Positions 1-64,000 of a stretch of 64,000 nt of DNA are shown piece by piece. Within the stretch, counting starts at the first letter, position 1, and the number at the start of each line of letters is the position of its first letter. The notes under the pieces were generated by a model. The model did no database searches. It saw nothing but the letters and a program-made list of their open reading frames with translations, and had not been told where the DNA came from. This DNA is from Halobaculum sp. CBA1158. GTDB lineage: Archaea; Halobacteriota; Halobacteria; Halobacteriales; Haloferacaceae. The stretch spans positions 868,001-932,000 of the forward strand of contig NZ_CP090371.1 of NCBI RefSeq assembly GCF_021431925.1. Direction: 5' to 3'. The position numbers were made by a program, and so were the translations under genes.

Positions 1-1616
1 GTGCCGACGTACTCGGGGTCGTCGTCGTGGGGCATCTCGTCGTACGGGATGAACCCCTCCCACGACGACTCGCCGTACGGCGTGTAGCCGGCCCACTCGC
101 CCTCGCGGGCGGAGCCGTCGAACACGCGGTCCCCCGGAACGAGGTCGCCGTCGGTTCGACGGAGCGGTACTCGCCCGGTGACGCGATAGCGAACCTCCCC
201 GTCTCGGTCCGCGTAGACGAAACACTGGGTCGGCTCGCCGAACTCGCGCAGCGCCTCGTCGACGTCGTCGGCCCCGCGGGACCGGTTGAGCCGAAGGATC
301 GCGTTGGTCACGTTCGTCGCCGAGAGCCCGGTCCACGCGACGCCGAGTTCGTCCCGGAACTCGTCGCCGCCGGCGTTCGCCCCCAGTACCGCGCCGTGGA
401 CCGACTTCCTCACCGCTACCTCGCGGTCGGGGGCGTCGGCGACCGCGATCGTTCGGGTCTCGGTGTCGAAGGCGCGCCAGTCGTCGCCGTAGCGATACTC
501 CGCGCCGTCGGCCCGCGTCTCGTACTCGTAGAAGTCGATCACGTCCGCGCCGGCGTTGGTGAACCCCCACGCGCCGCGGTCGTTCTCTCCGATGACCACG
601 AACGGAACGCCGGGAAACGTGACGCCGTGAACCTGGTACTCGGGGTGGCGAAGCACCTGCTCGTACCACACCGGCGGGGCCATCAGCGAGAGGTGCGGAT
701 CGTTCGCCACGATCGGCGCGCCGGACTCCGTGTGATCGCCGGCGACCGCCCAGGAGTTCGACCCGGCCCACGCGGGCGGTTCGACTCCCGAGAGCCACCG
801 ATCGAGCGCGGGATCGGACGCAACGGCGGCGCGCGACCCGGTCGGTTCGTCGGCCGTCGATCGGCTCCCCTCGCCGTCGCCGTCCGGAACCGCCCAGTCG
901 TCGGTCGCGCCCTCGCGTCCGAGGATCGCGGCGTCGTGGTCGAGTCGCTGGGGCACGAGCGTCTCGGCGGCGTCCGCGCCGAGTTCGGCGCGAAGGGTCT
1001 CCCTGCGTAGCGTTCGGAACCCACCGGTGAGCGTCCACGCGATCTGTTTCTCGGCGAGCATCACGTCCGCGGGCGTCCACGGGTCGGCGTCGTAGCCCAG
1101 GAGTTCGAACTCCAGCGGTCGCGGAGTGTCCTCCCGGGCGCGGTTCACCCCCTCGCAGTACGCCTCGACGAGCGGGCCGGCCTCCGTGTCCCGGACGCGC
1201 TCCCACGTCGCGTCCGCGGCCGCGGCGAAGTCCATCGCGACGTGGAAGCGATCGGAGTCGAGCGTCGCCTCGCCGACGACCGCCGAGAGCTCCCCGCGTA
1301 GCTGGCGTCGCTGGAGGTCCATCTGAAAGAGCCGGTCGCCGCCGTGCGCGTATCCGACCGCGAACGTCATCGCCGCCTCGTCGTCGGCTTCGATCCGGGG
1401 GACGGCCTGGTCGTCGTAGCGGAGGGTCGCATCGCCGTACGGGCTGTCGACGGTAGCCGGGCGATCGTCCGCGGCGGCGTCCCACGCGCCGCCCGACAGC
1501 GGGGCGAACGACGAGAGGTAGCCGCGGACCGGTCCGAGCGCCCCACCGGCGGTCGTGCCGCCGACGATCGCGGCCAGGAGCGCTCGCCGAGTCGAACTGA
1601 TCGAACGTTCGGTCAT
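1..1616 (-). CDS. Penicillin acylase family hydrolase (3' end cut by window edge)
   Basis: Partial gene: the start ATG is at 1616 and the frame runs off the left edge after 538 codons. The N-terminus carries a twin-arginine-like stretch (STRRALLAAIVGG), so Tat export is likely. The Ntn-hydrolase signature GSNSW is present, with the nucleophile Ser about residue 286; family members are autocatalytically cleaved just before this Ser into alpha and beta chains. Motifs such as NDPHLSL and GVTFPGVPFVVIGEN follow the usual beta-chain order. Haloarchaeal members are probably amidases or acyl-homoserine-lactone/peptide acylases; the substrate cannot be read from sequence. The upstream neighbour is divergent. 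Confidence 0.9.
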   Translation of the reverse strand, partial: MTERSISSTRRALLAAIVGGTTAGGALGPVRGYLSSFAPLSGGAWDAAADDRPATVDSPYGDATLRYDDQAVPRIEADDEAAMTFAVGYAHGGDRLFQMDLQRRQLRGELSAVVGEATLDSDRFHVAMDFAAAADATWERVRDTEAGPLVEAYCEGVNRAREDTPRPLEFELLGYDADPWTPADVMLAEKQIAWTLTGGFRTLRRETLRAELGADAAETLVPQRLDHDAAILGREGATDDWAVPDGDGEGSRSTADEPTGSRAAVASDPALDRWLSGVEPPAWAGSNSWAVAGDHTESGAPIVANDPHLSLMAPPVWYEQVLRHPEYQVHGVTFPGVPFVVIGENDRGAWGFTNAGADVIDFYEYETRADGAEYRYGDDWRAFDTETRTIAVADAPDREVAVRKSVHGAVLGANAGGDEFRDELGVAWTGLSATNVTNAILRLNRSRGADDVDEALREFGEPTQCFVYADRDGEVRYRVTGRVPLRRTDGDLVPGDRVFDGSAREGEWAGYTPYGESSWEGFIPYDEMPHDDDPEYVG

Positions 1617-1699
1617 ACGCCACGACGGGAGTCGACGTGTGATAAGTCCCCGCGGTGCGGAAAGCTTCTTAACCATGGGTGTTGTTATCACGGTTGTCA

Positions 1700-1873
1700 A
1701 TGCCAGACACGAAGCGCGGACGTGAACGTCAGGGTCGCAAGAAGCGCGAGCAGCTCGAAACCCACCTCGCGAAACGAGAGATCGAGACGCTCGACGACGA
1801 CACCTCGCCGGAATACCCGCCCGAGGAGACCGAGTCGGACCTCCTGTCCGCGCCGCCGCAGGGCGAGGAGTGA
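1700..1873 (+). CDS. Small basic/acidic haloarchaeal protein, unknown function
   Basis: Encodes 57 residues starting MPDTKRGRERQGRKKREQLE. An in-frame ATG lies 21 nt upstream, but the 1700 start gives a leaderless-type arrangement with an AT-rich box (CTTCTTAA, about 1667-1674). The first half is very basic (KRGRERQGRKKR) and the second half acidic (DDDTSPEYPPEETESD). No domain is recognised. I recall similar short proteins in many haloarchaeal genomes, which suggests a real conserved gene. It is divergent from the penicillin acylase. Confidence 0.7.
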   Translation: MPDTKRGRERQGRKKREQLETHLAKREIETLDDDTSPEYPPEETESDLLSAPPQGEE

Positions 1874-2245
1874 CTGTTTCGGCTCGCACGCCTACGAGCA
1901 CGACCTTTGCGTTGACTATTCGTCCGGTATCGCCGAGCGAGTAGCGGCGGCCGATCGCCACGTCCGGTCGATCATCATGGGAACCGGCGCACTCGACCGC
2001 ATTCCTGTGCGGTGATCGCTTCGACGGCACCGATGACGCTCGTCGGAGCCCAACCGTGTTATATAAAACCTGCTCGTGTGGGCCTTCGAACGACGAAATG
2101 TTCGTGGCGATTGTCAGCGATTGACACGGACAGATCGGGCGCTGTCTTGTGATTGTTGGATCTGGATCGCACGATACCCGGATGAACCGCAATCGCACCG
2201 TACCCAAGGATTTATGTAGAATCACAACCTCATTCAGAACCGTAC
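1874..2245. other. Intergenic region upstream of the thermosome gene
   Basis: 372 bases without a convincing protein gene. It holds two TATA-like boxes: TTATATAAAA at 2059-2068, and TTTATGTA at 2211-2218, which fits the thermosome promoter. Downstream of the first box is only an eight-codon frame (MFVAIVSD, 2098-2124), so that box may start a leader transcript or a small RNA. Confidence 0.5.
2211..2218 (+). promoter_or_regulatory. Probable TATA box of the thermosome gene
   Basis: TTTATGTA lies 28-35 nt before the ATG at 2246, the usual distance for a haloarchaeal promoter with a very short leader. Its function is inferred from position and AT-richness in a GC-rich context. Confidence 0.55.
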
Positions 2246-3919
2246 ATGAGTCAACGACGAATGCAGGGTCAGCCCATGATCATCATGGGCGAGGACTCGC
2301 AGCGGGTGAAGGACAAGGACGCCCAGGAGTACAACATCTCGGCGGCACGCGCCGTCGCAGAGGCCGTACGCTCGACGCTCGGCCCGAAAGGGATGGACAA
2401 GATGCTCGTCGACTCGATGGGAGACGTGACCATCACGAACGACGGCGTCACCATCCTCCAGGAGATGGACATCGACAACCCGACGGCCGAGATGATCGTC
2501 GAGGTCGCCGAGACCCAGGAGGACGAGGCCGGCGACGGAACGACGACGGCCGTCGCGATCGCGGGTGAACTCCTCAAGAACGCCGAGGACCTCCTCGAAC
2601 AGGAGATCCACCCGACGGCGATCATCAAGGGCTTCCACCTCGCCAGCGAGCAGGCCCGCGCCGAGGTCGACGAGGTCGCCACCGAGGTCGACCCCGACGA
2701 CGAGGAGCTCATCACGAAGGTCGCCGAGACCTCCATGACCGGCAAGGGCGCGGAGCTGGAGAAGGAGGTCCTCGCCGACCTCATCTACCGCGCGGTCAAG
2801 CAGGTCACCGTCGAGGCCGACGACGGCAGCCACGTCGTCGACCTGGAGAACGTCGCGATGGAGACCCAGACCGGCCGCTCGGCCGGCGAGTCCGAACTGC
2901 TCCAGGGCGCGGTCGTCGACAAGGACCCGCTCCACGACGACATGCCCTCGGAAGTCGAGGACGCGAAGGTGCTCCTGCTCAACGACCCCATCGAGGTGGA
3001 GGAGGCCGACGTGGACACGCAGGTGTCCATCGACTCGCCCGACCAGCTCCAGTCGTTCCTCGACCAGGAGGAGGACCAGCTCAAGGAGAAGGTCCAGCAG
3101 ATCAAGGAGACGGGCGCGAACGTCGTCTTCTGTCAGAAGGGCGTCGACGACCTCGCCCAGCACTACCTCGCGAAGGAGGGCATCCTCGCGGCCCGCCGCG
3201 TGAAGAAGTCCGACCTGAGCTTCCTCAAGAACATCCTCGGCGGCAACGTCGTCTCCGACATCGACTCCGCGACCGAGGCCGACCTCGGCTACGGATCGGT
3301 GTCGCGTGACGACGCCGACGAGCTGTTCTACGTCGAGGGCGGCGACGACGCCCACGGCGTCACGCTGCTGCTGCGCGGCTCGACCGAGCACGTCGTCGAC
3401 GAGCTCGAGCGCGGCGTCCAGGACGCCCTGGACGTGGTCTCGACGGCCGTCTCCGACGGCCGCATCGTCGCCGGCGGCGGCGCGATCGAGGTCGAACTCG
3501 CCTCGCGCCTCCGCGACTTCGCCGACTCCGTCGAGGGTCGCGAGCAGCTCGCCGTCGAGGCGTTCGCCGACTCGCTGGAACTCGTCCCGCGCGTCCTCGC
3601 CGAGAACGCCGGCCTCGACTCCATCGACACGCTGGTCGACCTCCGCTCCGCCCACGAGGGCGGCGAGGAGCACGCCGGCCTGAACGTGTTCTCCGGCGAG
3701 GTCGAGGACACCTTCGAGGCGGGCGTCGTCGAGACGGCTCACGCGAAAGAGCAGGCGCTGTCGAGCGCCACCGAGGCCGCGAACCTCGTCCTCAAGATCG
3801 ACGACATCATCGCCGCGGGCGACCTGTCCACCGGCGGCAACGACGACGAGGAGGGCGGCGCGCCCGGCGGCGGCATGGGCGGTATGGGCGGTATGGGCGG
3901 CATGGGCGGCGCGATGTAA
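2246..3919 (+). CDS. thsA: Thermosome (group II chaperonin) subunit
   Basis: 557 residues, full family length. The protein forms the double-ring ATP-dependent folding chamber of archaea. Group II chaperonin motifs are clear: [10 protein letters not shown] (45-54), TNDG (64-67) and the nucleotide-binding GDGTT (97-101); GGGAIE lies in the C-terminal equatorial part. The C-terminus is a GGM-repeat tail (about 541-557), typical of thermosome tails projecting into the cavity. Haloarchaea carry two or three paralogues; which one this is (alpha, beta or gamma) cannot be decided here, so the symbol is a best guess. A good TATA box lies upstream and the gene appears monocistronic. A long antisense frame (2234-3952) is only the mirror of this GC-rich gene. 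Confidence 0.97.
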
Positions 3920-4096
3920 GCGAGGGACGACCGACCTCGCTTTCCGCCGCACGACCGCCGCACCGCTTCCGACCGAACTGTCGACTTCTTTCGACGCGCT
4001 CGCTGTCGCCGGTAGCGACGGCTCGCGGGTGACGGACGGTCGCCAGCCCGAACGAGGGCCGGAGGGTCAGCGGGTCGAAGCGTCGGTCGTCACACG

Positions 4097-4399
4097 TTAC
4101 GCGTCGCCGTCGTCGGTGCCGTCGTCAGCACCGCTGTCGCCCGCGTCGCCGCCGGCGATCCCGGAGACGACGTCGCCGAGGTTCTCGACGTTACCGTCGA
4201 TGAACGAGCGGATCTCGTCGTGGATGTCGCTCACGAAGTCGGGGACCGGGTCGGGGAGGTCGGTCGGCGGGCCGGCCTGTCCGACCGTTCCGTCGTTCGC
4301 GCCGGCGTCCGCGGGGGCGTTCCCCGGGGCCGCGGCGGCGACGCCCGTGACTGCGATCAGTACCGCGAGTGCGATCGCGGCGAGCTTGGTTCGTGTCAT
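4097..4399 (-). CDS. Small exported haloarchaeal protein
   Basis: 100 residues from the ATG at 4399 (MTRTKLAAIALAVLIAVTG). The N-terminus is a clear Sec-type signal peptide (short basic start, 12-14 hydrophobic residues, AAAAPG near the likely cleavage region). The mature part is low-complexity and acidic, with an Asp/Gly-rich tail, and lacks cysteines. In-frame ATGs exist upstream (4414) but would displace the signal sequence. No family recognised; it probably sits outside the membrane. It is convergent with the thermosome gene. Confidence 0.7.
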   Translation of the reverse strand: MTRTKLAAIALAVLIAVTGVAAAAPGNAPADAGANDGTVGQAGPPTDLPDPVPDFVSDIHDEIRSFIDGNVENLGDVVSGIAGGDAGDSGADDGTDDGDA

Positions 4400-4649
4400 G
4401 TCGCGTCTCTCCATCGGCCCCCGAGGGGGAAGAGGGACCACGACCGAAAATCCGGATTCGGTCGTGTGAGCCCACGATAACCCAGATTAAGCCGAGTTAA
4501 TCGGAGAGCGCGACGGGCGGGCGGCGCGCGGGCCGCGCGCGGTCCCTGACGGCCCGGGGGGAGCGCCGGCACGCGGTCGCCGGCCCCGGGCCTCGGCGGA
4601 ACACGACGGTACCGGAGGCTTCTAATCGGACCGCGCAATTCTTGCGATC

Positions 4650-5642
4650 GTGAAGACGCTCCTGCTCAACAGCGACGACGTACACGACAACGCCGAGATG
4701 GCCGAACTCGTGCCGGCGATCGAGGAGGCGTTCGCGGCCTACCAGCGCGGCGACGCCCAGATGCCCCCCAAGAGCTACATCGACCTGCCCGAGTACAACG
4801 GGGACTTCCGGTCGATGCCCGCCTACCTCGATGCGGGCGACTGGGACGCCGCGGGCGTGAAGTGGGTCAACGTCCACACCGACAACGAGGAGCAGTACGA
4901 CCTCCCGACGGTGATGGGGACGATGATCTACTCGGACCCGAAGAACGCGTTCCCGCTCGCGCTGCTTGACGGCACCGAACTCACGATGAAGCGCACGGGC
5001 GCGGCCGCCGCCGTCGCCACCGACCACCTCGCGGTCGCGGACGCCACCTCGATGGGAATCGTGGGCGCGGGGGCACAGTCGTATACCCAGTTGGAGGCGA
5101 TCGCGTCCGTCCGCGACATCAGGGAGGTCGTCATCTCCGACCTCGACGAGGAGCGCGTCGCCCGCTTCATCGACGCCTTCGAGGACCGGTTCGACGTTCG
5201 TGCGGGGTCGATCGAGGAGGCCGCGAGCTGTGACGTGCTCTCGACGGTAACGCCCGTCGAGGACCCGATCGTCTCCCGGGAGGCCATCGGCGAGCACACG
5301 CACGTCAACGCCATGGGCGCGGACGCCGAAGGCAAACACGAACTGGCCGACGAACTGCTGCTCGATGCGAAGCTCGTCATCGACGACTACGAGCAGACGA
5401 CCCACTCCGGGGAGATCAACGTTCCCTACGCCGCGGGCGTCCTCGACGACGACGACATCTACGGCCAGATCGGCGAGATCGTCGTCGGCGAGAGAGCGGG
5501 CCGCACGGCGGAGGACGGGGTCACCGTCTTCGACTCGACGGGGCTCGCCATCCAGGACGTCGCCGCCGCGCACGTCGTGTACGAGCACGCGAACGAGCGG
5601 GACAACGGCTACGCGTTCGACCTGCTCGGACTGGCCGAGTAG
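4650..5642 (+). CDS. Alanine dehydrogenase / ornithine cyclodeaminase family enzyme
   Basis: 330 residues from a GTG start; an AT-rich box (TTCTAATC) lies about 30 nt upstream. The fold is the mu-crystallin/OCD type: Lys71 in GVKWVN matches the conserved catalytic lysine, the strand after it leads into RTGAAAAVATDHLA, and the NAD-binding Rossmann motif GAGAQS is at 139-144. Archaeal members characterised in Archaeoglobus are NAD-dependent alanine dehydrogenases; the family also includes ornithine cyclodeaminases and ketimine reductases, so the substrate is an inference. No amino-acid pathway genes adjoin it. Confidence 0.88.
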   Translation: MKTLLLNSDDVHDNAEMAELVPAIEEAFAAYQRGDAQMPPKSYIDLPEYNGDFRSMPAYLDAGDWDAAGVKWVNVHTDNEEQYDLPTVMGTMIYSDPKNAFPLALLDGTELTMKRTGAAAAVATDHLAVADATSMGIVGAGAQSYTQLEAIASVRDIREVVISDLDEERVARFIDAFEDRFDVRAGSIEEAASCDVLSTVTPVEDPIVSREAIGEHTHVNAMGADAEGKHELADELLLDAKLVIDDYEQTTHSGEINVPYAAGVLDDDDIYGQIGEIVVGERAGRTAEDGVTVFDSTGLAIQDVAAAHVVYEHANERDNGYAFDLLGLAE

Positions 5643-5783
5643 TCCGGCGTCGCCGTCGCGTCACCGTCGCGTTGCTGGTGCGTCGCCGTCGCGGTCGACC
5701 GTCCGACTGCTCCCCCGGTTACCAGCCTCGGTGATATCTCGTCGACGGCCTCGGTGGCGGACCCGTCGACGGCTCGATACCGG

Positions 5784-6020
5784 CTATTCCTCGGATTTCG
5801 CGTCCCCGATGACCGCCTCGATCACCTTGTTCACGCCCCAGACGACGACGATCAGCGGCAACAGCGGAACCAGCAACAGCACCACCCCGAGGAACACCGC
5901 CCAGCCGATCGCGTTCATCCCGTCGTCGGAGTGCGATGTGTAGCCGGGCGTGACCGTCCTGTACACCGACTTCGCCAGTCCGGCGTCGTCGTCGTCGCGA
6001 GTATCGATCTCCGTGCTCAT
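5784..6020 (-). CDS. Small haloarchaeal membrane protein, unknown function
   Basis: 78 residues with an acidic N-terminal tail, a conserved-looking YRTVTPGYTSHSDDGMNAIGW segment, and one long hydrophobic stretch (about 38-70) that is one helix or a tight hairpin. It resembles a DUF family common in haloarchaea (I believe DUF7535, unverified). It is divergent from leuS with about 130 nt between starts. Confidence 0.65.
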   Translation of the reverse strand: MSTEIDTRDDDDAGLAKSVYRTVTPGYTSHSDDGMNAIGWAVFLGVVLLLVPLLPLIVVVWGVNKVIEAVIGDAKSEE

Positions 6021-6151
6021 GGGACGACCTACGTCGGCTGACAGGATACGCGTTGTGCCGCCGGTTCGCCGACCGCGCGACGTGGTGGCAACCCGCGCCG
6101 TGTTCGATGGAAAGGTATAGGGGTCGAAGCGGCCGAACCAGCACGTAAGAA

Positions 6152-8815
6152 ATGTCCGAGGAGGGTTACGACCACACGGCGGTCGAACGACGCTGGCAGG
6201 ACGCGTGGGCGGAGGCCGACGCCTACCGGACGCCGGACGACGCCGAGGATCCGACGTACGTGCTGGGGATGTTCCCGTACCCGTCGGGGAAGCTCCACAT
6301 GGGCCACGTCCGCAACTACACGATCACGGACGCGTACGCCCGCTTCCGGCGGATGCAGGGCGAGGACGTGCTCCATCCGATGGGGTGGGACTCCTTCGGC
6401 CTGCCCGCCGAGAACGCCGCCAAGGAGCGCGACTCGAACCCCCGCGACTGGACGATGGACTGCATCGACACCATGCGCGGGCAGATGGAGTCGATGGGAT
6501 TCGGCTACGACTGGGACCGCGAGATCACCACCTGCGAGCCGGAGTACTACCGGTGGAACCAGTGGCTCTTCGAGCAGTTCCACGAGGAGGGGCTGGTCGA
6601 GCGCCGCGCCGCCGAGGTGAACTGGTGTCCCTCCTGTGAGACCGTCCTGGCGGACGAGCAGGTCGAGGGCGAGGACGAACGCTGCTGGCGCTGTGACACG
6701 CTGGTCGAGCAGCGCGAACTGGACCAGTGGACGCTGGGTATCACCGAATACGCCGACGAGCTGCTCTCGGCCATCGACGACCTGGAGGGGTGGCCCGACA
6801 GCGTCCGCGAGATGCAGCGCAACTGGATCGGCAAGCAGGAGGGGTCACGCGTCGAGTTCCATGTTTCAGACCACGGTCCGGTCGAGGCGTTCACGACCCG
6901 ACTGGACACCATCCACGGCGCGACGTTCTTCGCGCTGGCCCCCGATCACCCCATCTCGGAGGAACTGGCCGCCGAGGACGACGAGGTTGCCCACTTCGTC
7001 GAGGAGGTCGCCGACCCCGACGGCGACGAGCCGAACGGCGTCGAGACGGACCTGACCGCGACGAATCCCGCGACCGGCGAGGAGGTGCCCGTCTTCGTCG
7101 CGGACTTCGTCCTCTCGGACGTGGGGACGGGCGCGCTGATGGGCGTCCCGGGCCACGACGAGCGCGACCACGCCTTCGCCGAGCGCATGGGCGTCGACAT
7201 CGTCCCCGTCGTCGCGCCGGAGCCGGACGGGGAGAGCGAAGCGCCCGACGTTCCCGACGTGAGCGAGGGCGCATACACCGAAGACGGCGTGCTGGTCAAC
7301 AGCGGCGAGTACGACGGTCTGACCAGCGCGGAGGGTCGAGAGCGACTGACCGCCGACATCGACTCCGCCGACTTCCACACGCAGTACCGCCTGCGCGACT
7401 GGCTGATCTCCCGCCAGCGCTACTGGGGGACGCCGATCCCGGTGATCCACTGCGACGACTGCGGTCCCGTGCTGGTGCCCGAAGAGGACCTGCCCGTGGA
7501 GCTGCCGGAGTTCATCAACACGACCGGGAATCCCCTGGACGAGGCGGAGGAGTGGAAGCACACGGCCTGTCCCGACTGCGGCGCGGACGCGGTCCGCGAG
7601 ACGGACACGATGGACACGTTCGTCGACTCCTCGTGGTACTTCCTGCGGTACGTCTCGCCGGACCTGGAGGACGCGCCGTTCGACGCGGAGCGCGCCGACG
7701 ACTGGATGCCGGTCGACCAGTACGTCGGCGGGCTGGAGCACGCCGTGATGCACCTGCTGTACGCCCGCTTCGCCACGAAGGCCATCGCGGACATGGACAT
7801 GCTGGAGCACCGCGAGCCGTTCACGAACCTGCTGGGCCAGGGGATGGTGCAGTTGGAGGGCGAGAAGATGTCCAAGTCGAAGGGGAACACCGTCTCGCCC
7901 CAGCGCATCGTCGAGGAGTACGGGGCCGACACCGCGCGGCTGTTCATGATGCAGGCGGCCCGACCCGACACCGCCTTCGACTGGTCCGAGGAGGGCGTCA
8001 GGTCGACGCACCGCTTTCTGGGTCGGCTGGCCGAGACCGTTCGTTCGTTCGCCGGCGCGGGCGGAGCCGGCGCGGGCGAGGAGACGGCCGCCGCGCGGTA
8101 CGTCCGCAGCGAGGTCGACGCCGCGGTCGCCGTCGCCACCGAGCAGTTCGACGACCTCGGGTTCGACCTGGCGACCCGCGAGGCCCAGCAGCTCGTCGCC
8201 ACCCTGCGCGGCTACCGCGAGTACGTCGAGGAGGTGCACGCGCCCACCTTCGAGCGCGGACTGACTGTCGCGATCAAGCTTCTCGCGCCCGTCGCGCCGC
8301 ACCTGACCGAGGAGCTGTACGCCGAGTTGGCCGACGACGACGGCCTGCTGGTCGACGCCGACTGGCCGACCGCCGACGCCGACCCCGACGAGGTCGAGAA
8401 GCGCCGCCAGCTGGTCGAGAACACCCGCGAGGACGTGCGAAACATCATCGAGGTGGCGGGGATCGACGACCCCGAGCGCGTCGACGTGGTCGTCGCCCCC
8501 GAGTGGAAACACGAGGCCCTGTCGATCGCCGTCGACAGCGACGCCGACAACCTCGTGGGCGAGCTGATGCAGAACCCGGACATCCAGCGACACGGCTCGG
8601 CGGCCTCGGACTACGCGAAGGACCTCCAGGCCGAGCGCGAGGCGCTGCGACCGGCGCTGTCGCCCGCCCGCGAACTGTCGGCGCTGGAGGCCGCCGCCTG
8701 GCTCATCGAGCGCGAGTTCGACGCGCCGGTGCGCGTGCTGTCCGCGGCGGAGGCGGACGAGAGCGTCGCCGCCAAGGCGGAACCGGGCCGTCCGGCGATC
8801 GATATTCGGGAGTAG
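6152..8815 (+). CDS. leuS: Leucyl-tRNA synthetase (bacterial-type)
   Basis: 887 residues. It charges tRNA-Leu. Class I signatures are intact: HMGH (49-52) in GKLHMGHVRN and KMSKS (572-576). A CP1 editing domain sits between, with the conserved threonine-rich segment TTRLDTI and the aspartate-containing GVPGHDERD. A Cys zinc knot (CPSC...CWRC) follows the first catalytic half. The sequence GWDSFGLPAENAA is the bacterial LeuRS form rather than the longer archaeal/eukaryal form, pointing to ancient transfer into haloarchaea. The C-terminal domain is strongly acidic. A TATA-like GGTATAGG lies 30 nt upstream. Confidence 0.97.
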   Translation: MSEEGYDHTAVERRWQDAWAEADAYRTPDDAEDPTYVLGMFPYPSGKLHMGHVRNYTITDAYARFRRMQGEDVLHPMGWDSFGLPAENAAKERDSNPRDWTMDCIDTMRGQMESMGFGYDWDREITTCEPEYYRWNQWLFEQFHEEGLVERRAAEVNWCPSCETVLADEQVEGEDERCWRCDTLVEQRELDQWTLGITEYADELLSAIDDLEGWPDSVREMQRNWIGKQEGSRVEFHVSDHGPVEAFTTRLDTIHGATFFALAPDHPISEELAAEDDEVAHFVEEVADPDGDEPNGVETDLTATNPATGEEVPVFVADFVLSDVGTGALMGVPGHDERDHAFAERMGVDIVPVVAPEPDGESEAPDVPDVSEGAYTEDGVLVNSGEYDGLTSAEGRERLTADIDSADFHTQYRLRDWLISRQRYWGTPIPVIHCDDCGPVLVPEEDLPVELPEFINTTGNPLDEAEEWKHTACPDCGADAVRETDTMDTFVDSSWYFLRYVSPDLEDAPFDAERADDWMPVDQYVGGLEHAVMHLLYARFATKAIADMDMLEHREPFTNLLGQGMVQLEGEKMSKSKGNTVSPQRIVEEYGADTARLFMMQAARPDTAFDWSEEGVRSTHRFLGRLAETVRSFAGAGGAGAGEETAAARYVRSEVDAAVAVATEQFDDLGFDLATREAQQLVATLRGYREYVEEVHAPTFERGLTVAIKLLAPVAPHLTEELYAELADDDGLLVDADWPTADADPDEVEKRRQLVENTREDVRNIIEVAGIDDPERVDVVVAPEWKHEALSIAVDSDADNLVGELMQNPDIQRHGSAASDYAKDLQAEREALRPALSPARELSALEAAAWLIEREFDAPVRVLSAAEADESVAAKAEPGRPAIDIRE

Positions 8816-8903
8816 TCGCGGTCGCCGTGCAGAGCGGTCGCGGTGCGGCGTCGTCGCGGTCGCGGTGCGGGTCGGTTCCGGTCGCAGCCGGCTCTTCGGT
8901 TCG

Positions 8904-9392
8904 TCAGTTTCGCTCGTTCCAGTCGAGGTCCACGTCGCGTCGACCGGCGGGACCGGCCGCGAACGGGCCGTAGCCGTACACGACCGCAAGCACCGCGAGG
9001 GCGGGGAGCGCGTTTCCCACGAGCGGGAGCAGCACGAACGGGACGTCCCCGAAGACGGTCCGGGGGACGAACGCCGCGAGCAGCGCCACCCACGCGCCGG
9101 GGAACACGACGAGGCCGCCGGCGACCTCCGTGCGCCGGGCGCGGGTGGTCTCGGTCGCCGGCGCGCCCGCCCGCCACGCGCCGACGAGCCCCGCGACGGC
9201 GACGAGGGCGACGAGCACCGCGCCGTCCAGGGGTCCCGCGATCCCGCCGGTCCACCACGGTGGGGCGAGGAACGCGAGGACGCCCGCCCCGGCGACGCCG
9301 AGGTGGACCGCCGCGAGGGCCCAGGCGGCGGCCCCGACGGCGCGGTCGCGTGCGGTTCCCGGTCGACGATTCCGGCTCGGGGTGTCGCTCAC
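8904..9392 (-). CDS. Haloarchaeal multispanning membrane protein, unknown function
   Basis: 162 residues with about five hydrophobic segments (around 20-40, 50-70, 90-110, 118-140), separated by Arg/Thr-rich short loops (for example ATETTRARRTE). There are no enzyme motifs. It is convergent with leuS and ends 88 nt after it. The composition (Ala/Val/Gly-rich helices) is that of an integral membrane protein; topology and role are unknown. Confidence 0.65.
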   Translation of the reverse strand: MSDTPSRNRRPGTARDRAVGAAAWALAAVHLGVAGAGVLAFLAPPWWTGGIAGPLDGAVLVALVAVAGLVGAWRAGAPATETTRARRTEVAGGLVVFPGAWVALLAAFVPRTVFGDVPFVLLPLVGNALPALAVLAVVYGYGPFAAGPAGRRDVDLDWNERN

Positions 9393-9503
9393 GTTCGACC
9401 GAAGGGGCCGCCCGGTGAAGTCGGCGTCGGCCGTGCGGAGCGAACGAACGCGATGGCACGGTAGCGGGACTGCGGAGACCGCCGTGGGCGATCGATTCGG
9501 TTA

Positions 9504-9557
9504 GTGCGATCGACGCGGTCCGTGCGATCGACGCGGTCCGTGCGATCGACGCGACCG
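9504..9557 (+). repeat. Three tandem 18-nt repeats
   Basis: The unit GTGCGATCGACGCGGTCC occurs at 9504-9521 and 9522-9539, with a decayed third copy at 9540-9557. The array is just upstream of the gene starting at 9600. It can be read in frame as repeated RSTRSV, which would extend that gene, but the absence of start-context support argues for non-coding tandem DNA. Confidence 0.8.
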
Positions 9558-9599
9558 ACGCGCCGCCGGATTCAAGCTGCGCCGACGAGACGCGGGGTC

Positions 9600-10076
9600 A
9601 TGGGCGAGGCCGCGAGTCGCGTGCAGCGTCGCCTCCGTGAACGCCTCGCGAGCGCCGTCTCCGGACGAACGTGGCACACGGAGTACCCGATCGGGTCGAC
9701 GCCCGTCGACGTGGCGGGCGTCGGCGACGACATCGCGGCCGTGGAACTGGAGTGGCGGCGCGCGGACCCCGCGGACAACACGGTGACGCTCTTTCGGGAA
9801 CTCGCGGCGTCGGATCTCGACTCGACGTACGGGTCGGTGACGGTCGTGCAGGTGTTCTCTCGGTACTACGATCTGCGGTCGGGCGGACACAGCACGAAGC
9901 GGCGAAACGCCGAGTTCGTCGGCGAGCGGATCGCACGGACAGTCCCTGGGGCGTCGTTCGCGGCCGTGACTCTCGATGTCGACCCGCCGAAGCGCGGCGG
10001 CGACCTCCCGGCGGACTGGCGCGACGCCGTCGACGACGTCGCCGACCGGGTCGCCGACGCGGTCGGGGAGGAGTGA
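9600..10076 (+). CDS. Conserved haloarchaeal protein, possible PD-(D/E)XK nuclease-like fold
   Basis: 158 residues from ATG 9600; the longer frame from 9504 would add only the repeat-encoded RSTRSV peptide. The segment TPVDVAGVGDDIAAVELEW has an acidic residue, a spacer and an E-x-E pattern reminiscent of PD-(D/E)XK nuclease cores, and the rest is mixed alpha/beta with basic patches (HSTKRRNAEF). This is a fold-level suggestion only; no close family is recognised. It is followed convergently by the permease, 35 nt away. Confidence 0.65.
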   Translation: MGEAASRVQRRLRERLASAVSGRTWHTEYPIGSTPVDVAGVGDDIAAVELEWRRADPADNTVTLFRELAASDLDSTYGSVTVVQVFSRYYDLRSGGHSTKRRNAEFVGERIARTVPGASFAAVTLDVDPPKRGGDLPADWRDAVDDVADRVADAVGEE

Positions 10077-10111
10077 CGGCGACCCGCGAGGACGATCCGC
10101 GCCGTCGACGG

Positions 10112-12283
10112 CTACGAGACGAGCCGTTCGACGAGCCGTCGACGCAGCGGCGGTCTGCTCTCCTCGTGCGGGTACACCGTCACGGTCGTACAGCCGAGTC
10201 CGGGGAACATCGGCCCGTCGTCGAACAGCGCTCCCCGGAGCCGGTGGTCCTGTCCGCGTCGCACGAGCAGATCCGGCGGCGACGGACGGCCCCCGTCGGC
10301 CCGAACGCCTTCCGTGCGCACGGGCACCGACAGCATCTCCGACAGTTCGGACTGATAGTCGGTCGCCACCCGGTCGCGCTGCTGGCTGCCGCCGGCGGGA
10401 TACCACAGCGACACCTCGCCGCCGTTGGCGGCCGCGACGGCCTCGGCCGTCCGGATCGCAACCGGCGGGTACGGGCCGCCGTCGCCGGAGACGACGACGT
10501 GTTTGGGGTCGTCGTAGCCGAGGTTGTCGACCAGGAGCACGTCGCAGGGGGCGTGGCGGGCGACCCAGTCGATCGGATCGCCGAGCAGCCGGGATCGGAG
10601 CCGGAGCGGTTCGTGTTCGGTGACGATGGTGTCGACCCCGCGGTGATCCGCGAGGTTGACGAGCGCGTGTTTGGTGTCGTGGCTCACCACCTCGCCGGCC
10701 TCGATCTCGACGCCGAGTTCGGCCGACAGCGCCTCCATCCGCTCCTCGAACGACACGTCGGAGGGCGACTGAACGGTCACGTCGTCCGTGAGGGGTGCCT
10801 GGTCGGGCACCTCCTCGAACCGGACGACGACGACGCGGCCCTCGGTTCGGCCGGCCACGTCGGCCGCCAGCGACACCAGCGAGCGCTCGCGCGCCTCGTC
10901 CAGCGGCTTGGTGAGCGCGACGAGCGTCTCGTCGCGTTCGTCCGCGTCGATCGCGTGCAGGTCGGTCAGCGACTCCCTGCTCACCTGGCGGCGGATCGCG
11001 TCGGTCGCCGCCCCCTCGCGGTCGACCCGCGGGCGGACGTAGGCGGCGTACCAGATCACGCTGGCGACGACGATCGCGACCGCTCCGAGGATCGCCACGG
11101 TGCCCATCTGGGTCAACAGGAGGGCCCCGGAGACTGCACCGAACACCTGCATCCACGGGTACAGCGGCGAGATGAACTCGGGTTCGAACTCGACGGTCCC
11201 CTCGCGGAAGGCGATGAGCGCGACGTTGATCAGCGCGAACACCATGATCTGGAAGGCGCTCGCGAGCTTCGCGATGTCGAGGATCGGGACGAACGCGATG
11301 AGCGCCAACAGCACAGCGCCGGTGAGGGTGATCGAGTTGACCGGCGTCCCGAACCGCTCGCTGATCGCCGCCAGCGACGGCGGGGCGAGCTGGTCGCGGC
11401 TCATCGCGAACGGGTACCGGGAGGACGAGAGGATGCCCGCGTTCGCCGTCGACACCAACGCTAACACCGCCGCGATGATGACGGCGACGACGCCGGCCTG
11501 CCCGAGCGTCTGTTCGGCTCCGACCGCGACGGGCGTCAGCGACCCCGCGACGCTTCCGGGGTCGGTGATGCCGACGAGCACCGCGACGACGGCGACGTAC
11601 AGGACCGTGGTGAACGCCAGGGACCCGAGGATGCCCAGCGGAATGTTCCGCCCGGGGTCCTCGACCTCCTCGGCGATGCTGGCGACCTTGGTGACGCCGG
11701 CGTAGGAGACGAACACCAGCCCGGTCGCGGCGAAGAGCCCGCCCGGCCCGTCGGCGAAGAAGTTCGCGTAGTTGGCCGACGCGACGCTCGGGGCGCTCCC
11801 CGCGGCGAACCACCCCAGCGCCGCCAGCATCACGACGACGATGGCGACCTGGAGCCGTCCGGTCTGTTTCGCGCCGATGACGTTGATGACGATCAACACC
11901 CCCGCCAGCGCGAGCGCGACCGGCTTGAGCGGGAGGTCGAACAGCAACAGGAGGTACGGGACGCCGCCGACGAGCGCGAGCGCGCCCTTGAACGACAGCG
12001 AGAACCACGTCCCGACGCCCGCGACCGTTCCAAGCAGCGGGCCCATCCCACGCTCGATGTAGATGTAGGTACCGCCGGCCTCGGGCATCGCGGTGGCCAT
12101 CTCCGATTTCGAGAGCGCGGCCGGGACGACCAGCAGCCCCGCCAGTCCGTACGCGACGATCACGGCGGGACCGGCGATGTCGAGCGCGAGCGCGGGGAGA
12201 ATGAAGATCCCGCTGCCGATCATCGCGCCGATGCTGATCGCGAACACCGACGGCAGCCCCAGGTCGCGCTCGAGTTCCTTCAT
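10112..12283 (-). CDS. APC amino acid permease fused to UspA-like cytoplasmic domains
   Basis: 723 residues. The N-terminal 410 residues have about 12 transmembrane helices with the amino acid/polyamine/organocation signature GLPSVFAISIGAMIGSGIF. The C-terminal 300 residues hold two UspA-like alpha/beta repeats (starting near DETLVALTKPLDEARE and KHVVVSGDGG). Haloarchaeal proteins of this form are thought to be cationic amino acid transporters controlled by nucleotide or stress signals through the Usp part. The start ATG at 12283 was chosen because the open frame upstream lacks hydrophobic character. The gene is divergent from an Lrp regulator, which probably controls it. A paralogue lies at 43793. 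Confidence 0.9.
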   Translation of the reverse strand: MKELERDLGLPSVFAISIGAMIGSGIFILPALALDIAGPAVIVAYGLAGLLVVPAALSKSEMATAMPEAGGTYIYIERGMGPLLGTVAGVGTWFSLSFKGALALVGGVPYLLLLFDLPLKPVALALAGVLIVINVIGAKQTGRLQVAIVVVMLAALGWFAAGSAPSVASANYANFFADGPGGLFAATGLVFVSYAGVTKVASIAEEVEDPGRNIPLGILGSLAFTTVLYVAVVAVLVGITDPGSVAGSLTPVAVGAEQTLGQAGVVAVIIAAVLALVSTANAGILSSSRYPFAMSRDQLAPPSLAAISERFGTPVNSITLTGAVLLALIAFVPILDIAKLASAFQIMVFALINVALIAFREGTVEFEPEFISPLYPWMQVFGAVSGALLLTQMGTVAILGAVAIVVASVIWYAAYVRPRVDREGAATDAIRRQVSRESLTDLHAIDADERDETLVALTKPLDEARERSLVSLAADVAGRTEGRVVVVRFEEVPDQAPLTDDVTVQSPSDVSFEERMEALSAELGVEIEAGEVVSHDTKHALVNLADHRGVDTIVTEHEPLRLRSRLLGDPIDWVARHAPCDVLLVDNLGYDDPKHVVVSGDGGPYPPVAIRTAEAVAAANGGEVSLWYPAGGSQQRDRVATDYQSELSEMLSVPVRTEGVRADGGRPSPPDLLVRRGQDHRLRGALFDDGPMFPGLGCTTVTVYPHEESRPPLRRRLVERLVS

Positions 12284-12674
12284 CGGGGAGTCACCGCCGT
12301 TGTGCCGTCCCGTTCGGCTCGCCCGGCACGGTCGGCGGTCGGTTCGTCCGTCGCGGGCGGCGGATCGGTTTCGATCGGATCGAGGAAAGTTCGTTCTCGT
12401 GTCATGTAGTGTCGAACACCCACCGCTGTGCGCGGGGGTCGTTGATCGACGGTTGGTGACGGAAGCGAATAAATGAGGCGATATTGAAGACGGTTCGACG
12501 ATGTGAACCCAATGAACGTTCGTTTCCGTCATCGATCGGCGGTTCGGATCGGACATGAAACGGGACGGGAGTGAACTCGAACGGATGCAGACGCTGAACT
12601 CGGACGGCGCGGACGCTCGCCTCGAGCGGGTGGGAACACTCATAACGCTCGCGGCCCGCGTGAGCGACAATCAG
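12284..12674. other. Divergent promoter region of permease and Lrp genes
   Basis: 391 bases. An AT-rich block around 12466-12485 (GAATAAATGAGGCGATATTG) supplies a likely TATA box for the minus-strand permease, leaving a leader of roughly 150 nt. CATAAC at 12641-12646 lies 29 nt before the Lrp start. In-frame ATGs from 12555 could extend the Lrp protein by 40 residues, but that stretch looks non-coding. Confidence 0.45.
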
Positions 12675-13178
12675 ATGAAGGACGGCGAACTGGACTCCGT
12701 GGACAAGCACATCCTCTACTACCTCCAGGGGGACGCCCGGGGAACGTCCTCGAGCGACATCGCCGAGCGGCTCGACCTCTCGGCGAGCACGGTCCGAACG
12801 CGACTGAACAAACTCGAGGAGTCCGGGATCATCCGCGGATACCACCTCGACATCGACTACGACCTCGCCGGCTACCCGCTGTACACGAAGATCATCTGCA
12901 CGGCGTCGGTCTCAGAGCGGGGCGGGCTCGCGAACCGCGCGCGGGAGATCCACGGCGTCACCGCCGTCAGAGAGATCATGACCGGTGAGCGGAACGTCTA
13001 CGTGAACGCCGTCGGGCGCGACCACGACGACCTGAATCGGATCACCGAGGAACTCGACGCGCTCGGACTCACGGTCGTCGACGAACAGCTGATCCGCGAC
13101 GAGCACGTCTGCCCGTTCCGGGGCTTTCTCGACTCGCCCGAGGAGGAGTTCGACGGCGACGCCGACCGGGATCCGTAG
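12675..13178 (+). CDS. Lrp/AsnC family transcriptional regulator
   Basis: 167 residues from ATG 12675 (MKDGELDSVDKHILYYLQGDARG). The N-terminal AsnC-type winged helix-turn-helix (SSDIAERLDLSASTVRTRLNKLEESGII) is followed by the effector-binding alpha/beta domain with the conserved VREIMTGERNVYVNAVG segment. A 207-residue version from 12555 is open, but the first 40 residues lack Lrp similarity and a TATA-like box lies 29 nt before 12675. The ligand is probably an amino acid. It is divergent from the APC-UspA permease, its likely target. Confidence 0.9.
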   Translation: MKDGELDSVDKHILYYLQGDARGTSSSDIAERLDLSASTVRTRLNKLEESGIIRGYHLDIDYDLAGYPLYTKIICTASVSERGGLANRAREIHGVTAVREIMTGERNVYVNAVGRDHDDLNRITEELDALGLTVVDEQLIRDEHVCPFRGFLDSPEEEFDGDADRDP

Positions 13179-13231
13179 CCGGTTCCTCGTCGCCGCCGGA
13201 TCGGTTCACGGCGACAGTTCACATACGCCGA

Positions 13232-13663
13232 TCAGTTCACGTCGATTCGGTGGCCGTCTTCGTCGCCGTCGGCGACGGTGGGAAGACTGACCGTGAGCAC
13301 GCCGTTGGTGTACGTCGCGCTGGCGTCGTCCTCGTCGACCGCGGCGGGGAGGCTGACCGACCGCCGCAGCGAGGCGGCCCGGCGCTCACGGCGCAGATAC
13401 GCGCCGTCGTCGCCGTCCTCGCGGGCCGTGGTGCGCTCGGCGTGGATCGAGAGGACGCCGTCGCGGACGGTCACGTCGATGTCCTCGCGCTCGAATCCGG
13501 GGAGGTCGGCCACGACGACGACCTCGTCGTCGTACTCGGCCACGTCGATGTCGACGCCCGAGCGTCGCGATCCGTCGAGGTCGCCCCAGTCCATGCGGCC
13601 GACGCCGCGGGACATACGCTCGAACATCCGGTTCATCTCGTCGAAGGGAGTCATGTTACTCAT
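13232..13663 (-). CDS. hsp20: Small heat shock protein, Hsp20/alpha-crystallin family
   Basis: 143 residues. It is an ATP-independent holdase that forms oligomers to bind unfolding proteins. The alpha-crystallin domain runs from about residue 36 (VDIDVAEYDDEVVVVADLPGF) to 137 and includes the hallmark A-x-x-x-n-G-V-L motif (ATYTNGVLTV). The N-terminal arm is Met/Arg-rich (MNRMFERMSRGVGRM). A second Hsp20 gene lies at 14581-15024, so hisH is bracketed by the pair. An AT-rich TATA box lies 35-44 nt before the start. Confidence 0.95.
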   Translation of the reverse strand: MSNMTPFDEMNRMFERMSRGVGRMDWGDLDGSRRSGVDIDVAEYDDEVVVVADLPGFEREDIDVTVRDGVLSIHAERTTAREDGDDGAYLRRERRAASLRRSVSLPAAVDEDDASATYTNGVLTVSLPTVADGDEDGHRIDVN

Positions 13664-13697
13664 GGAGTATCACCGGTACTGAGGACGCCCGCTGAGA

Positions 13698-13707
13698 TAT
13701 TAAATAG
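13698..13707 (-). promoter_or_regulatory. TATA box of the first Hsp20 gene
   Basis: Read on the minus strand, CTATTTAATA is the only AT-rich block upstream of the Hsp20 start at 13663, at a distance of 35-44 nt. It is a near-ideal haloarchaeal TATA element. Confidence 0.6.
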
Positions 13708-13857
13708 GGATGAACACGTGATAGCAGGCTTCAGAGCGCGAACGCGGCGAGGTCCGCCGTCGAAGCCGAGGACGGACCAAGCGTCGCGGCATCCGGTGCT
13801 CGCGGCTGCGCTGGGTCGACGGGCAACCGTTTTCACCGCCCGCCCCGCAGGTCGCGT

Positions 13858-14502
13858 ATGGACGTGACCGTCATCGACTACGGCGTGGGTAACCTCCGGA
13901 GCCTCCGTCGGGGCCTCGAACGGGCCGGTGCCGACGTGGTCGTCTCGGACGACCCCGACGCGATCCGGGACGCCGAGGCGCTGGTGCTCCCCGGCGTCGG
14001 AGCGTTCCGAGAGTGCGTCGCCAACTCCGAGCCGTTCCACGACGTGTTGATCGAGAAGGCCGAGGACACGCCGATCCTCGGCGTCTGCGTCGGCCTCCAG
14101 CTCATGTACGAGGAGAGCACCGAGGGCGCGACCGAGGGCGAGACCGTCGAGGGACTCGGCCTCATCCCGGGCCGCGTCGAGCGTCTGCCCGATTCGGTGA
14201 AGGTGCCTCACATGGGCTGGAACGAACTCACTCCCGAGCGCGACCATCCCCTGCTCGACGGGATCGAGGCGGGCGAGTACGCGTACTTCGTCCACTCCTA
14301 CTGCGCCGACGTGACCGACCGCACCATCGCCTCCTGCGAGTACGGCCGGCCGTTCGCCGCCATCGCCGCCAACGAGGCGGGCAACGTCATGGGCACGCAG
14401 TTCCACCCCGAGAAGAGCGGCGAAACCGGACTCAGAATCCTGCGTAACTTCGTCGACTACGCCGAGGCCTACCACGCCGGCGAGATCGCCACCGCCGACT
14501 GA
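13858..14502 (+). CDS. hisH: Imidazole glycerol phosphate synthase, glutaminase subunit HisH
   Basis: 214 residues. HisH hydrolyses glutamine and passes ammonia to HisF for closure of the imidazole ring in histidine synthesis. The class I glutamine amidotransferase triad is complete: Cys77 in ILGVCVGLQ, His183 and Glu185 in TQFHPEKSG. The N-terminal VIDYGVGNLRSLRRGLERAG is characteristic of HisH. hisF is not adjacent; hisE lies about 2 kb away on the other strand, as is usual for the scattered his genes of haloarchaea. The stop codon sits in a short tandem repeat. Confidence 0.97.
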   Translation: MDVTVIDYGVGNLRSLRRGLERAGADVVVSDDPDAIRDAEALVLPGVGAFRECVANSEPFHDVLIEKAEDTPILGVCVGLQLMYEESTEGATEGETVEGLGLIPGRVERLPDSVKVPHMGWNELTPERDHPLLDGIEAGEYAYFVHSYCADVTDRTIASCEYGRPFAAIAANEAGNVMGTQFHPEKSGETGLRILRNFVDYAEAYHAGEIATAD

Positions 14503-14525
14503 GCGGTTTGCCGACTGAGCGGTTT
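14494..14525 (+). repeat. 16-nt tandem duplication across the hisH stop codon
   Basis: GCCGACTGAGCGGTTT occurs twice head to tail (14494-14509, 14510-14525), followed by a decayed third start GCCGACAGATCGG. The first copy contains the hisH TGA, so the duplication lies outside the reading frame. Confidence 0.75.
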
Positions 14526-14580
14526 GCCGACAGATCGGTCCCCCGATCGTCCGGTCCGCCGACCGCCCGAACCGTCGACG

Positions 14581-15024
14581 CTACTCCACGTCGATCTGGG
14601 TCCCGTCTCCCTCCCCGTCAGGCTCCGGTCTCGGCAGCGTCACCGTCACCACGCCGTTCTCGTGGGTCGCCGACGCCTCCTCTTCGACCGCCTCGCCCGG
14701 GAGCCGCAGCCGACGCGTGACCGACCGGACGCGTCGCTCGCGCCGGTGGTAGCGCCCCTCGTCGTCCGTCTCGCTGGCCGACTCCGCGCGTTCGTCTCCC
14801 TCCGCGTGGATCGTCAACTCGCGCCCGGACAGCGTCACCTCGACGTCCTCGGGATCGAACCCGGGGAGGTCGGCCGTCACGACGAACGCGTCGTCGCGCT
14901 CCAGCACGTCCACGGGAACGTCCGCGCCGCCCTCGACGCCGAGCGTGCGCTCGATGTCCTCCAACTCCTCGCCGACCTGGTCGAACAGGTCCGCGATGTC
15001 GTCGAACGGTGACCGTCGAGTCAT
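14581..15024 (-). CDS. hsp20: Small heat shock protein, Hsp20/alpha-crystallin family (second copy)
   Basis: 147 residues. The alpha-crystallin domain (about 38-140) has VDVLERDDAFVVTADLPGFDPEDVEV and the terminal ATHENGVVTVTLPRPE motif. It shares the plan and likely origin of the Hsp20 at 13232 but is well diverged, so this is not a recent duplication. The N-terminal arm is acidic, unlike the Met/Arg-rich arm of the other copy, so the two may prefer different clients. The upstream region carries a motif shared with the egsA promoter region (see repeat at 15099). Confidence 0.94.
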   Translation of the reverse strand: MTRRSPFDDIADLFDQVGEELEDIERTLGVEGGADVPVDVLERDDAFVVTADLPGFDPEDVEVTLSGRELTIHAEGDERAESASETDDEGRYHRRERRVRSVTRRLRLPGEAVEEEASATHENGVVTVTLPRPEPDGEGDGTQIDVE

Positions 15025-15098
15025 ACGTCCGACTACTCCGTCGCCGAACTTGGGTCTGTCGCCGGCCGGGGGTCAGAAGTCATGGGGCCGGCCGAGGA

Positions 15099-15183
15099 TT
15101 CATACGCGATGCCGGGACCAACGCGGATATGCGGTGACGAGTGTCCCCGACGGGACGCGGGTGTGCGACGCCGGCGTCGGGGA
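15099..15183. repeat. Non-coding element, copy A (shared with 33651-33744)
   Basis: Two blocks match another intergenic region. TTCATACGCGATGCCGGGAC (plus two more bases, 15099-15120) matches 33651-33672 at 20 of 22 positions. GCGGGTGTGCGAC..GCGTCGGGGA (15157-15183) matches 33717-33744. The order and approximate spacing (58 against 66 nt) are kept. Both copies lie upstream of minus-strand genes (Hsp20 and egsA). Confidence 0.6.
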
Positions 15184-15247
15184 GCGCGGCGCGGGGCGTC
15201 GCCTGTTCGCCAGCGGATCCCAGCGACGCGTCCGGATCGACCGACCG

Positions 15248-16072
15248 CTACGACACCACGTGTTCGGTGTCGTACGAGCCGAGCACGGTGACCCAGCCGT
15301 CGTCGGCGATCTCCCTGACCGCGTCGACGGCCTCCCGGGCGCGCGCCTCGTACATCCCGGCCTCGAAGTCGATGTGGAACAGGTAGTCGCCGAGTCGCTC
15401 GCCGCTGGGTCGCGACTCGATACGCGAGAGGTTCACGTCGCGTTCGGCGAACGATTCGAGGATCTCCAGCAGTAGCCCCGGGTAGTTCGCGCCGGGGTAC
15501 ACCACCACCGACGTCTTGCCGCCGCCGTCGTCGCGTTCGCGCTCTGGCGCGACGACGAGAAAGCGCGTCGCGTTCGAGGAGCGGTCCTGAATGTCCTCCG
15601 CGAGCACGCGGAGTTCGACGCCGTCGCCGTCCTCGGGGTCGGCGTTGGCGGGATGGCCGATCCCCGCGACCGTCGGGTCCTCGCGGGCGCGCTCGACGCC
15701 GCGGGCGGTCGACGCCACCGCCTCCCTGTGCACGTCGGGGTACTCCCGCTCCAGGTAGTCGCGACACTGCGCCAGCGCCTGCGAGTGGGAGGCGACCGTC
15801 TCGAACGACTCCGCCTGCGCCAACAGCGCGTGGCGGATCGGCGTGACGATCTCGCGAACGACGGCCACGTCCGCCTCGGTGAGCGCGTCGAGGCTCTCGG
15901 TGACGCTGCCCTCGATGCTGTTCTCGATGGGGACGACGCCGCGTTCGTACGTGCCGTCGGCCACCGAGTCGACGATGGCCGTGACCGACTCGCGGAAGGC
16001 GACGTCGTCGGCGACGGCCCGCGCCGCGCGGTGAGAGTAGGTGCCCGCGGGGCCGAGCGTGACTGCCTGCAT
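15248..16072 (-). CDS. pheA: Prephenate dehydratase
   Basis: 274 residues. It converts prephenate to phenylpyruvate in phenylalanine synthesis. The catalytic domain (1-180) starts LGPAGTYSHRAA, has the conserved VVPIENSIEGSVTES and ends with the catalytic TRF motif in NATRFLVVAPE. The C-terminal ACT domain (from about 190) has the ESRPSGERLGDYLFHIDFEG-type signature (here IESRPSGERLGDY), which binds phenylalanine for feedback control. It is a stand-alone enzyme, not the chorismate mutase fusion of enteric bacteria. Upstream of it lie hisE and pdxT on the same strand. Confidence 0.97.
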   Translation of the reverse strand: MQAVTLGPAGTYSHRAARAVADDVAFRESVTAIVDSVADGTYERGVVPIENSIEGSVTESLDALTEADVAVVREIVTPIRHALLAQAESFETVASHSQALAQCRDYLEREYPDVHREAVASTARGVERAREDPTVAGIGHPANADPEDGDGVELRVLAEDIQDRSSNATRFLVVAPERERDDGGGKTSVVVYPGANYPGLLLEILESFAERDVNLSRIESRPSGERLGDYLFHIDFEAGMYEARAREAVDAVREIADDGWVTVLGSYDTEHVVS

Positions 16073-16180
16073 GCCCCGGGATGCGCCACCGGGACCGATA
16101 AGCGCTCCGGGTGTGACAGTTCTTCGACGGCAGTCGTCCCCGCGGACAACTGCCGGCGACTCGCGGCCGAGAGCGACGCC

Positions 16181-16522
16181 TCAGAACCGATCGCGAAGCT
16201 CCGCACGGAGGTCCGCCACGTCGAGGTCCTTCGACGCGAGTAGCACGAGCAGGTGGTAGACGAGATCGGCAGCCTCCGCGGTCAGTTCCTCGGTATCGTC
16301 GTCCTTCGCCGCGAGGATCGTCTCGGTCGACTCCTCGCCGATCTTCTCGAGCACGGCGTTTTCCCCCTTCTCGTGGGCGAACAGCGAGGCGGTGTACGAG
16401 CCCTCGGGGAGCCGTTCCTTGCGGTCCTCGATGGTCGCGAACAGGGCGTCGAGCACCTCCTCGTCCGCGACCTCGTCGGATTCTCCGTCGTGTTCTCCGT
16501 CGGATGCGGGGTCGTCGCTCAC
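16181..16522 (-). CDS. hisE: Phosphoribosyl-ATP pyrophosphohydrolase
   Basis: 113 residues from a GTG start at 16522. It catalyses the second step of histidine synthesis (PR-ATP to PR-AMP). The MazG-like helical signature HEKGENAVLEKIGEESTETI followed by EELTAEAADLVYHLLVLLA carries the metal-binding acidic residues. It has an acidic haloarchaeal N-terminal extension. The start overlaps the pdxT stop by four bases (GTGA), so the two are translationally coupled although their pathways differ. hisI is not fused. Confidence 0.96.
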   Translation of the reverse strand: MSDDPASDGEHDGESDEVADEEVLDALFATIEDRKERLPEGSYTASLFAHEKGENAVLEKIGEESTETILAAKDDDTEELTAEAADLVYHLLVLLASKDLDVADLRAELRDRF

Positions 16523-17214
16523 GCGTCGACCTCCGCGTCGGCGTCGGACCCGGTATCGGTTCCGGTGTCGGTCTCGGTCGGGAGTTCCGCGTGTTCCTGA
16601 CGGAAGAACGCCAGGTCGTGGATCCTCGAGTCGGCAGTCAACTCGGGATGGAACGACGTGGCGATCACCGGGCCCTCCCTGACGGCGACCGGGTCGCCGT
16701 TCCAACTGGCGAGCACCTCGACGCCGTCGCGGGTCTCGCCCGCGGCGTCACCGTCTCCCTCGGAGTCCACGGACTCGCCGTCGATCACGGGTGCGCGGAT
16801 GAACACCGCCGGGAACGGCTCGTCGAGCCCCTTCACCGAGATCGGGGCCTCGAAGGAGTCGGCCTGTCGGCCGAACGCGTTGCGGTCGACGCGCACGTCG
16901 AGCACGCCGAGCGTCGCGACTCGATCGTCTTTCGCGTCGCGAGAGGCGACGATGAGGCCCGCACACGTCGCGAGCAGCGGCTTGCCGGCGTCGACGTGTG
17001 CGCAGATCTCCTCGTCGATCCCCTCCTCGCGCAGGAGCCGCGAGATCGTCGTCGATTCCCCACCCGGCATGAGCAACACGTCGCAGTCGGGGACGATCCC
17101 CGGGTCGCGAACTTCGACGACCTCGGCGTCGACGCCGTGGCTCGCGGCCGCGCGTTCGATCGCGTCGGCGTGCTCGGAGACGTCGCCTTGAACGGCGATA
17201 ACGCCCGCTTTCAT
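16519..17214 (-). CDS. pdxT: Pyridoxal 5'-phosphate synthase glutaminase subunit PdxT
   Basis: 231 residues. PdxT supplies ammonia to PdxS for de novo pyridoxal phosphate synthesis. It has the class I glutaminase layout MKAGVIAVQGDVSEH, the oxyanion loop MPGGESTTI (49-57), nucleophile Cys84 in LLATCAG, and His/Glu in SFHPELT. Compared with bacterial PdxT it has an acidic insert (ESVDSEGDGDAAGETRDG) and an acidic tail rich in Thr/Asp. It overlaps hisE by 4 nt. pdxS is not in this window. Confidence 0.97.
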   Translation of the reverse strand: MKAGVIAVQGDVSEHADAIERAAASHGVDAEVVEVRDPGIVPDCDVLLMPGGESTTISRLLREEGIDEEICAHVDAGKPLLATCAGLIVASRDAKDDRVATLGVLDVRVDRNAFGRQADSFEAPISVKGLDEPFPAVFIRAPVIDGESVDSEGDGDAAGETRDGVEVLASWNGDPVAVREGPVIATSFHPELTADSRIHDLAFFRQEHAELPTETDTGTDTGSDADAEVDA

Positions 17215-17275
17215 GCCCAGAAATCGGCGGTCGGCGGGTGAAAAGGTGTCGCTGTCGGCGTCGCCGTCGGTCGCC

Positions 17276-17437
17276 TCAGAAGGCGAACCCGAGGATCAAC
17301 ACGAGGACCCCGAACAGGAGCCCGAAGGCGACGACGGTTCGCGGGTCGATCCGGATCGCGTTGCGGTCCTCGGCGTCGAAATAGCGGACGAGCCCCGCGC
17401 TGGACATCAGGCCGCCGCTGTTCTGTCCGCTGCTCAT
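17276..17437 (-). CDS. secG: Preprotein translocase subunit Sec61-beta (SecG)
   Basis: 53 residues. Translation gives [20 protein letters not shown] followed by [16 protein letters not shown] and a single C-terminal hydrophobic helix ([17 protein letters not shown]). This is the archaeal Sec61-beta plan: a polar cytosolic N-terminus, the GLVRYFD motif, and one tail-anchored transmembrane helix that packs against SecY. It lies 61 nt upstream of pdxT on the same strand and so may be cotranscribed. The gene is short and easily missed by length cut-offs. Confidence 0.93.
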
Positions 17438-17536
17438 GTCTCAGTCCACGCGAGTGTCCCGCCTAAGCCTTTCGACCGCCGATCGGGTGCCGAGTGAGTA
17501 ATCCTTATGCACACCCCGTCGCAACGAGCGGTCGGT

Positions 17537-17803
17537 ATGAGCGTTCGACTCAAGGACTTCTACGCGGACTGGTGTGGCCCCTGTAAGACCCAGGACCCGA
17601 TCCTCGAGGAACTGGAGCAGGACTACCCCGACGTGAGCTTCGAGAAGGTGGACGTCGAGGAGGAACAGGAGATCGCGAACCAGTACCAGGTGCGGTCGCT
17701 ACCGACCCTCATCGTCGAGAACGACGACGGCGTCGTCGACCGGTTCGTCGGTGTCACCCAGCGCGAGGACCTCGAAGAGGCGCTCTCGAGCGCCGGCGCG
17801 TAG
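17537..17803 (+). CDS. Thioredoxin
   Basis: 88 residues. The active site WCGPC (Cys13, Cys16) lies very near the N-terminus in [17 protein letters not shown], so the first beta strand of standard thioredoxin is shortened. The cis-proline segment RSLPTLIV and the conserved central part are intact. It serves as a thiol-disulfide reductant in the cytosol. An upstream in-frame ATG (17507) exists, but a TATA-like ATCCTTATGC at about 17500-17509 points to transcription start after it, supporting the later start. Confidence 0.93.
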
Positions 17804-17898
17804 GCGTACGCTCCCCGCCGGATCGACGCGGGATCTCTCGGAACCGACTCGGCCCCGACTCGCAACCGTTAACAGGGCCGCGGCCGCTTCTCACGCGT

Positions 17899-18048
17899 AT
17901 GGCAAGTTTCGACGCGGCCGAGCGCCGCACGCTCGAAAAGCTCGTGTGCATGCGGTGTAACGCGCGGAACCCGAAGCGCGCCGACAACTGTCGCAAGTGC
18001 GGCTACGGGAACCTCCGCCCCAAGGCGAAGGAGCCCCGGACCGCCTGA
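17899..18048 (+). CDS. rpl40e: 50S ribosomal protein L40e
   Basis: 49 residues ([20 protein letters not shown]...), the size of archaeal L40e. Four cysteines (17, 20, 31, 34) in two CxxC pairs form the zinc ribbon, with basic residues between ([10 protein letters not shown]) for rRNA contact. An AT-rich CCGTTAACAG lies about 30 nt before the ATG. It follows thioredoxin by 95 nt on the same strand. The frame is below common length limits, but the identity is clear. Confidence 0.95.
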
Positions 18049-18181
18049 GGCCGGTCGCGACGCCCGCACGCTTCTCCCGTTCCACCTCGAGTTCGCCTCC
18101 GAGAGCGACGGCGTCGGTCGGCCGAACGACCGCCGACTACTGGCGGGCGGGAAACGAGGGCGGCCCGAGAGAGACCGGCCG

Positions 18182-18808
18182 TTACTCGTCAGGGTACTTC
18201 GGCTCGCGGCGCTCGGCGCGCGCGAGCGCACGCTCGATCACGTCGCGCACGGAGTCGCCCGCGGGGTCCGCGTGAAACGGCCCGCCGTGGCCCGCGTACA
18301 TCGACTCGACGGAGTCGGGGAGCCGATCGAGCAGGTCGCGCAGGCTCTCGATGAGGCGCTCGCGGGACTGGCCGGCCATGTCGGTCCGACCGAAGGAGCC
18401 GTCGTCGAACGCGCCGTCGTCGTACACGACCACGTCGCCCGAGAACAGCGCCGTCTCGGCGACGAACGAGACGTGATCGCCGGCGTGGCCGGGCGTGTAC
18501 ACCACTTCGGCCGTCTCGTCGCCGATCTCGACTTCGTCGCCGTCCTCGAGCGCGTGGTCGCGTCGCGGGTGGTCGCCGTACGCGAACAGGTCAGCGTCGT
18601 AGGCGTCGAGGACGGCGTCGAGTTCGCCGACGTGGTCGTGGTGTTGATGGGTGAGGATCACCCGGTCCACGGCGTCGGTGTGCTCGGCGAGCACGTCGAC
18701 GACGCCCGGCATCGTCCCCGCGTCGACGAGCGTCGGCACCGCGCCGTCGACGAAGTACGCGTTACAGGTGAACTCCTCGGCGTCGGCCGTGACATTGACC
18801 GCGTCCAT
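18182..18808 (-). CDS. Metallo-beta-lactamase fold hydrolase (glyoxalase II-like)
   Basis: 208 residues from ATG 18808. The zinc motif THQHHDHVGEL (His54, His56, Asp58, His59) is followed by TPGHAGDHVS, the FSGDVVVYDDG metal aspartate, and the terminal AGHGGPFHADP histidine. The overall plan matches hydroxyacylglutathione hydrolase-type MBL proteins; haloarchaea lack glutathione, so the thiol ester substrate is unknown. It is convergent with L40e, 133 nt away with nothing recognised between. Confidence 0.9.
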   Translation of the reverse strand: MDAVNVTADAEEFTCNAYFVDGAVPTLVDAGTMPGVVDVLAEHTDAVDRVILTHQHHDHVGELDAVLDAYDADLFAYGDHPRRDHALEDGDEVEIGDETAEVVYTPGHAGDHVSFVAETALFSGDVVVYDDGAFDDGSFGRTDMAGQSRERLIESLRDLLDRLPDSVESMYAGHGGPFHADPAGDSVRDVIERALARAERREPKYPDE

Positions 18809-18940
18809 GTCCCGACCGTGGGTCGCCGTGCCTAAAAGCCGACCTGCCACGGCAGCTGAGACGTGCGGACGACGCGGCTGTGGTATCGGCCATATTCACC
18901 CCTACGCTTTTTAGTGAATACGCAATAGTGTAATCCGTAC

Positions 18941-19111
18941 ATGGGCTTCGGGAGCTACGACGAATCCGAGCAGTCGAATCAGGAGATCGATTCCGACCTC
19001 GACGACGAAACCGTGGATTCGGATGGCGAGACCCACGACGGCGACGTCGAGTTCGAGATCGGAGCTTCGAACGACGAGCTTCTCGACAAACTCGAGGAGA
19101 TCAAGGACTGA
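18941..19111 (+). CDS. Small acidic haloarchaeal protein (DUF5786-like)
   Basis: 56 residues beginning MGFGSYDESEQSNQEI and ending LLDKLEEIKD. The protein is very acidic, with a central Asp-rich linker and a C-terminal amphipathic helix. The MGFGSYDESEQ start is what I recall of the haloarchaeal DUF5786 family. A TATA-like TTTTTAGTGAA lies at about 18908-18918, so the transcript is probably leaderless or nearly so. It is followed 15 nt later by the DUF99 gene, so they may be one unit. Confidence 0.85.
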   Translation: MGFGSYDESEQSNQEIDSDLDDETVDSDGETHDGDVEFEIGASNDELLDKLEEIKD

Positions 19112-19126
19112 CGCCGCCGGCGACCC

Positions 19127-19786
19127 GTGAAGTCCGGCACTCGCGCGCTCGGCATCGCCGTCTCGTCGACCGACGGTGCGAGCGCCGACGCCGAAACCGA
19201 GGCGAGTGACGGAGTCGAGATCGGCACAGCCACGGCAACCGTCGCGGGCGCGGTCGTCCGGGTCGACCGCGCCGTCGACGGACTCGCCTTCTCGACGTGT
19301 TCGATCGGCGGCACCGACGCGACCGCCGCCGTGATCGACTGCTTCGACCGACTCGACCGCGAGGACGTTCGCCACCTCCTGATCGCCGGCGTCGCTCCCG
19401 CGTGGTTCAACGTCGTCGACCTCGCCGCTGTGCGGGCGGCCACCGACCGGCCGGTCGTCGCCGTCTCCTTCGAGGCCAGCGACGGCCTCGCCCCGACCCT
19501 CCGCGAGCAGTTCTCCGGCGGGGCGCTCGCACGCCGTCTCGCGACCTACGAGTCGCTGCCCGAGCGAGTTCCCGTTCGACTGGACAGCGATGGCGACGAC
19601 CCGACTGCCGTCGCTCCCGACCTCTGGGTCCGAGCCGTCGGCGTCGACGGGGAACGCGCCCGGCGACTCGTGCGCGCGCACACCCCGGCCGGCCGACGCC
19701 GGCCGGAGCCGCTCCGGGTCGCACGGGTGGCGGCGCGTGCCGGGCGGTCGTACCTCGACTCCCCGGATCCGCCGGACCGGGAGTGA
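19127..19786 (+). CDS. DUF99 family protein (endonuclease V-like fold)
   Basis: 219 residues from a GTG start. DUF99 proteins share the endonuclease V/RNase H-like fold; their cellular role is not established. The pattern LGIAVSSTDG, VRVDRAVDGLAFSTCSIGGTDAT, LLIAGVAPAWFNVVDL and RPVVAVSFEAS fits. The TGA at 19784 is followed in the same frame by 41 further acidic codons (DADAAGGSAEDSVGDDD...) up to a TAG at 19912, suggesting a C-terminal tail cut off by a stop. Next downstream is a uracil-DNA glycosylase, so a DNA repair link is possible. Confidence 0.88.
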   Translation: MKSGTRALGIAVSSTDGASADAETEASDGVEIGTATATVAGAVVRVDRAVDGLAFSTCSIGGTDATAAVIDCFDRLDREDVRHLLIAGVAPAWFNVVDLAAVRAATDRPVVAVSFEASDGLAPTLREQFSGGALARRLATYESLPERVPVRLDSDGDDPTAVAPDLWVRAVGVDGERARRLVRAHTPAGRRRPEPLRVARVAARAGRSYLDSPDPPDRE

Positions 19787-19942
19787 GATGCGGACGCGGC
19801 CGGTGGAAGCGCGGAGGACAGCGTCGGCGACGACGACGTTGCCGGCGACGTCATCGGTGACGGCGACGGCACCGACAACAGTGACGGTGGCACGGTCGAG
19901 GGAGACGGGTAGGTTTACCTCCGCGGCGGGTCGCGTTCCGGT

Positions 19943-20554
19943 ATGAGCGAGCAGTCGCTTGACGGGGACCTGTGCGTGACCGACTGCGAGCGCTGTCCGG
20001 CGCTGGTCGAGTCTCGCTCACGCATCGTCGACGGCGTCGGTCCGAGCGACGCCGACCTCGTGTTCGTCGGCGAGGCCCCCGGCGCGAACGAGGACGAGGC
20101 GGGCGAACCGTTCGTCGGGCGCTCGGGAACCGTCCTCGACGACGCGCTCCGCGACGCGGGGGTGGCGCGTTCGGACGTCCGAATCACCAACTGCGTCCGG
20201 TGTCGCCCGCCGGACAACCGCGACCCGCACGCGGACGAACTGGCGAACTGCCGGGGCTACCTCGCGGCCGAACTCGAGCGCCTCGACCCCGAACTCGTGG
20301 TCACGCTCGGGAAGGTCCCGTCCCAGCACCTCCTCGACCGCTCGGTCGCCGTGACCCAGGAGGCGGGCGAGGTGTTCGACGCCCGCGTCGGCGACGCGAC
20401 GGTTCGACTGCTGGTGTGTCTCCATCCGGCGGCGACGCTGTACGACCGGAGCCAGGCGGACGCGTTCGAGGAGACGATCCGGCAGGCGACGGCGCTCGCG
20501 GGGCTGACCGACGGCGACGGCGCGAACGGGCAGTCGCGGCTGGGCGACTACTGA
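19943..20554 (+). CDS. udg: Uracil-DNA glycosylase, family 4 (Fe-S)
   Basis: 203 residues. It removes uracil from DNA. Family 4 hallmarks: the catalytic region GEAPGANEDEAGEPFVGRSG (about 44-63) and the HPAA motif in LHPAATLYD. Four cysteines positioned like the [4Fe-4S] ligands of Thermus UDGa are present (Cys15, Cys18, Cys87, Cys103; spacing 3 and 16). The C-terminal tail is short and glycine/acid-rich. An AT-rich GGTTTACC lies about 30 nt upstream. Confidence 0.94.
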   Translation: MSEQSLDGDLCVTDCERCPALVESRSRIVDGVGPSDADLVFVGEAPGANEDEAGEPFVGRSGTVLDDALRDAGVARSDVRITNCVRCRPPDNRDPHADELANCRGYLAAELERLDPELVVTLGKVPSQHLLDRSVAVTQEAGEVFDARVGDATVRLLVCLHPAATLYDRSQADAFEETIRQATALAGLTDGDGANGQSRLGDY

Positions 20555-20556
20555 TC

Positions 20557-21291
20557 TCACTCCCCCTCGGACGACGGGCGACTCGGTTCCTCGTCGGCCG
20601 ACGGGCGACCCCGCTCCTCGTCGGCCGACAGGTCGCGTCTGCCTCGCCACATTGCCCCGACGGCGAGGCCGAACGCCAACCCGGAGAGGTGGCCGCCGTT
20701 CACGCCGGCGGGCGCGCCCGGCAGGCTCACGAAGAGGTTGCCCGCGACCTCGACGACCGACGACAGCCCGACGATCGCGGCGACGACATCGAGCGGCGAG
20801 CAGTCGCGCCGGTGTCTGAGTCCGCGGACGAGCGCGAACCCGCCCAGGGCGTACCCCAGGCCGCTGATGCCGTAGAAGGCGACCCGCGACTCGGGGCTGT
20901 ACGCCAGTAACACGGCGTAGCCGACGCCCAGGGTGAGCAGCGCGCCCGTCACGACGAACAGCCAGTAGCCTCGCGGCGAGAAGTGTCGCTCCTGTGGAGC
21001 CAGCACGACCAGCACGAGCGCGTTCGAGAGGAAGTGCGGGGCCCCGCGATGGAGGAACAACGAGAGGAGATACACCGCGTCGTCACCGGTGAGAAACAGG
21101 AACGCCGTCAGCGCCCGGACCGACGGCGCGCCGGTGAGATACGCCCCGGCGACCTGCAGCAGGAACACGACTGAGGTCAGCGCGACCAGCGCGAGCGTCG
21201 TCCGCGTTCGGGCCGCCCGATACTCCCGGACCAGCGCGGAGACGAACGCGCGGAAGTCGTCGGGCGGATCCGTTCGCCCGTCAGTTGCCAT
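20557..21291 (-). CDS. Rhomboid family intramembrane serine protease
   Basis: 244 residues with six or seven hydrophobic helices. The catalytic elements are visible: HRGAPHFLSNALV (His/Asn oxyanion helix), the serine motif GISGLGYALGG and the second catalytic histidine in VNGGHLSGLAFGLAVG. It cleaves within transmembrane segments. The C-terminus is an acidic repeat, RDLSADEERGRPSADEEPSR. The start ATG 21291 was chosen because the open frame above it belongs to the L15e shadow. The gene ends 2 nt from udg, convergently. Confidence 0.9.
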   Translation of the reverse strand: MATDGRTDPPDDFRAFVSALVREYRAARTRTTLALVALTSVVFLLQVAGAYLTGAPSVRALTAFLFLTGDDAVYLLSLFLHRGAPHFLSNALVLVVLAPQERHFSPRGYWLFVVTGALLTLGVGYAVLLAYSPESRVAFYGISGLGYALGGFALVRGLRHRRDCSPLDVVAAIVGLSSVVEVAGNLFVSLPGAPAGVNGGHLSGLAFGLAVGAMWRGRRDLSADEERGRPSADEEPSRPSSEGE

Positions 21292-21392
21292 CGTCCTCGC
21301 CTCGGGGGCAGACGCCCTTAGCACTTGCTCGGCGAGGCGGTCGCTGGCGGACGGTGCGGTCGGAAGAATCTCGAGGCGAGAGCCCGGTACCG

Positions 21393-21983
21393 TTACTTGC
21401 CGCCGCGGTCGCCGCTGGAGACGGACGGCCGGGTCTTCTCGGTTCCCTTGCCGCGCTGGCTCAGGCCGCGGTTGCTCTTGCCCGCGTTCGTGAGCCCGCG
21501 GAACGCGCGACCCTTCTGGGAGTCGTCGCAGATCCAGTTGAGTTCGTCGTCGTTCTCGATCGCGGGGTGCTCGGGGTCGACGAGGATCACCTCGGTCCAC
21601 TTCTGGGAGCCGTCCTGGCCCACCGAGTAGGAGGCGAGCACGCGGAGGTTCGGGAACTTCCGCGAGACGCGCTCCTCGCCGATGCGCTGGATGGACTTCC
21701 GGCGACCGATGCGGTTGACGCCCTGGCGCTTCGTCCGGCGGCCGGCCTTGTGGCGCTGCTTGCGCGCGCCGCCCTTGCGGACGGAGACGCGCGCCATCAC
21801 GACGCCCTGCTTGGCCTTGTAGCCGAGTTCGCGCGCCTTGTCGAGGCGGGTCGGCCGGTCGATCCGGACGATCGCCCCCTCGTCGCGCCACTCCTGCTTG
21901 CGCTGCCACTGCAGTTCCGCGAGCTTGCCCTCGTCCTGGTTCCGCCAGGCTTCCTTGATGTGGGAGTAGAAGCTTCGTGCCAT
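21393..21983 (-). CDS. rpl15e: 50S ribosomal protein L15e
   Basis: 196 residues starting MARSFYSHIKEAWRNQDEGK. It matches archaeal/eukaryal L15e end to end: RVSVRKGGARKQRHKAGRR in the basic core, LRVLASYSVGQDGS, and the RGLTNAGKSNRGL tail. It sits in the large subunit near the peptide exit region. An in-frame upstream Met exists (22043) but adds 20 residues outside the family. The rhomboid gene follows on the same strand after 101 nt. Confidence 0.97.
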   Translation of the reverse strand: MARSFYSHIKEAWRNQDEGKLAELQWQRKQEWRDEGAIVRIDRPTRLDKARELGYKAKQGVVMARVSVRKGGARKQRHKAGRRTKRQGVNRIGRRKSIQRIGEERVSRKFPNLRVLASYSVGQDGSQKWTEVILVDPEHPAIENDDELNWICDDSQKGRAFRGLTNAGKSNRGLSQRGKGTEKTRPSVSSGDRGGK

Positions 21984-22194
21984 TGGTGGTCTCCGCGGGC
22001 GCTTGCGATTCAGCCGCGTCGAGGAACCCCCGAGCGGCCACATTTCGTCCCGGCGTACCGGGTGCCCGCCGGCGGCCCACCTGCCGGCGAGTTACCCGTA
22101 GTTCCGCGCTCGCGCTGTTAAGGGCTACGTTTCTCCTCCTCCGGCGGTCGAGGGCTCTGCGGACGCGTCGCAGTCGCGGAGATCGCGTCCCCGC

Positions 22195-23016
22195 TCAGCC
22201 GTCGCAGGTGAACGTCACCCGCTCTCGGTCGCCTCCCTGCGTCGTCCGGCCGGTGACGGTCACCTCGCCGATCTCGTCGGTGGCGGGGACGTGGGTGCCC
22301 GCGCAGGCGGTTCGGTCGAACGGGCCGCCGTCGCCCGCGGTTCCGCCGTCACCGTCACCGTCGTCGCCACCACCGATCTCGACGATTCGAAGCTCGGTGA
22401 TCGAGTCGGGAAGCAGGTCGATCCGGGTCCGTTCGGTGTCGAGTTCCGCCTCCGCGACCTCGCGGTCCATCGTGTAGTGGCGCACCGGAAGCCCGTCCTC
22501 GACGAGGCCGTTCATGCGCGCCTCCACGTCGGCGAGGTCGGTCTCGGTGAACTTCGGGTACTCGGCGTCGAGGCGAGCGCGGTCGGCGTACAGCTGGTTG
22601 CCGACGGTCCGGGCGTCGAACTCGTCCAACAGCACCGCCGAGAGGAGGTGCTGTGCGGTGTGATACCGCATGTGTGCGTATCGTCGATCCCAGTCGAGTT
22701 CCCCCCGGACGACGGTCCCTTCCGGCGGTGCCGGCCCGTCGAGGTGGTGGTAGATCGTGTCCGTCTTCTCCACGTCGCCGACGGAGAACTCGTCCCCGGC
22801 GGAGACCCGCCCGCTCGACGCGTCGGCCGCATCGTCCGCCGCGTCCGCGTCGCTACCCGGATCGACGACTCGAAGCGTCCCCGTGTCGTTCGGCTGGCCC
22901 CCGCCGGTCGGATAGAAGTGCGTGCGGTCGAGGACGACCCGGTCGTCGAGCGCGCGCTCGACGGTCGCCTCGAACTCCCGGACGGTGCTGTCGGCGAGGT
23001 ACAGTTGCTCGGTCAC
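22195..23016 (-). CDS. alaX: Alanyl-tRNA editing protein AlaX
   Basis: 273 residues from a GTG at 23016 (VTEQLYLADSTVREFEATVERA). AlaX removes mischarged Ser or Gly from tRNA-Ala in trans. It has the zinc motif of the AlaRS editing domain, HTAQHLLSAVL (HxxxH) and CAGTHVP (CxxxH), and the N-terminal THFYPTGGGQPNDTG, which marks the longer AlaX type with the beta-barrel domain. An acidic insert (about residues 55-75) interrupts the beta-barrel part, as often in haloarchaea. The longer frame to 23154 lacks family similarity. Confidence 0.93.
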   Translation of the reverse strand: MTEQLYLADSTVREFEATVERALDDRVVLDRTHFYPTGGGQPNDTGTLRVVDPGSDADAADDAADASSGRVSAGDEFSVGDVEKTDTIYHHLDGPAPPEGTVVRGELDWDRRYAHMRYHTAQHLLSAVLLDEFDARTVGNQLYADRARLDAEYPKFTETDLADVEARMNGLVEDGLPVRHYTMDREVAEAELDTERTRIDLLPDSITELRIVEIGGGDDGDGDGGTAGDGGPFDRTACAGTHVPATDEIGEVTVTGRTTQGGDRERVTFTCDG

Positions 23017-23160
23017 GTCGTCTCGAAGCCGGGGAGCGGACTTAGCCGTTGGCCACCCGGAACGCGACGCGCCCGTCGACGGCGTCGGCGACCGAGCGCG
23101 GTCGTCGTCGGCCGCACCTGTCGTAACGACTAAGAACGGAACGGGCCCTATCATTCCGTA

Positions 23161-23229
23161 ATGAGAACGACGTACGTCTCTTTCGACTCGACCGACTACA
23201 GGAGGTGGGTGCCGTGGGCGTCGAAATAA
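23161..23229 (+). CDS. Possible 22-residue leader peptide before the HD gene
   Basis: ATG 23161 opens a frame of 22 codons (start MRTTYVSF, end WASK) that ends in TAA at 23229, overlapping the HD gene start (GTG 23214) by 16 nt. A TATA-like GACTAAGAA lies about 30-35 nt upstream, so the ATG may be at the very 5' end of the transcript. The Shine-Dalgarno GGAGGTG of the HD gene lies inside it. Leader-peptide role is an inference. Confidence 0.3.
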   Translation: MRTTYVSFDSTDYRRWVPWASK

Positions 23230-23927
23230 AGGGCTCGCGGGTCACCGCCGAGGAGTTCGCGGACATGGAGCACTTCGTCCGCGAGTACCTCGCCGCCTCC
23301 GTCGAGAGCGAGGACGACGGCGGCCGGATGCGCTGGTACCCGTGGCACTCCGCGGAGTACCGCTTCAACCACATCCTGAACGTCGTCGACATCGCCGAGG
23401 AGATCGCGGCCAAAGAGGGTGCAGACACCGACGTGGTGCGCGTGGCCGCGCTGTTTCACGACGTGTCGAAGCTCGAGGCCGACCAAGACGTCCACGCCGA
23501 GGAGGGCGCGCGCGTCGCCCGACAGTACCTCGAGACCCGCGGCGACTACCCCGAGTCGTTCATCTCGGCGGTGTGCTCCTCGGTCGAGGACCACTCCTAC
23601 CAGGGGCCGCTCTCGGACCTCGCGCTGGAGACCCGGTGTCTGATCGAGGCGGACCTCCTCGACAAGGTCGGCGCGAACGGCACCGCCCTCATGGTCCTCC
23701 GCATGGGCTACGAGGCGCGCACGCACATGGACGCCGCCGAGATGGTCCAGCGCGTGCTGGAGCGCGGCCGCGAGCACGCCTCGCGCGTCGAGAGCGACAC
23801 CGCCGAGTCGATCGCCCACGAGCGACTCAAGCGCGTGCGCTGGTTCCGCGAGTGGCTGGAGGAGGAGGTCGCGCGAATGGACCGCGACCGCGACGATGTC
23901 GGCGACAGCGACCGCGACGACGACTGA
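23214..23927 (+). CDS. HD domain phosphohydrolase
   Basis: 237 residues. The HD signature is intact: H in FNHILNVVD, FHDVSKLE (HD pair), H in the VEDHSYQ region and D in IEADLLDKVG. Such proteins are metal-dependent phosphohydrolases acting on nucleotides or cyclic nucleotides; the substrate is unknown. GTG 23214 is preferred because a perfect GGAGGTG lies 7 nt upstream (23201-23207), unusual among the mostly leaderless genes here; GTG 23205 is the alternative. The C-terminus is an Asp/Arg-alternating acidic tail (DRDRDDVGDSDRDDD). Confidence 0.88.
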   Translation: MGVEIKGSRVTAEEFADMEHFVREYLAASVESEDDGGRMRWYPWHSAEYRFNHILNVVDIAEEIAAKEGADTDVVRVAALFHDVSKLEADQDVHAEEGARVARQYLETRGDYPESFISAVCSSVEDHSYQGPLSDLALETRCLIEADLLDKVGANGTALMVLRMGYEARTHMDAAEMVQRVLERGREHASRVESDTAESIAHERLKRVRWFREWLEEEVARMDRDRDDVGDSDRDDD

Positions 23928-24052
23928 GTCGAGGTCGACGACCGCACCGCGACAGCGCCCGCGACGAACTGAGTCGTCGGCGACGATCGAACCGGACTGC
24001 GACCGCGACAGCGCCGCGGTCGGCGTCTGCGACGCCGCCTACTGCCCGTTCC

Positions 24053-25045
24053 TCAGACCGTATCGAGCACGCCAAGGACGCGCTCTTCGGCCTCGCGGCC
24101 GGGGTCGTGCTCGCTCCCGTCGCGGTCGGCCTCGCTGTGCTCGGCGACGGTGCGCTCCATCGCCTCCGCGAGCGGCGTCGACTCCCAGCCCAGCGCCGCG
24201 AGCTTGCTCGTGTCGAGCACGTGCGGGTACTCGCGGTAGAGGATGAAGTCCTCGGCTTCGAGGTCGGCGGCCGCCAGCTCGCGCTCGCCGGCGTGGACCG
24301 CTTCCACGTCGGTGTCGGCGGCGTCGGCGATCACCTCGACCATCTCCTCCATCGTGACCAGCCGGCGGTCCCCGACGTTGTACGCCTCGCCGGGCTCGCC
24401 CTCCTCGGCGACGATCCGGAGGGCGCTTGCCACGTCCTCGACGTACGCGCGGTGCCAGAGGTTCTGTCCGTCGCCGGGGACGACGACCCGGTCGTGATTC
24501 AGCACGCGGTCGATCCAGTAGTCCAGCCGCTCGGTGTAGTCGTGCGGGCCGTAGACGATGCACGGCCGGACCGCCATCGCGTTCACGCCGTCCTCGGCGG
24601 CCGCGAACACCGCGCGGTCGCCCTCGGCCTTGCGCGGGCCGTACGTCTCGTGGGAGTCGTCGGTCGCCTGCTCGTCGGTACAGGCGCACAGCTCCGTGTC
24701 CTCCTCTCGCTTGGGGATCTCCTCGACGCCGTAGGCGGCCCCCGAGGAGATGTACACGTAGCCGTCCGCGTCGGCGAACAGGTCGGTCGCGACGCGCACG
24801 TCCTCCGGGTAGTAGGCGACGCAGTCGATGACGACGTCGGGGTCGACGGAGAGCTTCGCCGCCCGCAGATCCGTGTCGTCGCGTCGGTCGCCCTCGACGT
24901 GGGTCACCGATTCGTCGTCGGCGAAGGGGTTCTCGTGGTTTCCCCGATTGAAGATCGTCACCTCGTAGCCGTGATCGAGCAGGTCGTCGACGACGTGTCG
25001 CCCGATGAATCGGGTGCCGCCGATGACGAGCGCGGTGTCCGTCAT
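24053..25045 (-). CDS. NAD-dependent epimerase/dehydratase (extended SDR), copy 1
   Basis: 330 residues. The NAD-binding IGGTRFIGRHVVDDLLDHG is at the N-terminus and the catalytic YGPRK (YxxxK) mid-way, with the upstream SSGAAYG serine. It belongs to the atypical extended SDR group used for nucleotide-sugar epimerases or isoflavone-reductase-like enzymes; the substrate is undetermined. It is a diverged tandem copy of the gene at 25095 with conserved blocks such as AVFAAAEDGV, GPHDYTER and GEPGEAYN. The intergenic distance is 49 nt. Confidence 0.9.
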   Translation of the reverse strand: MTDTALVIGGTRFIGRHVVDDLLDHGYEVTIFNRGNHENPFADDESVTHVEGDRRDDTDLRAAKLSVDPDVVIDCVAYYPEDVRVATDLFADADGYVYISSGAAYGVEEIPKREEDTELCACTDEQATDDSHETYGPRKAEGDRAVFAAAEDGVNAMAVRPCIVYGPHDYTERLDYWIDRVLNHDRVVVPGDGQNLWHRAYVEDVASALRIVAEEGEPGEAYNVGDRRLVTMEEMVEVIADAADTDVEAVHAGERELAAADLEAEDFILYREYPHVLDTSKLAALGWESTPLAEAMERTVAEHSEADRDGSEHDPGREAEERVLGVLDTV

Positions 25046-25094
25046 GCACGAGCGGTCGGGTCGACGGCCGAAAAGCCCGCGGATGTCGGCCGTC

Positions 25095-26090
25095 TCAGCC
25101 GTCGTCGAGCGCCTCGAGCACGGCCTCCTCGGTGCGGCGGTCGAGCGACGACTCCGGGCCGGTGACGCCGCCGTCGACGTGCGCGCGAGCCGTCTCGGCG
25201 ACGGACGCCGCAGGCGGCGTCGGCTCCCACCCGAGGGCGGCGAGCTTCTCGGTCGCGACCAGCGCCGGCCGGGGCGTGTACAGCGGGACCGACTCCGGCT
25301 CCACGTCGTGGGCGGCCAGTTCGCGCTCGCCGGCGTGCACCGGCTCCACGGCGGTGTCGAGCGCCGCGGCGATCAGCTCCAGCGACCGATCCAGCGAGTA
25401 GGCCGAGCGGTCGGCGGCGTTGTACGCCTCGCCCGGCTCGCCCTCCTCGGCGACCAGCAGGAGCGCGTCGGCGAGGTCGCGCACGAACACCCGGTGGAGC
25501 AGCGACCCGCCGTCGCCGGGGACGAGCACGCGCTCGTGTTCGGCCACGCGGTTCACCCAGTAGCCGAACCGCTCGGTGTAGTCGTGGGGGCCCTGCACGA
25601 GCATCGGACGGACCGCCATCGCCTCGACGCCGTCCTCGGCGGCCGCGAACACCGCGCGGTCGCACTCGGCCTTGCGGGGCCCGTACGTCTCGGCCGAGTC
25701 GTCCTCCTCCTGATCCGGCTCGCAGGGGTGCAGCGCCGTCTCGCCCTCGCGCATCGGTACGTCGCCGCCCGCGTACGCCGACCCCGAGGAGACGTACACG
25801 TAGCGCGCGTCGGCGAACACCGTCGTCGCCTCGCGCACCTCTCCCGGGTGGAGGCCGACGAAGTCGACCACCACGTCGGGGTCGACGGCGTCGCGGGCGT
25901 CCACGAGCGCCGCGCGCTCGGTCCGGTCGCCGGTCCGGTTCGAGACGCCCTCGCGGTCGACGAACGGGTCGTCGTGTTCGCCGCGGGTGAGCGTCGTCAC
26001 CTCGTAGCCGGCCTCGAGAAACGCCTCGACGGTGTGGCGGCCGATGAACCGGGTCCCGCCGATGAACAGGGCGGCGTCGTATCTGGTCAC
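25095..26090 (-). CDS. NAD-dependent epimerase/dehydratase (extended SDR), copy 2
   Basis: 331 residues. It has the same plan as its downstream neighbour: FIGGTRFIGRHTVEAFLEAG (nucleotide binding), VSSGSAYAGG and YGPRKAECD (catalytic), VQGPHDYTERFGYW, and VHAGERELAAHDVEPE. The two differ mostly in the C-terminal substrate-binding half, so they probably act on different sugars or have diverged in role. Transcription likely runs from copy 2 into copy 1. Confidence 0.9.
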   Translation of the reverse strand: MTRYDAALFIGGTRFIGRHTVEAFLEAGYEVTTLTRGEHDDPFVDREGVSNRTGDRTERAALVDARDAVDPDVVVDFVGLHPGEVREATTVFADARYVYVSSGSAYAGGDVPMREGETALHPCEPDQEEDDSAETYGPRKAECDRAVFAAAEDGVEAMAVRPMLVQGPHDYTERFGYWVNRVAEHERVLVPGDGGSLLHRVFVRDLADALLLVAEEGEPGEAYNAADRSAYSLDRSLELIAAALDTAVEPVHAGERELAAHDVEPESVPLYTPRPALVATEKLAALGWEPTPPAASVAETARAHVDGGVTGPESSLDRRTEEAVLEALDDG

Positions 26091-26216
26091 GGACTCCGGT
26101 TCGGCGGCGGCGACAAAGCCGTTTGGCTCCCGGCCGGACGCGTGCTCGAGGGGAGTAAGCGTGGACCGTCGACCGCGGCGCTGCCCTCGGCCGGTCCGGG
26201 CTCGGCCGGTCCCGGC

Positions 26217-26669
26217 TCAGACGATCTGGCCCCAGAGCGGTTCGATCAGGAAGAAGAACGCCTGGTAGCCAGCGTACACGACGACGAGCCCGGAGGCGAC
26301 GATCGCGCCCTTGGGCTTGTCGAGTGCCATGTCGTTGCGCGCCTCGACGCGCCGGGACTCGTACTCGAAGAAGTCGGCGACGACCGTCCCGACGACGAGC
26401 ACGGACAGCACCATGCCGCCGTGGGGCTCGACGATCATGAACGCGAACGCCAGCGCCATCATCAGGAAGTTCGTCGCCTCGTGCGGGAGGTACCGCGACA
26501 GCGCCTCGTCGCCGTCGCCCTCCTCGGCGGCGCGCTCGAAGTTCCACTGTGCGAGCAGCCGAGTCCCGATGTTGGCGAGCACGACAACGAGGATGACGTA
26601 CGGCAGCACCCCCGCCACGGACTCCAGCGCCCCGAGCGGGACGAGGAACTCAAGCGGTGACGGTAACAT
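26217..26669 (-). CDS. Haloarchaeal four-helix membrane protein, unknown function
   Basis: 150 residues from ATG 26669 (MLPSPLEFLVPLGALESV). Four hydrophobic segments: about 14-34, 60-78, 82-98 and 118-140. Between the first and second is the polar segment FERAAEEGDGDEALSRYLPHEATN, which looks like a family signature (I recall a haloarchaeal DUF of this form, possibly DUF7313, unverified). An AT-rich CTTCTAATGAG lies about 25-30 nt upstream on the minus strand, pointing to a leaderless transcript. Confidence 0.7.
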   Translation of the reverse strand: MLPSPLEFLVPLGALESVAGVLPYVILVVVLANIGTRLLAQWNFERAAEEGDGDEALSRYLPHEATNFLMMALAFAFMIVEPHGGMVLSVLVVGTVVADFFEYESRRVEARNDMALDKPKGAIVASGLVVVYAGYQAFFFLIEPLWGQIV

Positions 26670-26742
26670 ACGCGTACGTCGGTCCACGACTCATTAGAAG
26701 CTTTCCAATCCCGTGCGGGGTCGCCGGCGGGCCGTCCGACGG

Positions 26743-27438
26743 TCACGCCTCGGGGACGCGAAGCAGCGCGACGCGCCCGTCGACGGCGATGCTGACGGGC
26801 GTCTCCGGCGGGACGACGCCGGCGTCGTCGCCGTCGACGATCAGCCGGACGGCCGCCTCGTCGCGTTCGACCCGAAGGACGACCTCCTCGCCGAGGACCC
26901 AGGTGTCGGTCATCGTCGCGAACGGCGACACCGGGACCACGGACAGTCCGGTGCCGGGCGCGATCACAGAGCCGCCGGCCGCACGCGCGTACCCGCCCGA
27001 CCCCGCAGGCGTGGCGACGACGACGCCGTCCGACCGGAACCGATCCACTCGACGCCCGCCGGCGTCGACCGCGTACTCCGATATCCGCGCCGGCTCGACC
27101 GTCATGAGGGTCGCGTCCAACAGCGCCCGCTCGCGCCGGTCCTCCCCGACCGTCACCGAGAGCATCGCGTGCTCGACGGGGCGCGCGTCGCCGGCGACGA
27201 CCGACGCGAGCGCCTCGCTCGCCTCGGCCCGCGGCACGGAGTGAGGACCGCCGCCGCCGTCGACCGGAAGCACCGGCGCGGCCGGCTCGCCGAGGGCCGT
27301 CTCGACGAGCGCGCGCTCGCCGAGCGTCGCGACCGCGTCGGGGTCGGCGTCGGCCGCGACGACCTCGCCGCCGGCGGCCTCGACGGCCGCCCGGAGGGTT
27401 CCGTCGTCGCCCGACAGCGCCGCGCGGAACTCGCTCAT
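26743..27438 (-). CDS. NAD kinase-like protein lacking the GGDGT motif
   Basis: 231 residues from ATG 27438. The C-terminal half has the NAD-kinase/diacylglycerol-kinase pattern DGVVVATPAGSGGYARAAGG and SPFAT. The N-terminal GGDGT loop, which contributes the catalytic aspartate of NAD kinases, is not recognisable; its place is taken by PVLPVDGGGGPHSVPR. It therefore may bind NAD(P) without being a canonical kinase, or use another residue. The genuine NAD kinase of the organism is presumably elsewhere. It is divergent from the antiporter with about 208 nt between starts. Confidence 0.8.
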   Translation of the reverse strand: MSEFRAALSGDDGTLRAAVEAAGGEVVAADADPDAVATLGERALVETALGEPAAPVLPVDGGGGPHSVPRAEASEALASVVAGDARPVEHAMLSVTVGEDRRERALLDATLMTVEPARISEYAVDAGGRRVDRFRSDGVVVATPAGSGGYARAAGGSVIAPGTGLSVVPVSPFATMTDTWVLGEEVVLRVERDEAAVRLIVDGDDAGVVPPETPVSIAVDGRVALLRVPEA

Positions 27439-27646
27439 CGACCCGGGGTTGACGTGGGGCCGACTTAACGAACGGGATACGCGTCTGCCCCGTCCGGGGA
27501 ACGGCCGGTCCTTCTCTATCTCTCGCCCGCTCTCCCGCTCTCTTCGGCACCCACTTTGCTTCTCCCGATCCCCACTCCCTCCCGGTCTCCACCCTCTCGG
27601 TTCCGGTAGCCTGATACCGTCGGTGCGGATACACACGCCCGATCGA

Positions 27647-28642
27647 ATGATCTCCGGCGGCCCCGCGGTCCAGTTCGTCGTCGTCGCGATCGCCGTGGTC
27701 GGACTGTGGATCGGCGCGCGCCTCCTCGTGGACGCCGTCGTTCGACTGGCGAGGCGCGTCGGGCTCTCCGATCTGACGGTCGGGCTCACCGTCGTCGCGA
27801 TCGGTACGTCGACCCCCGAGCTGTCGGTCACGATCGACGCGGCGCTCAAGGGACTTGGTGACATCGCCGTCGGCAACGTCCTCGGGTCGAACGTCTACAA
27901 CCTCGCGTTCATCCTCGGCGTCGTCTCGCTGCTCAGGGTTATCCCGATCGCCGAATCGCTCGTCTGTCGCGACGGCCTGGCGCTGCTGGCGAGCACGGCG
28001 CTCGGCGGGGCGGTCCTGCTCGACCTCGCCGTCTCCCGAACGGAGGGTGCCGCGCTGCTCGCGGCGTTCGTCGTCTACACCGCCTATCTCCTTCACACGG
28101 GGACGACCCCGGGGGACGGGTCCGGGGAGGACGCGTCCGGAGGCGACGACTCCGCCCGGGTCACGCGTGATGTGACCGAGCGCGTCGCGTTCCGCGGTCG
28201 CGACGTCGCCCTCCTGGTCGTCGGGCTCGCGGTCGTACTCGTCAGCGGGGACGCCCTCGTCGCCGCGGCGTCGGCGCTTGCGCGGGGGGCGGGCGTCTCC
28301 GACTGGGTCATCGGGGGAACGATCGTGGCGGCGGGCACCTCGACTCCGGAGTTCGCCGTCTCGCTGGTGGCGCTTCGCCGCGGAAGCCTCGGGGTCTCCG
28401 TCGGCAACGTGATCGGGAGCAACGTGTTCAACCTGGTCGGGGTCGTGGGGATCGCGGCGCTCGTCCGACCGTTGACCGTGAGCCCCGCCGCCCTGGAGAC
28501 GCTCGCGTGGCTCGCCGTCGTCTCCCTCGTCATGGTCGCGGCGCTGTGGACCGGACGAGTCCTGTCGCGGTCTGAGGGGGCGCTGTTCGTCGGCTCCGAG
28601 GTGGCCCGCTGGACGCTCGGGTTGCTCGGACGGTTCGGCTGA
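27647..28642 (+). CDS. Calcium/sodium antiporter (CaCA family, YrbG-type)
   Basis: 331 residues with about ten transmembrane helices in two inverted halves. Both alpha repeats are intact: VVAIGTSTPELSVTIDAA with GNVLGSNVYNLAFILG, and IVAAGTSTPEFAVSLVAL with GNVIGSNVFNLVGVVG, which form the ion-binding sites. A polar acidic loop (about 147-175) separates the halves. It probably exports Ca2+ against Na+. The start at 27647 was chosen because the earlier open frame (from 27449) is not hydrophobic. A 22-nt tandem repeat lies just after the gene. Confidence 0.93.
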   Translation: MISGGPAVQFVVVAIAVVGLWIGARLLVDAVVRLARRVGLSDLTVGLTVVAIGTSTPELSVTIDAALKGLGDIAVGNVLGSNVYNLAFILGVVSLLRVIPIAESLVCRDGLALLASTALGGAVLLDLAVSRTEGAALLAAFVVYTAYLLHTGTTPGDGSGEDASGGDDSARVTRDVTERVAFRGRDVALLVVGLAVVLVSGDALVAAASALARGAGVSDWVIGGTIVAAGTSTPEFAVSLVALRRGSLGVSVGNVIGSNVFNLVGVVGIAALVRPLTVSPAALETLAWLAVVSLVMVAALWTGRVLSRSEGALFVGSEVARWTLGLLGRFG

Positions 28643-28727
28643 CCGCGCCGGCGTCGACCTCGTGAACGCCCCGCGGACGACGCCGATCGGTCACCGCCGC
28701 GATGCGCGATGGCTCGCGGACGGGGTT

Positions 28728-28837
28728 CAGACGAGTCTCGAACGGGGCTCAGACGAGTCTCGAACGGGGCTCAGACGAGTCTCGAACGGGGCTCAAACGA
28801 GTCTCAGACGGGCTTTCGACGACTCTCGAACGGCTCC
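28728..28837. repeat. 22-nt tandem repeat between convergent genes
   Basis: Five units of 22 nt: three perfect (28728-28749, 28750-28771, 28772-28793; beginning CAGACGAGTCTCGAACGGGG) and two progressively decayed (28794-28815, 28816-28837). GACGAGTCTC.. contains GAGTCTC-type partial palindromes. The period is not a multiple of three, so it is non-coding. It ends 6 nt before the peptidase stop codon and may act in 3' ends of both transcripts. Confidence 0.85.
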
Positions 28838-28843
28838 GAACGA

Positions 28844-30190
28844 CTACCGAACGACGGTCCCCTCGTCGTCGTACGGCCAGTCGCCGATCACCTTCATCCC
28901 GGTCGCCTTGTCCTCGGCCTCCAGGGCGGCGGCGATTTTACCCGGGTCGCGTCCGGCGATCTCGGTGTCAGCGTCGGCGAGGTCGGCGACGAGGGCGGTC
29001 ACGAGGATCGCCTGCTCCCGGAGGTTTCGCGGCTCAAGTTTCTCCAGCGTGTCGGCCTCGGTGTGTCCCCAGCCGCGGCCGCTGTCCCCGGTCTCGCCGG
29101 CGACCATGTACCCCGGGACGCCGTGGATCACGAACGGCCAATGGTCGCTGTGGGGCACCTGTTCCTCGCTCGTCGAGACCGGGTGATCGAAGCGGTCGGC
29201 GAGGCGCTCGGCGGCCGCCGTCAGGTCGTCGAAGCCGTGCGTCGACAGCGACAGCGTCCGGCCGAAGACGTTGGAGTCGACGTTGACGACCGCCCTGACC
29301 GCGTCGCGGTCGGCGCGCTCGGCCTCGACGCCGGAGCCGATCAGACCGACCTCCTCCGCGCCGTAGGCGACGAACCGGACGCGAGTGTCCAGGTCCGCCT
29401 CCACGCCCGCGAGCGCGTTCGCCACCTCGACGATCGTCGCCGTGCCAGCGCCGTTGTCCATCGCGCCCTCGGCGATGTCGTGGGCGTCGACGTGCGAGGA
29501 GACGAGGACCTCCTCGTCGGTGTCGGGCCCCAACTCGGCCATCGCGTTCCCGCTCGTCGCGCGCGGCGTCTCGCAGTCGACCGTCACGGTCACCGGTTCG
29601 CCGCCGTCGCGGCGCGAGAGTCGCGCGCCGACCTCGCTGCTCACGCCGACGGCGGGGATGTCGCCGATGGGCTCGTCGTCGGTGCCGACCGATCCGGTCG
29701 GCGGGAGACAGCCCTCGACGTGGTTGCGGAAGACGAACGCGGCCGCGCCGTGCTCGACGGCGTAGTAGTACTTCTCGGTGCGGTGGATGAAGCGGTCGAC
29801 GTCCTCCGGCGTGTCCGAGGAGACCATCACCACGTCCCCTGCGATGTCGGCCTCCTCGAAGTCCGACGGGAGGCCGTGACCGAGGTCGACGAGGTCGCCG
29901 GCGACCTCCCCGGCGGGCGAGCGCGGGAGGGCGATGCACGGTTCGCTCCGGCCGTCGGCGTCGATGCCGGCATCGCCGCGCTCCCACCCCTGGAGGTCGA
30001 ACTCCTCGATACGGGCGTCGCGACAGCCGGCGTCCGCGAGCGCGTCGCGGACGAGTTCCAGCCCCTCGCGCTCGCCGGGACTCCCCGCCATGCGGTTGCC
30101 CACGTCGACCAGGTCCTCCAGGAGGCTCCAGCCCGCGTCGCTCGTGAACGTCTCGCCGATCCAGTCGGTCCGCTCGCTGAGGTCGGTCAC
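28844..30190 (-). CDS. M28 family zinc aminopeptidase
   Basis: 448 residues from a GTG at 30190 (VTDLSERTDWIGETF). The M28 di-zinc ligands are visible: SSHVDAHD (His, bridging Asp in GAMDNGAGTA), GAEEVGLIGS (catalytic Glu pair), NVDSN and the terminal H in GWGHTEADT. A PA-type insert (about 120-230; GAAAFVFRNHVEGC) is present. No signal peptide is seen, so the enzyme is probably cytosolic. The likely activity is removal of N-terminal residues from peptides. A TTG-initiated frame 27 nt longer exists but seems unlikely. Confidence 0.92.
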   Translation of the reverse strand: MTDLSERTDWIGETFTSDAGWSLLEDLVDVGNRMAGSPGEREGLELVRDALADAGCRDARIEEFDLQGWERGDAGIDADGRSEPCIALPRSPAGEVAGDLVDLGHGLPSDFEEADIAGDVVMVSSDTPEDVDRFIHRTEKYYYAVEHGAAAFVFRNHVEGCLPPTGSVGTDDEPIGDIPAVGVSSEVGARLSRRDGGEPVTVTVDCETPRATSGNAMAELGPDTDEEVLVSSHVDAHDIAEGAMDNGAGTATIVEVANALAGVEADLDTRVRFVAYGAEEVGLIGSGVEAERADRDAVRAVVNVDSNVFGRTLSLSTHGFDDLTAAAERLADRFDHPVSTSEEQVPHSDHWPFVIHGVPGYMVAGETGDSGRGWGHTEADTLEKLEPRNLREQAILVTALVADLADADTEIAGRDPGKIAAALEAEDKATGMKVIGDWPYDDEGTVVR

Positions 30191-30323
30191 GGCGGTTCGG
30201 TTCGCTCGACCGCCCAAAGAGCTTCGGAAGCCGGCCGCGGCGGCCGGGTGTCGCCGGCGGCGACGGTCGCCGTCCAGAGACGTCGCCGCGGGTCGCCGCG
30301 GGACGGCCGCCGTCCCCGGAGAC

Positions 30324-30965
30324 CTACCGCGCGACGCTGACGAACTCGTAGGCGTACACCCAGTTGAGCATGACGTAGGTGACGACGCCGAGTGTGAGCG
30401 AGAGGATCCACGTGCCCGCGGCGATCCGGCCCACCCGGCGGTGAGGCGTCTCCGTCCGCAGTTCCTCGGGCGCGTGGGTCCACCCGAGCACGATGGCGTA
30501 CAGCACCACCGGTACGGTCAGGATCGAGAGGACGATGTGGATCGCCAGCATCGCGAGGTACGCGAGTTCGACCGCGCCCGCGAACGCCCCGAGGAACGCC
30601 GTCTCGCGGATGACGATGTGTTTCTCGCCCGGGCCGCCGCCGACCCTCGTGAGATACAGGACCAGGAACACCATGATCAGTCCGAAGGACGCGCTCATCG
30701 CGGCGGCGTGCTTGCGGACCTCGCCGCGGCGGATCCAGCGCCACCCGAGCACGAGCAGCACCGTCGTCACGGTGTTGACGGCGGCGATGGCGTGGCTCAG
30801 GAGGTTCACCTCGTCCTGCGTGAGCGACGGGAAGACCGAGTCGGGGACGACGCCCGCGAACGTCCCGATGACGAGCGCGTAGCCGACGACCGACACGACC
30901 GCGACCGTCGCCCGCGGGTACCGTTTCACGGTCTCGAGCGGGCCGCTCGCGTCCGCTGTTGCCAT
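30324..30965 (-). CDS. DUF420 membrane protein
   Basis: 213 residues, six predicted transmembrane helices. The DUF420 signature residues are spread through LLSHAIAAVNTVTTVLLVLGW, RKHAAAMSASFGLIMVFLVLYL, GAVELAYLAMLAIHIVLSILTVPVVLYA and HRRVGRIAAGTWILSLTLGVVTYVMLNWVY, with conserved histidines suggesting haem or metal handling. Bacillus relatives assist cytochrome oxidase assembly (CtaM-like), but no oxidase genes are nearby, so the role here is inferred only by family. Confidence 0.88.
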   Translation of the reverse strand: MATADASGPLETVKRYPRATVAVVSVVGYALVIGTFAGVVPDSVFPSLTQDEVNLLSHAIAAVNTVTTVLLVLGWRWIRRGEVRKHAAAMSASFGLIMVFLVLYLTRVGGGPGEKHIVIRETAFLGAFAGAVELAYLAMLAIHIVLSILTVPVVLYAIVLGWTHAPEELRTETPHRRVGRIAAGTWILSLTLGVVTYVMLNWVYAYEFVSVAR

Positions 30966-31084
30966 TACCCGGACTCGGGTCGGCGTCGACTTGCGTCTTC
31001 GGGTTCGCGAGCCGAACGTCGCGAGCGCGTCGGCGGGTGTGGCGAACGATCGGAACTATGTCGACTCGATTTCACCCGTCTCGT

Positions 31085-31630
31085 ATGGATCCCGACTCCG
31101 TCGCCGGCGACATCTCCGCCGCCTCCCGCGAGGCCGTCGCCGACGCGCTCGCCCGCCTCTGCGACGAGTGGGGCGAATTCCCGGTCGAGCGCAAGCGCTG
31201 GGACCTGACGGCTGTCGAGTGGGACGACGACCGCGAGCGATTCGCCGCCGGCACCGTCGGCGGGGCGGGCGCGTGGGTCCGTCGAGACGACGGCCGCGCG
31301 CTCGTTGTCCGTCACGAGGGGGAGACGGCGTGGTCGGAACCGGGTGGGAAACAGGAGCCGGACGAGTCGCTCGCGACGGCGGCCGTCCGCGAGACGCGCG
31401 AGGAGACGGGCATCACCGTCGCGCTCGACGGCGTCGTGACCGCCCACCGGATCGCTGAGCACGCCCCCGACCGGCCGCCGCTGTACCGGCTTATCGCGGT
31501 GTTCTCGGCGCATCCCGTCGCCGACCCGACCAGCCTTGACCCGCGCGAAGGGGAGATCGCCGAGGCCCGCTGGATCGCCGACCACCCCGACGACTTGCTG
31601 TATCCCGAGGTCGCCGAGTTCCCCTTGTAG
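31085..31630 (+). CDS. Nudix hydrolase
   Basis: 181 residues. The Nudix box is complete: GGKQEPDESLATAAVRETREETGI (spanning the GX5EX7REUXEEXGU pattern), placed about 90-113. An N-terminal helical extension (about 60 residues) precedes the Nudix fold. The substrate, a nucleoside diphosphate linked to another moiety, is not identifiable. It is divergent from DUF420; the ATG at 31085 follows an AT-poor leader. Confidence 0.9.
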   Translation: MDPDSVAGDISAASREAVADALARLCDEWGEFPVERKRWDLTAVEWDDDRERFAAGTVGGAGAWVRRDDGRALVVRHEGETAWSEPGGKQEPDESLATAAVRETREETGITVALDGVVTAHRIAEHAPDRPPLYRLIAVFSAHPVADPTSLDPREGEIAEARWIADHPDDLLYPEVAEFPL

Positions 31631-31773
31631 CGACGCGGACGTCGCCGTGACCTCTCTGTGGCTCCGCCATTTCGGCCGTCTCCATTCCCCGCTGCACTCC
31701 GGTCTCTCGGCTGCCGGCGTTCCGGTCGCGTCACCGGCGAAAAGCCTACACTCGCCGACTCGAACGGGGTCCC

Positions 31774-32508
31774 GTGTCCCTCCACGCGCGGCTCGATCCG
31801 GTGCTCCCCTGGGCGCTCGACTGGTGGGAGCTGTGGGCGCTCATCGCGCTCGGCCTGCTCGGCGTGCGGCTCATGCCCCGGATCGTCGCCCGTACCGAAC
31901 GCCCCGACCCGCTTCCCGAGGAGGTCGCCCGCGCGGTCGAGCGCGTGGGCGTCCCGGCCGACCGCGTCGGGGTGATCCGGCGCGACGGCGGGGTGCTCGC
32001 GTACGCGGCCGGCCTCACCGCGAGTCACGGTCGGGTGTTCGTCTCGACCGGCCTCCTGCGGGAACTCGACCCGGCGGGCGTCGCGGCGGTCGTCCGCCAC
32101 GAGCACGCCCACCTCGCCCGGGGCCACGTCCCGATACGGCTCGGTATCCCCTGTGCGTACGCCGTCGCCTGGGCGGTCGACGCGACGCTGTTCGGCCGGG
32201 CGGGCCTGATCGTCGGCGGACTGCTCGCGGTCCCGCTGGCGTACCTCTCGCTGCGGGTCGCTCGCTGGACCGAGTACGACGCCGACGCCGACGCCGCCCG
32301 CCACGCTGGCGGCGACTTTCGCGACGCGCTCGCCCGGCTCGCGGCCGGCGGCCACCTCGGAGGAACGACGCCCGCAGGCGGGCGAATCCCTCGCCTGTTG
32401 GCGTCGCTGTCGATGCACCCGCCGCTGGCGCGTCGCCTCCGACGGCTCGACGACCGCCGCGATGGCACGCCGGAGGCGCAGACGAGTCCGAGGCCCGGCG
32501 ACGACTGA
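31774..32508 (+). CDS. M48 family membrane metallopeptidase
   Basis: 244 residues from a GTG start. The zinc motif HEHAH lies in VVRHEHAHLARGH, with the downstream glutamate ligand in YDADADAARHAGG (ExxxD-type). One N-terminal helix (about 18-35) and one or two central helices (about 125-165) anchor it in the membrane, as in HtpX/BlaR-like peptidases. It probably acts in membrane protein quality control. The C-terminus is basic/proline-rich. Confidence 0.85.
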   Translation: MSLHARLDPVLPWALDWWELWALIALGLLGVRLMPRIVARTERPDPLPEEVARAVERVGVPADRVGVIRRDGGVLAYAAGLTASHGRVFVSTGLLRELDPAGVAAVVRHEHAHLARGHVPIRLGIPCAYAVAWAVDATLFGRAGLIVGGLLAVPLAYLSLRVARWTEYDADADAARHAGGDFRDALARLAAGGHLGGTTPAGGRIPRLLASLSMHPPLARRLRRLDDRRDGTPEAQTSPRPGDD

Positions 32509-32548
32509 TCGCCGCGGGAACTGCGGGAACTGAACGCCGGCGACCGCC

Positions 32549-33595
32549 TCAGACGACGCCGGTGAACGTCGCCACCTCGATGGCCGCCTGCTCGCTGACG
32601 CCGTCGCCGAGGATCGTGTAGCGGTCGCGGATCGTGTGAGCCGTCGTGAGCGCCTCGATCACGGTCCCGTCGTCGATGCCGAGTTCGTCGGCGGTCGTCG
32701 GCGCGCCGATCGCCTCCAGCGCGTCGCGGATGGCGCGCCATTGACCGTTCTCGCCCGTGTGGAGGTACTCGGTCATGATCGAGCCGACGCCGACCTGGTG
32801 GCCGTGGAGGCCCGGGGAGTCGGCGATCCGGTCGAGTTGGTGCGAGAACAGGTGCTCCGCGCCCGACGCCGGGCGCGAGGAGCCGGCGATCGACATGGCG
32901 ACGCCCGAGGAGACAAGCGCCTTCGAGACGATCCACGCCGACTCCTCGAGTCCCTGTTTGATCGAGCCGGCGTTGTCGACGAGCATCTCGGCGGTCATCT
33001 CCGAGAGCGCGCCGGCGTACTCGCTGTACTCGACGTTCTTCAGCCGGCGGGCGAGCCGCCAGTCCTTGACCGCGGTGTAGTTCGAGATGATGTCGGCGCA
33101 CCCCGCCGTGGTGAGCTCCCACGGCGCGTTCGCCATGATCTCGGTGTCGGCGATCACAGCCAGGGGCGGGTCGGCGGCCACCGAGTGGCGGGTGTCGCCC
33201 TCCGGAATGGACGAGCGCCCGGAGACGATGCCGTCGTGGCTGGCGGCCGTCGGCACCGAGACGAATCCCACGCCGACCTCGTCGGCGGCCATCTTCGCGA
33301 GGTCGATCGGCTTCCCGCCGCCCAGAGCGACGAGGTACGTCGCGTCGGCGGCCTCTGCGGCCTCAACGACCTCGCCGACGGCGTCGAAGCTGGCGGAGTC
33401 GACGGTGACCGTCGCGGCGTCCTCGAACTGCGCGCGGAGCCGATCGCCGGCCAGATCGTCGGGGGTCGGCGAGGTGACGAGCAGCGGTCGACCCGACAGC
33501 GACAGCTCCGAGACGGCCGTCCCCACGTCGTCGAGCACCCCGTGCCCGACGAGGACGTTCCGCGGGAGCTTGATCCACGTCGACTTGGCGAACAT
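32549..33595 (-). CDS. egsA: sn-Glycerol-1-phosphate dehydrogenase
   Basis: 348 residues from ATG 33595 (MFAKSTWIKLPRNVLVGHGV). It reduces dihydroxyacetone phosphate to sn-glycerol-1-phosphate, the backbone of archaeal ether lipids. Motifs include GGGKPIDLAKMAADEV (NAD(P) binding), VPTAASHDGIVSGRSS, and the zinc ligands in EHLFSHQLD and LHGHQVGVG. The family length is normal. The upstream region carries copy B of a non-coding element also found before an Hsp20 gene. Confidence 0.97.
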   Translation of the reverse strand: MFAKSTWIKLPRNVLVGHGVLDDVGTAVSELSLSGRPLLVTSPTPDDLAGDRLRAQFEDAATVTVDSASFDAVGEVVEAAEAADATYLVALGGGKPIDLAKMAADEVGVGFVSVPTAASHDGIVSGRSSIPEGDTRHSVAADPPLAVIADTEIMANAPWELTTAGCADIISNYTAVKDWRLARRLKNVEYSEYAGALSEMTAEMLVDNAGSIKQGLEESAWIVSKALVSSGVAMSIAGSSRPASGAEHLFSHQLDRIADSPGLHGHQVGVGSIMTEYLHTGENGQWRAIRDALEAIGAPTTADELGIDDGTVIEALTTAHTIRDRYTILGDGVSEQAAIEVATFTGVV

Positions 33596-33650
33596 GCCAG
33601 CCGCTTCCGGACGGGACACCAAAGGGGTTGCCGTGTCCGTCGACCGAGGG

Positions 33651-33744
33651 TTCATATGCGATACCGGGACCACGACCGACGATGGACGCCACGTGAGGAT
33701 CGCCCCGGCGCGCTCAGCGGGTGTGCGACCACGCGCGTCGGGGA
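33651..33744. repeat. Non-coding element, copy B (shared with 15099-15183)
   Basis: TTCATATGCGATACCGGGAC (33651-33672 including two more bases) and GCGGGTGTGCGACCACGCGC plus GTCGGGGA (33717-33744) match the copy A blocks in the same order. The element is 55-150 nt upstream of egsA on the minus strand. No open frame is conserved between the copies, which argues for an RNA or DNA-level element. Confidence 0.6.
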
Positions 33745-33840
33745 CGGCGGCGGTCGCCTGTCAGCCCCCGAACCTGTCGTTCACGGTAGCGACTGCATCG
33801 TGTCGACGGTCGCGGCGTACCCGTTCGCGTCGCCGGCGAC

Positions 33841-34527
33841 TCACACCACGGGACCGAGTGTCCGGGCCGCATCGAGGAGGAACGCGACGCCGAAGCCCGC
33901 CAGCAGCAGCGCCGAGCCGACGGCGACGACCGGCGCGAGCGACTCGACGCGCGATCGCGCGGCGACGAGCGCGCCCGGGAAGCCGGTGATCCACAGGCCG
34001 ATCCCGGCGAAGAAGCCGACGATCAGCGCCGGACTCCCGGTCTCGACGACGAGGCGGCCGGCCAGCGCCGGCACCTCCGCGGCGGCGAACACGTCGATTC
34101 GGCCGGGTTCGAGCAGGCCGACGCCGACGGTGAGCCAGAACAGCACCTGGTAGGGGTTCGCCAGCGCCAGCGTCAGCGCCTTCCGGAAGCCGGCGGAGTC
34201 CTCCTCCGCGAGTCCGGTGTCGACGCCGAGGAACGACTCCCGGACGGCGGTGGCGGCTCCGTAGGCGTAGTACAACATGAGGAGGCCGCCGATGCCCACC
34301 ATGACGCCCCTGAGCAGCGGCACGCGGTTCACCACGCCGACCGCGCCGACGACCGCGAGCACGAGGAAGATCGCGTCGGCGGTCGCCGCGCCGAGGCCGG
34401 CGCGGACGCCCGCGGTCCATCCACGGAGCACGCTCTCCTCGGCGATGACGGCGTTCATCGGACCGGGCGGGGCCGCCAGCGCGAGCCCGAACGCGACGCC
34501 CGCGACCAGCGAGGCGGCGACTGTCAC
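33841..34527 (-). CDS. LysE/RhtB family exporter
   Basis: 228 residues, six transmembrane helices. The LysE-superfamily N-terminal signature AAPPGPMNAVIAEESVLRGW is clear, followed by GLGAATADAIFLVLAVVG and ANPYQVLFWLTVGVG. Members export basic or neutral amino acids or related small molecules; the substrate is not predictable. It is 64 nt upstream of (and after) the GDT1 gene on the same strand. Confidence 0.9.
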   Translation of the reverse strand: MTVAASLVAGVAFGLALAAPPGPMNAVIAEESVLRGWTAGVRAGLGAATADAIFLVLAVVGAVGVVNRVPLLRGVMVGIGGLLMLYYAYGAATAVRESFLGVDTGLAEEDSAGFRKALTLALANPYQVLFWLTVGVGLLEPGRIDVFAAAEVPALAGRLVVETGSPALIVGFFAGIGLWITGFPGALVAARSRVESLAPVVAVGSALLLAGFGVAFLLDAARTLGPVV

Positions 34528-34591
34528 GCCCGGAGAGAGGGGCGGTGCCGTGAATAACGCCGCGGTTCGTGCCCGCGACGGGGAGGGGCCG

Positions 34592-35293
34592 TCACGCCAG
34601 CGACAGCACCGCTCCCGAGACGGCGCTGACGACGGTCTCCCAGACGGAGATACCCGTCGTCAGCGCGAGCACGGTGTCGATCCCGAATAACGCGAACAGC
34701 GTCGCGCCCGCCAGGTGTGCCTTCCGCACGTCGAAGCGGTGGCTGAACCGGTGGAACACGTAGGCGTTCGCGAGGCTCACGGGAACGATCGCGGCCATCT
34801 CGCCGACCCAGATGGCGGAGGTCGCGCCGTACTGCGTCGCGAGTCCGATCGTGACGAGCTGCGTCTTGTCGCCGAACTCGCCGGCGGCCATCATCGCGAA
34901 GATTGAGAGGAAGCTCCCGACGCGCCCCGAGATCTCGGTACCGAACAGGCTGACCGTGCCGTCGACGCCCGAGAGGGGCTGTCCGCCGTCCGGCTCCGCG
35001 GCGTGTGCTCCCGCGTCGGCGGCCGGAGCCGACCGCAGCAGCAGAACCGCAAACGCGAGGAACATGACGGCCGTGAACGCGTCGAGGATCGTCCCCGACA
35101 GCACCGACTGTAAGGCCGCGCCGAAGGCGATCTCCAGGGCGGTCCAGCCGGCGAACGCCGCGCTCGCGGCGGCGACGACGACCGACGGGCGATAGCGCGT
35201 CGACAGCCCCGCGATGATGAACTGCACCTTCTCGCCGGGCAGGACCGCGAGCTGTGAGACCGCGGCGACGACGACGATCTCCCAGTAGCTCAC
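34592..35293 (-). CDS. GDT1/TMEM165 (UPF0016) family divalent cation transporter, probable Mn2+ exporter
   Basis: 233 residues, six or seven transmembrane helices in two repeats. The second repeat has the canonical E-x-G-D-K-T motif (GEFGDKTQLVTIGLA); the first repeat has the degenerate LPGEKVQFIIAG. GDT1 proteins move Mn2+ or Ca2+ across membranes; bacterial homologues (MneA) export manganese. The start overlaps the stop of the upstream DtxR/MntR regulator by four bases (35290-35293), so the two are coupled, which supports a manganese or iron homeostasis role. Confidence 0.9.
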   Translation of the reverse strand: MSYWEIVVVAAVSQLAVLPGEKVQFIIAGLSTRYRPSVVVAAASAAFAGWTALEIAFGAALQSVLSGTILDAFTAVMFLAFAVLLLRSAPAADAGAHAAEPDGGQPLSGVDGTVSLFGTEISGRVGSFLSIFAMMAAGEFGDKTQLVTIGLATQYGATSAIWVGEMAAIVPVSLANAYVFHRFSHRFDVRKAHLAGATLFALFGIDTVLALTTGISVWETVVSAVSGAVLSLA

Positions 35294-36033
35294 GCGCCGC
35301 CGACACCCTCGTTCGCCGTCACCGCGTCGCTTGCGTCGTCGAGCGGCCGAACACGGACGCCCGCGGCGATCGCCTCCGGCAGACTCTGTTCGCGGTCGTG
35401 GCCGTCGTCGTCGGGGTCGGGTTCCGTGCTATCGCCGACGATCGCCACAGTCACCATCCCGAACGGCGCGATGTCCCGCACCTCGACGACTGTTCCGGGA
35501 GTGATCCCGGCGTCCTCGAGGTACTCCAACTCGTCGTCGTCGCGGTCGCTGACCCGCGCGATGACGACCCGACCGCCGACTCCGAAGTCGGTGAGCGGCA
35601 TCGCGTCGCTCTCGGCGGGCGGCGTGAGGTCGGCGCTCGGGATGGGATCGCCGTGCGGGTCGACCGCGGGATCGCCCAGCGCCTCGGCGACGCGGCGCTC
35701 GAACTCCTCGCTGATGTGGTGTTCGAGGGCGTCCGCCTCGTCGTGCACCTCGCTCCAGGAGTAATCGAGGTGCTCCGCGAGGTACGCCTCCAGCAGCCGG
35801 TGGTGCCGGAGCACCTCCAGCGCGACCGTTCGCCCCTCGTCGGTCAGCTCCGCACCCTTGTACTTCTCGCGCTCGACGAGGCCGTGCTCGGCCAGCGTCT
35901 CCAGCATGCTCGTCACGGTCGGCGGGGTCTTGCCCACTCGCTCGGCGATTGCCGAAGTCGACACCGGCGGCCCGTCCTCCATCTGGAGGACGTAGATAGC
36001 CTTCAGGTAGTCCTCCATCACGTCGCTCAACAT
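35290..36033 (-). CDS. DtxR/MntR family metal-dependent repressor
   Basis: 247 residues. N-terminal winged helix-turn-helix (MLSDVMEDYLKAIYVLQ; STSAIAERVGKTPPTVTSMLETLAEHGLV), then the metal-binding/dimerisation domain (RHHRLLEAYLAEHLDYSWSEVHDEADALEHHIS), whose His and Glu residues match the Mn2+/Fe2+ site. A C-terminal FeoA/SH3-like domain (about 150-230) has acidic extensions. It probably senses Mn2+ or Fe2+ and represses its own operon through the inverted repeat at 36048-36061. It overlaps the GDT1 transporter start by 4 nt. Confidence 0.94.
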   Translation of the reverse strand: MLSDVMEDYLKAIYVLQMEDGPPVSTSAIAERVGKTPPTVTSMLETLAEHGLVEREKYKGAELTDEGRTVALEVLRHHRLLEAYLAEHLDYSWSEVHDEADALEHHISEEFERRVAEALGDPAVDPHGDPIPSADLTPPAESDAMPLTDFGVGGRVVIARVSDRDDDELEYLEDAGITPGTVVEVRDIAPFGMVTVAIVGDSTEPDPDDDGHDREQSLPEAIAAGVRVRPLDDASDAVTANEGVGGA

Positions 36034-36047
36034 CTACGTGCTCGGGA

Positions 36048-36061
36048 TTAGACTCGTCTAA
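36048..36061. promoter_or_regulatory. Inverted-repeat operator upstream of the MntR-GDT1 operon
   Basis: TTAGACTCGTCTAA is a perfect 6-bp inverted repeat (TTAGAC / GTCTAA) with a 2-bp centre. It lies 15-28 nt before the regulator ATG, just downstream of an AT-rich TATTTCC box that could be TATA. DtxR-family operators typically have TTAG..CTAA ends, so this is a strong candidate for autoregulation. Confidence 0.65.
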
Positions 36062-36192
36062 CGGAAATAGTCAACGGCTCGAACGGCTCGGTTGACGGGT
36101 CTCGCGACGACGGTGGGGGCGGTCGGTAGCAGCCGGTAGCAGCCGGCGGCGGCCACCAGCGGTCCGCGGTCGGAGTTGTCGGCGACCGGCGC

Positions 36193-37377
36193 TCAGATCC
36201 CTTTCCCCATGAGGTGACTGCGGAGCACGTCGGGCGTCTTCACGCCGGCGTCGGGGTTGACGATCACGAGCTCGTCTTCGCCCGTGAGATCGCCCGTCTC
36301 CGCGAGGTGCCACGCGCCCGCGAGGGCGATCCCGCCCGCGCCGCCGACCTCGATGACCTCCGACTGCGCGACCGTGACGGCGCTCTCGAGGGCGTCGTCG
36401 TCCTCGACGGTCACGGTCGCGCCGTCGACCGACCGAAGGGCCGCCAGCGCGCGGTCGCCGCCGGCGGGGGCGTCGATCTCGGCCTCGCCGACGATCGTGT
36501 CCGGCGTCGCCCACGGCTCGACGGTGTCGGCCCCGGACTCGTGGGCCGTCGCGATCGGCGCGCAGCCGGCGGGCTGGACGGCGTACACGTCCGGGACCTC
36601 CGTCGCGAGGTCGAGTTCGACCAGGTCGCGCAGTCCGCGGGCGACGCCGACGACCAACTCGCCGGTGCTCGCGGGAACGACGACGGCGTCGGGGAGGTCG
36701 CCGTCGAACCTGCCGGCGTCGAGCAGTTCGTACGCGAGCGTCTTCGCGCCGTCGTGGCGGTACGGCGTCGTGAACTCCTGGAGGGAGTGGTACTCGGCGG
36801 CCAGCTGCTCGCCGACCGCGTCGGCGGCGTCGCCGTAGCGCCCGCCGACGACGCGCATGTCGCCGCCGTGGACGTTCACCATCGCCTTGTTCGAGAAGGC
36901 CGTGCGCGAGGGGACGAACGCGTACGACCGGAGGTCGGTCCGGCCGGCGTAGGCGGCGGCGGACTGCCCGGCGTTGCCGGCGGCGGCGAGCGCCAACGGC
37001 TCCAGTCCGCGCTCGGCGGCGGCGGTGACGGCGGGGCTCATTCCCCGGTCGACGAACGTTCCGGTCGGGTTGCGGCCCTCGTCTTTCACGAACGCGGCCG
37101 CGACGCCGAGTTCGTCGGCGAGACGGTCGGTCCGCACCAGCGGGGTGTCGCCCTCGCCCGCGGTGATCGCCGACTCCACCGGGAACGCGAGCAGGTCGCC
37201 GAAGCGGTACTGCCCCGGGGCGTCGCGGTCGCCGAACGCCGCGGGGTCGACCGCGTCGAGGTCGTACGTCGGCGTCAGCGGCGCGCCGCAGTCGGGACAG
37301 CGGCCGTGCTCGCCGACGCCGAACGTCTCCTCGCAGCCCGTGCACGCCAGCCCGTCGAACGCGTCCGTCGTCTGCAT
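36193..37377 (-). CDS. Threonine synthase-like PLP-fold protein lacking the catalytic lysine
   Basis: 394 residues. The N-terminal zinc ribbon (Cys12, 15, 27, 30) and fold-type II PLP domain match archaeal threonine synthases. The Lys that forms the Schiff base in the NPTGSFKDRG motif is Val109 here (RNPTGTFVDRGMS, codon 37051-37053 = GTC). The phosphate loop is replaced by ASTGELVVGVARG, and AAGNAGQSAAAYAG is kept. The protein may be non-catalytic, act on another ligand, or have moved its lysine. A genuine thrC would be expected elsewhere. The start ATG 37377 fits the zinc ribbon. Confidence 0.88.
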   Translation of the reverse strand: MQTTDAFDGLACTGCEETFGVGEHGRCPDCGAPLTPTYDLDAVDPAAFGDRDAPGQYRFGDLLAFPVESAITAGEGDTPLVRTDRLADELGVAAAFVKDEGRNPTGTFVDRGMSPAVTAAAERGLEPLALAAAGNAGQSAAAYAGRTDLRSYAFVPSRTAFSNKAMVNVHGGDMRVVGGRYGDAADAVGEQLAAEYHSLQEFTTPYRHDGAKTLAYELLDAGRFDGDLPDAVVVPASTGELVVGVARGLRDLVELDLATEVPDVYAVQPAGCAPIATAHESGADTVEPWATPDTIVGEAEIDAPAGGDRALAALRSVDGATVTVEDDDALESAVTVAQSEVIEVGGAGGIALAGAWHLAETGDLTGEDELVIVNPDAGVKTPDVLRSHLMGKGI

Positions 37378-37479
37378 TCGTCGGTGCTTGGGCGCGCCGC
37401 CGCAAGGATGTGCTGGTTCCGGTCGCGCCGAAGGGACGAGACCGGGTACGCCTTTGTGGGATCCGCTCCAAGCCGGCGT

Positions 37480-38784
37480 ATGTCGGATTCGCCGAAGGTC
37501 GTCGTCGCGGGCGCGGGGCTGGCCGGACTCGTCGCGGCCCGTCACCTCGCCGAAGGGGGTGCGGACGTCACTGTGTATGAGCGCCGCGGCGAGGTGGGCG
37601 GCCGCGTTCGCTCGCGCCGCGAGGACGGCTTCACGCTCGACCGCGGCTTTCAGGTGCTGTTCACCGGCTACCCGGCCGTCCGGCGGGAACTCGACCTCGA
37701 GGCGCTCGACCTCAGGGAGTTCCGTCCCGGCGCGGTCATCTGCTCGGGCGAGGCCGGCACCCGGAGCGTGCTCTCGGACCCGGTACGGGATCCGCGCTCG
37801 CTCCTCGAGTCGCTGTTCAACCGTCGGGTGACGACGACCGACAAGCTCCGGACGCTCGCGCTGCGGCAGGACCTCCGCGGACGCGACGAGTCGTGGTTCT
37901 TCGCCGGTCCCGACGCCTCGATCCGGGAGTACCTCCGCGAGTGGGGGTTCTCGCGCAAGTACGTCGAGAACTTCGTCGCCCCGTTCTACGGCGGCATCAC
38001 GCTCGACCGATCGCTGTCGACGTCCAAGCACGTGTTCGCGTACACCTTCCGCGCGCTCTCGGCGGGCGAGATCGCGGTGCCGGCGGCGGGGATGGGCGCG
38101 GTCTCCGAGCAGCTTCGCGCCCGCGCCGAGGCCGCCGGAGCCGAGGTCGTCACCGGCGAGGGCGTCGAGGGGATCGACCGCGACGGCGACGACGGGGGTC
38201 GGGACGACGGCGTCACCGTCGAGACGACGGAGCGCGCCGTCGGGGCCGACGCCGCGGTCGTCGCGACCGACCCCCGGACGGCCCGGGACCTGACCGACGT
38301 GGAGGCGATCCCGACCGACGGCGTCCCCTCGACGACGCAGTACTACCGCCTACCCGATTCGGTTCCGATCTCGACCGGGCGAAAGATCCTCCTCAACGCC
38401 GACGGCCCGTCGCCGAACGTGGTCGTTCCTCTGACCGATGTCGCCCCCGAGTACGCGCCCGACGGCGAGCAGCTGCTGTGTGCGACGTTCCTGGGCGAGC
38501 CGTCGCTCGACCGCGACGCCGCCGACCTCGCGGCCGACACACGGGCGGCGCTGGACGCGTGGTATCCCGAACGCAGCGTCGACCGACTGGAGCCGATCCG
38601 CACCGATCGGATCGCGTTCGCGCAGTTCGCCCAGCCCCCCGGCGTTCACCCGGAACTTCCGGACACGACCGACCCCGAGGGGCCGGTGTATCTCGCGGGC
38701 GACTACACGGAGTGGTCGTCGATTCAGGGCGCGATGGAGAGCGGCCGGCTCGCGGCCGACGCGGCGTCGGACAGACCGGTCTGA
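37480..38784 (+). CDS. FAD-dependent amine oxidase/protoporphyrinogen-oxidase-like protein
   Basis: 434 residues. The dinucleotide-binding VVVAGAGLAGLVAARHLAEGG (5-25) and the following YERRGEVGGRVRSRREDGFTLDRGFQV are typical of FAD amine oxidases, phytoene desaturases and protoporphyrinogen oxidases. The C-terminal FAD motif YLAGDYTEWSSIQGAMESG completes the fold. Haloarchaeal members of this type are sometimes annotated phytoene desaturase-like or HemG-like; the substrate is not decided. The start ATG 37480 was taken where similarity begins; the long open frame before it is a shadow. It is divergent from the threonine-synthase-like gene. Confidence 0.9.
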   Translation: MSDSPKVVVAGAGLAGLVAARHLAEGGADVTVYERRGEVGGRVRSRREDGFTLDRGFQVLFTGYPAVRRELDLEALDLREFRPGAVICSGEAGTRSVLSDPVRDPRSLLESLFNRRVTTTDKLRTLALRQDLRGRDESWFFAGPDASIREYLREWGFSRKYVENFVAPFYGGITLDRSLSTSKHVFAYTFRALSAGEIAVPAAGMGAVSEQLRARAEAAGAEVVTGEGVEGIDRDGDDGGRDDGVTVETTERAVGADAAVVATDPRTARDLTDVEAIPTDGVPSTTQYYRLPDSVPISTGRKILLNADGPSPNVVVPLTDVAPEYAPDGEQLLCATFLGEPSLDRDAADLAADTRAALDAWYPERSVDRLEPIRTDRIAFAQFAQPPGVHPELPDTTDPEGPVYLAGDYTEWSSIQGAMESGRLAADAASDRPV

Positions 38785-38804
38785 CCCGTCCGCGGCCGCG
38801 CCGG

Positions 38805-40490
38805 TCACTCCTCGATGGGCCTCGACGACACGTCGAACACCGTGAGGAACCGCCGGACCGCCTCGTCGGTCCCCACGATCACCAGCCGGTCGTCCGCCTC
38901 GATCCGCCGGTCGGGGTCGAGGCTCATCGTCAGGTCGCCGCCGCGCTCGACCGCGATGACGCGACAGCCGGTCCGCTCGTAGATGCCGCTGTCGGCGAGC
39001 GTCTTCCCCGCGAACGGCTCGGCGGACACGCGGTCGATCCGGATCTGGCTGCCCGCGCCGATCACGTCCTCGCCGCGGAGTTCTCGGGCCACCATCCGGG
39101 CGCTGATCCGGGGTACCGAGAGCACGTAGTCAGCGCCCGCGCGAAGCGCCTTCGTCGTCGCCTTCGCGTCGCTCATCCGTACGAGTATCTCGATGTCGGG
39201 GTTCAGCGACCGCGCGAGTACGGCGGTCAACAGCGCAGCCGAGTCGTCCGGGACACACACCAGGATGACACCGGCGTCCTCGACGCCCGCCTCGCGGAGG
39301 ACCTCGCGGGTCGACACGTCGCCGACCACGTCCACGCCGGGTCCATCGACCACGTCGACGGTCGTCACCGGTACGCTGGGCTCGCCTTCGACCACCGACA
39401 GCGCCGCGTTCCCGACCTCCCCGAGCCCCGCGATGACGACGCCCTCGTCGCGGCCGCGGGGGCGCACCGGTCGGGCCGTCTCCCCGAGTTCCTCCAGCGC
39501 CTCGTGGTCGCCGGACACGAGCAGGACCGTGTTCGGACCGATGACCGAATCGGGATCGGGCGGGAGTTGGAGCTCGCCGTCGATCCACGCGCCCACGACG
39601 TTTGCGCCCGTCCGCTCGCGGATGCGCGAGTTCCGGATGCTGACGCCGTCGAGAGAACTCCCCCGGCTGACGGAGATCTCCGTCACCTCCAGTCCCTCGG
39701 CGACGCCGACCGTGTCGTGGAGCTCCGAGGTGTACAGCGACATCGCCTTCCGCGCGAGGCGTTGCCCGAGGACCGCACGCGGTGAGACGACGCTGTCGGA
39801 GCCGCTGGCGAGCAGTACGTCCCGCAGGGAACTGTCGTCGGTCAGCGTGATGATCTCCACGTCGGGGCGGAGCGACCGAATCGTGAGGATGGTGTCCACG
39901 TTCGCCTCGTCGGCGTCGGTGATGACCGCCCGAGCGTTCCCGATGCTCGCGCGCTCGAACGCCGAACTCTCCTGCGGGGAGCCGTGGATCGCGGAGTAGC
40001 CCTCGTCCGAGAGGTCGATCGCCTCCTCCTCGTCGGAGGAGATGAGCACGTAGTCGATGCCGAGCTGTTCGAGCTCGTCGAGCAGCACCGCGGAGTCGCG
40101 GCGGTACTCGCAGACGATCACGTGGTCGTGCTTGGGCGACAGCCGGCTGTCGAGGTCGATCTCCGCGCCGGTGAACAGCGGAATCACGATCACCCGGAGG
40201 GTGAAAAAGCCGACGCCGATGCCGCTGAGCTGCATGAACACCATGAAGAGGTTCATCCACGGCGACTCCCACGGCGAGTCGGCACCGTACCCGGTCGTCG
40301 TCATCGTCTCCGTGACCGTCTGGAACGACCGGAAGATCGACTGCGGCCGTCCCTCCAGTACGCTCATTCCGGTGTTGTAGATGACCGTGTACGTCAGCAC
40401 GAGCGCGGTCAGTCCGAACAGGTAGTAGATGATGAGCCGACTCCGGCGTGAGAGGTCGTCGTATCGCGACGACCACGGGATCCAGGCCAT
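38805..40490 (-). CDS. Potassium channel with tandem RCK (TrkA) domains
   Basis: 561 residues. Two membrane helices (about 18-40 and 80-105) flank a pore loop with the K+ selectivity filter TTTGYG (64-69). The cytosolic part has two full RCK modules: TrkA_N about 118-240 (VIVCEYRRDSAVLLDELEQLG), TrkA_C about 260-330, TrkA_N about 345-465 (VVIAGLGEVGNAALSVVEGE) and TrkA_C about 475-555. This is a MthK-like plan with the duplicated RCK within one chain. It lies 120 nt downstream of trkH on the same strand. Confidence 0.93.
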   Translation of the reverse strand: MAWIPWSSRYDDLSRRSRLIIYYLFGLTALVLTYTVIYNTGMSVLEGRPQSIFRSFQTVTETMTTTGYGADSPWESPWMNLFMVFMQLSGIGVGFFTLRVIVIPLFTGAEIDLDSRLSPKHDHVIVCEYRRDSAVLLDELEQLGIDYVLISSDEEEAIDLSDEGYSAIHGSPQESSAFERASIGNARAVITDADEANVDTILTIRSLRPDVEIITLTDDSSLRDVLLASGSDSVVSPRAVLGQRLARKAMSLYTSELHDTVGVAEGLEVTEISVSRGSSLDGVSIRNSRIRERTGANVVGAWIDGELQLPPDPDSVIGPNTVLLVSGDHEALEELGETARPVRPRGRDEGVVIAGLGEVGNAALSVVEGEPSVPVTTVDVVDGPGVDVVGDVSTREVLREAGVEDAGVILVCVPDDSAALLTAVLARSLNPDIEILVRMSDAKATTKALRAGADYVLSVPRISARMVARELRGEDVIGAGSQIRIDRVSAEPFAGKTLADSGIYERTGCRVIAVERGGDLTMSLDPDRRIEADDRLVIVGTDEAVRRFLTVFDVSSRPIEE

Positions 40491-40610
40491 GAGGACTGTC
40501 CCCCGCTTGCGGGGCCTCCTACGAATCAGTTTCTGCCGAGCCCGCCGATGGATCCGGGTTCAGGCCGCCGATCGCGGACGCGTCGATCGGGGAACCTCGA
40601 CCGCCGGCGC

Positions 40611-42158
40611 TCACCGACTCCAGAACGCCGGCGTGAACACGACCAGCACCGAGAGCACCTCCAGCCGTCCGATCCACATCAGGAACACCATGTAGAGCTT
40701 CGCCGGAACGGAAAACGGCAGGAAGCTGTTCATCGGCCCGACGGGACCGAAGCCCGGGCCGACGTTCCCGAGCGTCGCGATCGCGACGCTCATCGCCTCC
40801 AGTCCGGACAGGGACAGACCCGCGGTACGGAGGCTGTCGAGGTACAGCAGGACCGTCGAGAGCGCGAACAGCAGGAGAAACAGTACGATGAACACGAACA
40901 CGTCCCGGACGGTGTCGTCCTCGACGACCTCCGTAGTGAGCCGGATCGGCCTGACGGCCTCGGGGTGAACGGAGGTGAAAAGCGCCCGCCCGATCTCCTT
41001 TCGGACGAGCACCCAGCGGACGATCTTGATCGACCCGGCGGCAGACCCCGCGGACCCGCCGAGGAAGTACGCGAACAGGAGGATCGTCTGCGCGGAGGGC
41101 TCCCACGTGTTGAAGTCCATGCTCGCGTACCCGGTCGTTGTGACGATCGCGAGCACCTGAAACAGGCCCTGTCGGAGCGCGTTCTCGAGGTTCCCCGGGA
41201 TCGGATCGACGTTCGCGGGCGTCTCGGCGAGGCCGACGCCGAGGAACAACAGCGCCGAGACGACCGTCCCGAACGCAACCATCGCGAGGAGGTATCCGCG
41301 GAACTCGACGTTGTCAATCAGCCTGCGGGGTTCCCCGCGCAGGACGTACCAGAACAGCGCGAAGTTCGTCCCGGCGACGATCATGAACGGCATCATCGCC
41401 CACTGGACCGCCGGCGCGAACGCCTCGGCGCTGCGGGCCTCCGGCGAGAAACCCCCGGTAGGCAGCGTCGTGAGCGCGTGGGCGACCGCGTTGTAGAGGT
41501 CCATGTTCGGCGCGACGCCCGCCAGGAACAGGACGTAATAGACGACGGCCGCAAGCAGCGTGAAGCCGGCGTAGATCCCCCACAGCGCGCGCGCCGTCTC
41601 CTGGATCCGCGGCGTCAGCTTCTCCAGCGACAGGCCGGGCGCTTCCTCGCGCATGATCTGCGCCCCGCCGACCGACAGCTGCGGGAGGATGGCGACCATC
41701 AACACGAGGATCCCCATCCCGCCGAGCCACTGGGTGAGCTGTCGCCACATGAGGATCGCGCGCCCGTGGCGCTCGATCGAGATCTCCCCGAGGACGGTCG
41801 CGCCCGTCGTCGTGAAGCCGCTCATGCTCTCGAAGAGGGCGTTGACCGGGCTCGCGACGGTTCCAGTCCCGGCGACGAGGTACGGCACAGTCCCCGCCGC
41901 CGGCACGAGCAGCCACGCGAGGCTGACCAGGAGAAACCCCTCCCGGTTTCCGAGTTCGCCGTCGCCGCGGACGCGCTCCATGAGGGTCCCCGCACCGACC
42001 ATGACGACGCTCGTCGCCACGAACGGCAGCGGGTCCTCACCGTAATACAGCGCGAGCGCCAGCGGGAACAGCGGGGTGACGCCGATGTATTTGAGGACCG
42101 TCCCGACGGAGGCGACGCTTACCCGGTAGTCGACGTGGGCGCTTGGCAGACTGACCAT
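40611..42158 (-). CDS. trkH: Trk/Ktr potassium uptake membrane subunit TrkH
   Basis: 515 residues with four pore-loop repeats: FESMSGFTTTGATVL, AHALTTLPTGGFSPE, QGLFQVLAIVTTTGYASMDF and VAIATLGNVGPGFG, each with the selectivity glycine. This is the K+-translocating subunit. A TrkA partner is expected; the Lrp-TrkA_C fusion upstream and the RCK channel downstream form a K+ homeostasis cluster, central to haloarchaeal salt-in osmoadaptation. The hydrophobic profile is that of a full-length transporter. Confidence 0.95.
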   Translation of the reverse strand: MVSLPSAHVDYRVSVASVGTVLKYIGVTPLFPLALALYYGEDPLPFVATSVVMVGAGTLMERVRGDGELGNREGFLLVSLAWLLVPAAGTVPYLVAGTGTVASPVNALFESMSGFTTTGATVLGEISIERHGRAILMWRQLTQWLGGMGILVLMVAILPQLSVGGAQIMREEAPGLSLEKLTPRIQETARALWGIYAGFTLLAAVVYYVLFLAGVAPNMDLYNAVAHALTTLPTGGFSPEARSAEAFAPAVQWAMMPFMIVAGTNFALFWYVLRGEPRRLIDNVEFRGYLLAMVAFGTVVSALLFLGVGLAETPANVDPIPGNLENALRQGLFQVLAIVTTTGYASMDFNTWEPSAQTILLFAYFLGGSAGSAAGSIKIVRWVLVRKEIGRALFTSVHPEAVRPIRLTTEVVEDDTVRDVFVFIVLFLLLFALSTVLLYLDSLRTAGLSLSGLEAMSVAIATLGNVGPGFGPVGPMNSFLPFSVPAKLYMVFLMWIGRLEVLSVLVVFTPAFWSR

Positions 42159-42260
42159 CGAATGACTGTATCGATCGACGGGTGACGGATGGTCGTTTCG
42201 GGACGGCGCGACGCCGGCGACGCTCGCCGTGCGAACGTGCGCCCCGGGTCCGACCGTGGG

Positions 42261-43019
42261 TCAGCTCTCGCGGTCCGCGTCCGTCACGAACGCCTCGACC
42301 ACGCCGGCGGTGTCGCCGCTGCGGGACAGCACCGTGACGATGTCGTCCGGACGGACCTCGGTCGTCCCGTGCGGGGTCAGCACCCTGTCGTCGCGCTCGA
42401 CGGCGACGACGAGCGCGTCGTCGTCGAGGACCCCCTCGCGGACCGCCTCGGCCAGCGTGAGCCCGACGATCGGTGCGCCCGCCTGGGCGGTCACGTCGAC
42501 GACGTTGGCGTCGCCCGCAAGGCTGATGAAGTCCGTGGCGTCGTCGATCGCGACGCCGTCGTCGGGTCCGAAGGGACCGAACGGTCCGGTGGTCTCGGCC
42601 TCCACGAGCGTCTCGTCCTCGACCTCGATACCGAGCTTCGAGAGCGCCCGTGTGATACGACGGAGTGCCTCGGTGTCCTCGCCGACGGCCAGCACGTGGA
42701 GGTTCCGGCGACCGGTCATCAGCTCGCGGACGTTGATAACCCCGGGGACGGATCCGGCGTCCCGCGCCAGCGGCTTCCGCTCGGAGACCGGTACCGTGCA
42801 AACGTAGAGGTTCGTCAGATAGCCGTCCGCCCGCTCGAAGTCGACGCCGACGGTGTAGTTGCGGATGATGCCGTGTTCCTCGAGCTGGTTGATCCGGTTT
42901 CGGATAGTCCCCGGCGAGACGTTCACCTGGTCTGCGATCGCCGGGGCGGACGTGTTTCGTGCGTCGCGCATCAGCTCGTAGATGATACGCCGATCGATCT
43001 GGTCGAGACGGTACCCCAT
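42261..43019 (-). CDS. Lrp/AsnC regulator fused to a TrkA_C (RCK_C) domain
   Basis: 252 residues. N-terminal AsnC helix-turn-helix (MGYRLDQIDRRIIYELMRDA; APAIADQVNVSPGTIRNRINQLEEHGIIRN), the Lrp sensory fold (VRELMTGRRNLHVLAVGED), then a C-terminal RCK_C domain (about 170-245; VVDVTAQAGAPIVGLTLAEA, DDIVTVLSRSGD). RCK_C domains bind ions or nucleotides, so a K+ or cyclic-dinucleotide responsive repressor of the adjoining trkH and channel genes is a good inference. It is divergent from the UspA/permease unit. Confidence 0.93.
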   Translation of the reverse strand: MGYRLDQIDRRIIYELMRDARNTSAPAIADQVNVSPGTIRNRINQLEEHGIIRNYTVGVDFERADGYLTNLYVCTVPVSERKPLARDAGSVPGVINVRELMTGRRNLHVLAVGEDTEALRRITRALSKLGIEVEDETLVEAETTGPFGPFGPDDGVAIDDATDFISLAGDANVVDVTAQAGAPIVGLTLAEAVREGVLDDDALVVAVERDDRVLTPHGTTEVRPDDIVTVLSRSGDTAGVVEAFVTDADRES

Positions 43020-43300
43020 ACCCCACGCTCGCCGGGTGTGCTCTTATGAATCCGGGATCCTCGTCGCTCGCCGAGAGATACTTATTCGACAAATTAACGA
43101 CGTTGGATTACTGAAAGCGCAACCAGATCGGCATTATTATGCGTATGACGGATCGAACGCGGATATGACCGACCGAATACCGGGACGACGAATACGACCG
43201 ACCACGCCGCACGGTGGCGCTCCCGACGGAGCGCGTCCTCGAACGGGGGGTCGATCCCCACCGTTGGACGGATCGACAGCCTCGAGGGGTGTGTAGCGCG
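43020..43300. other. Divergent promoter region of Lrp-TrkA_C and UspA genes
   Basis: 281 bases. An AT-rich zone at 43075-43140 contains ATACTTATTCGAC and ATTATTATGCG, possible TATA elements for both directions. A perfect hairpin GCGCTCC-CGAC-GGAGCGC at 43217-43234 falls in the probable leader of the UspA transcript. Leader length would be about 140-200 nt, unusual for haloarchaea. Confidence 0.45.
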
Positions 43301-43731
43301 ATGTCGCTCCTGAGTCACGTCGTCCTCCCGGTCGCGAGCGACGACGACGCGGAGAAGACGTGTGCGGCGATCCGACCGCATCTGGCGGGTGTCGACCACG
43401 TCACCGCCGTCCACGTCATCGAGAAGGGCGGGGGGTCGTCGACAAAGCGCCGGTGGCGAAACGCCGGAGCGACGCCGAGGAGTTCCTCGAAATCGTCGAG
43501 TCGTCCCTGCCCGGGGACGTGACCGTGAACACGCGGATCGCGTTCGGGACCGACATCGTCGAGACGATCTTCGAGGAGTCGAGGGCCGTCGACGCGACCG
43601 CGGTCGCGTTCCGTCCCCGAGGAGGCAGTCGGATCGTTCGGTTCCTCGCCGGCGACACCGCGAACAAGCTCGTGACCGATCCGGCCCTCCCGGTCGTCTC
43701 GTTGCCGAAGCCGGCGGAGGTGTCCGAATGA
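43301..43731 (+). pseudogene. UspA family protein, reading frame broken at a G6 tract
   Basis: The N-terminus (MSLLSHVVLPVASDDDAEKT...HVIEKGGG) reads in one frame until the homopolymer 43430-43435 (six G). The rest (VVDKAPVAKRRSDAEEFLEI... to DPALPVVSLPKPAEVSE) continues in another frame. One extra G would restore a normal UspA protein of about 143 residues with the typical FGTDIVETIF and GDTANKLVTDPALPVV parts. It is either a true frameshift, a phase-variable site or a sequencing error. The downstream frame ends at 43731, overlapping a micro-ORF. Confidence 0.8.
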
Positions 43732-43796
43732 GTCCGGAGCCGATCCCGACCGCCTCGGCCGACTCGGTCGCTTCGGTCGTCGAGGGCTCGAGATGA
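43728..43796 (+). CDS. Possible 22-codon coupling ORF between UspA and permease
   Basis: ATG 43728 overlaps the UspA TGA (ATGA) and its own TGA overlaps the permease ATG at 43793 (ATGA again). The peptide would start MSPEPIPTAS and is Ser/Ala-rich. It may be only a translational coupling device, or a chance frame. No similarity is recognised. Confidence 0.3.
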   Translation: MSPEPIPTASADSVASVVEGSR

Positions 43797-46057
43797 GCGA
43801 CGAGGAACTCGCGAAGGACCTCGGGCTCGTCTCAGCGATGACGATCGGGATCGGGACGATGATCGGGGCCGGGATCTTCGTCCTCCCGGGCGTGGCCGCG
43901 AACGCCGCGGGGCCGATCGTCGTGGTCTCGTTCGTCGTCGGCGGCGTGATCGCGATGGTGAACGCGCTGTCCGTCTCGGAACTGGGAACGGCGATGCCGA
44001 AAGCCGGCGGCGGCTACTACTACATCAACAAGTCGCTCGGGCCGCTGTTCGGGTCGATCGCGGGGATGGGCGACTGGATGGGCCTGGCGTTCGCATCCGC
44101 GTTCTACTGCATCGGGTTCGGACAGTACCTCGCGGTGTTCGTCGGCTTGCCGGAGGTCGCGTTCCTCGACCCGATCCAGGTGGGCGCGCTGCTGGCCGGA
44201 GCCGTCTTCGTCGGCGTCAACTACATCGGCGCGAAGGAGACCGGCGGCGTCCAGACGGTCATCGTGTTCGTCCTCCTGGCGATCCTCACGGCGTTCGCTC
44301 TCGCGGGCTTCCTCTCGTTCGACTACGCGACCCTCGTGGGAGCGGACGGGCTCGCGCCGTTCGGCACCGGCGCGATCCTGCCGGCGACCGCGCTCGTGTT
44401 CGTCTCGTTCCTCGGCTACGCGAAGATAGCGACGGTCGCCGAGGAGCTGAAGAACCCCGGCCGGAACCTCCCGATCGCGATCATCGGAAGCGTCGCCATC
44501 GTCACCGTGATCTACGCGGTCCTCGTGACGACGATGCTCGGGATCGTCCCATGGCCGGATCTCAGCACGGACGCGCCAGTCGCACAGGCGGCCGAGGTGG
44601 CGTTCCCGTCCTCGATCGGCCCGATCGGTGGGGTCGCCGCGGCCGCGGCGGCCGTGATGACGCTCGGCGCGCTCCTGGCGACGGCGTCGTCGGCGAACGC
44701 GTCGATCCTCGCGTCGGCACGCATCAACTTCGCCATGGGGCGCGACAGGATCGTTACCAACTGGCTCAACGAGATCCACCCGAACTACGCGACGCCCTAC
44801 CGGTCGATCCTCCTGACCGGCGGGCTCATCGTCGTGTTCATCGCGCTTCTGGGCCGGGACATCGAGGTGCTCGCGAAGGCCGCGAGCGTCCTCCACCTCA
44901 TCGTGTACGCGCTCATGAACGTGGGACTGATCGTGTTCCGAGAGGCCGATGTCCCGGAGTACGACCCGGACTTCAGGGTCCCGCTGTACCCGATCACGCC
45001 GATCCTCGGGGCGGTGCTCTCGCTGGGGCTCGTCGCGTTCATGGACGGCCTCGAGATCGCGCTGTCGGCCGGATTCGTCCTCGCCGCCGTGGCGTGGTAC
45101 TTCGCGTACGCCCGGAACAAGACGACACAGCAGGGCGTCCTGTCTCGATACATCCGCGACCGGGGAGAGGAGTTCCCGGATCAGGTCGTCGACGCCGCCG
45201 ACGCCGTCGCGCCCAACGGGAGCGACGGGCCGACGATCATGGTCGCGTTGGCGAACCCGCGAACCGAGAGCGCGCTGATCACCCTCGCTGGCGCGCTCGC
45301 CGAGCACGAGGGCGGACGGGTCCTCGCGACGCACGTCGTGACCGTTCCCGACCAGACGTCGCTCGCGACCGCCGCCGAGAACCGCGACCGGATCGACGCA
45401 TCCTCGGCAGAACTGCTCGACGCCGCCACGGAGGACGCGGCGGCGTTCGACGTGCCCATCGAGACGCGGACGATCCTCTCACACCGCGGCATCGAGGAGG
45501 TGTTCGACGCCGCACGGACGAACGACGCCGACACCGTCGTGATGGGCTACGGCGGGGCGCGGTTCGCCGGCGGGCGCGTCGAGGGGACGCTGGACGAGCT
45601 CACCCACGATCTCCCGTGCGACTTCCTCGTGCTCGACGGGGAGGACCCGACGCTCTCGGACGTGCTCGTGCCGACCGCGGGCGGGCCGTCCTCGGACCTC
45701 TCCGCAGAGGTCGCCCGGGCGCTCCGCGAGACCGTCGGGGTCGACGTCTCGCTCCTGCACGTCGCGGAGGCGGGATCCGAGGAGGCCGGTCGGGAGTTCC
45801 TGACCGACTGGGCGGGCGACCACGGGCTCGAGGACGCCGAGCTGATCGTCGACACGGGCGACGTGGAAACCGTGATCACGCGGACAGGCACGGCGTACGG
45901 TCTGGTGATCGTCGGCGCGACCGAGCGAGGGCTCCTTTCTCGGGTCGTCCGCGGGTCCCTGACGTTCGACTCGCTCACGGACCTCGACACGCCGGTGCTG
46001 CTGACGGAACGACCGTCCTCGCGGTCGCTCCGGGAGCGAGTCTTCGGTCGACGCTGA
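43793..46057 (+). CDS. APC amino acid permease fused to UspA-like domains (second copy)
   Basis: 754 residues. About 12 transmembrane helices with GLVSAMTIGIGTMIGAGIFVLPG at the start; the cytoplasmic C-terminus from about 480 has two UspA-like repeats (TIMVALANPRTESALITLAG; DVLVPTAGGPSSDLSAEVAR) ending near GATERGLLSRVVRGSLTFDSL. It is paralogous to the permease at 10112 and both lie near Lrp-type regulators. The substrate is probably cationic amino acids. It is translationally coupled to the upstream micro-ORF and UspA gene. Confidence 0.9.
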   Translation: MSDEELAKDLGLVSAMTIGIGTMIGAGIFVLPGVAANAAGPIVVVSFVVGGVIAMVNALSVSELGTAMPKAGGGYYYINKSLGPLFGSIAGMGDWMGLAFASAFYCIGFGQYLAVFVGLPEVAFLDPIQVGALLAGAVFVGVNYIGAKETGGVQTVIVFVLLAILTAFALAGFLSFDYATLVGADGLAPFGTGAILPATALVFVSFLGYAKIATVAEELKNPGRNLPIAIIGSVAIVTVIYAVLVTTMLGIVPWPDLSTDAPVAQAAEVAFPSSIGPIGGVAAAAAAVMTLGALLATASSANASILASARINFAMGRDRIVTNWLNEIHPNYATPYRSILLTGGLIVVFIALLGRDIEVLAKAASVLHLIVYALMNVGLIVFREADVPEYDPDFRVPLYPITPILGAVLSLGLVAFMDGLEIALSAGFVLAAVAWYFAYARNKTTQQGVLSRYIRDRGEEFPDQVVDAADAVAPNGSDGPTIMVALANPRTESALITLAGALAEHEGGRVLATHVVTVPDQTSLATAAENRDRIDASSAELLDAATEDAAAFDVPIETRTILSHRGIEEVFDAARTNDADTVVMGYGGARFAGGRVEGTLDELTHDLPCDFLVLDGEDPTLSDVLVPTAGGPSSDLSAEVARALRETVGVDVSLLHVAEAGSEEAGREFLTDWAGDHGLEDAELIVDTGDVETVITRTGTAYGLVIVGATERGLLSRVVRGSLTFDSLTDLDTPVLLTERPSSRSLRERVFGRR

Positions 46058-46111
46058 CTCGACGCAGACCCGGCTGTCGGCTCGAAGGCCGGCTCGGTCG
46101 CCGGCCCCCGA

Positions 46112-47314
46112 CTACTCCTCGCGTAGGAACGCGTCCTCGCCGTGACGCTCGATCGCCGCGAGCAGCCCCTCACGCTGACGCTCCAACTCGGGCGTCGTCT
46201 CGGCGTACACGTCGGCGAACATGTCCGCGGGGTCGACCTCGAAGCGCTCTGCTGCGTCGATAACCCCGGCGACCCGGTCGTCGGCCTCCTCGCGTACCGA
46301 TTCGATCAGGTCGTCGTCGGCGACCCCCTCGCGGCGGAGGAACCCCTCCATGCGGGGGATCGGGTCCCACGCGCGCCACGGCTCCGACTCCTCGTCGTCG
46401 CGGTAGACGCTCGGGTCGTCGGCGGTCGTGTGGGCTCCGAAGCGGTACTCGACCGTCTCGATCAGCGTGGGTCGGTGGCCGTAGCCGCCGGCGTCGGGGC
46501 CGTCCTCGTCGTCCGTGTCACCCGCACCGTCGCCGCCGGCTTCCCCGGCGGTCCGCGCCTTCCGGGCCGCCTCCGCGACGATCGCGTACACGGCGAGGGG
46601 GTCCATCCCGTCGACGCGGACGCCCTCGAAGCCGTACGCCTCGGCCTTCGCCGCCAGCGTCGGGCTCGCGGTCTGATCCTCGCGGGGGATCGAGATGGCC
46701 CACTGGTTGTTGTGACAGACGAAGACGCTCGGTGCGTCGAACACGCCCGCGAAGTTCAGCGCCTCGTGGAAGTCGCCCTCCGAGGTCGCGCCGTCGCCGA
46801 AGTGGGCGCAGGCGACGCGGTCGTCGCCGCGGTAGTCGAACGCCATCGCCGCGCCCACGGCGTGCGGGATGTGCGCCGCGATGCCGATGTTCAGCGGGAA
46901 CACGTCGATGTCCGCGAGGCCGGCGGTCCCCGACTCGTGGCCCATCCAGTAGGCGAGGTACTCGGCGGGGAACCCGCGGGCGACCACCGCGCCGTGCTCG
47001 CGGTACTGGTAGAAGATCGGGTCGTCCTCGCGCAGGGCGTGCGTGGCGGCGACGGAACTGGCCTCCTGTCCCTCGATGGCGGCGTAGGTGCCGATCCGGC
47101 CCTGTCGCTGGAGGCTGATCGCCCGCTCGTCGAACCGGCGCGCGGTCACCATGTCGCGGTAGATGTCGACGAAGGTCTCCTCCGAGAGGTCCGGAACCTC
47201 GCCGACGACCTCGCCGTCGGGACCCAACACGCGGTACACGTCGCCCATCGGGTCCGGCGGGGCGTCGGCGTCGGTCTCCCCGCCCGAACCGGATCCGGCG
47301 TCGGCGTCGCTCAT
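46112..47314 (-). CDS. 2-oxoacid dehydrogenase E1 component, alpha subunit
   Basis: 400 residues. The thiamine diphosphate motif GDGATSEGDFHEALNFAGVF...CHNNQW is intact, with the upstream YREHGAVVARGF segment and RFGAHTTADDPSVYR near the C-terminus. It would pair with E1-beta to decarboxylate pyruvate or a branched-chain oxoacid. No E1-beta, E2 or lipoyl protein is adjacent. An acidic insert (GDGAGDTDDEDGPDAGG) interrupts the region around residue 265. A lipoamide-dehydrogenase-like gene lies 4.5 kb away but separate. Confidence 0.9.
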   Translation of the reverse strand: MSDADAGSGSGGETDADAPPDPMGDVYRVLGPDGEVVGEVPDLSEETFVDIYRDMVTARRFDERAISLQRQGRIGTYAAIEGQEASSVAATHALREDDPIFYQYREHGAVVARGFPAEYLAYWMGHESGTAGLADIDVFPLNIGIAAHIPHAVGAAMAFDYRGDDRVACAHFGDGATSEGDFHEALNFAGVFDAPSVFVCHNNQWAISIPREDQTASPTLAAKAEAYGFEGVRVDGMDPLAVYAIVAEAARKARTAGEAGGDGAGDTDDEDGPDAGGYGHRPTLIETVEYRFGAHTTADDPSVYRDDEESEPWRAWDPIPRMEGFLRREGVADDDLIESVREEADDRVAGVIDAAERFEVDPADMFADVYAETTPELERQREGLLAAIERHGEDAFLREE

Positions 47315-47481
47315 ACGGGCGTGTCAGAGTGCAACAGGGTAGCCGTTTCGGCAGCGGCACCGACCGATCAGAACGCTCCCGACCGGCGTCCGCGACATCG
47401 GCCCGACGGCGACGACATCGCCGAATGGCGGTGACGACAGCGACCGAACGGGGCGGACCCGTTCGAGAGAGCGGGGCCGGA

Positions 47482-48522
47482 TCAGGGAGTGATGACCGCC
47501 CGCCCGTCGATCTCGCCGTGTTCGAGCCGCTCTGCGACGGTGTTCACGTCGTCCAGCGAGTACCGGCTCGTGTGCAGGTCGACCTCGCCGCGCTCGACGA
47601 GCGCCACGAGCTCCTGGAGTTCGGTGTAGCGCCCGACGAGCGTTCCCTTGTAACTGAACTCGCCGTCGACCAGCGACTGTGCCGGTTCGTGGACGTGACC
47701 GCCGTAGCCGATCACGTGGTGGTCGCCACCGGCGGCGACGATGTCCGGCGCGAGCGCGGTCGTCTGGTCCGCGCCGACGAAGTCGAGCACCTGCTGTGCG
47801 CCAACGTCGTCGGTGAGGTCGGCGACGACGCTCGGCACGTCCTCGGTCGCGGGGTCGACCGTGTGGCGCGCGCCGAGATCCGCCGCGAGGTCGCGCGCGG
47901 ACTCCTTGAGGTCGAGCGCGACGATGTCGACGGCGCTCATCGCGTCGAGACACTGAAGGCCGATGTGTCCCAGGCCGCCGACGCCGATGACGACCGCGGT
48001 GTCGCCGGGGTTCAGCTCTCGGACGGCCTTCTTCGTCGCGTGGTACGCCGTGATTCCGGCGTCGGCGTGGGGCGCGATGTCGGTCGTGTCCACGTCGCCG
48101 GGGAGCGGGATGACCGCGCGCTCGTTCGTGTGGAGGAACTCCGCGAACCCGCCGTCGTGGGTGAGTCCGGGGAAGCGGACGTTCTCGCAGTACATGTCTT
48201 CGCCCTGGCGACACGGTCGGCACGTCCCGCAGGTCATCACCGGGTGACAGATGACGCTGTCGCCCACGTCGACCGTCTGTACCTCCGAGCCGACCTCGAC
48301 GACGGTGCCGGCGTTCTCGTGTCCGAGCGTGAGCGGGAGTTCCTGCGGGACGTACTCCTCCCACATTCCCTCGATCACGTGGTTGTCCGTCTGGCACCAC
48401 CCCGCGCCCTCGACCTCGACGATCACGTCGTCCGACGCCCCGGCCGTCGGTCGGTCGACCTCGTCGATGGTGAGCGCTTCGGACATGTCGTCGGTGTACG
48501 CGTGGAGTCTGGCAGCCTGCAT
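47482..48522 (-). CDS. Zinc-dependent NAD(P) alcohol dehydrogenase
   Basis: 346 residues, medium-chain dehydrogenase family. Catalytic zinc ligands in GWCQTDNHV and GHENAG; structural zinc cysteines in CGTCRPCRQGEDMYC; NAD-binding VVIGVGGLGHIGLQCL. It starts 115 nt from a divergent amidohydrolase gene. A TATA-like TATTTATG (minus strand, 48548-48556) lies about 30 nt before the ATG. In bacteria a similar ADH neighbours the same amidohydrolase and DUF59 genes in propane-type monooxygenase clusters, which suggests alcohol oxidation after hydroxylation of a small molecule. Confidence 0.92.
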   Translation of the reverse strand: MQAARLHAYTDDMSEALTIDEVDRPTAGASDDVIVEVEGAGWCQTDNHVIEGMWEEYVPQELPLTLGHENAGTVVEVGSEVQTVDVGDSVICHPVMTCGTCRPCRQGEDMYCENVRFPGLTHDGGFAEFLHTNERAVIPLPGDVDTTDIAPHADAGITAYHATKKAVRELNPGDTAVVIGVGGLGHIGLQCLDAMSAVDIVALDLKESARDLAADLGARHTVDPATEDVPSVVADLTDDVGAQQVLDFVGADQTTALAPDIVAAGGDHHVIGYGGHVHEPAQSLVDGEFSYKGTLVGRYTELQELVALVERGEVDLHTSRYSLDDVNTVAERLEHGEIDGRAVITP

Positions 48523-48547
48523 GTGCGAAATGGTACCACAGGTGAGT

Positions 48548-48556
48548 CATAAATAT
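48548..48556 (-). promoter_or_regulatory. TATA box of the alcohol dehydrogenase gene
   Basis: Minus-strand AATATTTATGA block 26-36 nt upstream of the ATG at 48522, in an otherwise GC-rich intergenic region. The distance fits a leaderless haloarchaeal promoter. Confidence 0.55.
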
Positions 48557-48604
48557 TCCTGTCCTCTCACCGTCCAGGAAAGTTTCACATTATCGACTAT
48601 GGTG

Positions 48605-48610
48605 TTTAAC
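48605..48610 (+). promoter_or_regulatory. TATA-like box of the amidohydrolase gene
   Basis: TTTAAC in GGTGTTTAACTCGG lies 28 nt upstream of the ATG at 48638. Together with the ADH box it makes a compact divergent promoter of 115 nt, suitable for joint control. Confidence 0.5.
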
Positions 48611-48637
48611 TCGGTGCAGTCATGCTAGCACGTCACG

Positions 48638-49708
48638 ATGTACGTGACCGACGAGGGTGACGAGGTGTTCGTCATCGACGGACACATCCACCTCTGGGAC
48701 GCCAGCGAAGAGAACATCGTCCACGAGGGGGGCGAGCAGTTCATCCAGTGCTTCTACGACTACCACACCAGCTTCACCCCCGAGGAGAGGCAATGGAGCA
48801 TGGAGGAGTACCGGAAGTACGGCACGGAGCGGATGGCCGAAGACCTGTTCGGCAACGCCGCCGTCGACATGGGCATCTTCCAGCCGACGTACCTCTCGGA
48901 GTTCTACGAGGACGGGTTCAACACGGCGGAGGACAACGCCGAGCTCGCCGAGCAGTACCCCGAACGGTTCGTCGTCAACGGGACGTTCGACCCACGTGAC
49001 GGCGAGGAGGGGATCGAGTACCTCGAGGAACTGAACCGGGCGTACGACCTCCAGGGCGTGAAGCTGTACACCGCAGAGTGGCGCGGCGACTCGAAGGGGT
49101 GGCGACTCGACTCCGAGGCGTCGTTCGAGTTCCTCGAGAAGTGCTCGGAGCTGGGGATCGAGAACATCCACGCGCACAAGGGGCCGACGATCCGCCCGCT
49201 CAACCGCGACGCCTTCGACGTGGCCGACGTCGACGACGCCGCCACGTCGTTCCCCGAACTGAACTTCGTCGTCGAGCACGTCGGGCTCCCCAGGCTCGAC
49301 GACTTCTGTTGGATCGCCGCCCAGGAGCCGAACGTGTACGGCGGACTCGCGGTCGCGGCTCCGATGGCCGTTCACCGACCCCGCAAGTTCGGGGAGATCA
49401 TGGGCGAACTGCTGTTCTGGCTCGGGGAGGACCGTCTGCTGTTCGGGTCGGACTACGCGCTGTGGAACCCCGACTGGCTGGTCGAGACGTTCATGGACGC
49501 CGAGCTCACCGACGAGCAGCGCGACGAGTACGGCGTCGAACTCGACCTCGACACGAAGCGGAAGATCCTCGGCGAGAACGCGGCCGAGCTGTACGACATC
49601 GACATCGAGGAGAAAAAGACGCAGTTCCGCTCCGACGGCGTCACCGACGAGTTCGGTCTCGCCGACCACTACGCGGACGGAACGAGCCCCGCGCCCGCCG
49701 ACGACTGA
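48638..49708 (+). CDS. Amidohydrolase family protein of the monooxygenase-associated type
   Basis: 356 residues, TIM-barrel amidohydrolase (amidohydrolase 2 type). Metal residues: HIH (16, 18) in IDGHIHLWD, the VEHVGLPR histidine and the Asp in LLFGSDYALW. The stretch GVKLYTAEWRGDSKGW and the HKGPTIRPLNRDAFDVADVD motif resemble, from memory, the amidohydrolase encoded beside mimABCD/propane monooxygenase in mycobacteria. Its role there is not fully clear (it may aid maturation or product breakdown). It overlaps the next gene by one base (TGATG). Confidence 0.9.
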   Translation: MYVTDEGDEVFVIDGHIHLWDASEENIVHEGGEQFIQCFYDYHTSFTPEERQWSMEEYRKYGTERMAEDLFGNAAVDMGIFQPTYLSEFYEDGFNTAEDNAELAEQYPERFVVNGTFDPRDGEEGIEYLEELNRAYDLQGVKLYTAEWRGDSKGWRLDSEASFEFLEKCSELGIENIHAHKGPTIRPLNRDAFDVADVDDAATSFPELNFVVEHVGLPRLDDFCWIAAQEPNVYGGLAVAAPMAVHRPRKFGEIMGELLFWLGEDRLLFGSDYALWNPDWLVETFMDAELTDEQRDEYGVELDLDTKRKILGENAAELYDIDIEEKKTQFRSDGVTDEFGLADHYADGTSPAPADD

Positions 49709-50631
49709 TGTCGTCGAACCCGAGCGCGCCCGACGCGGGCGACGACGCCGTCGGGGCGACCGACGCCAGCGACCCGCCCGAGACGGGCGACGTGGAGGTG
49801 ACGCCCGACGCGGCCACGTCGGCGTCGGCGGTCCGGGACCGACTGGACGGCGTCACCGACCCGGAGTTGGACACGTCCATCGTCGAATTGGACTACGTCG
49901 ACACGATCCGGATCGACGCCGTCGACACGGACGCCGACGCACCCACCGGTGCGGACGCCGACAGCGGGAACGCGAGCGACGACGTGTTCGTGGGGTTCAC
50001 GCTCCCGACGGCGTGGTGTTCGCCGGCGTTCGCGTGGATGATGGCGGGCGACGCCCGCGAGGCGGTCGAGTCGCTCCCGACGGTCGCGCGCGCCGAGATC
50101 GAACTCCGTGACCACATGCACGAGCAGGAGATAACCCGCGGGATAAACGAGGGACTCCCCTTCGAGGAGGCGTTCCCGGACGCCGACGGCGGGGTCGAAT
50201 CGGTCCGACTGGAGCTCGACCGGAAGGCTCGCACCGCCCGCCAGCACGACGCGACCGGGGCGCTGCTGGACGCCGGACTCACCCGCGACCAGGTCGCCGG
50301 GCTGACCCGCGACGACCTCGACTTCGCGGACGCGCCGGCGGACCGAGTCAGGGTGTGGGTCCGCGACGGCACGGTCGCCGTCGAGGCGGACGCAGCGCCC
50401 GTCGAGCACTACCTGGAGAAGGCTGAGGCGACCGGCGTGCTCGACGACGAGCATTCCGAACTGTTCCGGACGCCAGAAGCGGAGCCGTTCGACGGCGACG
50501 ACGTGGACCTCGTCCGCAAGCGTACCCGCCTCGCCGGCGTCAACATGGGCGGGCAAGGAACCGTCTGCGACGCGCTCAACGAGGCCCGCCACGCGGAGGA
50601 CCGCCCGCCGCTGTCCACGTTCTCCGGCTGA
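49708..50631 (+). CDS. DUF59/MIP18-like metal-sulfur cluster assembly domain protein
   Basis: 307 residues from ATG 49708. After a 35-residue low-complexity acidic leader comes a DUF59-type domain (VRDRLDGVTDPELDTSIVEL; FTLPTAWCSPAFAWMMAGDARE), then an alpha-helical extension with EIELRDHMHEQEITRGINEG and VNMGGQGTVCDALNEARHAE. Such proteins (SufT/PaaD/MIP18 relatives) help build metal centres. The same extended form lies beside the amidohydrolase in bacterial propane-monooxygenase clusters, suggesting a part in diiron enzyme assembly. It is translationally coupled to the amidohydrolase. Confidence 0.85.
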   Translation: MSSNPSAPDAGDDAVGATDASDPPETGDVEVTPDAATSASAVRDRLDGVTDPELDTSIVELDYVDTIRIDAVDTDADAPTGADADSGNASDDVFVGFTLPTAWCSPAFAWMMAGDAREAVESLPTVARAEIELRDHMHEQEITRGINEGLPFEEAFPDADGGVESVRLELDRKARTARQHDATGALLDAGLTRDQVAGLTRDDLDFADAPADRVRVWVRDGTVAVEADAAPVEHYLEKAEATGVLDDEHSELFRTPEAEPFDGDDVDLVRKRTRLAGVNMGGQGTVCDALNEARHAEDRPPLSTFSG

Positions 50632-50648
50632 TCACACGCCGCCGGCGA

Positions 50649-50867
50649 TCAGAGGCCGATCAGCCCGTCTGGTCCCGGCGGCGGCCCGCTCGACTCGCCG
50701 TCGCGACTCCCCTCTTCCTCGTCGTCGGGTTCGCCGTGTCCCTCCTTCGCCAGGCCGTAGCGACCGCGCTCTGCGAAGGACTCGGCGTTCCAGCCGCAAC
50801 TGGGACACTCGCCGTCCGCGTGGTCGAACTCGACGCCGCAGCCGAGACACTCGTTGATCGCGGCCAT
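50649..50867 (-). CDS. Small zinc-ribbon protein
   Basis: 72 residues from ATG 50867 (MAAINECLGCGVEFDHADGE). Two CxxC pairs (ECLGCG; GECPSCGW) form a zinc ribbon in the first 25 residues. The rest is acidic and proline-rich, likely disordered. It could be a nucleic-acid or protein adaptor. It is convergent with the DUF59 gene, 17 nt away. Confidence 0.75.
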   Translation of the reverse strand: MAAINECLGCGVEFDHADGECPSCGWNAESFAERGRYGLAKEGHGEPDDEEEGSRDGESSGPPPGPDGLIGL

Positions 50868-50911
50868 CGATCGCACGTCACGCGGGGACCGGCAAAAGCG
50901 TTCGCCGCGGC

Positions 50912-51625
50912 CTACAACAGCCGCCGGCACTCCCCGAGGGGTGGGAACACGAGCGGGTCCGCGTCCCCGTCGGTCGCGAGGATCGGCCGGAAGGCGTCGG
51001 GGTCGGCGACGAACGGCGAGTCGAAGTCGCGGGCGCGCATCTCGTTCACCTCGACGCCGGGGGCGACCCGGGAGAACGGCGGCAGCATCAACACGTCCGC
51101 CCCGCCGTGGGCGCGTTCGCCGTACAGGAAGCAGGGCCGCCTGCGACCCTCGACGTCGATCGTCGGGTGGTCGTGGCCGACGACGTACACCCCGGCGTCC
51201 TCGTCGGCCGGCGGGGACTCGTGGCCGTGGCGGACGACGATCGGCCCGTCGTCGCGGCCGGCGTCGAGGGCGTGGGCGTCGGTGACCGGGTCGTCCCGCA
51301 CCGCCGACAGCGCCGTGTCGTGGTTCCCCGCGACGAGCGCGACCGACGCGCCGGCGTCCCGGCAGGCGTCGACCAGCCTCGAGAGCGCACGCTCGTCGCC
51401 GACGGCGACGCGGTCGAAGCGGTGGAGCACGTCGCCGGCGAACGCGACCTCCGCGGGCGCGAAGCGGTCGAGCAGACCGCGCAGGCGACCCGCGAGGTCG
51501 CCCGCCTCGTCGATGGGGTACGCCACGTCGGAGGCGGTCGCACGGCCGACGTGCAGGTCCGCGATCACGAGCGCGTCGGCCCCGCGGAGGTACACCGCGC
51601 GGTCCCCGAAAGCGGCGTCGAGCAC
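50912..51625 (-). CDS. Calcineurin-like metallophosphoesterase
   Basis: 237 residues. All metal motifs are present: ADLHVG (DxH), FAGDVLH (GD), AGNHD (GNHD), RHGHE and VGHDHP (GHxH). This matches the YybT/Mre11-superfamily phosphoesterase fold without nuclease extensions. The target (cyclic nucleotide, phosphoprotein or nucleic acid) is unknown. It starts 141 nt from the divergent flavoprotein gene and ends 44 nt from the zinc-ribbon start on the same strand. Confidence 0.92.
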   Translation of the reverse strand: MLDAAFGDRAVYLRGADALVIADLHVGRATASDVAYPIDEAGDLAGRLRGLLDRFAPAEVAFAGDVLHRFDRVAVGDERALSRLVDACRDAGASVALVAGNHDTALSAVRDDPVTDAHALDAGRDDGPIVVRHGHESPPADEDAGVYVVGHDHPTIDVEGRRRPCFLYGERAHGGADVLMLPPFSRVAPGVEVNEMRARDFDSPFVADPDAFRPILATDGDADPLVFPPLGECRRLL

Positions 51626-51766
51626 GGTCGAGGCAACGCCCCGCGGGGGCGTAGGCCTGTCGTCGCCGGCGGGACGGTCGCGACCCGATCCCGTCCGGCG
51701 GCCGGCCCCGTCCGATCCCGACCGTACCGACCGTAGCTATTTCCCCCGCGGACGGGACGAGGAGGT

Positions 51767-53197
51767 ATGCACGTCGCCATCATCGGCGCGTACGGGAGCG
51801 CCGGCGTCGCCGCCGCCGAGACGCTCGCCGAGCGCGTCGACCCGTCGGACCCGTCGGCCCCGCTCGACCGGCTCACGCTGATCGACGACGGCGACCCCGG
51901 CGGCGGGCTCTGCATCCTCCGGGGGTGCATGCCGTCGAAGGCGGTGCTCTCGGCGGCCGAACACCGCTACCGCGCGCGCCACGACGACCGGCTCGTCGGC
52001 GACCCGCCGGAGTTGGATCTCGACCGCGTCGTCGCCAGCAAGGACGAGCACGTCTCCTCGTTCGCCGCCCACCGTCGCGCGGCCGTCGACGAGATCGCCG
52101 ATCGTCCGGGGGTCCGGTTCCGCCACGAGCGCGCCCGGTTCGTCGGTCTCCACGAGTTGGCGCTGTCGGGCGGCGACCGGCTCGACGCCGACTACGTCGT
52201 CGTCGCGACCGGCTCGACCCTGAACGTCCCCGACCTCCCCGGGATCGGCGAGGTCGACTACGCCGACAGCGCGGCCGTCCTCGACGCGACCGAACTGCCC
52301 GACTCGGGCGTCGTCATGGGGTTCGGCTACGTGGGGATCGAGCTGTCGGCGTACCTCGCGGAGGCGGGCGTCGACCTCACCGTGATCGAACACGACGAGC
52401 GCCCGCTCGACGACGCGCCCGACGCCTTCGGCGACGAACTGTTGGAGCTCTACCGCGAGGAGTTCGGGATCGAGGTGCTCACGGAGACGAGCGAGCGATC
52501 CGTCGAGGCGACCGCCGACGGCGGCGTCCGCCTCCACACCGACCGCGACGACGACCGCGCGAGCGTCGAGGCCGACGAGCTGTTCGTGTTCACCGGACGA
52601 CGGCCCGACCTCGACGGGCTGAACCTGGCGGCGACGCCGCTTGCCCCGGGGGAGGGCTGGGTCGACGCGACCATGCGCGCCGTCGACGACGAGTCGGGGC
52701 GGACGTACGTCGTCGGCGACGCGAACGGCCGGATCCCGCTGCTCCACGTCGCCAAGGAGCAGGGATACCTCGCCGCCGACAACGTCCTCGCCGACATCGC
52801 GGACGATGACCTCGCGGAGTACGACCCGATCACCCATCGAGTGCTGTTCTCCGGGGCGGCCGTCTACCCGTACGCCCGCGTCGGTCACACCGCCGAATCG
52901 GCCGCCGAGGCCGGACACGACTGTGTCGAGGTGGGGCGCGACGCCGCCGACGACGGCGTGTTCGCGGTGAAAGCGACCCCCCGCGGGCTCGCCCGCCTGG
53001 TCGTCGACGCCGACGACGGGACCGTCCTCGGCTACCAGGGACTGCACCTCCACGCCGACGCGATGGCCAAGACGATGCAGGTGCTCGTCGAGCGGGGGGC
53101 CGACGTGCGTGAGGTGCCGGACCGGGCGTACCACCCGACGACGCCGGAGATACTCGACGGCCTGTTCCGAGCGGCCAGCGAGCGGCTCCCGGAGTGA
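51767..53197 (+). CDS. Dihydrolipoamide dehydrogenase-like flavoprotein disulfide reductase
   Basis: 476 residues, class I pyridine nucleotide-disulfide oxidoreductase. Redox disulfide Cys49/Cys54 in GGGLCILRGCMPSK, FAD site VAIIGAYGSAGVAAAETLA, NAD site MGFGYVGIELSAYLAEAG, and the C-terminal catalytic His-Glu region YHPTTPEIL. The partner disulfide is unknown; the adjacent genes do not include a lipoyl protein. It could reduce a small thiol such as gamma-glutamylcysteine. The GCMPSK form and altered first FAD glycines make it distinct from standard Lpd. Confidence 0.9.
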   Translation: MHVAIIGAYGSAGVAAAETLAERVDPSDPSAPLDRLTLIDDGDPGGGLCILRGCMPSKAVLSAAEHRYRARHDDRLVGDPPELDLDRVVASKDEHVSSFAAHRRAAVDEIADRPGVRFRHERARFVGLHELALSGGDRLDADYVVVATGSTLNVPDLPGIGEVDYADSAAVLDATELPDSGVVMGFGYVGIELSAYLAEAGVDLTVIEHDERPLDDAPDAFGDELLELYREEFGIEVLTETSERSVEATADGGVRLHTDRDDDRASVEADELFVFTGRRPDLDGLNLAATPLAPGEGWVDATMRAVDDESGRTYVVGDANGRIPLLHVAKEQGYLAADNVLADIADDDLAEYDPITHRVLFSGAAVYPYARVGHTAESAAEAGHDCVEVGRDAADDGVFAVKATPRGLARLVVDADDGTVLGYQGLHLHADAMAKTMQVLVERGADVREVPDRAYHPTTPEILDGLFRAASERLPE

Positions 53198-53236
53198 TAT
53201 CGGACGCGTCGCCGGCGCGGTCCCGGCTGCCGACGC

Positions 53237-53824
53237 TCACCCGTCGCCGGCGCGGTCCCGGCCGCCGGCGTCGTAGCTCTCGGGGTCGCTCGTCGGATCG
53301 GCGGCCGGGGGGTCGGCGGTCGACCCGCTGCCGGGAGAGTCGCCATCTCCCGAGGTTCCGGTCCCGGTCCCACCCTCACCGAACGGGCCCGAGGTCATCG
53401 CGTCCGTGTTGGTCCGGCGGACGACGTAGTAGGCCCCGATCAGCACCGCGAGCAGCAGCGAGAACGCCGCGGCGGCGACGAACGCCGCCTCGATGTTGGC
53501 GTACTCCCCGGGGCGATACGAGATCACCTTCCGAGTGATGGCGATGAGCGCTGCGGCGATGACGATCCGGACGACGGGCTCGTCCCGGGAGAACGCCACC
53601 ACGGTCTGGTGGATCTCGACGATGATCAGGAGGACGAGTACGGTGTCGATGATGTCGATCACCTGGTTCGGGTCGGTGAATTCCCCGCTCGCGAGCAGTT
53701 CCGCGAGCACCAACAGGAGGTCGAGAAAGCCGATGGCGAACAGCACCAACAGGAAGTACGCCGTCCCGACCTCCAGCAGCTTCATCCCCTGTTCGGAGGG
53801 CTCGACTGCGTCGTCGATGCGCAC
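53237..53824 (-). CDS. PsiE-like membrane protein
   Basis: 195 residues from a GTG at 53824 (an earlier GTG at 53878 would add 18 residues). Four transmembrane helices (about 18-40, 55-80, 85-105, 125-148) with the PsiE-type pattern LLIIVEIHQTVVAFSRDEPVVRIVIAAALIAITRKVI. The C-terminal 55 residues are an acidic low-complexity tail. PsiE is phosphate-starvation-inducible in E. coli; the role here is unknown. It is divergent from the next gene. Confidence 0.85.
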   Translation of the reverse strand: MRIDDAVEPSEQGMKLLEVGTAYFLLVLFAIGFLDLLLVLAELLASGEFTDPNQVIDIIDTVLVLLIIVEIHQTVVAFSRDEPVVRIVIAAALIAITRKVISYRPGEYANIEAAFVAAAAFSLLLAVLIGAYYVVRRTNTDAMTSGPFGEGGTGTGTSGDGDSPGSGSTADPPAADPTSDPESYDAGGRDRAGDG

Positions 53825-53908
53825 GCTCGACGGCTTGCCGGGCGACGACAAAGTCTTACCGGCGGTCGGGAGCGACACGGGCTTACCCGACGACCCGCTG
53901 GCACCGGT

Positions 53909-54799
53909 ATGGACGCGAACGACGACGAGTCGGTCGACCCCTGGGGCGACGGGGACGACGACTGGGTCGGCGAGGCGACTGGATCGGGCGACGAGGCCGG
54001 TGGAGCCGGGTCGGCCGACGGAGTCACGTCGACCGACAACGCCGCGGACGGGGCGGACGGGGCGGGCGATGCCGGCGGTGAAACTGACACAGCGTGCACG
54101 GCCGCCGACCGCGACGCCGGCGCACTCGGACCGCGTCGCTACCGGGTGCTCGACCGCGACGACGACGAGATCGTCCTGGTCGACCTGGACACCCCCGAGC
54201 CGGGCCCGGGTCGCGCCCCGGACGAGGGGTTCGAGCCGGTCCGGGTCGACGCCGGGGCGGACGCCGGCGACGCCACGGGTGCTGACGGCACTACCGCCGC
54301 CGACCTCGCGGAGACGGTCGCCGACCTCGACCCGGGGTACGTGATCGAGTCGACGCTCCGCTGGCCCGCGCCCGCCGAGTCAGCCGGTGACGACCACAGC
54401 CCGTTGGCGTCGTTCGACTCGCTGTCGATCCGGCGACGGGGACGCTTTCACTTCGTCGACGAGATCGAGCCGGTGTTCGAGGCCGCCGAGGAGACGTGGC
54501 GCGACGCCCGGGCCGCCGGCGACGGCATGGGGTCGCGGGTCACGCGCGACACGGACGGAGAGCCGAACGGCGCGCTGTACGTGTTCGGCGAGGGCGGCGC
54601 GCGCGACCTCTTCGAGGAGTTCCGCTCGGGGACGACCCCGCTGGAGCCGCTGGTCGAGCGCGTCGACGACGACCTCGCCGACGACGCCCCGCGCGAGGTG
54701 TTCGTGCTCCGCCCCGCCGACGACCCGTTCGTGATCGTCTACATCGCCTTCGAGCGCGACGGCCTGCTCGCGCGGACCGTCCGCGACACCTATCTGTGA
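53909..54799 (+). CDS. Conserved haloarchaeal protein with acidic low-complexity N-terminus
   Basis: 296 residues from ATG 53909. The first 70 residues are Asp/Gly/Ala-rich and disordered. From about 75 (RRYRVLDRDDDEIVLVDLDTPEPG) there is a folded region with LRWPAPA, FDSLSIRRRGRFHFVDEI and VFVLRPADDPFVIVYIAFERDG. No known family recognised. The gene stops directly against the convergent dehydrogenase stop, with no spacing. Confidence 0.75.
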   Translation: MDANDDESVDPWGDGDDDWVGEATGSGDEAGGAGSADGVTSTDNAADGADGAGDAGGETDTACTAADRDAGALGPRRYRVLDRDDDEIVLVDLDTPEPGPGRAPDEGFEPVRVDAGADAGDATGADGTTAADLAETVADLDPGYVIESTLRWPAPAESAGDDHSPLASFDSLSIRRRGRFHFVDEIEPVFEAAEETWRDARAAGDGMGSRVTRDTDGEPNGALYVFGEGGARDLFEEFRSGTTPLEPLVERVDDDLADDAPREVFVLRPADDPFVIVYIAFERDGLLARTVRDTYL

Positions 54800-55771
54800 C
54801 TACAGCCAGTCGGCGTCGGGATCGACCAGTCCCGCGGGCTCCTCGCCGCGGAACGCCCGACCGATGTCGCGCGCGAGGGCCTCGTTCAGGTCGCGCTTCG
54901 CCGCCGTCGAGTACCACCCGACGTGGGGCGTCACCAGCGTGTCTTCCCGATCGAACAGCGGGTGGTCCGAGTCGGGCGGCTCCGTCTCCAGCACGTCCAG
55001 CCCCGCGGCGGCGACGTCGCCCTCGGCCAGCGCCGACCGCAGGTCCTCCTCGTCGACGACCCCCCCGCGGCCGGTGTTGACGACGACCGCGTGCGTCGGC
55101 AGCGTCGCGAACGCGTCGGCGTCGAGCAGCCCCCGGGTCTCGTCGGTCAACGGTGCGTGCGCGGAGACGTGGTCCGCACGCCGGCACAGTTCGTCGAAGT
55201 CGACGGGCTCGACGCCGCGGTCGCGCATCGCCTCCCGGTCGACGTACGGGTCGTACGCGATCACCGTCTCGACCAGCGGCGCGATCCGGTCCGCGAACCG
55301 CCGGGCGATCGGCCCGAACGAGACGACGCCGACTGTGCAGTCGGCGAGCCGCTCGATCTGATACGGCGGCTCCCAGCCCCACTCTCCGGCCTCGGCGCGG
55401 GCGGCGTACGACGGGATCCCCCGCGCCAGCGACGTGAGCAGGCCGACGGCGTGGTCGGCGACCTCGTCGAGGCAGTAGTCGGGGACGTGCACCACCCGGA
55501 CGCCGCGCTCGGCGGCCGCGGCCACGTCGACGCCGTCGAGCCCCACCGCGCCGCGGGCGACGACCGCGAGGTCGAGGTCGTCGAGCAGGTCCGCCGGCAC
55601 AGCGGTGTCGACGTTCACGACGAGCGCGTCGGCGTCGGCGGCGTGCCGGCGCACCAGCGCCGGCGTCGAGAGGTCGGCCGTCTCCACCCGGCAGTCCAGC
55701 GCCTCGCGGTAGCGGTCGGGGTCGTACTTCGGATCGTCGGCGACGACGACCAGTCGGTCGGCGGCGCTCAC
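54800..55771 (-). CDS. D-isomer-specific 2-hydroxyacid dehydrogenase (CtBP-like)
   Basis: 323 residues from a GTG at 55771; a GGAGGG lies 7 nt upstream, whereas ATG 55792 is less well supported. NAD-binding region TVGVVSFGPIARRFADRI is a variant of GxGxxG with the first Gly replaced by Ser. Catalytic residues: Arg and Glu of the central domain (NTGRGGVVDEEDL; LDVLETEPPDSDHPL) and His in TPHVGWYS. The active substrate is unknown. The C-terminal GLVDPDADWL is acidic. Confidence 0.88.
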   Translation of the reverse strand: MSAADRLVVVADDPKYDPDRYREALDCRVETADLSTPALVRRHAADADALVVNVDTAVPADLLDDLDLAVVARGAVGLDGVDVAAAAERGVRVVHVPDYCLDEVADHAVGLLTSLARGIPSYAARAEAGEWGWEPPYQIERLADCTVGVVSFGPIARRFADRIAPLVETVIAYDPYVDREAMRDRGVEPVDFDELCRRADHVSAHAPLTDETRGLLDADAFATLPTHAVVVNTGRGGVVDEEDLRSALAEGDVAAAGLDVLETEPPDSDHPLFDREDTLVTPHVGWYSTAAKRDLNEALARDIGRAFRGEEPAGLVDPDADWL

Positions 55772-55888
55772 GGGCGTCCCTCCGTCATACATCGGTCGTC
55801 GGCCGCCGCCGGCAAAAACGAGGGGGCGGGACCCGAGCGGAGTCCTTCCGTGCTCGTCGCTCCGCTCCTCGCGGTGCGTCGCGACAAG

Positions 55889-55992
55889 TGGGCCCAGAGG
55901 GATTCGAACCCTCGACCGCCCGGTGTCCCATCCGGCGGTCGGAGCCGACCGGAGTATGAGCCGGGTGCTATACCAGACTAAGCTATGGGCCC
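55889..55992 (-). tRNA. tRNA-Met (CAT) with 30-nt intron
   Basis: 104 nt. Acceptor GGGCCCA/TGGGCCC plus discriminator A at 55889; D-arm GCTTAGTCTGGTATAGC; anticodon stem CCCGG/CCGGG; loop CTCATA-A with anticodon CAT (55956-55958); T-arm GAGGGTTCGAATCCCTC. A 30-nt intron (55925-55954) lies between positions 37 and 38 and can fold as a hairpin CGGTCGG-CT-CCGACCG, fitting bulge-helix-bulge splicing. CCA is not encoded. Elongator Met is more likely than Ile2, because Met introns are usual in haloarchaea. Confidence 0.88.
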
Positions 55993-56094
55993 TCGTCACC
56001 GCCGTTGTCGGGCCGCGGTCAAGTAGTTTCCTTTCCGGGTATCCCGGCTGCCGCCGGGGATGGGTGCGACTGCCCGATGTGGGGCCGAGAGAAG

Positions 56095-56197
56095 CGCCGA
56101 AGCCAGGACTCGAACCTGGGACCACCTCGTTTCTGCGGGAGACAGGGGACCTGAATCCCGTAACAGCGAGGCGCTCTACCAGCTGAGCTACTTCGGC
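56095..56197 (-). tRNA. tRNA-Asn (GTT) with 30-nt intron
   Basis: 103 nt. Acceptor GCCGAAG/CTTCGGC plus discriminator G at 56095; D-arm GCTCAGCTGGTAGAGC; anticodon stem CCTCG/CGAGG with loop CTGTTA-A; T-arm CCAGGTTCGAGTCCTGG. Intron 56131-56160 between positions 37 and 38; it folds as CGGGA..CAGG-TCC-CCTG..TCCCG. CCA is not encoded. The intron is the same length and position as in the neighbouring tRNA-Met. Confidence 0.9.
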
Positions 56198-56334
56198 TCG
56201 CACCCGCACCTACTGGTGTGAATTTGAAAGTGCTTTCGTTTCGACCCGGCGCGAGCAGGTGATTCACACACCGACGGCGGGCCGGTCGCCCCGGACCGAC
56301 ACGCTCGTTACCCGCGCGCCGGAACCGGACGGCA

Positions 56335-57873
56335 ATGACCGATCCGGACGACCGCTCGGCCGGCGGCGACGACGGCACCGACGGCGACGCCGGCGACCTC
56401 ACCGACGCCGCCGACGCCCCCGTGGACGACCTCGGCGCGGTGCTGTCGACGGTCCGCGAGCGCGTCACGCCCGACGCCGACGAGCGCGAGCGGCTGTCGG
56501 CCGCGGCCGCCGACCTGGCCGAGCGCGCCCGCGACGCCGTCGCCGACCTCCCCTCGCCCGCCGACGAGGCCGACGTGCTCACCGTCGGTTCGACCGCGCG
56601 CGGGACGTGGCTCGCGGGCGACCGCGACATCGACCTGTTCGTCCGGTTCCCGACCGCCCTCTCGCGGACGGAGCTCGAACGCTTCGGCCTCCGCGTCGGC
56701 CATGCTGTGCTGCCCGACGGGGAGGAGGAGTACGCCGAACACCCCTACGTCGTCGGCAACGTCGACGGCTTCGACGTGGACTTGGTACCCTGCTACGGCG
56801 TTCAGGCGGCCACCGAGATCCGGTCGGCCGTCGACCGCACCCCGTTCCACAACGAGTACCTTCGCGAGCGACTGACCGAGGACCTCGCTGGCGACGTGCG
56901 CGTTCTCAAAGCGTTTCTGAAGGGCGTCGGCGTATACGGGAGCGACCTCCGCACGCGCGGCTTCTCGGGGTATCTCACCGAACTGCTCGTCGTGGAACAC
57001 GGCGGCGCGCGCGAGACGCTCGAGGCGGTCGCCGACTGGCATCCGCCGGTCAGGTTCGACCCCGAGGACCACGGAACCGCCGAGTTCGACGACCCGCTCG
57101 TCGTCGTCGACCCGACCGACCCCGAGCGCAACGTCGCGGCCGTGCTCTCGGGCGACAACCTCGCGCGACTCCAGCACCACGCGCGAGACCTGCTCACCGA
57201 CCCGCGGACGGACCCGTTCTTCCCGGATCCGACCGAGCCGATCACCGCCGAGGAGTGCCGCGAGCACGTCCGCCGCCGCGACACCGCCCCCGTCGCGGTC
57301 GCCTTCGACGCGCCGGACATCGTCGACGACCAACTGTACCCCCAGCTTCGCCGGTCGCTCTCGGGGATCGAACGCGAACTCGACGGACGCGGTTTCGACG
57401 TGATCCGGTCGGCGACGTTCGCGACCGACCGCGACTCGGCCACCGACCCCGTCCCCGACCCTGCCACCGGCGACGCGCCCGACGGCGACGGAACCGACCG
57501 CGCCGCCGGCCGTCGAGCGGTGCTGCTCGTCGAACTCGCCTCGCGGGAACTCCCGGCGATCGAGCGTCACGAGGGGCCGCCGGTCCACGTCCGCGATCAC
57601 GCGGCCGGATTCCACGGGAAGTACGCCGGCGATCCCGACGCGTACGGGCCGTTCGTCGCCGACGGCCGCTACGTCGTCGAACGCGAGCGTCCTCCCGACG
57701 AGCGCGACGCGGTCGCGGTCCTCGAGTCCGACCGGATTTTCGAGGCCGCCCTCGGCGCTCGCGTCGAGTCCGCGCTCGAAACCGGATACGACGTGCTCGC
57801 GCGGGAGTCGCTCGCCGACCTGACCGACCGGTTCGGCGCGGACCTCCGCGAGTACTTCGAGCCGTCCGTCTGA
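56335..57873 (+). CDS. cca: CCA tRNA nucleotidyltransferase (archaeal class I)
   Basis: 512 residues. Adds CCA to tRNA 3' ends. The nucleotidyltransferase signature is intact: VGSTARGTWLAGDRDIDLFV (GS at 85-86, catalytic Asp98 and Asp100) with FDVDLVPCYG as the third carboxylate. The class I domain order continues to HHARDLLTDPRTDPFFPDP and a C-terminal tail domain. An acidic N-terminal extension of about 30 residues is haloarchaeal. It is divergent from tRNA-Asn and tRNA-Met, both of which lack encoded CCA and so depend on it. Confidence 0.96.
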   Translation: MTDPDDRSAGGDDGTDGDAGDLTDAADAPVDDLGAVLSTVRERVTPDADERERLSAAAADLAERARDAVADLPSPADEADVLTVGSTARGTWLAGDRDIDLFVRFPTALSRTELERFGLRVGHAVLPDGEEEYAEHPYVVGNVDGFDVDLVPCYGVQAATEIRSAVDRTPFHNEYLRERLTEDLAGDVRVLKAFLKGVGVYGSDLRTRGFSGYLTELLVVEHGGARETLEAVADWHPPVRFDPEDHGTAEFDDPLVVVDPTDPERNVAAVLSGDNLARLQHHARDLLTDPRTDPFFPDPTEPITAEECREHVRRRDTAPVAVAFDAPDIVDDQLYPQLRRSLSGIERELDGRGFDVIRSATFATDRDSATDPVPDPATGDAPDGDGTDRAAGRRAVLLVELASRELPAIERHEGPPVHVRDHAAGFHGKYAGDPDAYGPFVADGRYVVERERPPDERDAVAVLESDRIFEAALGARVESALETGYDVLARESLADLTDRFGADLREYFEPSV

Positions 57874-57910
57874 CCACAGGCGACTCCGGGTGTCCGTACT
57901 CCGGGAGGAG

Positions 57911-58930
57911 TTACCCCAGATCGAACCGCTCGCGCAGGTCCTCGACCACGGGGACGCTGTCGGATTCGGGCTCCTTGTCCGGGTCGATCGGCGGGCGACC
58001 GTCGAACGTCTCGTGGACCATGCTGACCCCCTCCGCGAGCGTGTCGAGCCCGTAGCCGCCCTCCAGGACGAACCCCAGGCCTGCTCCGATCTCTCCCGCG
58101 AGCGTCCGCATCCGGTCGGTCATCAGCGCGTACCCCTCCGTCGAGACGCGCATCCGGGAGATCGGGTCGTGACGGTGGGCGTCGAAGCCCGCCGACACGA
58201 GCACCAGGTCGGCGTCGAATCGGTCGATGACGGGCGCGACAAGGTCGTCGATCGCGAGCAGAAAGTCGGCGTCGCCTGCCCCCGCCGGAAGCGGCACGTT
58301 CAGTGTCCCCCTCTCGCCGTCGCCCTCGCCGATTTCGTCGGCCGCGCCGGTGCCGGGGTAGAGCCCCTCTTCGTGGACCGACGCGTACAGCACGTTGCCG
58401 CGGTCGTAGAAGATGTCCTGTGTCCCGTTACCGTGGTGGACGTCCCAGTCGAAGATCGCGACGCGCTCGGCGTCGAGGTCGGGGTCGTCGATGGCCGCCT
58501 GTGCGGCGACGGCGACGTTGTTGACGAAGCAAAATCCCATGGCGTCGTCGGACACGGCGTGGTGACCCGGCGGGCGGCCGAGCGCGAACGGGGTCCGCCT
58601 GCCGGGGTCGCCCGCGTCCGCGAGCGCTTCCTCGGCGGCCCATAGTGCCTGCCCGGCGGCCGCGCGAGCGGCGTTCCAGGTGCCGCCGGAAGCGACGGTG
58701 TCGGGGTCCCAACTGCCGCCGCCGGAGTCGCAGAAGTCGACCACCTCGTCGACGTATCCGGGGTCGTGGACCGCGTCGATGGCGGCGCGGGAGGCGGGGT
58801 CGGCCTCGACGTACTCGACGCCGTGTTTCCGCTTGAGCCCCTCCCTGATCGCGCGGAGGCGGTCCGGGTTCTCGGGGTGTCGGTCGCCGGTGTCGTGGTC
58901 CAGACACGCCTCGCTGTAGCCGAACCGCAT
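57911..58930 (-). CDS. Histone deacetylase family protein
   Basis: 339 residues. The arginase-deacetylase fold motifs are complete: RPPGHHA (His123-His124), DWDVHHGNGTQD (zinc Asp163, His165), LVSAGFDAHRHDP (zinc Asp) and LEGGYGLDTLAEG with the catalytic Tyr. In archaea and bacteria such enzymes act on acetyl-lysine or acetylpolyamines. Here the gene starts 2 nt after the doublet histone gene, so the histone or another acetylated chromatin protein is a natural candidate substrate, as an inference from adjacency. Confidence 0.95.
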   Translation of the reverse strand: MRFGYSEACLDHDTGDRHPENPDRLRAIREGLKRKHGVEYVEADPASRAAIDAVHDPGYVDEVVDFCDSGGGSWDPDTVASGGTWNAARAAAGQALWAAEEALADAGDPGRRTPFALGRPPGHHAVSDDAMGFCFVNNVAVAAQAAIDDPDLDAERVAIFDWDVHHGNGTQDIFYDRGNVLYASVHEEGLYPGTGAADEIGEGDGERGTLNVPLPAGAGDADFLLAIDDLVAPVIDRFDADLVLVSAGFDAHRHDPISRMRVSTEGYALMTDRMRTLAGEIGAGLGFVLEGGYGLDTLAEGVSMVHETFDGRPPIDPDKEPESDSVPVVEDLRERFDLG

Positions 58931-58932
58931 CG

Positions 58933-59367
58933 CTACCCCTCGAAGAGCGCGAAGTACGTCTCGATGTCGTCGGCCTGGACGGTTCGGCGGTCGGCGTGGC
59001 GCGCCAGCAGGGCGGCCGCGCGGGCGACGTTGTCGGCGTAGTCCTCGAGGACGTCCGCGAGCGCGACCCGGGCGTCCATCGAGACGCGATAGGAGTCGTC
59101 GATGTCGAGTCGGGCGATCCGGTCCACCGGCGCGATGGGCAGCGTCAGCTCCGACCGGTCGACCACCTGCTCGACCCCGAAGTCCGCGGGCATCAGGGTC
59201 TTGCGGCCGTCGACGGCCGCCCGCTCGGCCGCATCGACCGCCAGCGACGCCCCGTGCCGTTGCACGCGGGCGGCCAGTTCCTCGGCCGCGCCGGCGCTCA
59301 CCCGGAGGTCACCCGCGTTCCGTCGGATGACGTCGTCGACGGGGGCGAACGGCAACTCGACAGTCAT
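58933..59367 (-). CDS. hstA: Archaeal histone, fused doublet
   Basis: 144 residues from ATG 59367 (MTVELPFAPVDDVIRRNAGD). Two histone folds in one chain: residues about 4-65 (LPFAPVDDVIRRNAG; VDGRKTLMPADFG) and 72-144 (LPIAPVDRIARLDID; ADRRTVQADDIETYFALFEG), the haloarchaeal doublet form that makes a pseudodimer. In haloarchaea it acts more like a transcription factor than a packaging protein. A TATA-like TTATAC is 24-29 nt upstream on the minus strand. The deacetylase follows 2 nt later. Confidence 0.96.
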   Translation of the reverse strand: MTVELPFAPVDDVIRRNAGDLRVSAGAAEELAARVQRHGASLAVDAAERAAVDGRKTLMPADFGVEQVVDRSELTLPIAPVDRIARLDIDDSYRVSMDARVALADVLEDYADNVARAAALLARHADRRTVQADDIETYFALFEG

Positions 59368-59390
59368 ACACATACGCCGGAGTGTGGCGT

Positions 59391-59396
59391 GTATAA
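59391..59396 (-). promoter_or_regulatory. TATA box of the histone-deacetylase operon
   Basis: Minus-strand TTATAC (in GCGTTATACACG) lies 24-29 nt before the histone ATG at 59367, suggesting a leaderless transcript that covers histone and deacetylase. Confidence 0.5.
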
Positions 59397-59457
59397 CGCT
59401 TTCCGTTAGCGTGAGTCGCGCCACCACGACCCCCGCGCCACCGCACCGTCGACGGCG

Positions 59458-60930
59458 TCAGAACACGTCCTCGGCGTCGATGGTACCGTCCTCCTCGACG
59501 CCCCGGACGGTGACCTCCTCGCCGAGCCGAAGGGTCGCCGAGGTCTCCACCGACCGCGTCTGGGTCCCGTCGTCGAGTACGACCGGATCGCCCGCCTGCA
59601 CGACCGTCCCCGTGAACTCCACGACGGCACCGGCGTCGCCGGGGTCACCGTCCGCACCCGCGTCGCCGTCGGCCGACTCCGCGGTCGCCGTCGCCGACGC
59701 TGTGCCGCCGGAGCCACCCGAGTCGGTCGACTCGAACGAGTCGAGTCCGCCCTGACCGGCGTCGCGTCCGGTCGATCCGCCCGTCGTTCCCCCGCTCGCG
59801 CCGCCCGTGCCCCCGGCGTCGCCGTCGGCGTCCTCGAGCACGGAGACCGAGGAGCGCCAGCCGGCCGACGCCTCCAGGTCGTCCTGCCAGCCGTCCTGGA
59901 TCTCGACGTCGGTGAAGGCGACCCGGTCGGCGAGGTCGATGTCGCGGTCGGCCTTGTCGCCCCACAGCGCCACCCGGATCTCGCCGGTGTCGTCTTTGAT
60001 CCGGACGTTTCGCACCTGCCCCTGCGAGCCGTCGTCGCGGTCGAAGGTGCGCTTCTCGCTGGTCTCGATGACGCCGCCGGCGATGTCGGCGACCTCGTCG
60101 AGTTCGAGGTCGGCGATGTCGGTCGTCTCGGGGACGTACTCCACGTCCTCGTCGACCTCGTCGATCGCACCCCGGGAGCCCACGTGTAGCTCGAGGTCGC
60201 CCTCGCGCTCCCGGACGTACCCGTCGACGATCTCGACGGTCTCGCCCGCCTCCACCTCCTCGACGCGGTCGGCCATGTCGTCCCACATGGTGACGCGGAC
60301 GCGGCCGGTCTCGTCGCCGACGGTCATGTTCGACACCTTCCCCTCGGAGCCGTCGTCGCGGTCGAACGTTCGGACTGTGTCCGTGTCGAGAATGACCCCG
60401 AGCAGGTCCACGTCCGTCGCACCCATCGAGAGGTCCTCGACGCGGTACTGCTCGACGGCCTCCACGTCGACCTCGGCGTCGTCGTCGGGCTCGACCTTGT
60501 CGACGGACACCTCGAGCCCGCTGTACCCCTCCTTGGGACGACCCATGATCCGGAGTACGTCGCCCACCTGGAGACGCTCCGCGGCGTCGACGGCGACTTT
60601 GTCCCACAGCGAGACGGTGACGCGGCCGGACTCGTCGGCCACCTCGACGTTGAGCACGCGGCCGTCCTCGTCCTCGCCGTCGCGCTCGAAGCTTCGCACC
60701 TCGCCGACGCTCATCACCTTCGCGAGGAACTTCACCTCGTCCATCCCGGGCTCGATGTCGGCGACGCTGTTGACCTCCTCGTCGCGCAGTTCGTGGGCGA
60801 TCAGCATCGCCGCGGTCTCCTCGTCGGCCAGTCCGCCCATATCCTCGACCTTCTGCTCGACGGCGGCCTCGAACTCCTCGAAGGGGACGTCGGCGTCCAG
60901 GTCGTCGTAGACGTCCTCGATAGCGCCCAT
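59458..60930 (-). CDS. Replication protein A-like ssDNA-binding protein (OB folds)
   Basis: 490 residues from ATG 60930 (MGAIEDVYDDLDADVPFEEF). After an N-terminal helical domain come three OB folds (about 65-155, 170-255, 275-360), each with a strand ending SLWDKV, TMWDDM or ALWGDK. Then follows a Gly/Ser/Thr/Asp-rich linker, and a short C-terminal OB-like region (GEEVTVRGVEEDGTIDAEDVF). This is the RPA1-type plan of haloarchaea (RpaC-like). It protects single-stranded DNA in replication and repair. TATA-like CCCTTATG lies 31 nt upstream. An in-frame ATG at 61110 would add 60 disordered residues. Confidence 0.93.
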   Translation of the reverse strand: MGAIEDVYDDLDADVPFEEFEAAVEQKVEDMGGLADEETAAMLIAHELRDEEVNSVADIEPGMDEVKFLAKVMSVGEVRSFERDGEDEDGRVLNVEVADESGRVTVSLWDKVAVDAAERLQVGDVLRIMGRPKEGYSGLEVSVDKVEPDDDAEVDVEAVEQYRVEDLSMGATDVDLLGVILDTDTVRTFDRDDGSEGKVSNMTVGDETGRVRVTMWDDMADRVEEVEAGETVEIVDGYVREREGDLELHVGSRGAIDEVDEDVEYVPETTDIADLELDEVADIAGGVIETSEKRTFDRDDGSQGQVRNVRIKDDTGEIRVALWGDKADRDIDLADRVAFTDVEIQDGWQDDLEASAGWRSSVSVLEDADGDAGGTGGASGGTTGGSTGRDAGQGGLDSFESTDSGGSGGTASATATAESADGDAGADGDPGDAGAVVEFTGTVVQAGDPVVLDDGTQTRSVETSATLRLGEEVTVRGVEEDGTIDAEDVF

Positions 60931-61160
60931 ATTCGTATCACTCCCCAGGCGAGTGCGCCGCATAAGGGTTCCCGTTCGGTCGGTGTCGTCGCGCCCGCTG
61001 TCGGTTTCGACGACGCCACGGTCGGCGGTGACGCCGGTCGATCCGCCGTCGCCCGATCCGCCGTCGTCCGATCCCTCGTCGCGTCCGCGGGTCGCCGTCT
61101 CGTCGCTCATGCGCCGGCTGCGTCGGGATCGTATTTGAGGCTTCGCCGGGGCCGCGCGCC

Positions 61161-61715
61161 CTACCGGGTCACGTCGGTCGCGGTCCGCACCTCCCCCATC
61201 GACTCGTGCTCGACGACGACGGCTCCGGGGAGGCCGCCGGCGAAGGTCACGACCGCCTCGTACTCCCGGTCGACGATCTGTTGGGTACAGTAGTCGCCGC
61301 CCTCGCGGACGGTCGTCACGCGGACCCGGAGCTCGTCGCCGTCGGCGTCGTACGTCGCCGAGTCCAGCTCCGCCTCCATGCACCCGTTACGTCCCTGAAT
61401 GACCCCGGCACACCGCACGCGGTCGCCGTCGAACGCGACGCTCGCGGACTCGCCCGGTTCGGCGGCGTCGCCGAGCCGCGAGAACGATCGATCGGTGATC
61501 GACGGGGACGAGCCGTCGTCCGCCGGCGGCTCGGTCGTCGAGTCGTCCGGACCGTCGGTGCCGTCGTCTCCGGTGCTCCCGTCGGTGCCGTCGTCGCCGG
61601 TGCTCCCGTCGGTCTCGTCGCCGTCGGTGCCGTCATCAGCGCCGCTACCGGTACAGCCGGCGAGCGCGGTCGCGCCGACGCTGGCGATGAGCGAGAGGGC
61701 GGTTCGTCGGTCCAT
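61161..61715 (-). CDS. Tat-exported lipoprotein
   Basis: 184 residues. The start MDRRTALSLIASVGATALAGC has the twin-arginine pair and lipobox LAGC (lipidated Cys21), the usual haloarchaeal route. A Thr/Gly/Asp-rich repeat linker (GTDGSTGDDGTDGSTGDDGT-like) follows, then a folded domain (about 75-184) with cysteines in VRCAGVIQGRNGC and GGDYCTQ. The function is unknown; it is an outer-face lipoprotein with probable disulfides. Confidence 0.88.
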   Translation of the reverse strand: MDRRTALSLIASVGATALAGCTGSGADDGTDGDETDGSTGDDGTDGSTGDDGTDGPDDSTTEPPADDGSSPSITDRSFSRLGDAAEPGESASVAFDGDRVRCAGVIQGRNGCMEAELDSATYDADGDELRVRVTTVREGGDYCTQQIVDREYEAVVTFAGGLPGAVVVEHESMGEVRTATDVTR

Positions 61716-61845
61716 GTTTCAGGCGACGCTGGCTGAATGTAAAAGTCCGCCGTAGACGCAAAGCGGCGTTTGTGTCACGGTGGTCGATCGCACGGGTCGA
61801 TCGGATCGGAATTGCTTTACGTGGCGCTGGCGTCATCCGAATTGA

Positions 61846-61918
61846 GTCCGGGTAGGGTAGTGGACTATCCTCTTGGCTTGCGGAGCCAGGGACCGGAGTT
61901 CAAATCTCCGTCCGGACG
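61846..61918 (+). tRNA. tRNA-Arg (GCG)
   Basis: 73 nt, no intron. Acceptor GTCCGGG/TCCGGAC plus discriminator G; D-arm GGGTAGTGGACTATCC; anticodon arm TTGGC-TTGCGGA-GCCAG with anticodon GCG; T-arm CGGAGTTCAAATCTCCG. CCA is not encoded. Its 3' end from the T-loop (61898 to 61920) is the unit repeated in the downstream array, and a TTTT run follows at 61919-61922. Confidence 0.88.
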
Positions 61919-61991
61919 TTTTCGGCGACACAACGCGACGAGCGAAGCGAGGAGCCGTGTCGCCGTCGAAGTTCACACACGGAGATTTGAG
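61906..61991 (+). repeat. 86-bp perfect direct repeat, copy 1
   Basis: Identical to 62263-62348. It begins CTCCGTCCGGACG in the tRNA-Arg 3' end and ends with the inverted GGAGATTTGAG. The separation of 357 bp and full identity indicate recent duplication or gene conversion. Confidence 0.9.
61923..61965 (+). repeat. Hairpin 1 of the tRNA-Arg array
   Basis: Nine-bp stem CGGCGACAC (61923-61931) with GTGTCGCCG (61957-61965), loop of 25 nt with GAGCGAAGCGAG at 61940-61951. The same hairpin recurs inside the second 86-bp copy. Confidence 0.8.
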
Positions 61992-62060
61992 CCGACGAGG
62001 CGCGCGCAGCGAAGCGAGCACGTCTCGGCGAAGTTCAAATCTCCGTCCGGACGTTTTCGA

Positions 62061-62097
62061 GGCGCAACGACGACGAGCGAAGCGAGTCGTCCGCGCC
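62061..62097 (+). repeat. Hairpin 3 of the tRNA-Arg array
   Basis: Outer stem GGCGC (62061-62065) with GCGCC (62093-62097), inner stem GACGA (62069-62073) with TCGTC (62087-62091), closing a loop that contains GAGCGAAGCGAG. The stem sequence differs from hairpin 1 yet remains paired. Confidence 0.75.
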
Positions 62098-62128
62098 GAC
62101 GGTTAGTCTGCACACGGAGATTTGAATC

Positions 62129-62172
62129 GAACAGTCGCAGCCCGCGAGCGAAGCGAGCGGGACCGTCTGTTC
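62129..62172 (+). repeat. Hairpin 4 of the tRNA-Arg array
   Basis: Outer stem GAACAG (62129-62134) with CTGTTC (62167-62172), inner stem CCCGC (62141-62145) with GCGGG (62157-62161). The loop core is again GAGCGAAGCGA. The stem bases differ from the other hairpins, with pairing kept. Confidence 0.75.
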
Positions 62173-62236
62173 AGAGTTCAAATCTCCGTCCGGACGTTCC
62201 TTCACTCACTTCGTTCGTTCAGTCACGTCCGGCCGT

Positions 62237-62263
62237 GTTCACACTCGCTACGCTCGCGTGAAC
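62237..62263 (+). repeat. Hairpin 5 of the tRNA-Arg array
   Basis: Stem GTTCAC (62237-62242) with GTGAAC (62258-62263); the loop ACTCGCTACGCTCGC is a reverse-complement-like form of the GAGCGAAGCGAG core. Preceded by CACTTCGTTCGTTCAG, a sequence type common between haloarchaeal genes. Confidence 0.65.
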
Positions 62264-62348
62264 TCCGTCCGGACGTTTTCGGCGACACAACGCGACGAGC
62301 GAAGCGAGGAGCCGTGTCGCCGTCGAAGTTCACACACGGAGATTTGAG
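62263..62348 (+). repeat. 86-bp perfect direct repeat, copy 2
   Basis: Identical to 61906-61991; carries the partial tRNA-Arg end, the CGGCGACAC hairpin and the inverted T-arm copy, and closes the array 58 bp before the DUF309 gene. Confidence 0.9.
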
Positions 62349-62405
62349 CAGCGAACGAGCGAGCGCGCCCCGGCGCGCCACGGACAGACTGAAACGCGCG
62401 CCGGA

Positions 62406-63173
62406 ATGAGATCCGCTGTGTCTACCAGCGACGCCCCCGACGAGTCCGCCCGCGTCGCGGCGCTCCGGGCCGGCATCGCCCTGTACGCCGCCGAGGAGTA
62501 CCACGCCGCACACGATCCCTGGGAGGACGTCTGGCTCGACCTGAAAGACGCCGTCGCTCGCGGGGACGCCGGTGGCGCGGACGCTAATGGTGCGGTCGCG
62601 GGCGACACGGACGACACGGTCGAGACGGACGGCGTCGCCGGCGACGCTCCCACCTCCGTCGTCCGCGACGAGGCGCTGTTCCACGGGCTCATTCAGCTCA
62701 CCGCCGCACAGCACCACGCCCGCGACCGCAACTGGTCGGGCGCGGTCGGACTCGCCGACGGCGCTCGCGGGTACCTCGCGGACCTCCCGGACCGCTACCG
62801 CGGCGTCGACGCGGCGGCGCTGCGGGACGCGCTCGCCGGACTGGCCGCCGATCCCGAGCGCGTCGAGCGCGGGCCCGCGCCGCCGCTGACGCACGGGGGC
62901 GAGCGTGTCGCGCCCACGTCGCTGTCGCTTTCGGCGGCGACGCTGGCGGCGGAGGCACTGGCGGAGGAACACGGCCTCGACGCCGGCGTCGTCGCCGACG
63001 CGGGCCGGTTCGCGCGCGAGGAGGAGGCGATGGGCCGCTCGCGCTTCGCGGCCCTCCTGTTCGATCTCCTCCGCGCGGACGACCCGCAGACGCGGGGGCT
63101 GGTGTACGACCGGCTCTCGGGACTGGTCGAGCGCGAGCGCCGCAAGGAGACCGACGTGGAGGGGCTGTTCTGA
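62406..63173 (+). CDS. DUF309 domain protein
   Basis: 255 residues from ATG 62406. The DUF309 helical motif EYHAAHDPWEDVWLDL (with conserved E/H/W) is followed, after an acidic insert (about 58-85), by LFHGLIQLTAAQHHARDRNWSGAVGL. The C-terminal part (FAREEEAMGRSRFAALLFDLLRADDPQTRG) is helical and not typical of minimal DUF309 proteins. The function of the family is unknown; the conserved histidines suggest a metal site. The start lies 58 nt after the repeat array; a later in-frame ATG is not seen. Confidence 0.85.
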   Translation: MRSAVSTSDAPDESARVAALRAGIALYAAEEYHAAHDPWEDVWLDLKDAVARGDAGGADANGAVAGDTDDTVETDGVAGDAPTSVVRDEALFHGLIQLTAAQHHARDRNWSGAVGLADGARGYLADLPDRYRGVDAAALRDALAGLAADPERVERGPAPPLTHGGERVAPTSLSLSAATLAAEALAEEHGLDAGVVADAGRFAREEEAMGRSRFAALLFDLLRADDPQTRGLVYDRLSGLVERERRKETDVEGLF

Positions 63174-63240
63174 CGACGGGGCCGGAGCGTTAGCGACCCG
63201 AACGACAGAGACTTGAACGAAGGCGAACGGATCGGAAGGC

Positions 63241-63738
63241 GTGCAGCGCCGACGCGTCGGGACTAGCCTGTACGCCGGTGTCCTGTTCGCTGTGCTGGGG
63301 TCCATCGCGTGGGTCAGCGGCCAGCCGTTCATCTTTCCGAGCCTCGGCCCGTCGGCGTTCATCCTGGCGTTCGAGCGTCGGGGAGAACGGACGCGCGTCT
63401 ATCGGATCGTCGGCAGTCACGCCATCGGCGGGATCGCCGGACTACTCGCGTACTGGCTGGTCGCCGGCGGCGTGACGCTGATGGCGACACCCGCCGGACT
63501 GTCGCCCGAGGGACTCCGACTCGCCGCGAGCGGCCTCCTCTCGATCGTGGCGACCAGTTGGGGAATGATCGCCACCGACACGAACCATCCGCCGGCGTGT
63601 GCCACGACGCTCATCGTCTCGCTGGGGCTGTTGTCGACGCCGCTTCAGGTGCTGATTATCGTCGCGAGCGTCGTGGTCCTGGTCGAAGTCCACCGGGCGG
63701 CGATCGGCGCGTTCGCGCGGGTGGTCGGCGAGCCGTAG
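63241..63738 (+). CDS. HPP family membrane protein
   Basis: 165 residues from a GTG start. Four hydrophobic helices (about 10-30, 55-78, 90-108, 122-150). The HPP signature is in TNHPPACATTL (117-127), and FPSLGPSAFIL is the other conserved block. Family members are proposed nitrite or anion transporters (plant NITR/HPP), but the substrate here is unproven. Confidence 0.9.
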   Translation: MQRRRVGTSLYAGVLFAVLGSIAWVSGQPFIFPSLGPSAFILAFERRGERTRVYRIVGSHAIGGIAGLLAYWLVAGGVTLMATPAGLSPEGLRLAASGLLSIVATSWGMIATDTNHPPACATTLIVSLGLLSTPLQVLIIVASVVVLVEVHRAAIGAFARVVGEP

Positions 63739-63803
63739 TTCGCGCTCGGGACCGTCTCGCGGTCGGCCCCGGTCCCGGCACGGGTGATCGGAATAGTTCG
63801 CTT

Positions 63804-64000
63804 CTACTGCGACGGGTGGCCGTCCACGGCCGAGTCGTCCCGCGGTTTCCCGTCGAAGGTGTACTCGGCGGAGTTGTCCTGCGGATCGTAGCCGAGCACC
63901 TCCCGGGCGCGCTCGATGGAGTAGTACTTGCGGTCGTTGTCGGAGATACCGTACACGATCTCGTAGCCGTACTCCGCCAGCAGGCAGCGGTCGAACAGGT
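63804..64000 (-). CDS. NAD-dependent epimerase/dehydratase, C-terminal end (cut by window edge)
   Basis: Only the last 65 codons are visible, ending at the TAG at 63804. The translated end (LLAEYGYEIVYGISDN, YYSIERAREVLGYDPQDNSA, FDGKPRDDSAVDGHPSQ) resembles the C-terminus of haloarchaeal NAD-dependent sugar epimerases, including the glucose-6-phosphate dehydrogenase Azf type. The Rossmann half lies beyond the window, so the assignment rests on this tail. Confidence 0.75.
   Translation of the reverse strand, partial: LFDRCLLAEYGYEIVYGISDNDRKYYSIERAREVLGYDPQDNSAEYTFDGKPRDDSAVDGHPSQ

What the first reader, a model, noticed from the sequence alone, without database searches (positions are those of the whole stretch)
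61898..62348. tRNA-Arg is followed by a mirrored array of its own 3' end with structured spacers
Seen: the T-arm/acceptor end of tRNA-Arg(GCG) recurs in direct orientation (61898, 62033, 62176, partial 62263) and, as CACACGGAGATTTGA, in inverted orientation (61976, 62111, 62333), strictly alternating. The shared inverted arm is 12 nt (TCAAATCTCCGT). Inference: the array could be nested integration scars of an element that uses the tRNA end as att site, a palindromic mobile element, or a structured RNA co-transcribed with the tRNA in which each inverted copy could pair with a neighbouring direct copy, including the T-arm of the tRNA itself.
Basis: partly seen in the sequence, partly recalled or inferred. 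Interest (0 to 1): 0.8.

Follow-up and report, generated by a model that had tools for sequence, protein, structure and literature searches.

The report
Palindromic insertion units behind tRNA genes
In salt-loving archaea many tRNA genes, including the tRNA-Arg in this window, are followed by short non-coding hairpin units that each carry a copy of that tRNA's own 3' end; the units look like a mobile DNA family that inserts at the two edges of the tRNA T-loop, which strand depending on which edge.

Summary
The array is real (copies at 62033, 62176 and 62263; inverted copies at 61979, 62114 and 62336), but not strictly alternating. It is not peculiar to this locus. The same plan follows about a third to a half of the tRNA genes in four genomes surveyed. 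A generic pattern for it occurs in 53 of about 65 Halobacteriales genomes and in none of about 280 other genomes of the phylum. Each array uses its own tRNA's sequence.

Across 280 tRNAs, downstream copies begin at one of two points: tRNA position 50-53 (162 copies) or 60-61 (72). These are the two edges of the 7-nt T-loop; 14 copies begin at 54-59. Copies at the first edge are preceded by hairpins structured for the tRNA-coding strand; copies at the second, by hairpins structured for the opposite strand (106:10 versus 4:56). Hairpin caps follow DNA-type loop rules. tRNA-distal copies are more decayed. One 220-nt stretch is 97% identical between species whose flanking genes are 76-78% identical.

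I read this as small non-coding mobile units inserted at the tRNA T-arm through a folded single DNA strand. A tyrosine recombinase acting like an integron integrase is the likeliest enzyme, but none was identified. Ordinary integrase scars and a co-transcribed RNA fit worse. I found no published description.

The parts
61846..61918 (+). tRNA-Arg(GCG), anchor of the array; T-loop (positions 54-60) is TTCAAAT at 61899-61905
   Evidence: ARAGORN, Rfam
61919..61978 (+). T-rich start plus hairpin A1 (cap GAGCGAAGCGAG)
61979..61990 (-). inverted copy of T-loop/T-stem 3' strand (ACGGAGATTTGA)
61991..62032 (+). hairpin B1 (cap GCGAAGC on the tRNA-coding strand)
62033..62053 (+). direct copy 1, type 1 (tRNA position 53 to the discriminator base)
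62054..62113 (+). T-rich start plus hairpin A2
62114..62126 (-). inverted copy (ACGGAGATTTGAA)
62127..62175 (+). hairpin B2; the 220-nt stretch around A2-B2 is 97% identical in two congeners
62176..62196 (+). direct copy 2, type 1
62197..62262 (-). type-2 hairpins C1 and C2 (GNA cap on the minus strand) with inverted acceptor piece CGTCCGG at 62226-62232
62263..62275 (+). partial direct copy, type 2 (tRNA position 61 to the discriminator base)
62276..62335 (+). second copy of hairpin A1, identical to the first
   Evidence: 72 nt identical including the inverted copy
62336..62347 (-). third inverted copy
62348..62372 (+). remnant of a hairpin B (GCAGCGAACGAGCGAGCG) that is intact in congeners; no direct copy follows
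   Evidence: compare L003, L006, L007, L020

Best explanation
The array is a pile of small (about 90-150 bp) non-coding mobile units inserted one after another at the 3' end of the tRNA gene. Shown: each type-1 unit is hairpin A, an inverted copy of T-loop plus T-stem 3' strand, hairpin B, then a direct copy running from the 5' edge of the T-loop to the tRNA end. Type-2 units have the same plan but their direct copy starts at the 3' edge of the T-loop and their hairpins are built for the other strand. Inferred: a recombinase treats the tRNA T-arm as its core site (T-stem arms as binding sites, the 7-nt T-loop as overlap between staggered cuts). The unit takes part as a folded single DNA strand, in which inverted and direct copy pair to rebuild the duplex core site. 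One strand is exchanged, at the edge that belongs to that strand. The tRNA always keeps an intact 3' end and an older end is pushed downstream. This is how an integron integrase joins a folded attC site to attI, here with the tRNA in the role of attI. The units probably serve their own spread, not the tRNA. The enzyme is unknown; a cellular tyrosine recombinase (PF00589) is likeliest.
For: Edges: of 253 downstream copies, 162 start at tRNA position 50-53, 72 at 60-61 and 14 at 54-59; 6 hits in equal upstream DNA; same pattern in each of four genomes. Strand: nearest GNA/GNNA cap on the coding strand for 106 of 116 type-1 copies and on the opposite strand for 56 of 60 type-2 copies (Fisher p about 1e-30, not corrected for relatedness). 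DNA folding energy gives the same split (119:40 versus 4:63). Cap loops are GNA with any N, and of 19 GNNA loops 18 have a pyrimidine at the third place, against the RNA GNRA rule. Polarity: where an array has two or more full copies the tRNA-proximal one matches better in 21, equally in 28, worse in 1. Turnover: congeners have 0 to 4 units in different order at the same tRNA; a 220-nt stretch is 97% identical where flanks are 76-78%. Spread: near-identical hairpins lie behind different tRNAs in different families and the inverted copy follows the local tRNA (122 versus 30 consensus). PF00589 is present in 97 of 97 good genomes.
Against: No enzyme is linked to the arrays and no excised or newly inserted unit has been seen. 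How a unit that moves to another tRNA comes to carry that tRNA's 3' end is not explained by a plain cassette model; target-site duplication or gene conversion would be needed. Some positions upstream of 53 also match the tRNA (position 52 in 76% of copies), so the first edge is blurred by one or two bases. About a quarter of type-1 units fold better on the other strand, and in G328 the two type-2 units split evenly. Units carry no genes, unlike integron cassettes.
Confidence: 0.5

Rival explanations
1. Ordinary nested integration scars: proviruses and plasmids with tRNA-targeting integrases came and went, leaving repeated tRNA 3' ends.
For: Such islands exist in haloarchaea: G056 tRNA-Glu(CTC) carries an integrase gene directly downstream and repeated tRNA ends 90-210 kb away; PMC3119063 and PMC7921747 describe the same arrangement.
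Against: In that island the identity block begins 21 (or 12) nt before the T-loop, but of 253 array copies none except one full tRNA copy starts upstream of position 50. Scars do not explain the inverted copies, the 90-150 nt periodicity, or hairpin strand matching copy edge. Four scans of viral contigs and searches of phage and plasmid records found no element that carries the units as its att site.
Confidence: 0.15
2. A structured RNA co-transcribed with the tRNA: the hairpins and T-arm complements act in tRNA 3' processing, termination or decoying of tRNA-binding proteins.
For: T-rich starts and strong hairpins directly follow the tRNA; RNA folding is far better than shuffled; inverted copies are complementary to the T-arm.
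Against: Type-2 hairpins are structured for the non-transcribed strand (56 of 60; 63 of 67). Cap loops follow DNA rather than RNA tetraloop rules. Orthologous tRNAs in congeners do without the array (L023, L024). Order and number of units vary freely.
Confidence: 0.12
3. HUH-type (IS200/IS605-like Y1) single-strand transposition of palindromic non-autonomous elements, like PATEs of Haloquadratum, with the T-arm hairpin as target.
For: Hairpins of defined strand, single-strand grammar and no coding capacity fit; PATEs and ~110-bp SMRs that insert into hairpins are known in haloarchaea (PMC3119063).
Against: Y1_Tnp (PF01797) is absent from 40 of 97 good haloarchaeal genomes, among them unit-rich G056, G057 and G054 (pattern counts). 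IS605-type elements make no target duplication, but here 13-21 nt are repeated.
Confidence: 0.13
4. Mutation and homologous recombination only: template switching and unequal exchange between tRNA-end copies build and homogenise the array, with no dedicated recombinase.
For: Copies are identical to the tRNA and 72-nt blocks are identical within the array; gene conversion is common in polyploid haloarchaea (general knowledge).
Against: Does not give two fixed copy edges or the link between edge and hairpin strand, nor the same hairpins behind different tRNAs in different families.
Confidence: 0.1

Closest known systems
Integron gene-cassette arrays (attI, attC, IntI), including archaeal integrons (PMC9668308)
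   Same: Tandem units added at a fixed anchor; inverted and direct half-sites flank a hairpin with unpaired bases; strand-specific single-stranded structure; direct copies begin at G|TTC, compare G|TTRRRY of attC (from general knowledge).
   Different: No integrase gene beside the array; anchor is a tRNA T-arm; units are non-coding; the core sequence changes with each tRNA; both strands are used (type 1 and type 2).
tRNA-targeting integrative elements of haloarchaea (Haloquadratum GI3, Haloferax gibbonsii IGE1-3, SNJ2-type)
   Same: Repeat the tRNA 3' end and keep the tRNA whole.
   Different: Kilobases long with an integrase gene; longer repeats (43 nt in GI3); in the G056 island the block starts upstream of the T-arm; no inverted copies.
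SMR-A short mobile repeats and PATEs of Haloquadratum walsbyi (PMC3119063)
   Same: About 110 bp, non-coding, inverted repeats, insert into hairpin-forming targets.
   Different: Targets are IS605-type palindromes, not tRNAs; no target duplication reported; no tRNA-matched ends.
Casposons at tRNA 3' ends (general knowledge)
   Same: tRNA 3'-end target with roughly 14-bp target duplication, close to the 13-nt type-2 copies; tandem insertion possible.
   Different: Kilobase elements with Cas1; no inverted target copy inside the element.
'Partial tRNAs' adjacent to full tRNAs noted in Haloferax gibbonsii LR2-5 (PMC7921747)
   Same: Probably the direct copies of such units as seen by annotators.
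   Different: No hairpins, inverted copies or grammar described in the passages read.

Membership tests
Integron / CALIN | Integron integrase (IntI) gene next to the array | tested here: not met
   ORFs of 57-64 kb in the window and Pfam on four of them show DUF309, HPP, histone and histone deacetylase genes; no recombinase.
Integron / CALIN | attC-like sites: inverted and direct core around a structured hairpin, polarised single-strand folding | tested here: met
   similarity of plan, not homology.
Integron / CALIN | Cassettes with open reading frames | tested here: not met
   Units are 90-150 bp hairpins.
Integron / CALIN | Recombination of the folded strand by a tyrosine recombinase | not testable with these tools
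   Needs a bench assay; PF00589 present in 97 of 97 good genomes.
tRNA-targeting integrative element scar | Identity block from an integrase crossover to the tRNA end, with an integrase-bearing element at the site | tested here: not met
   Blocks start only at T-loop edges; no integrase or kilobase insert at the array; contrast G056 tRNA-Glu.
IS200/IS605-derived PATE | Mobilised by Y1 transposase | tested here: not met
   PF01797 absent from unit-rich G056, G057, G054; a past supply cannot be excluded.
MITE | Terminal inverted repeats of a DDE transposon plus short target duplication | tested here: inconclusive
   13-21 nt duplications exist, but one inverted copy is internal and tRNA-matched, not an element terminus.
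Co-transcribed structured RNA | Structure conserved on the transcribed strand | tested here: not met
   Met by type 1, opposite strand for type 2.
Known RNA family (Rfam) | Covariance-model match | tested here: not met
   Only the tRNA matches in 61846-62400.

The most novel reading that the evidence does not exclude
A so far undescribed, Halobacteriales-wide recombination system that uses the tRNA T-arm as a universal attachment site: folded single-stranded units of either polarity are exchanged at the matching edge of the T-loop, and tRNA-matched guide copies retarget a shared hairpin from one tRNA to another. In effect it is an integron-like platform anchored on up to half of the tRNA genes, run by an unknown cellular recombinase.
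Probability: 0.3. Interest if true: 0.88.

Novelty: new variant of a known kind. Interest (0 to 1): 0.72.

Why it matters
If right, tRNA genes in a whole order of archaea carry growing records of single-strand recombination events, with a target rule (T-loop edges) and a strand rule that can be read from sequence. That gives direct predictions for an unknown recombinase, a natural comparison to integrons outside the integron family, and a likely source of the 'partial tRNAs' in haloarchaeal annotation. It also suggests why tRNA flanks in haloarchaea differ so much between close species.

Tried and rejected
Viral-contig scans: generic T-loop patterns gave mostly chance or bacterial tRNA-Ser hits; one haloarchaeal provirus contig (L222) has a tRNA-Glu with a unit downstream and no obvious integrase among the ORFs listed, which were not run against a family library. 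Scans with hairpin-B ends gave 16 and 96 stretches, about the number expected by chance from pattern length; apart from L222 these were not examined one by one. Plasmid and phage BLAST: one Natronorubrum plasmid tRNA locus, the rest tRNA or chance. TTCRAAYYCCG outside tRNAs in the own genome: mostly coding coincidences. A first swap control with 10-nt seeds was too noisy because T-loops are alike, so later tests used the left edge of exact acceptor copies. Snapback synthesis as origin of the inverted copy: rejected, because the complement of the acceptor does not precede it. Retro-copy of the tRNA: rejected, the inverted copy lacks the acceptor end. Literature searches bearing on such arrays found no description.

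Full report
WHAT IS THERE. tRNA-Arg(GCG) lies at 61846-61918. It is followed to 62347 by: hairpin A1, inverted T-arm piece, hairpin B1, direct copy (62033-62053), hairpin A2, inverted piece, hairpin B2, direct copy (62176-62196), hairpins C, partial direct copy (62263-62275), a second hairpin A1 with inverted piece identical to the first over 72 nt, and a remnant of another B hairpin. 'Strictly alternating' is not: the step from 62176 to 62263 has an inverted acceptor piece (62226-62232) instead of an inverted T-arm, so it is a second kind of unit.

NOT LOCAL. In the own genome 17 of 44 tRNA genes have at least one downstream copy of their own 3' end, 14 of them in the inverted-hairpin-direct plan, with up to three units (tRNA-Val(CAC)). 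Other complete or partial tRNA sets gave 23 of 44 (G046), 18 of 36 (G328) and 18 of 28 (G056), all from other families. At the orthologous tRNA-Arg(GCG), arrays occur across the order, while some congeners (L023, L024) have none. The generic pattern GGATTTGA-N20-50-GTTCAAATCC occurs in 53 of 345 genomes of the phylum, all in the order (about 65 sampled). It does not occur in about 280 others, and the reversed pattern occurs nowhere. Of 30 such loci 28 lie behind a tRNA on the same strand. A version with the T-stem GGAG/CTCC over 84,980 species gave 55 stretches: 53 haloarchaea, one Woesearchaeote with the same plan behind tRNA-Ile, and one chance hit.

TWO EDGES. I took 280 tRNAs and every exact downstream copy of the 10 nt before the discriminator base, and asked how far left each copy agrees with its tRNA. 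162 copies end their agreement at position 50-53, 72 at 60-61, 14 at 54-59, 4 at 62-63, and one is a whole tRNA; upstream DNA gave 6 hits, 3 of them whole tRNAs. Per-position identity of full copies falls from 0.98 at 53 to 0.76, 0.49 and 0.36 at 52, 51 and 50. The two edges flank the 7-nt T-loop. Each of the four genomes shows the same split. In the one integrase island checked (G056 tRNA-Glu), the identity block starts 21 or 12 nt before the T-loop, so the arrays are not its scars.

STRAND GOES WITH EDGE. Hairpin caps have the form GA-GC-GNA-GC-GA (or with AC/GT), or a four-base GNNA loop. They are frequent downstream of tRNAs and rare upstream. In type-1 units the cap nearest the copy is on the tRNA-coding strand in 106 of 116; in type-2 units it is on the other strand in 56 of 60. 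Folding energies with DNA parameters give 119:40 and 4:63. Fisher p values are about 1e-30 and 1e-23; sequences are related, so the p values overstate, but the split recurs in three of four genomes taken singly, the fourth having only two type-2 units. From general knowledge, GNA triloops and GNNA tetraloops closed by C-G are unusually stable in DNA. Of 19 GNNA loops, 18 have a pyrimidine at the third place, which RNA GNRA loops do not allow. This points to folded single-stranded DNA, of opposite polarity in the two kinds.

DYNAMICS. In 50 arrays with two or more full copies the tRNA-proximal copy matches better in 21, equally in 28, worse in 1: growth at the tRNA end, or loss of correction with distance. 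A 220-nt stretch (A2-B2-C) is 97% identical between this genome and two congeners whose flanking genes are 76-78% identical. Almost the same hairpin (98% over 48-52 nt) occurs behind different tRNAs in different families. Inverted copies match tRNA positions 55-64 and follow the local tRNA where it departs from the common sequence (122 versus 30). They are less exact than direct copies (9.6% versus 3.3% mismatches per base).

MECHANISM (inference). A tyrosine recombinase cuts its two strands at the 5' ends of a 6-8 bp overlap (general knowledge). If the T-stem arms are binding sites and the T-loop is the overlap, the coding-strand cut is at 53|54 and the other at 60|61. Exchange of one folded strand would give copy edges at 53 for units folded on the coding strand and at 61 for units folded on the other: the observed rule. 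Integron integrases work this way with folded attC sites. The alternative of Y1 (HUH) transposition is weakened because Y1_Tnp is absent from 40 of 97 good genomes including unit-rich ones, while PF00589 is in all 97; this does not name an enzyme. What remains unexplained is how tRNA-matched copies are acquired when a hairpin moves to a new tRNA; target duplication (as by casposases) is possible.

VERDICT. Membership in integrons, integrase-island scars, PATEs and Rfam families was tested and not met on at least one defining feature. 'Works like an integron array' remains the best analogy. A search of open-access papers found only passing mention of partial tRNAs next to full tRNAs (PMC7921747) and of ~110-bp mobile repeats inserting into hairpins (PMC3119063).

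Noticed in passing
L339 (Candidatus Woesearchaeota SURF_65), reverse strand: The same unit plan (inverted T-arm, hairpin, exact tRNA 3' end) 103 nt behind tRNA-Ile(TAT), with a differently capped hairpin: a possible occurrence outside haloarchaea.
   Followed up: partly
L090 = G000:C1:1981000-1982200: Similar GCGAAGC-capped hairpins with a TTCGAACCCCG...GGGGTTCGAA palindrome behind what looks like a protein gene, with no tRNA, suggesting the hairpin family may also mark other gene ends.
   Followed up: no
G056:C1:1460655 with repeats at 1549289 and 1670460: Three exact copies of the tRNA-Glu(CTC) 3' part 90-210 kb apart, integrase gene next to the tRNA: large islands whose identity block starts before the T-arm.
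   Followed up: partly
many genomes (for example G056:C1:2758031-2758600): A short (about 210-220 aa) tyrosine recombinase of catalytic-domain size recurs in many haloarchaeal genomes; a candidate to test.
   Followed up: no
window 57911-59427 (-): Archaeal histone-fold gene (58933-59427) directly beside a histone-deacetylase-family gene (57911-58930).
   Followed up: no
window 55889-55992 and 56095-56197 (-): Two tRNAs of 103-104 nt, found by Rfam but missed by ARAGORN without intron search, so probably intron-bearing (ARAGORN with introns reads Tyr and Met there, locus L060).
   Followed up: partly
window 22002-22062 (-): eL15 ribosomal protein leader (RF03144).
   Followed up: no
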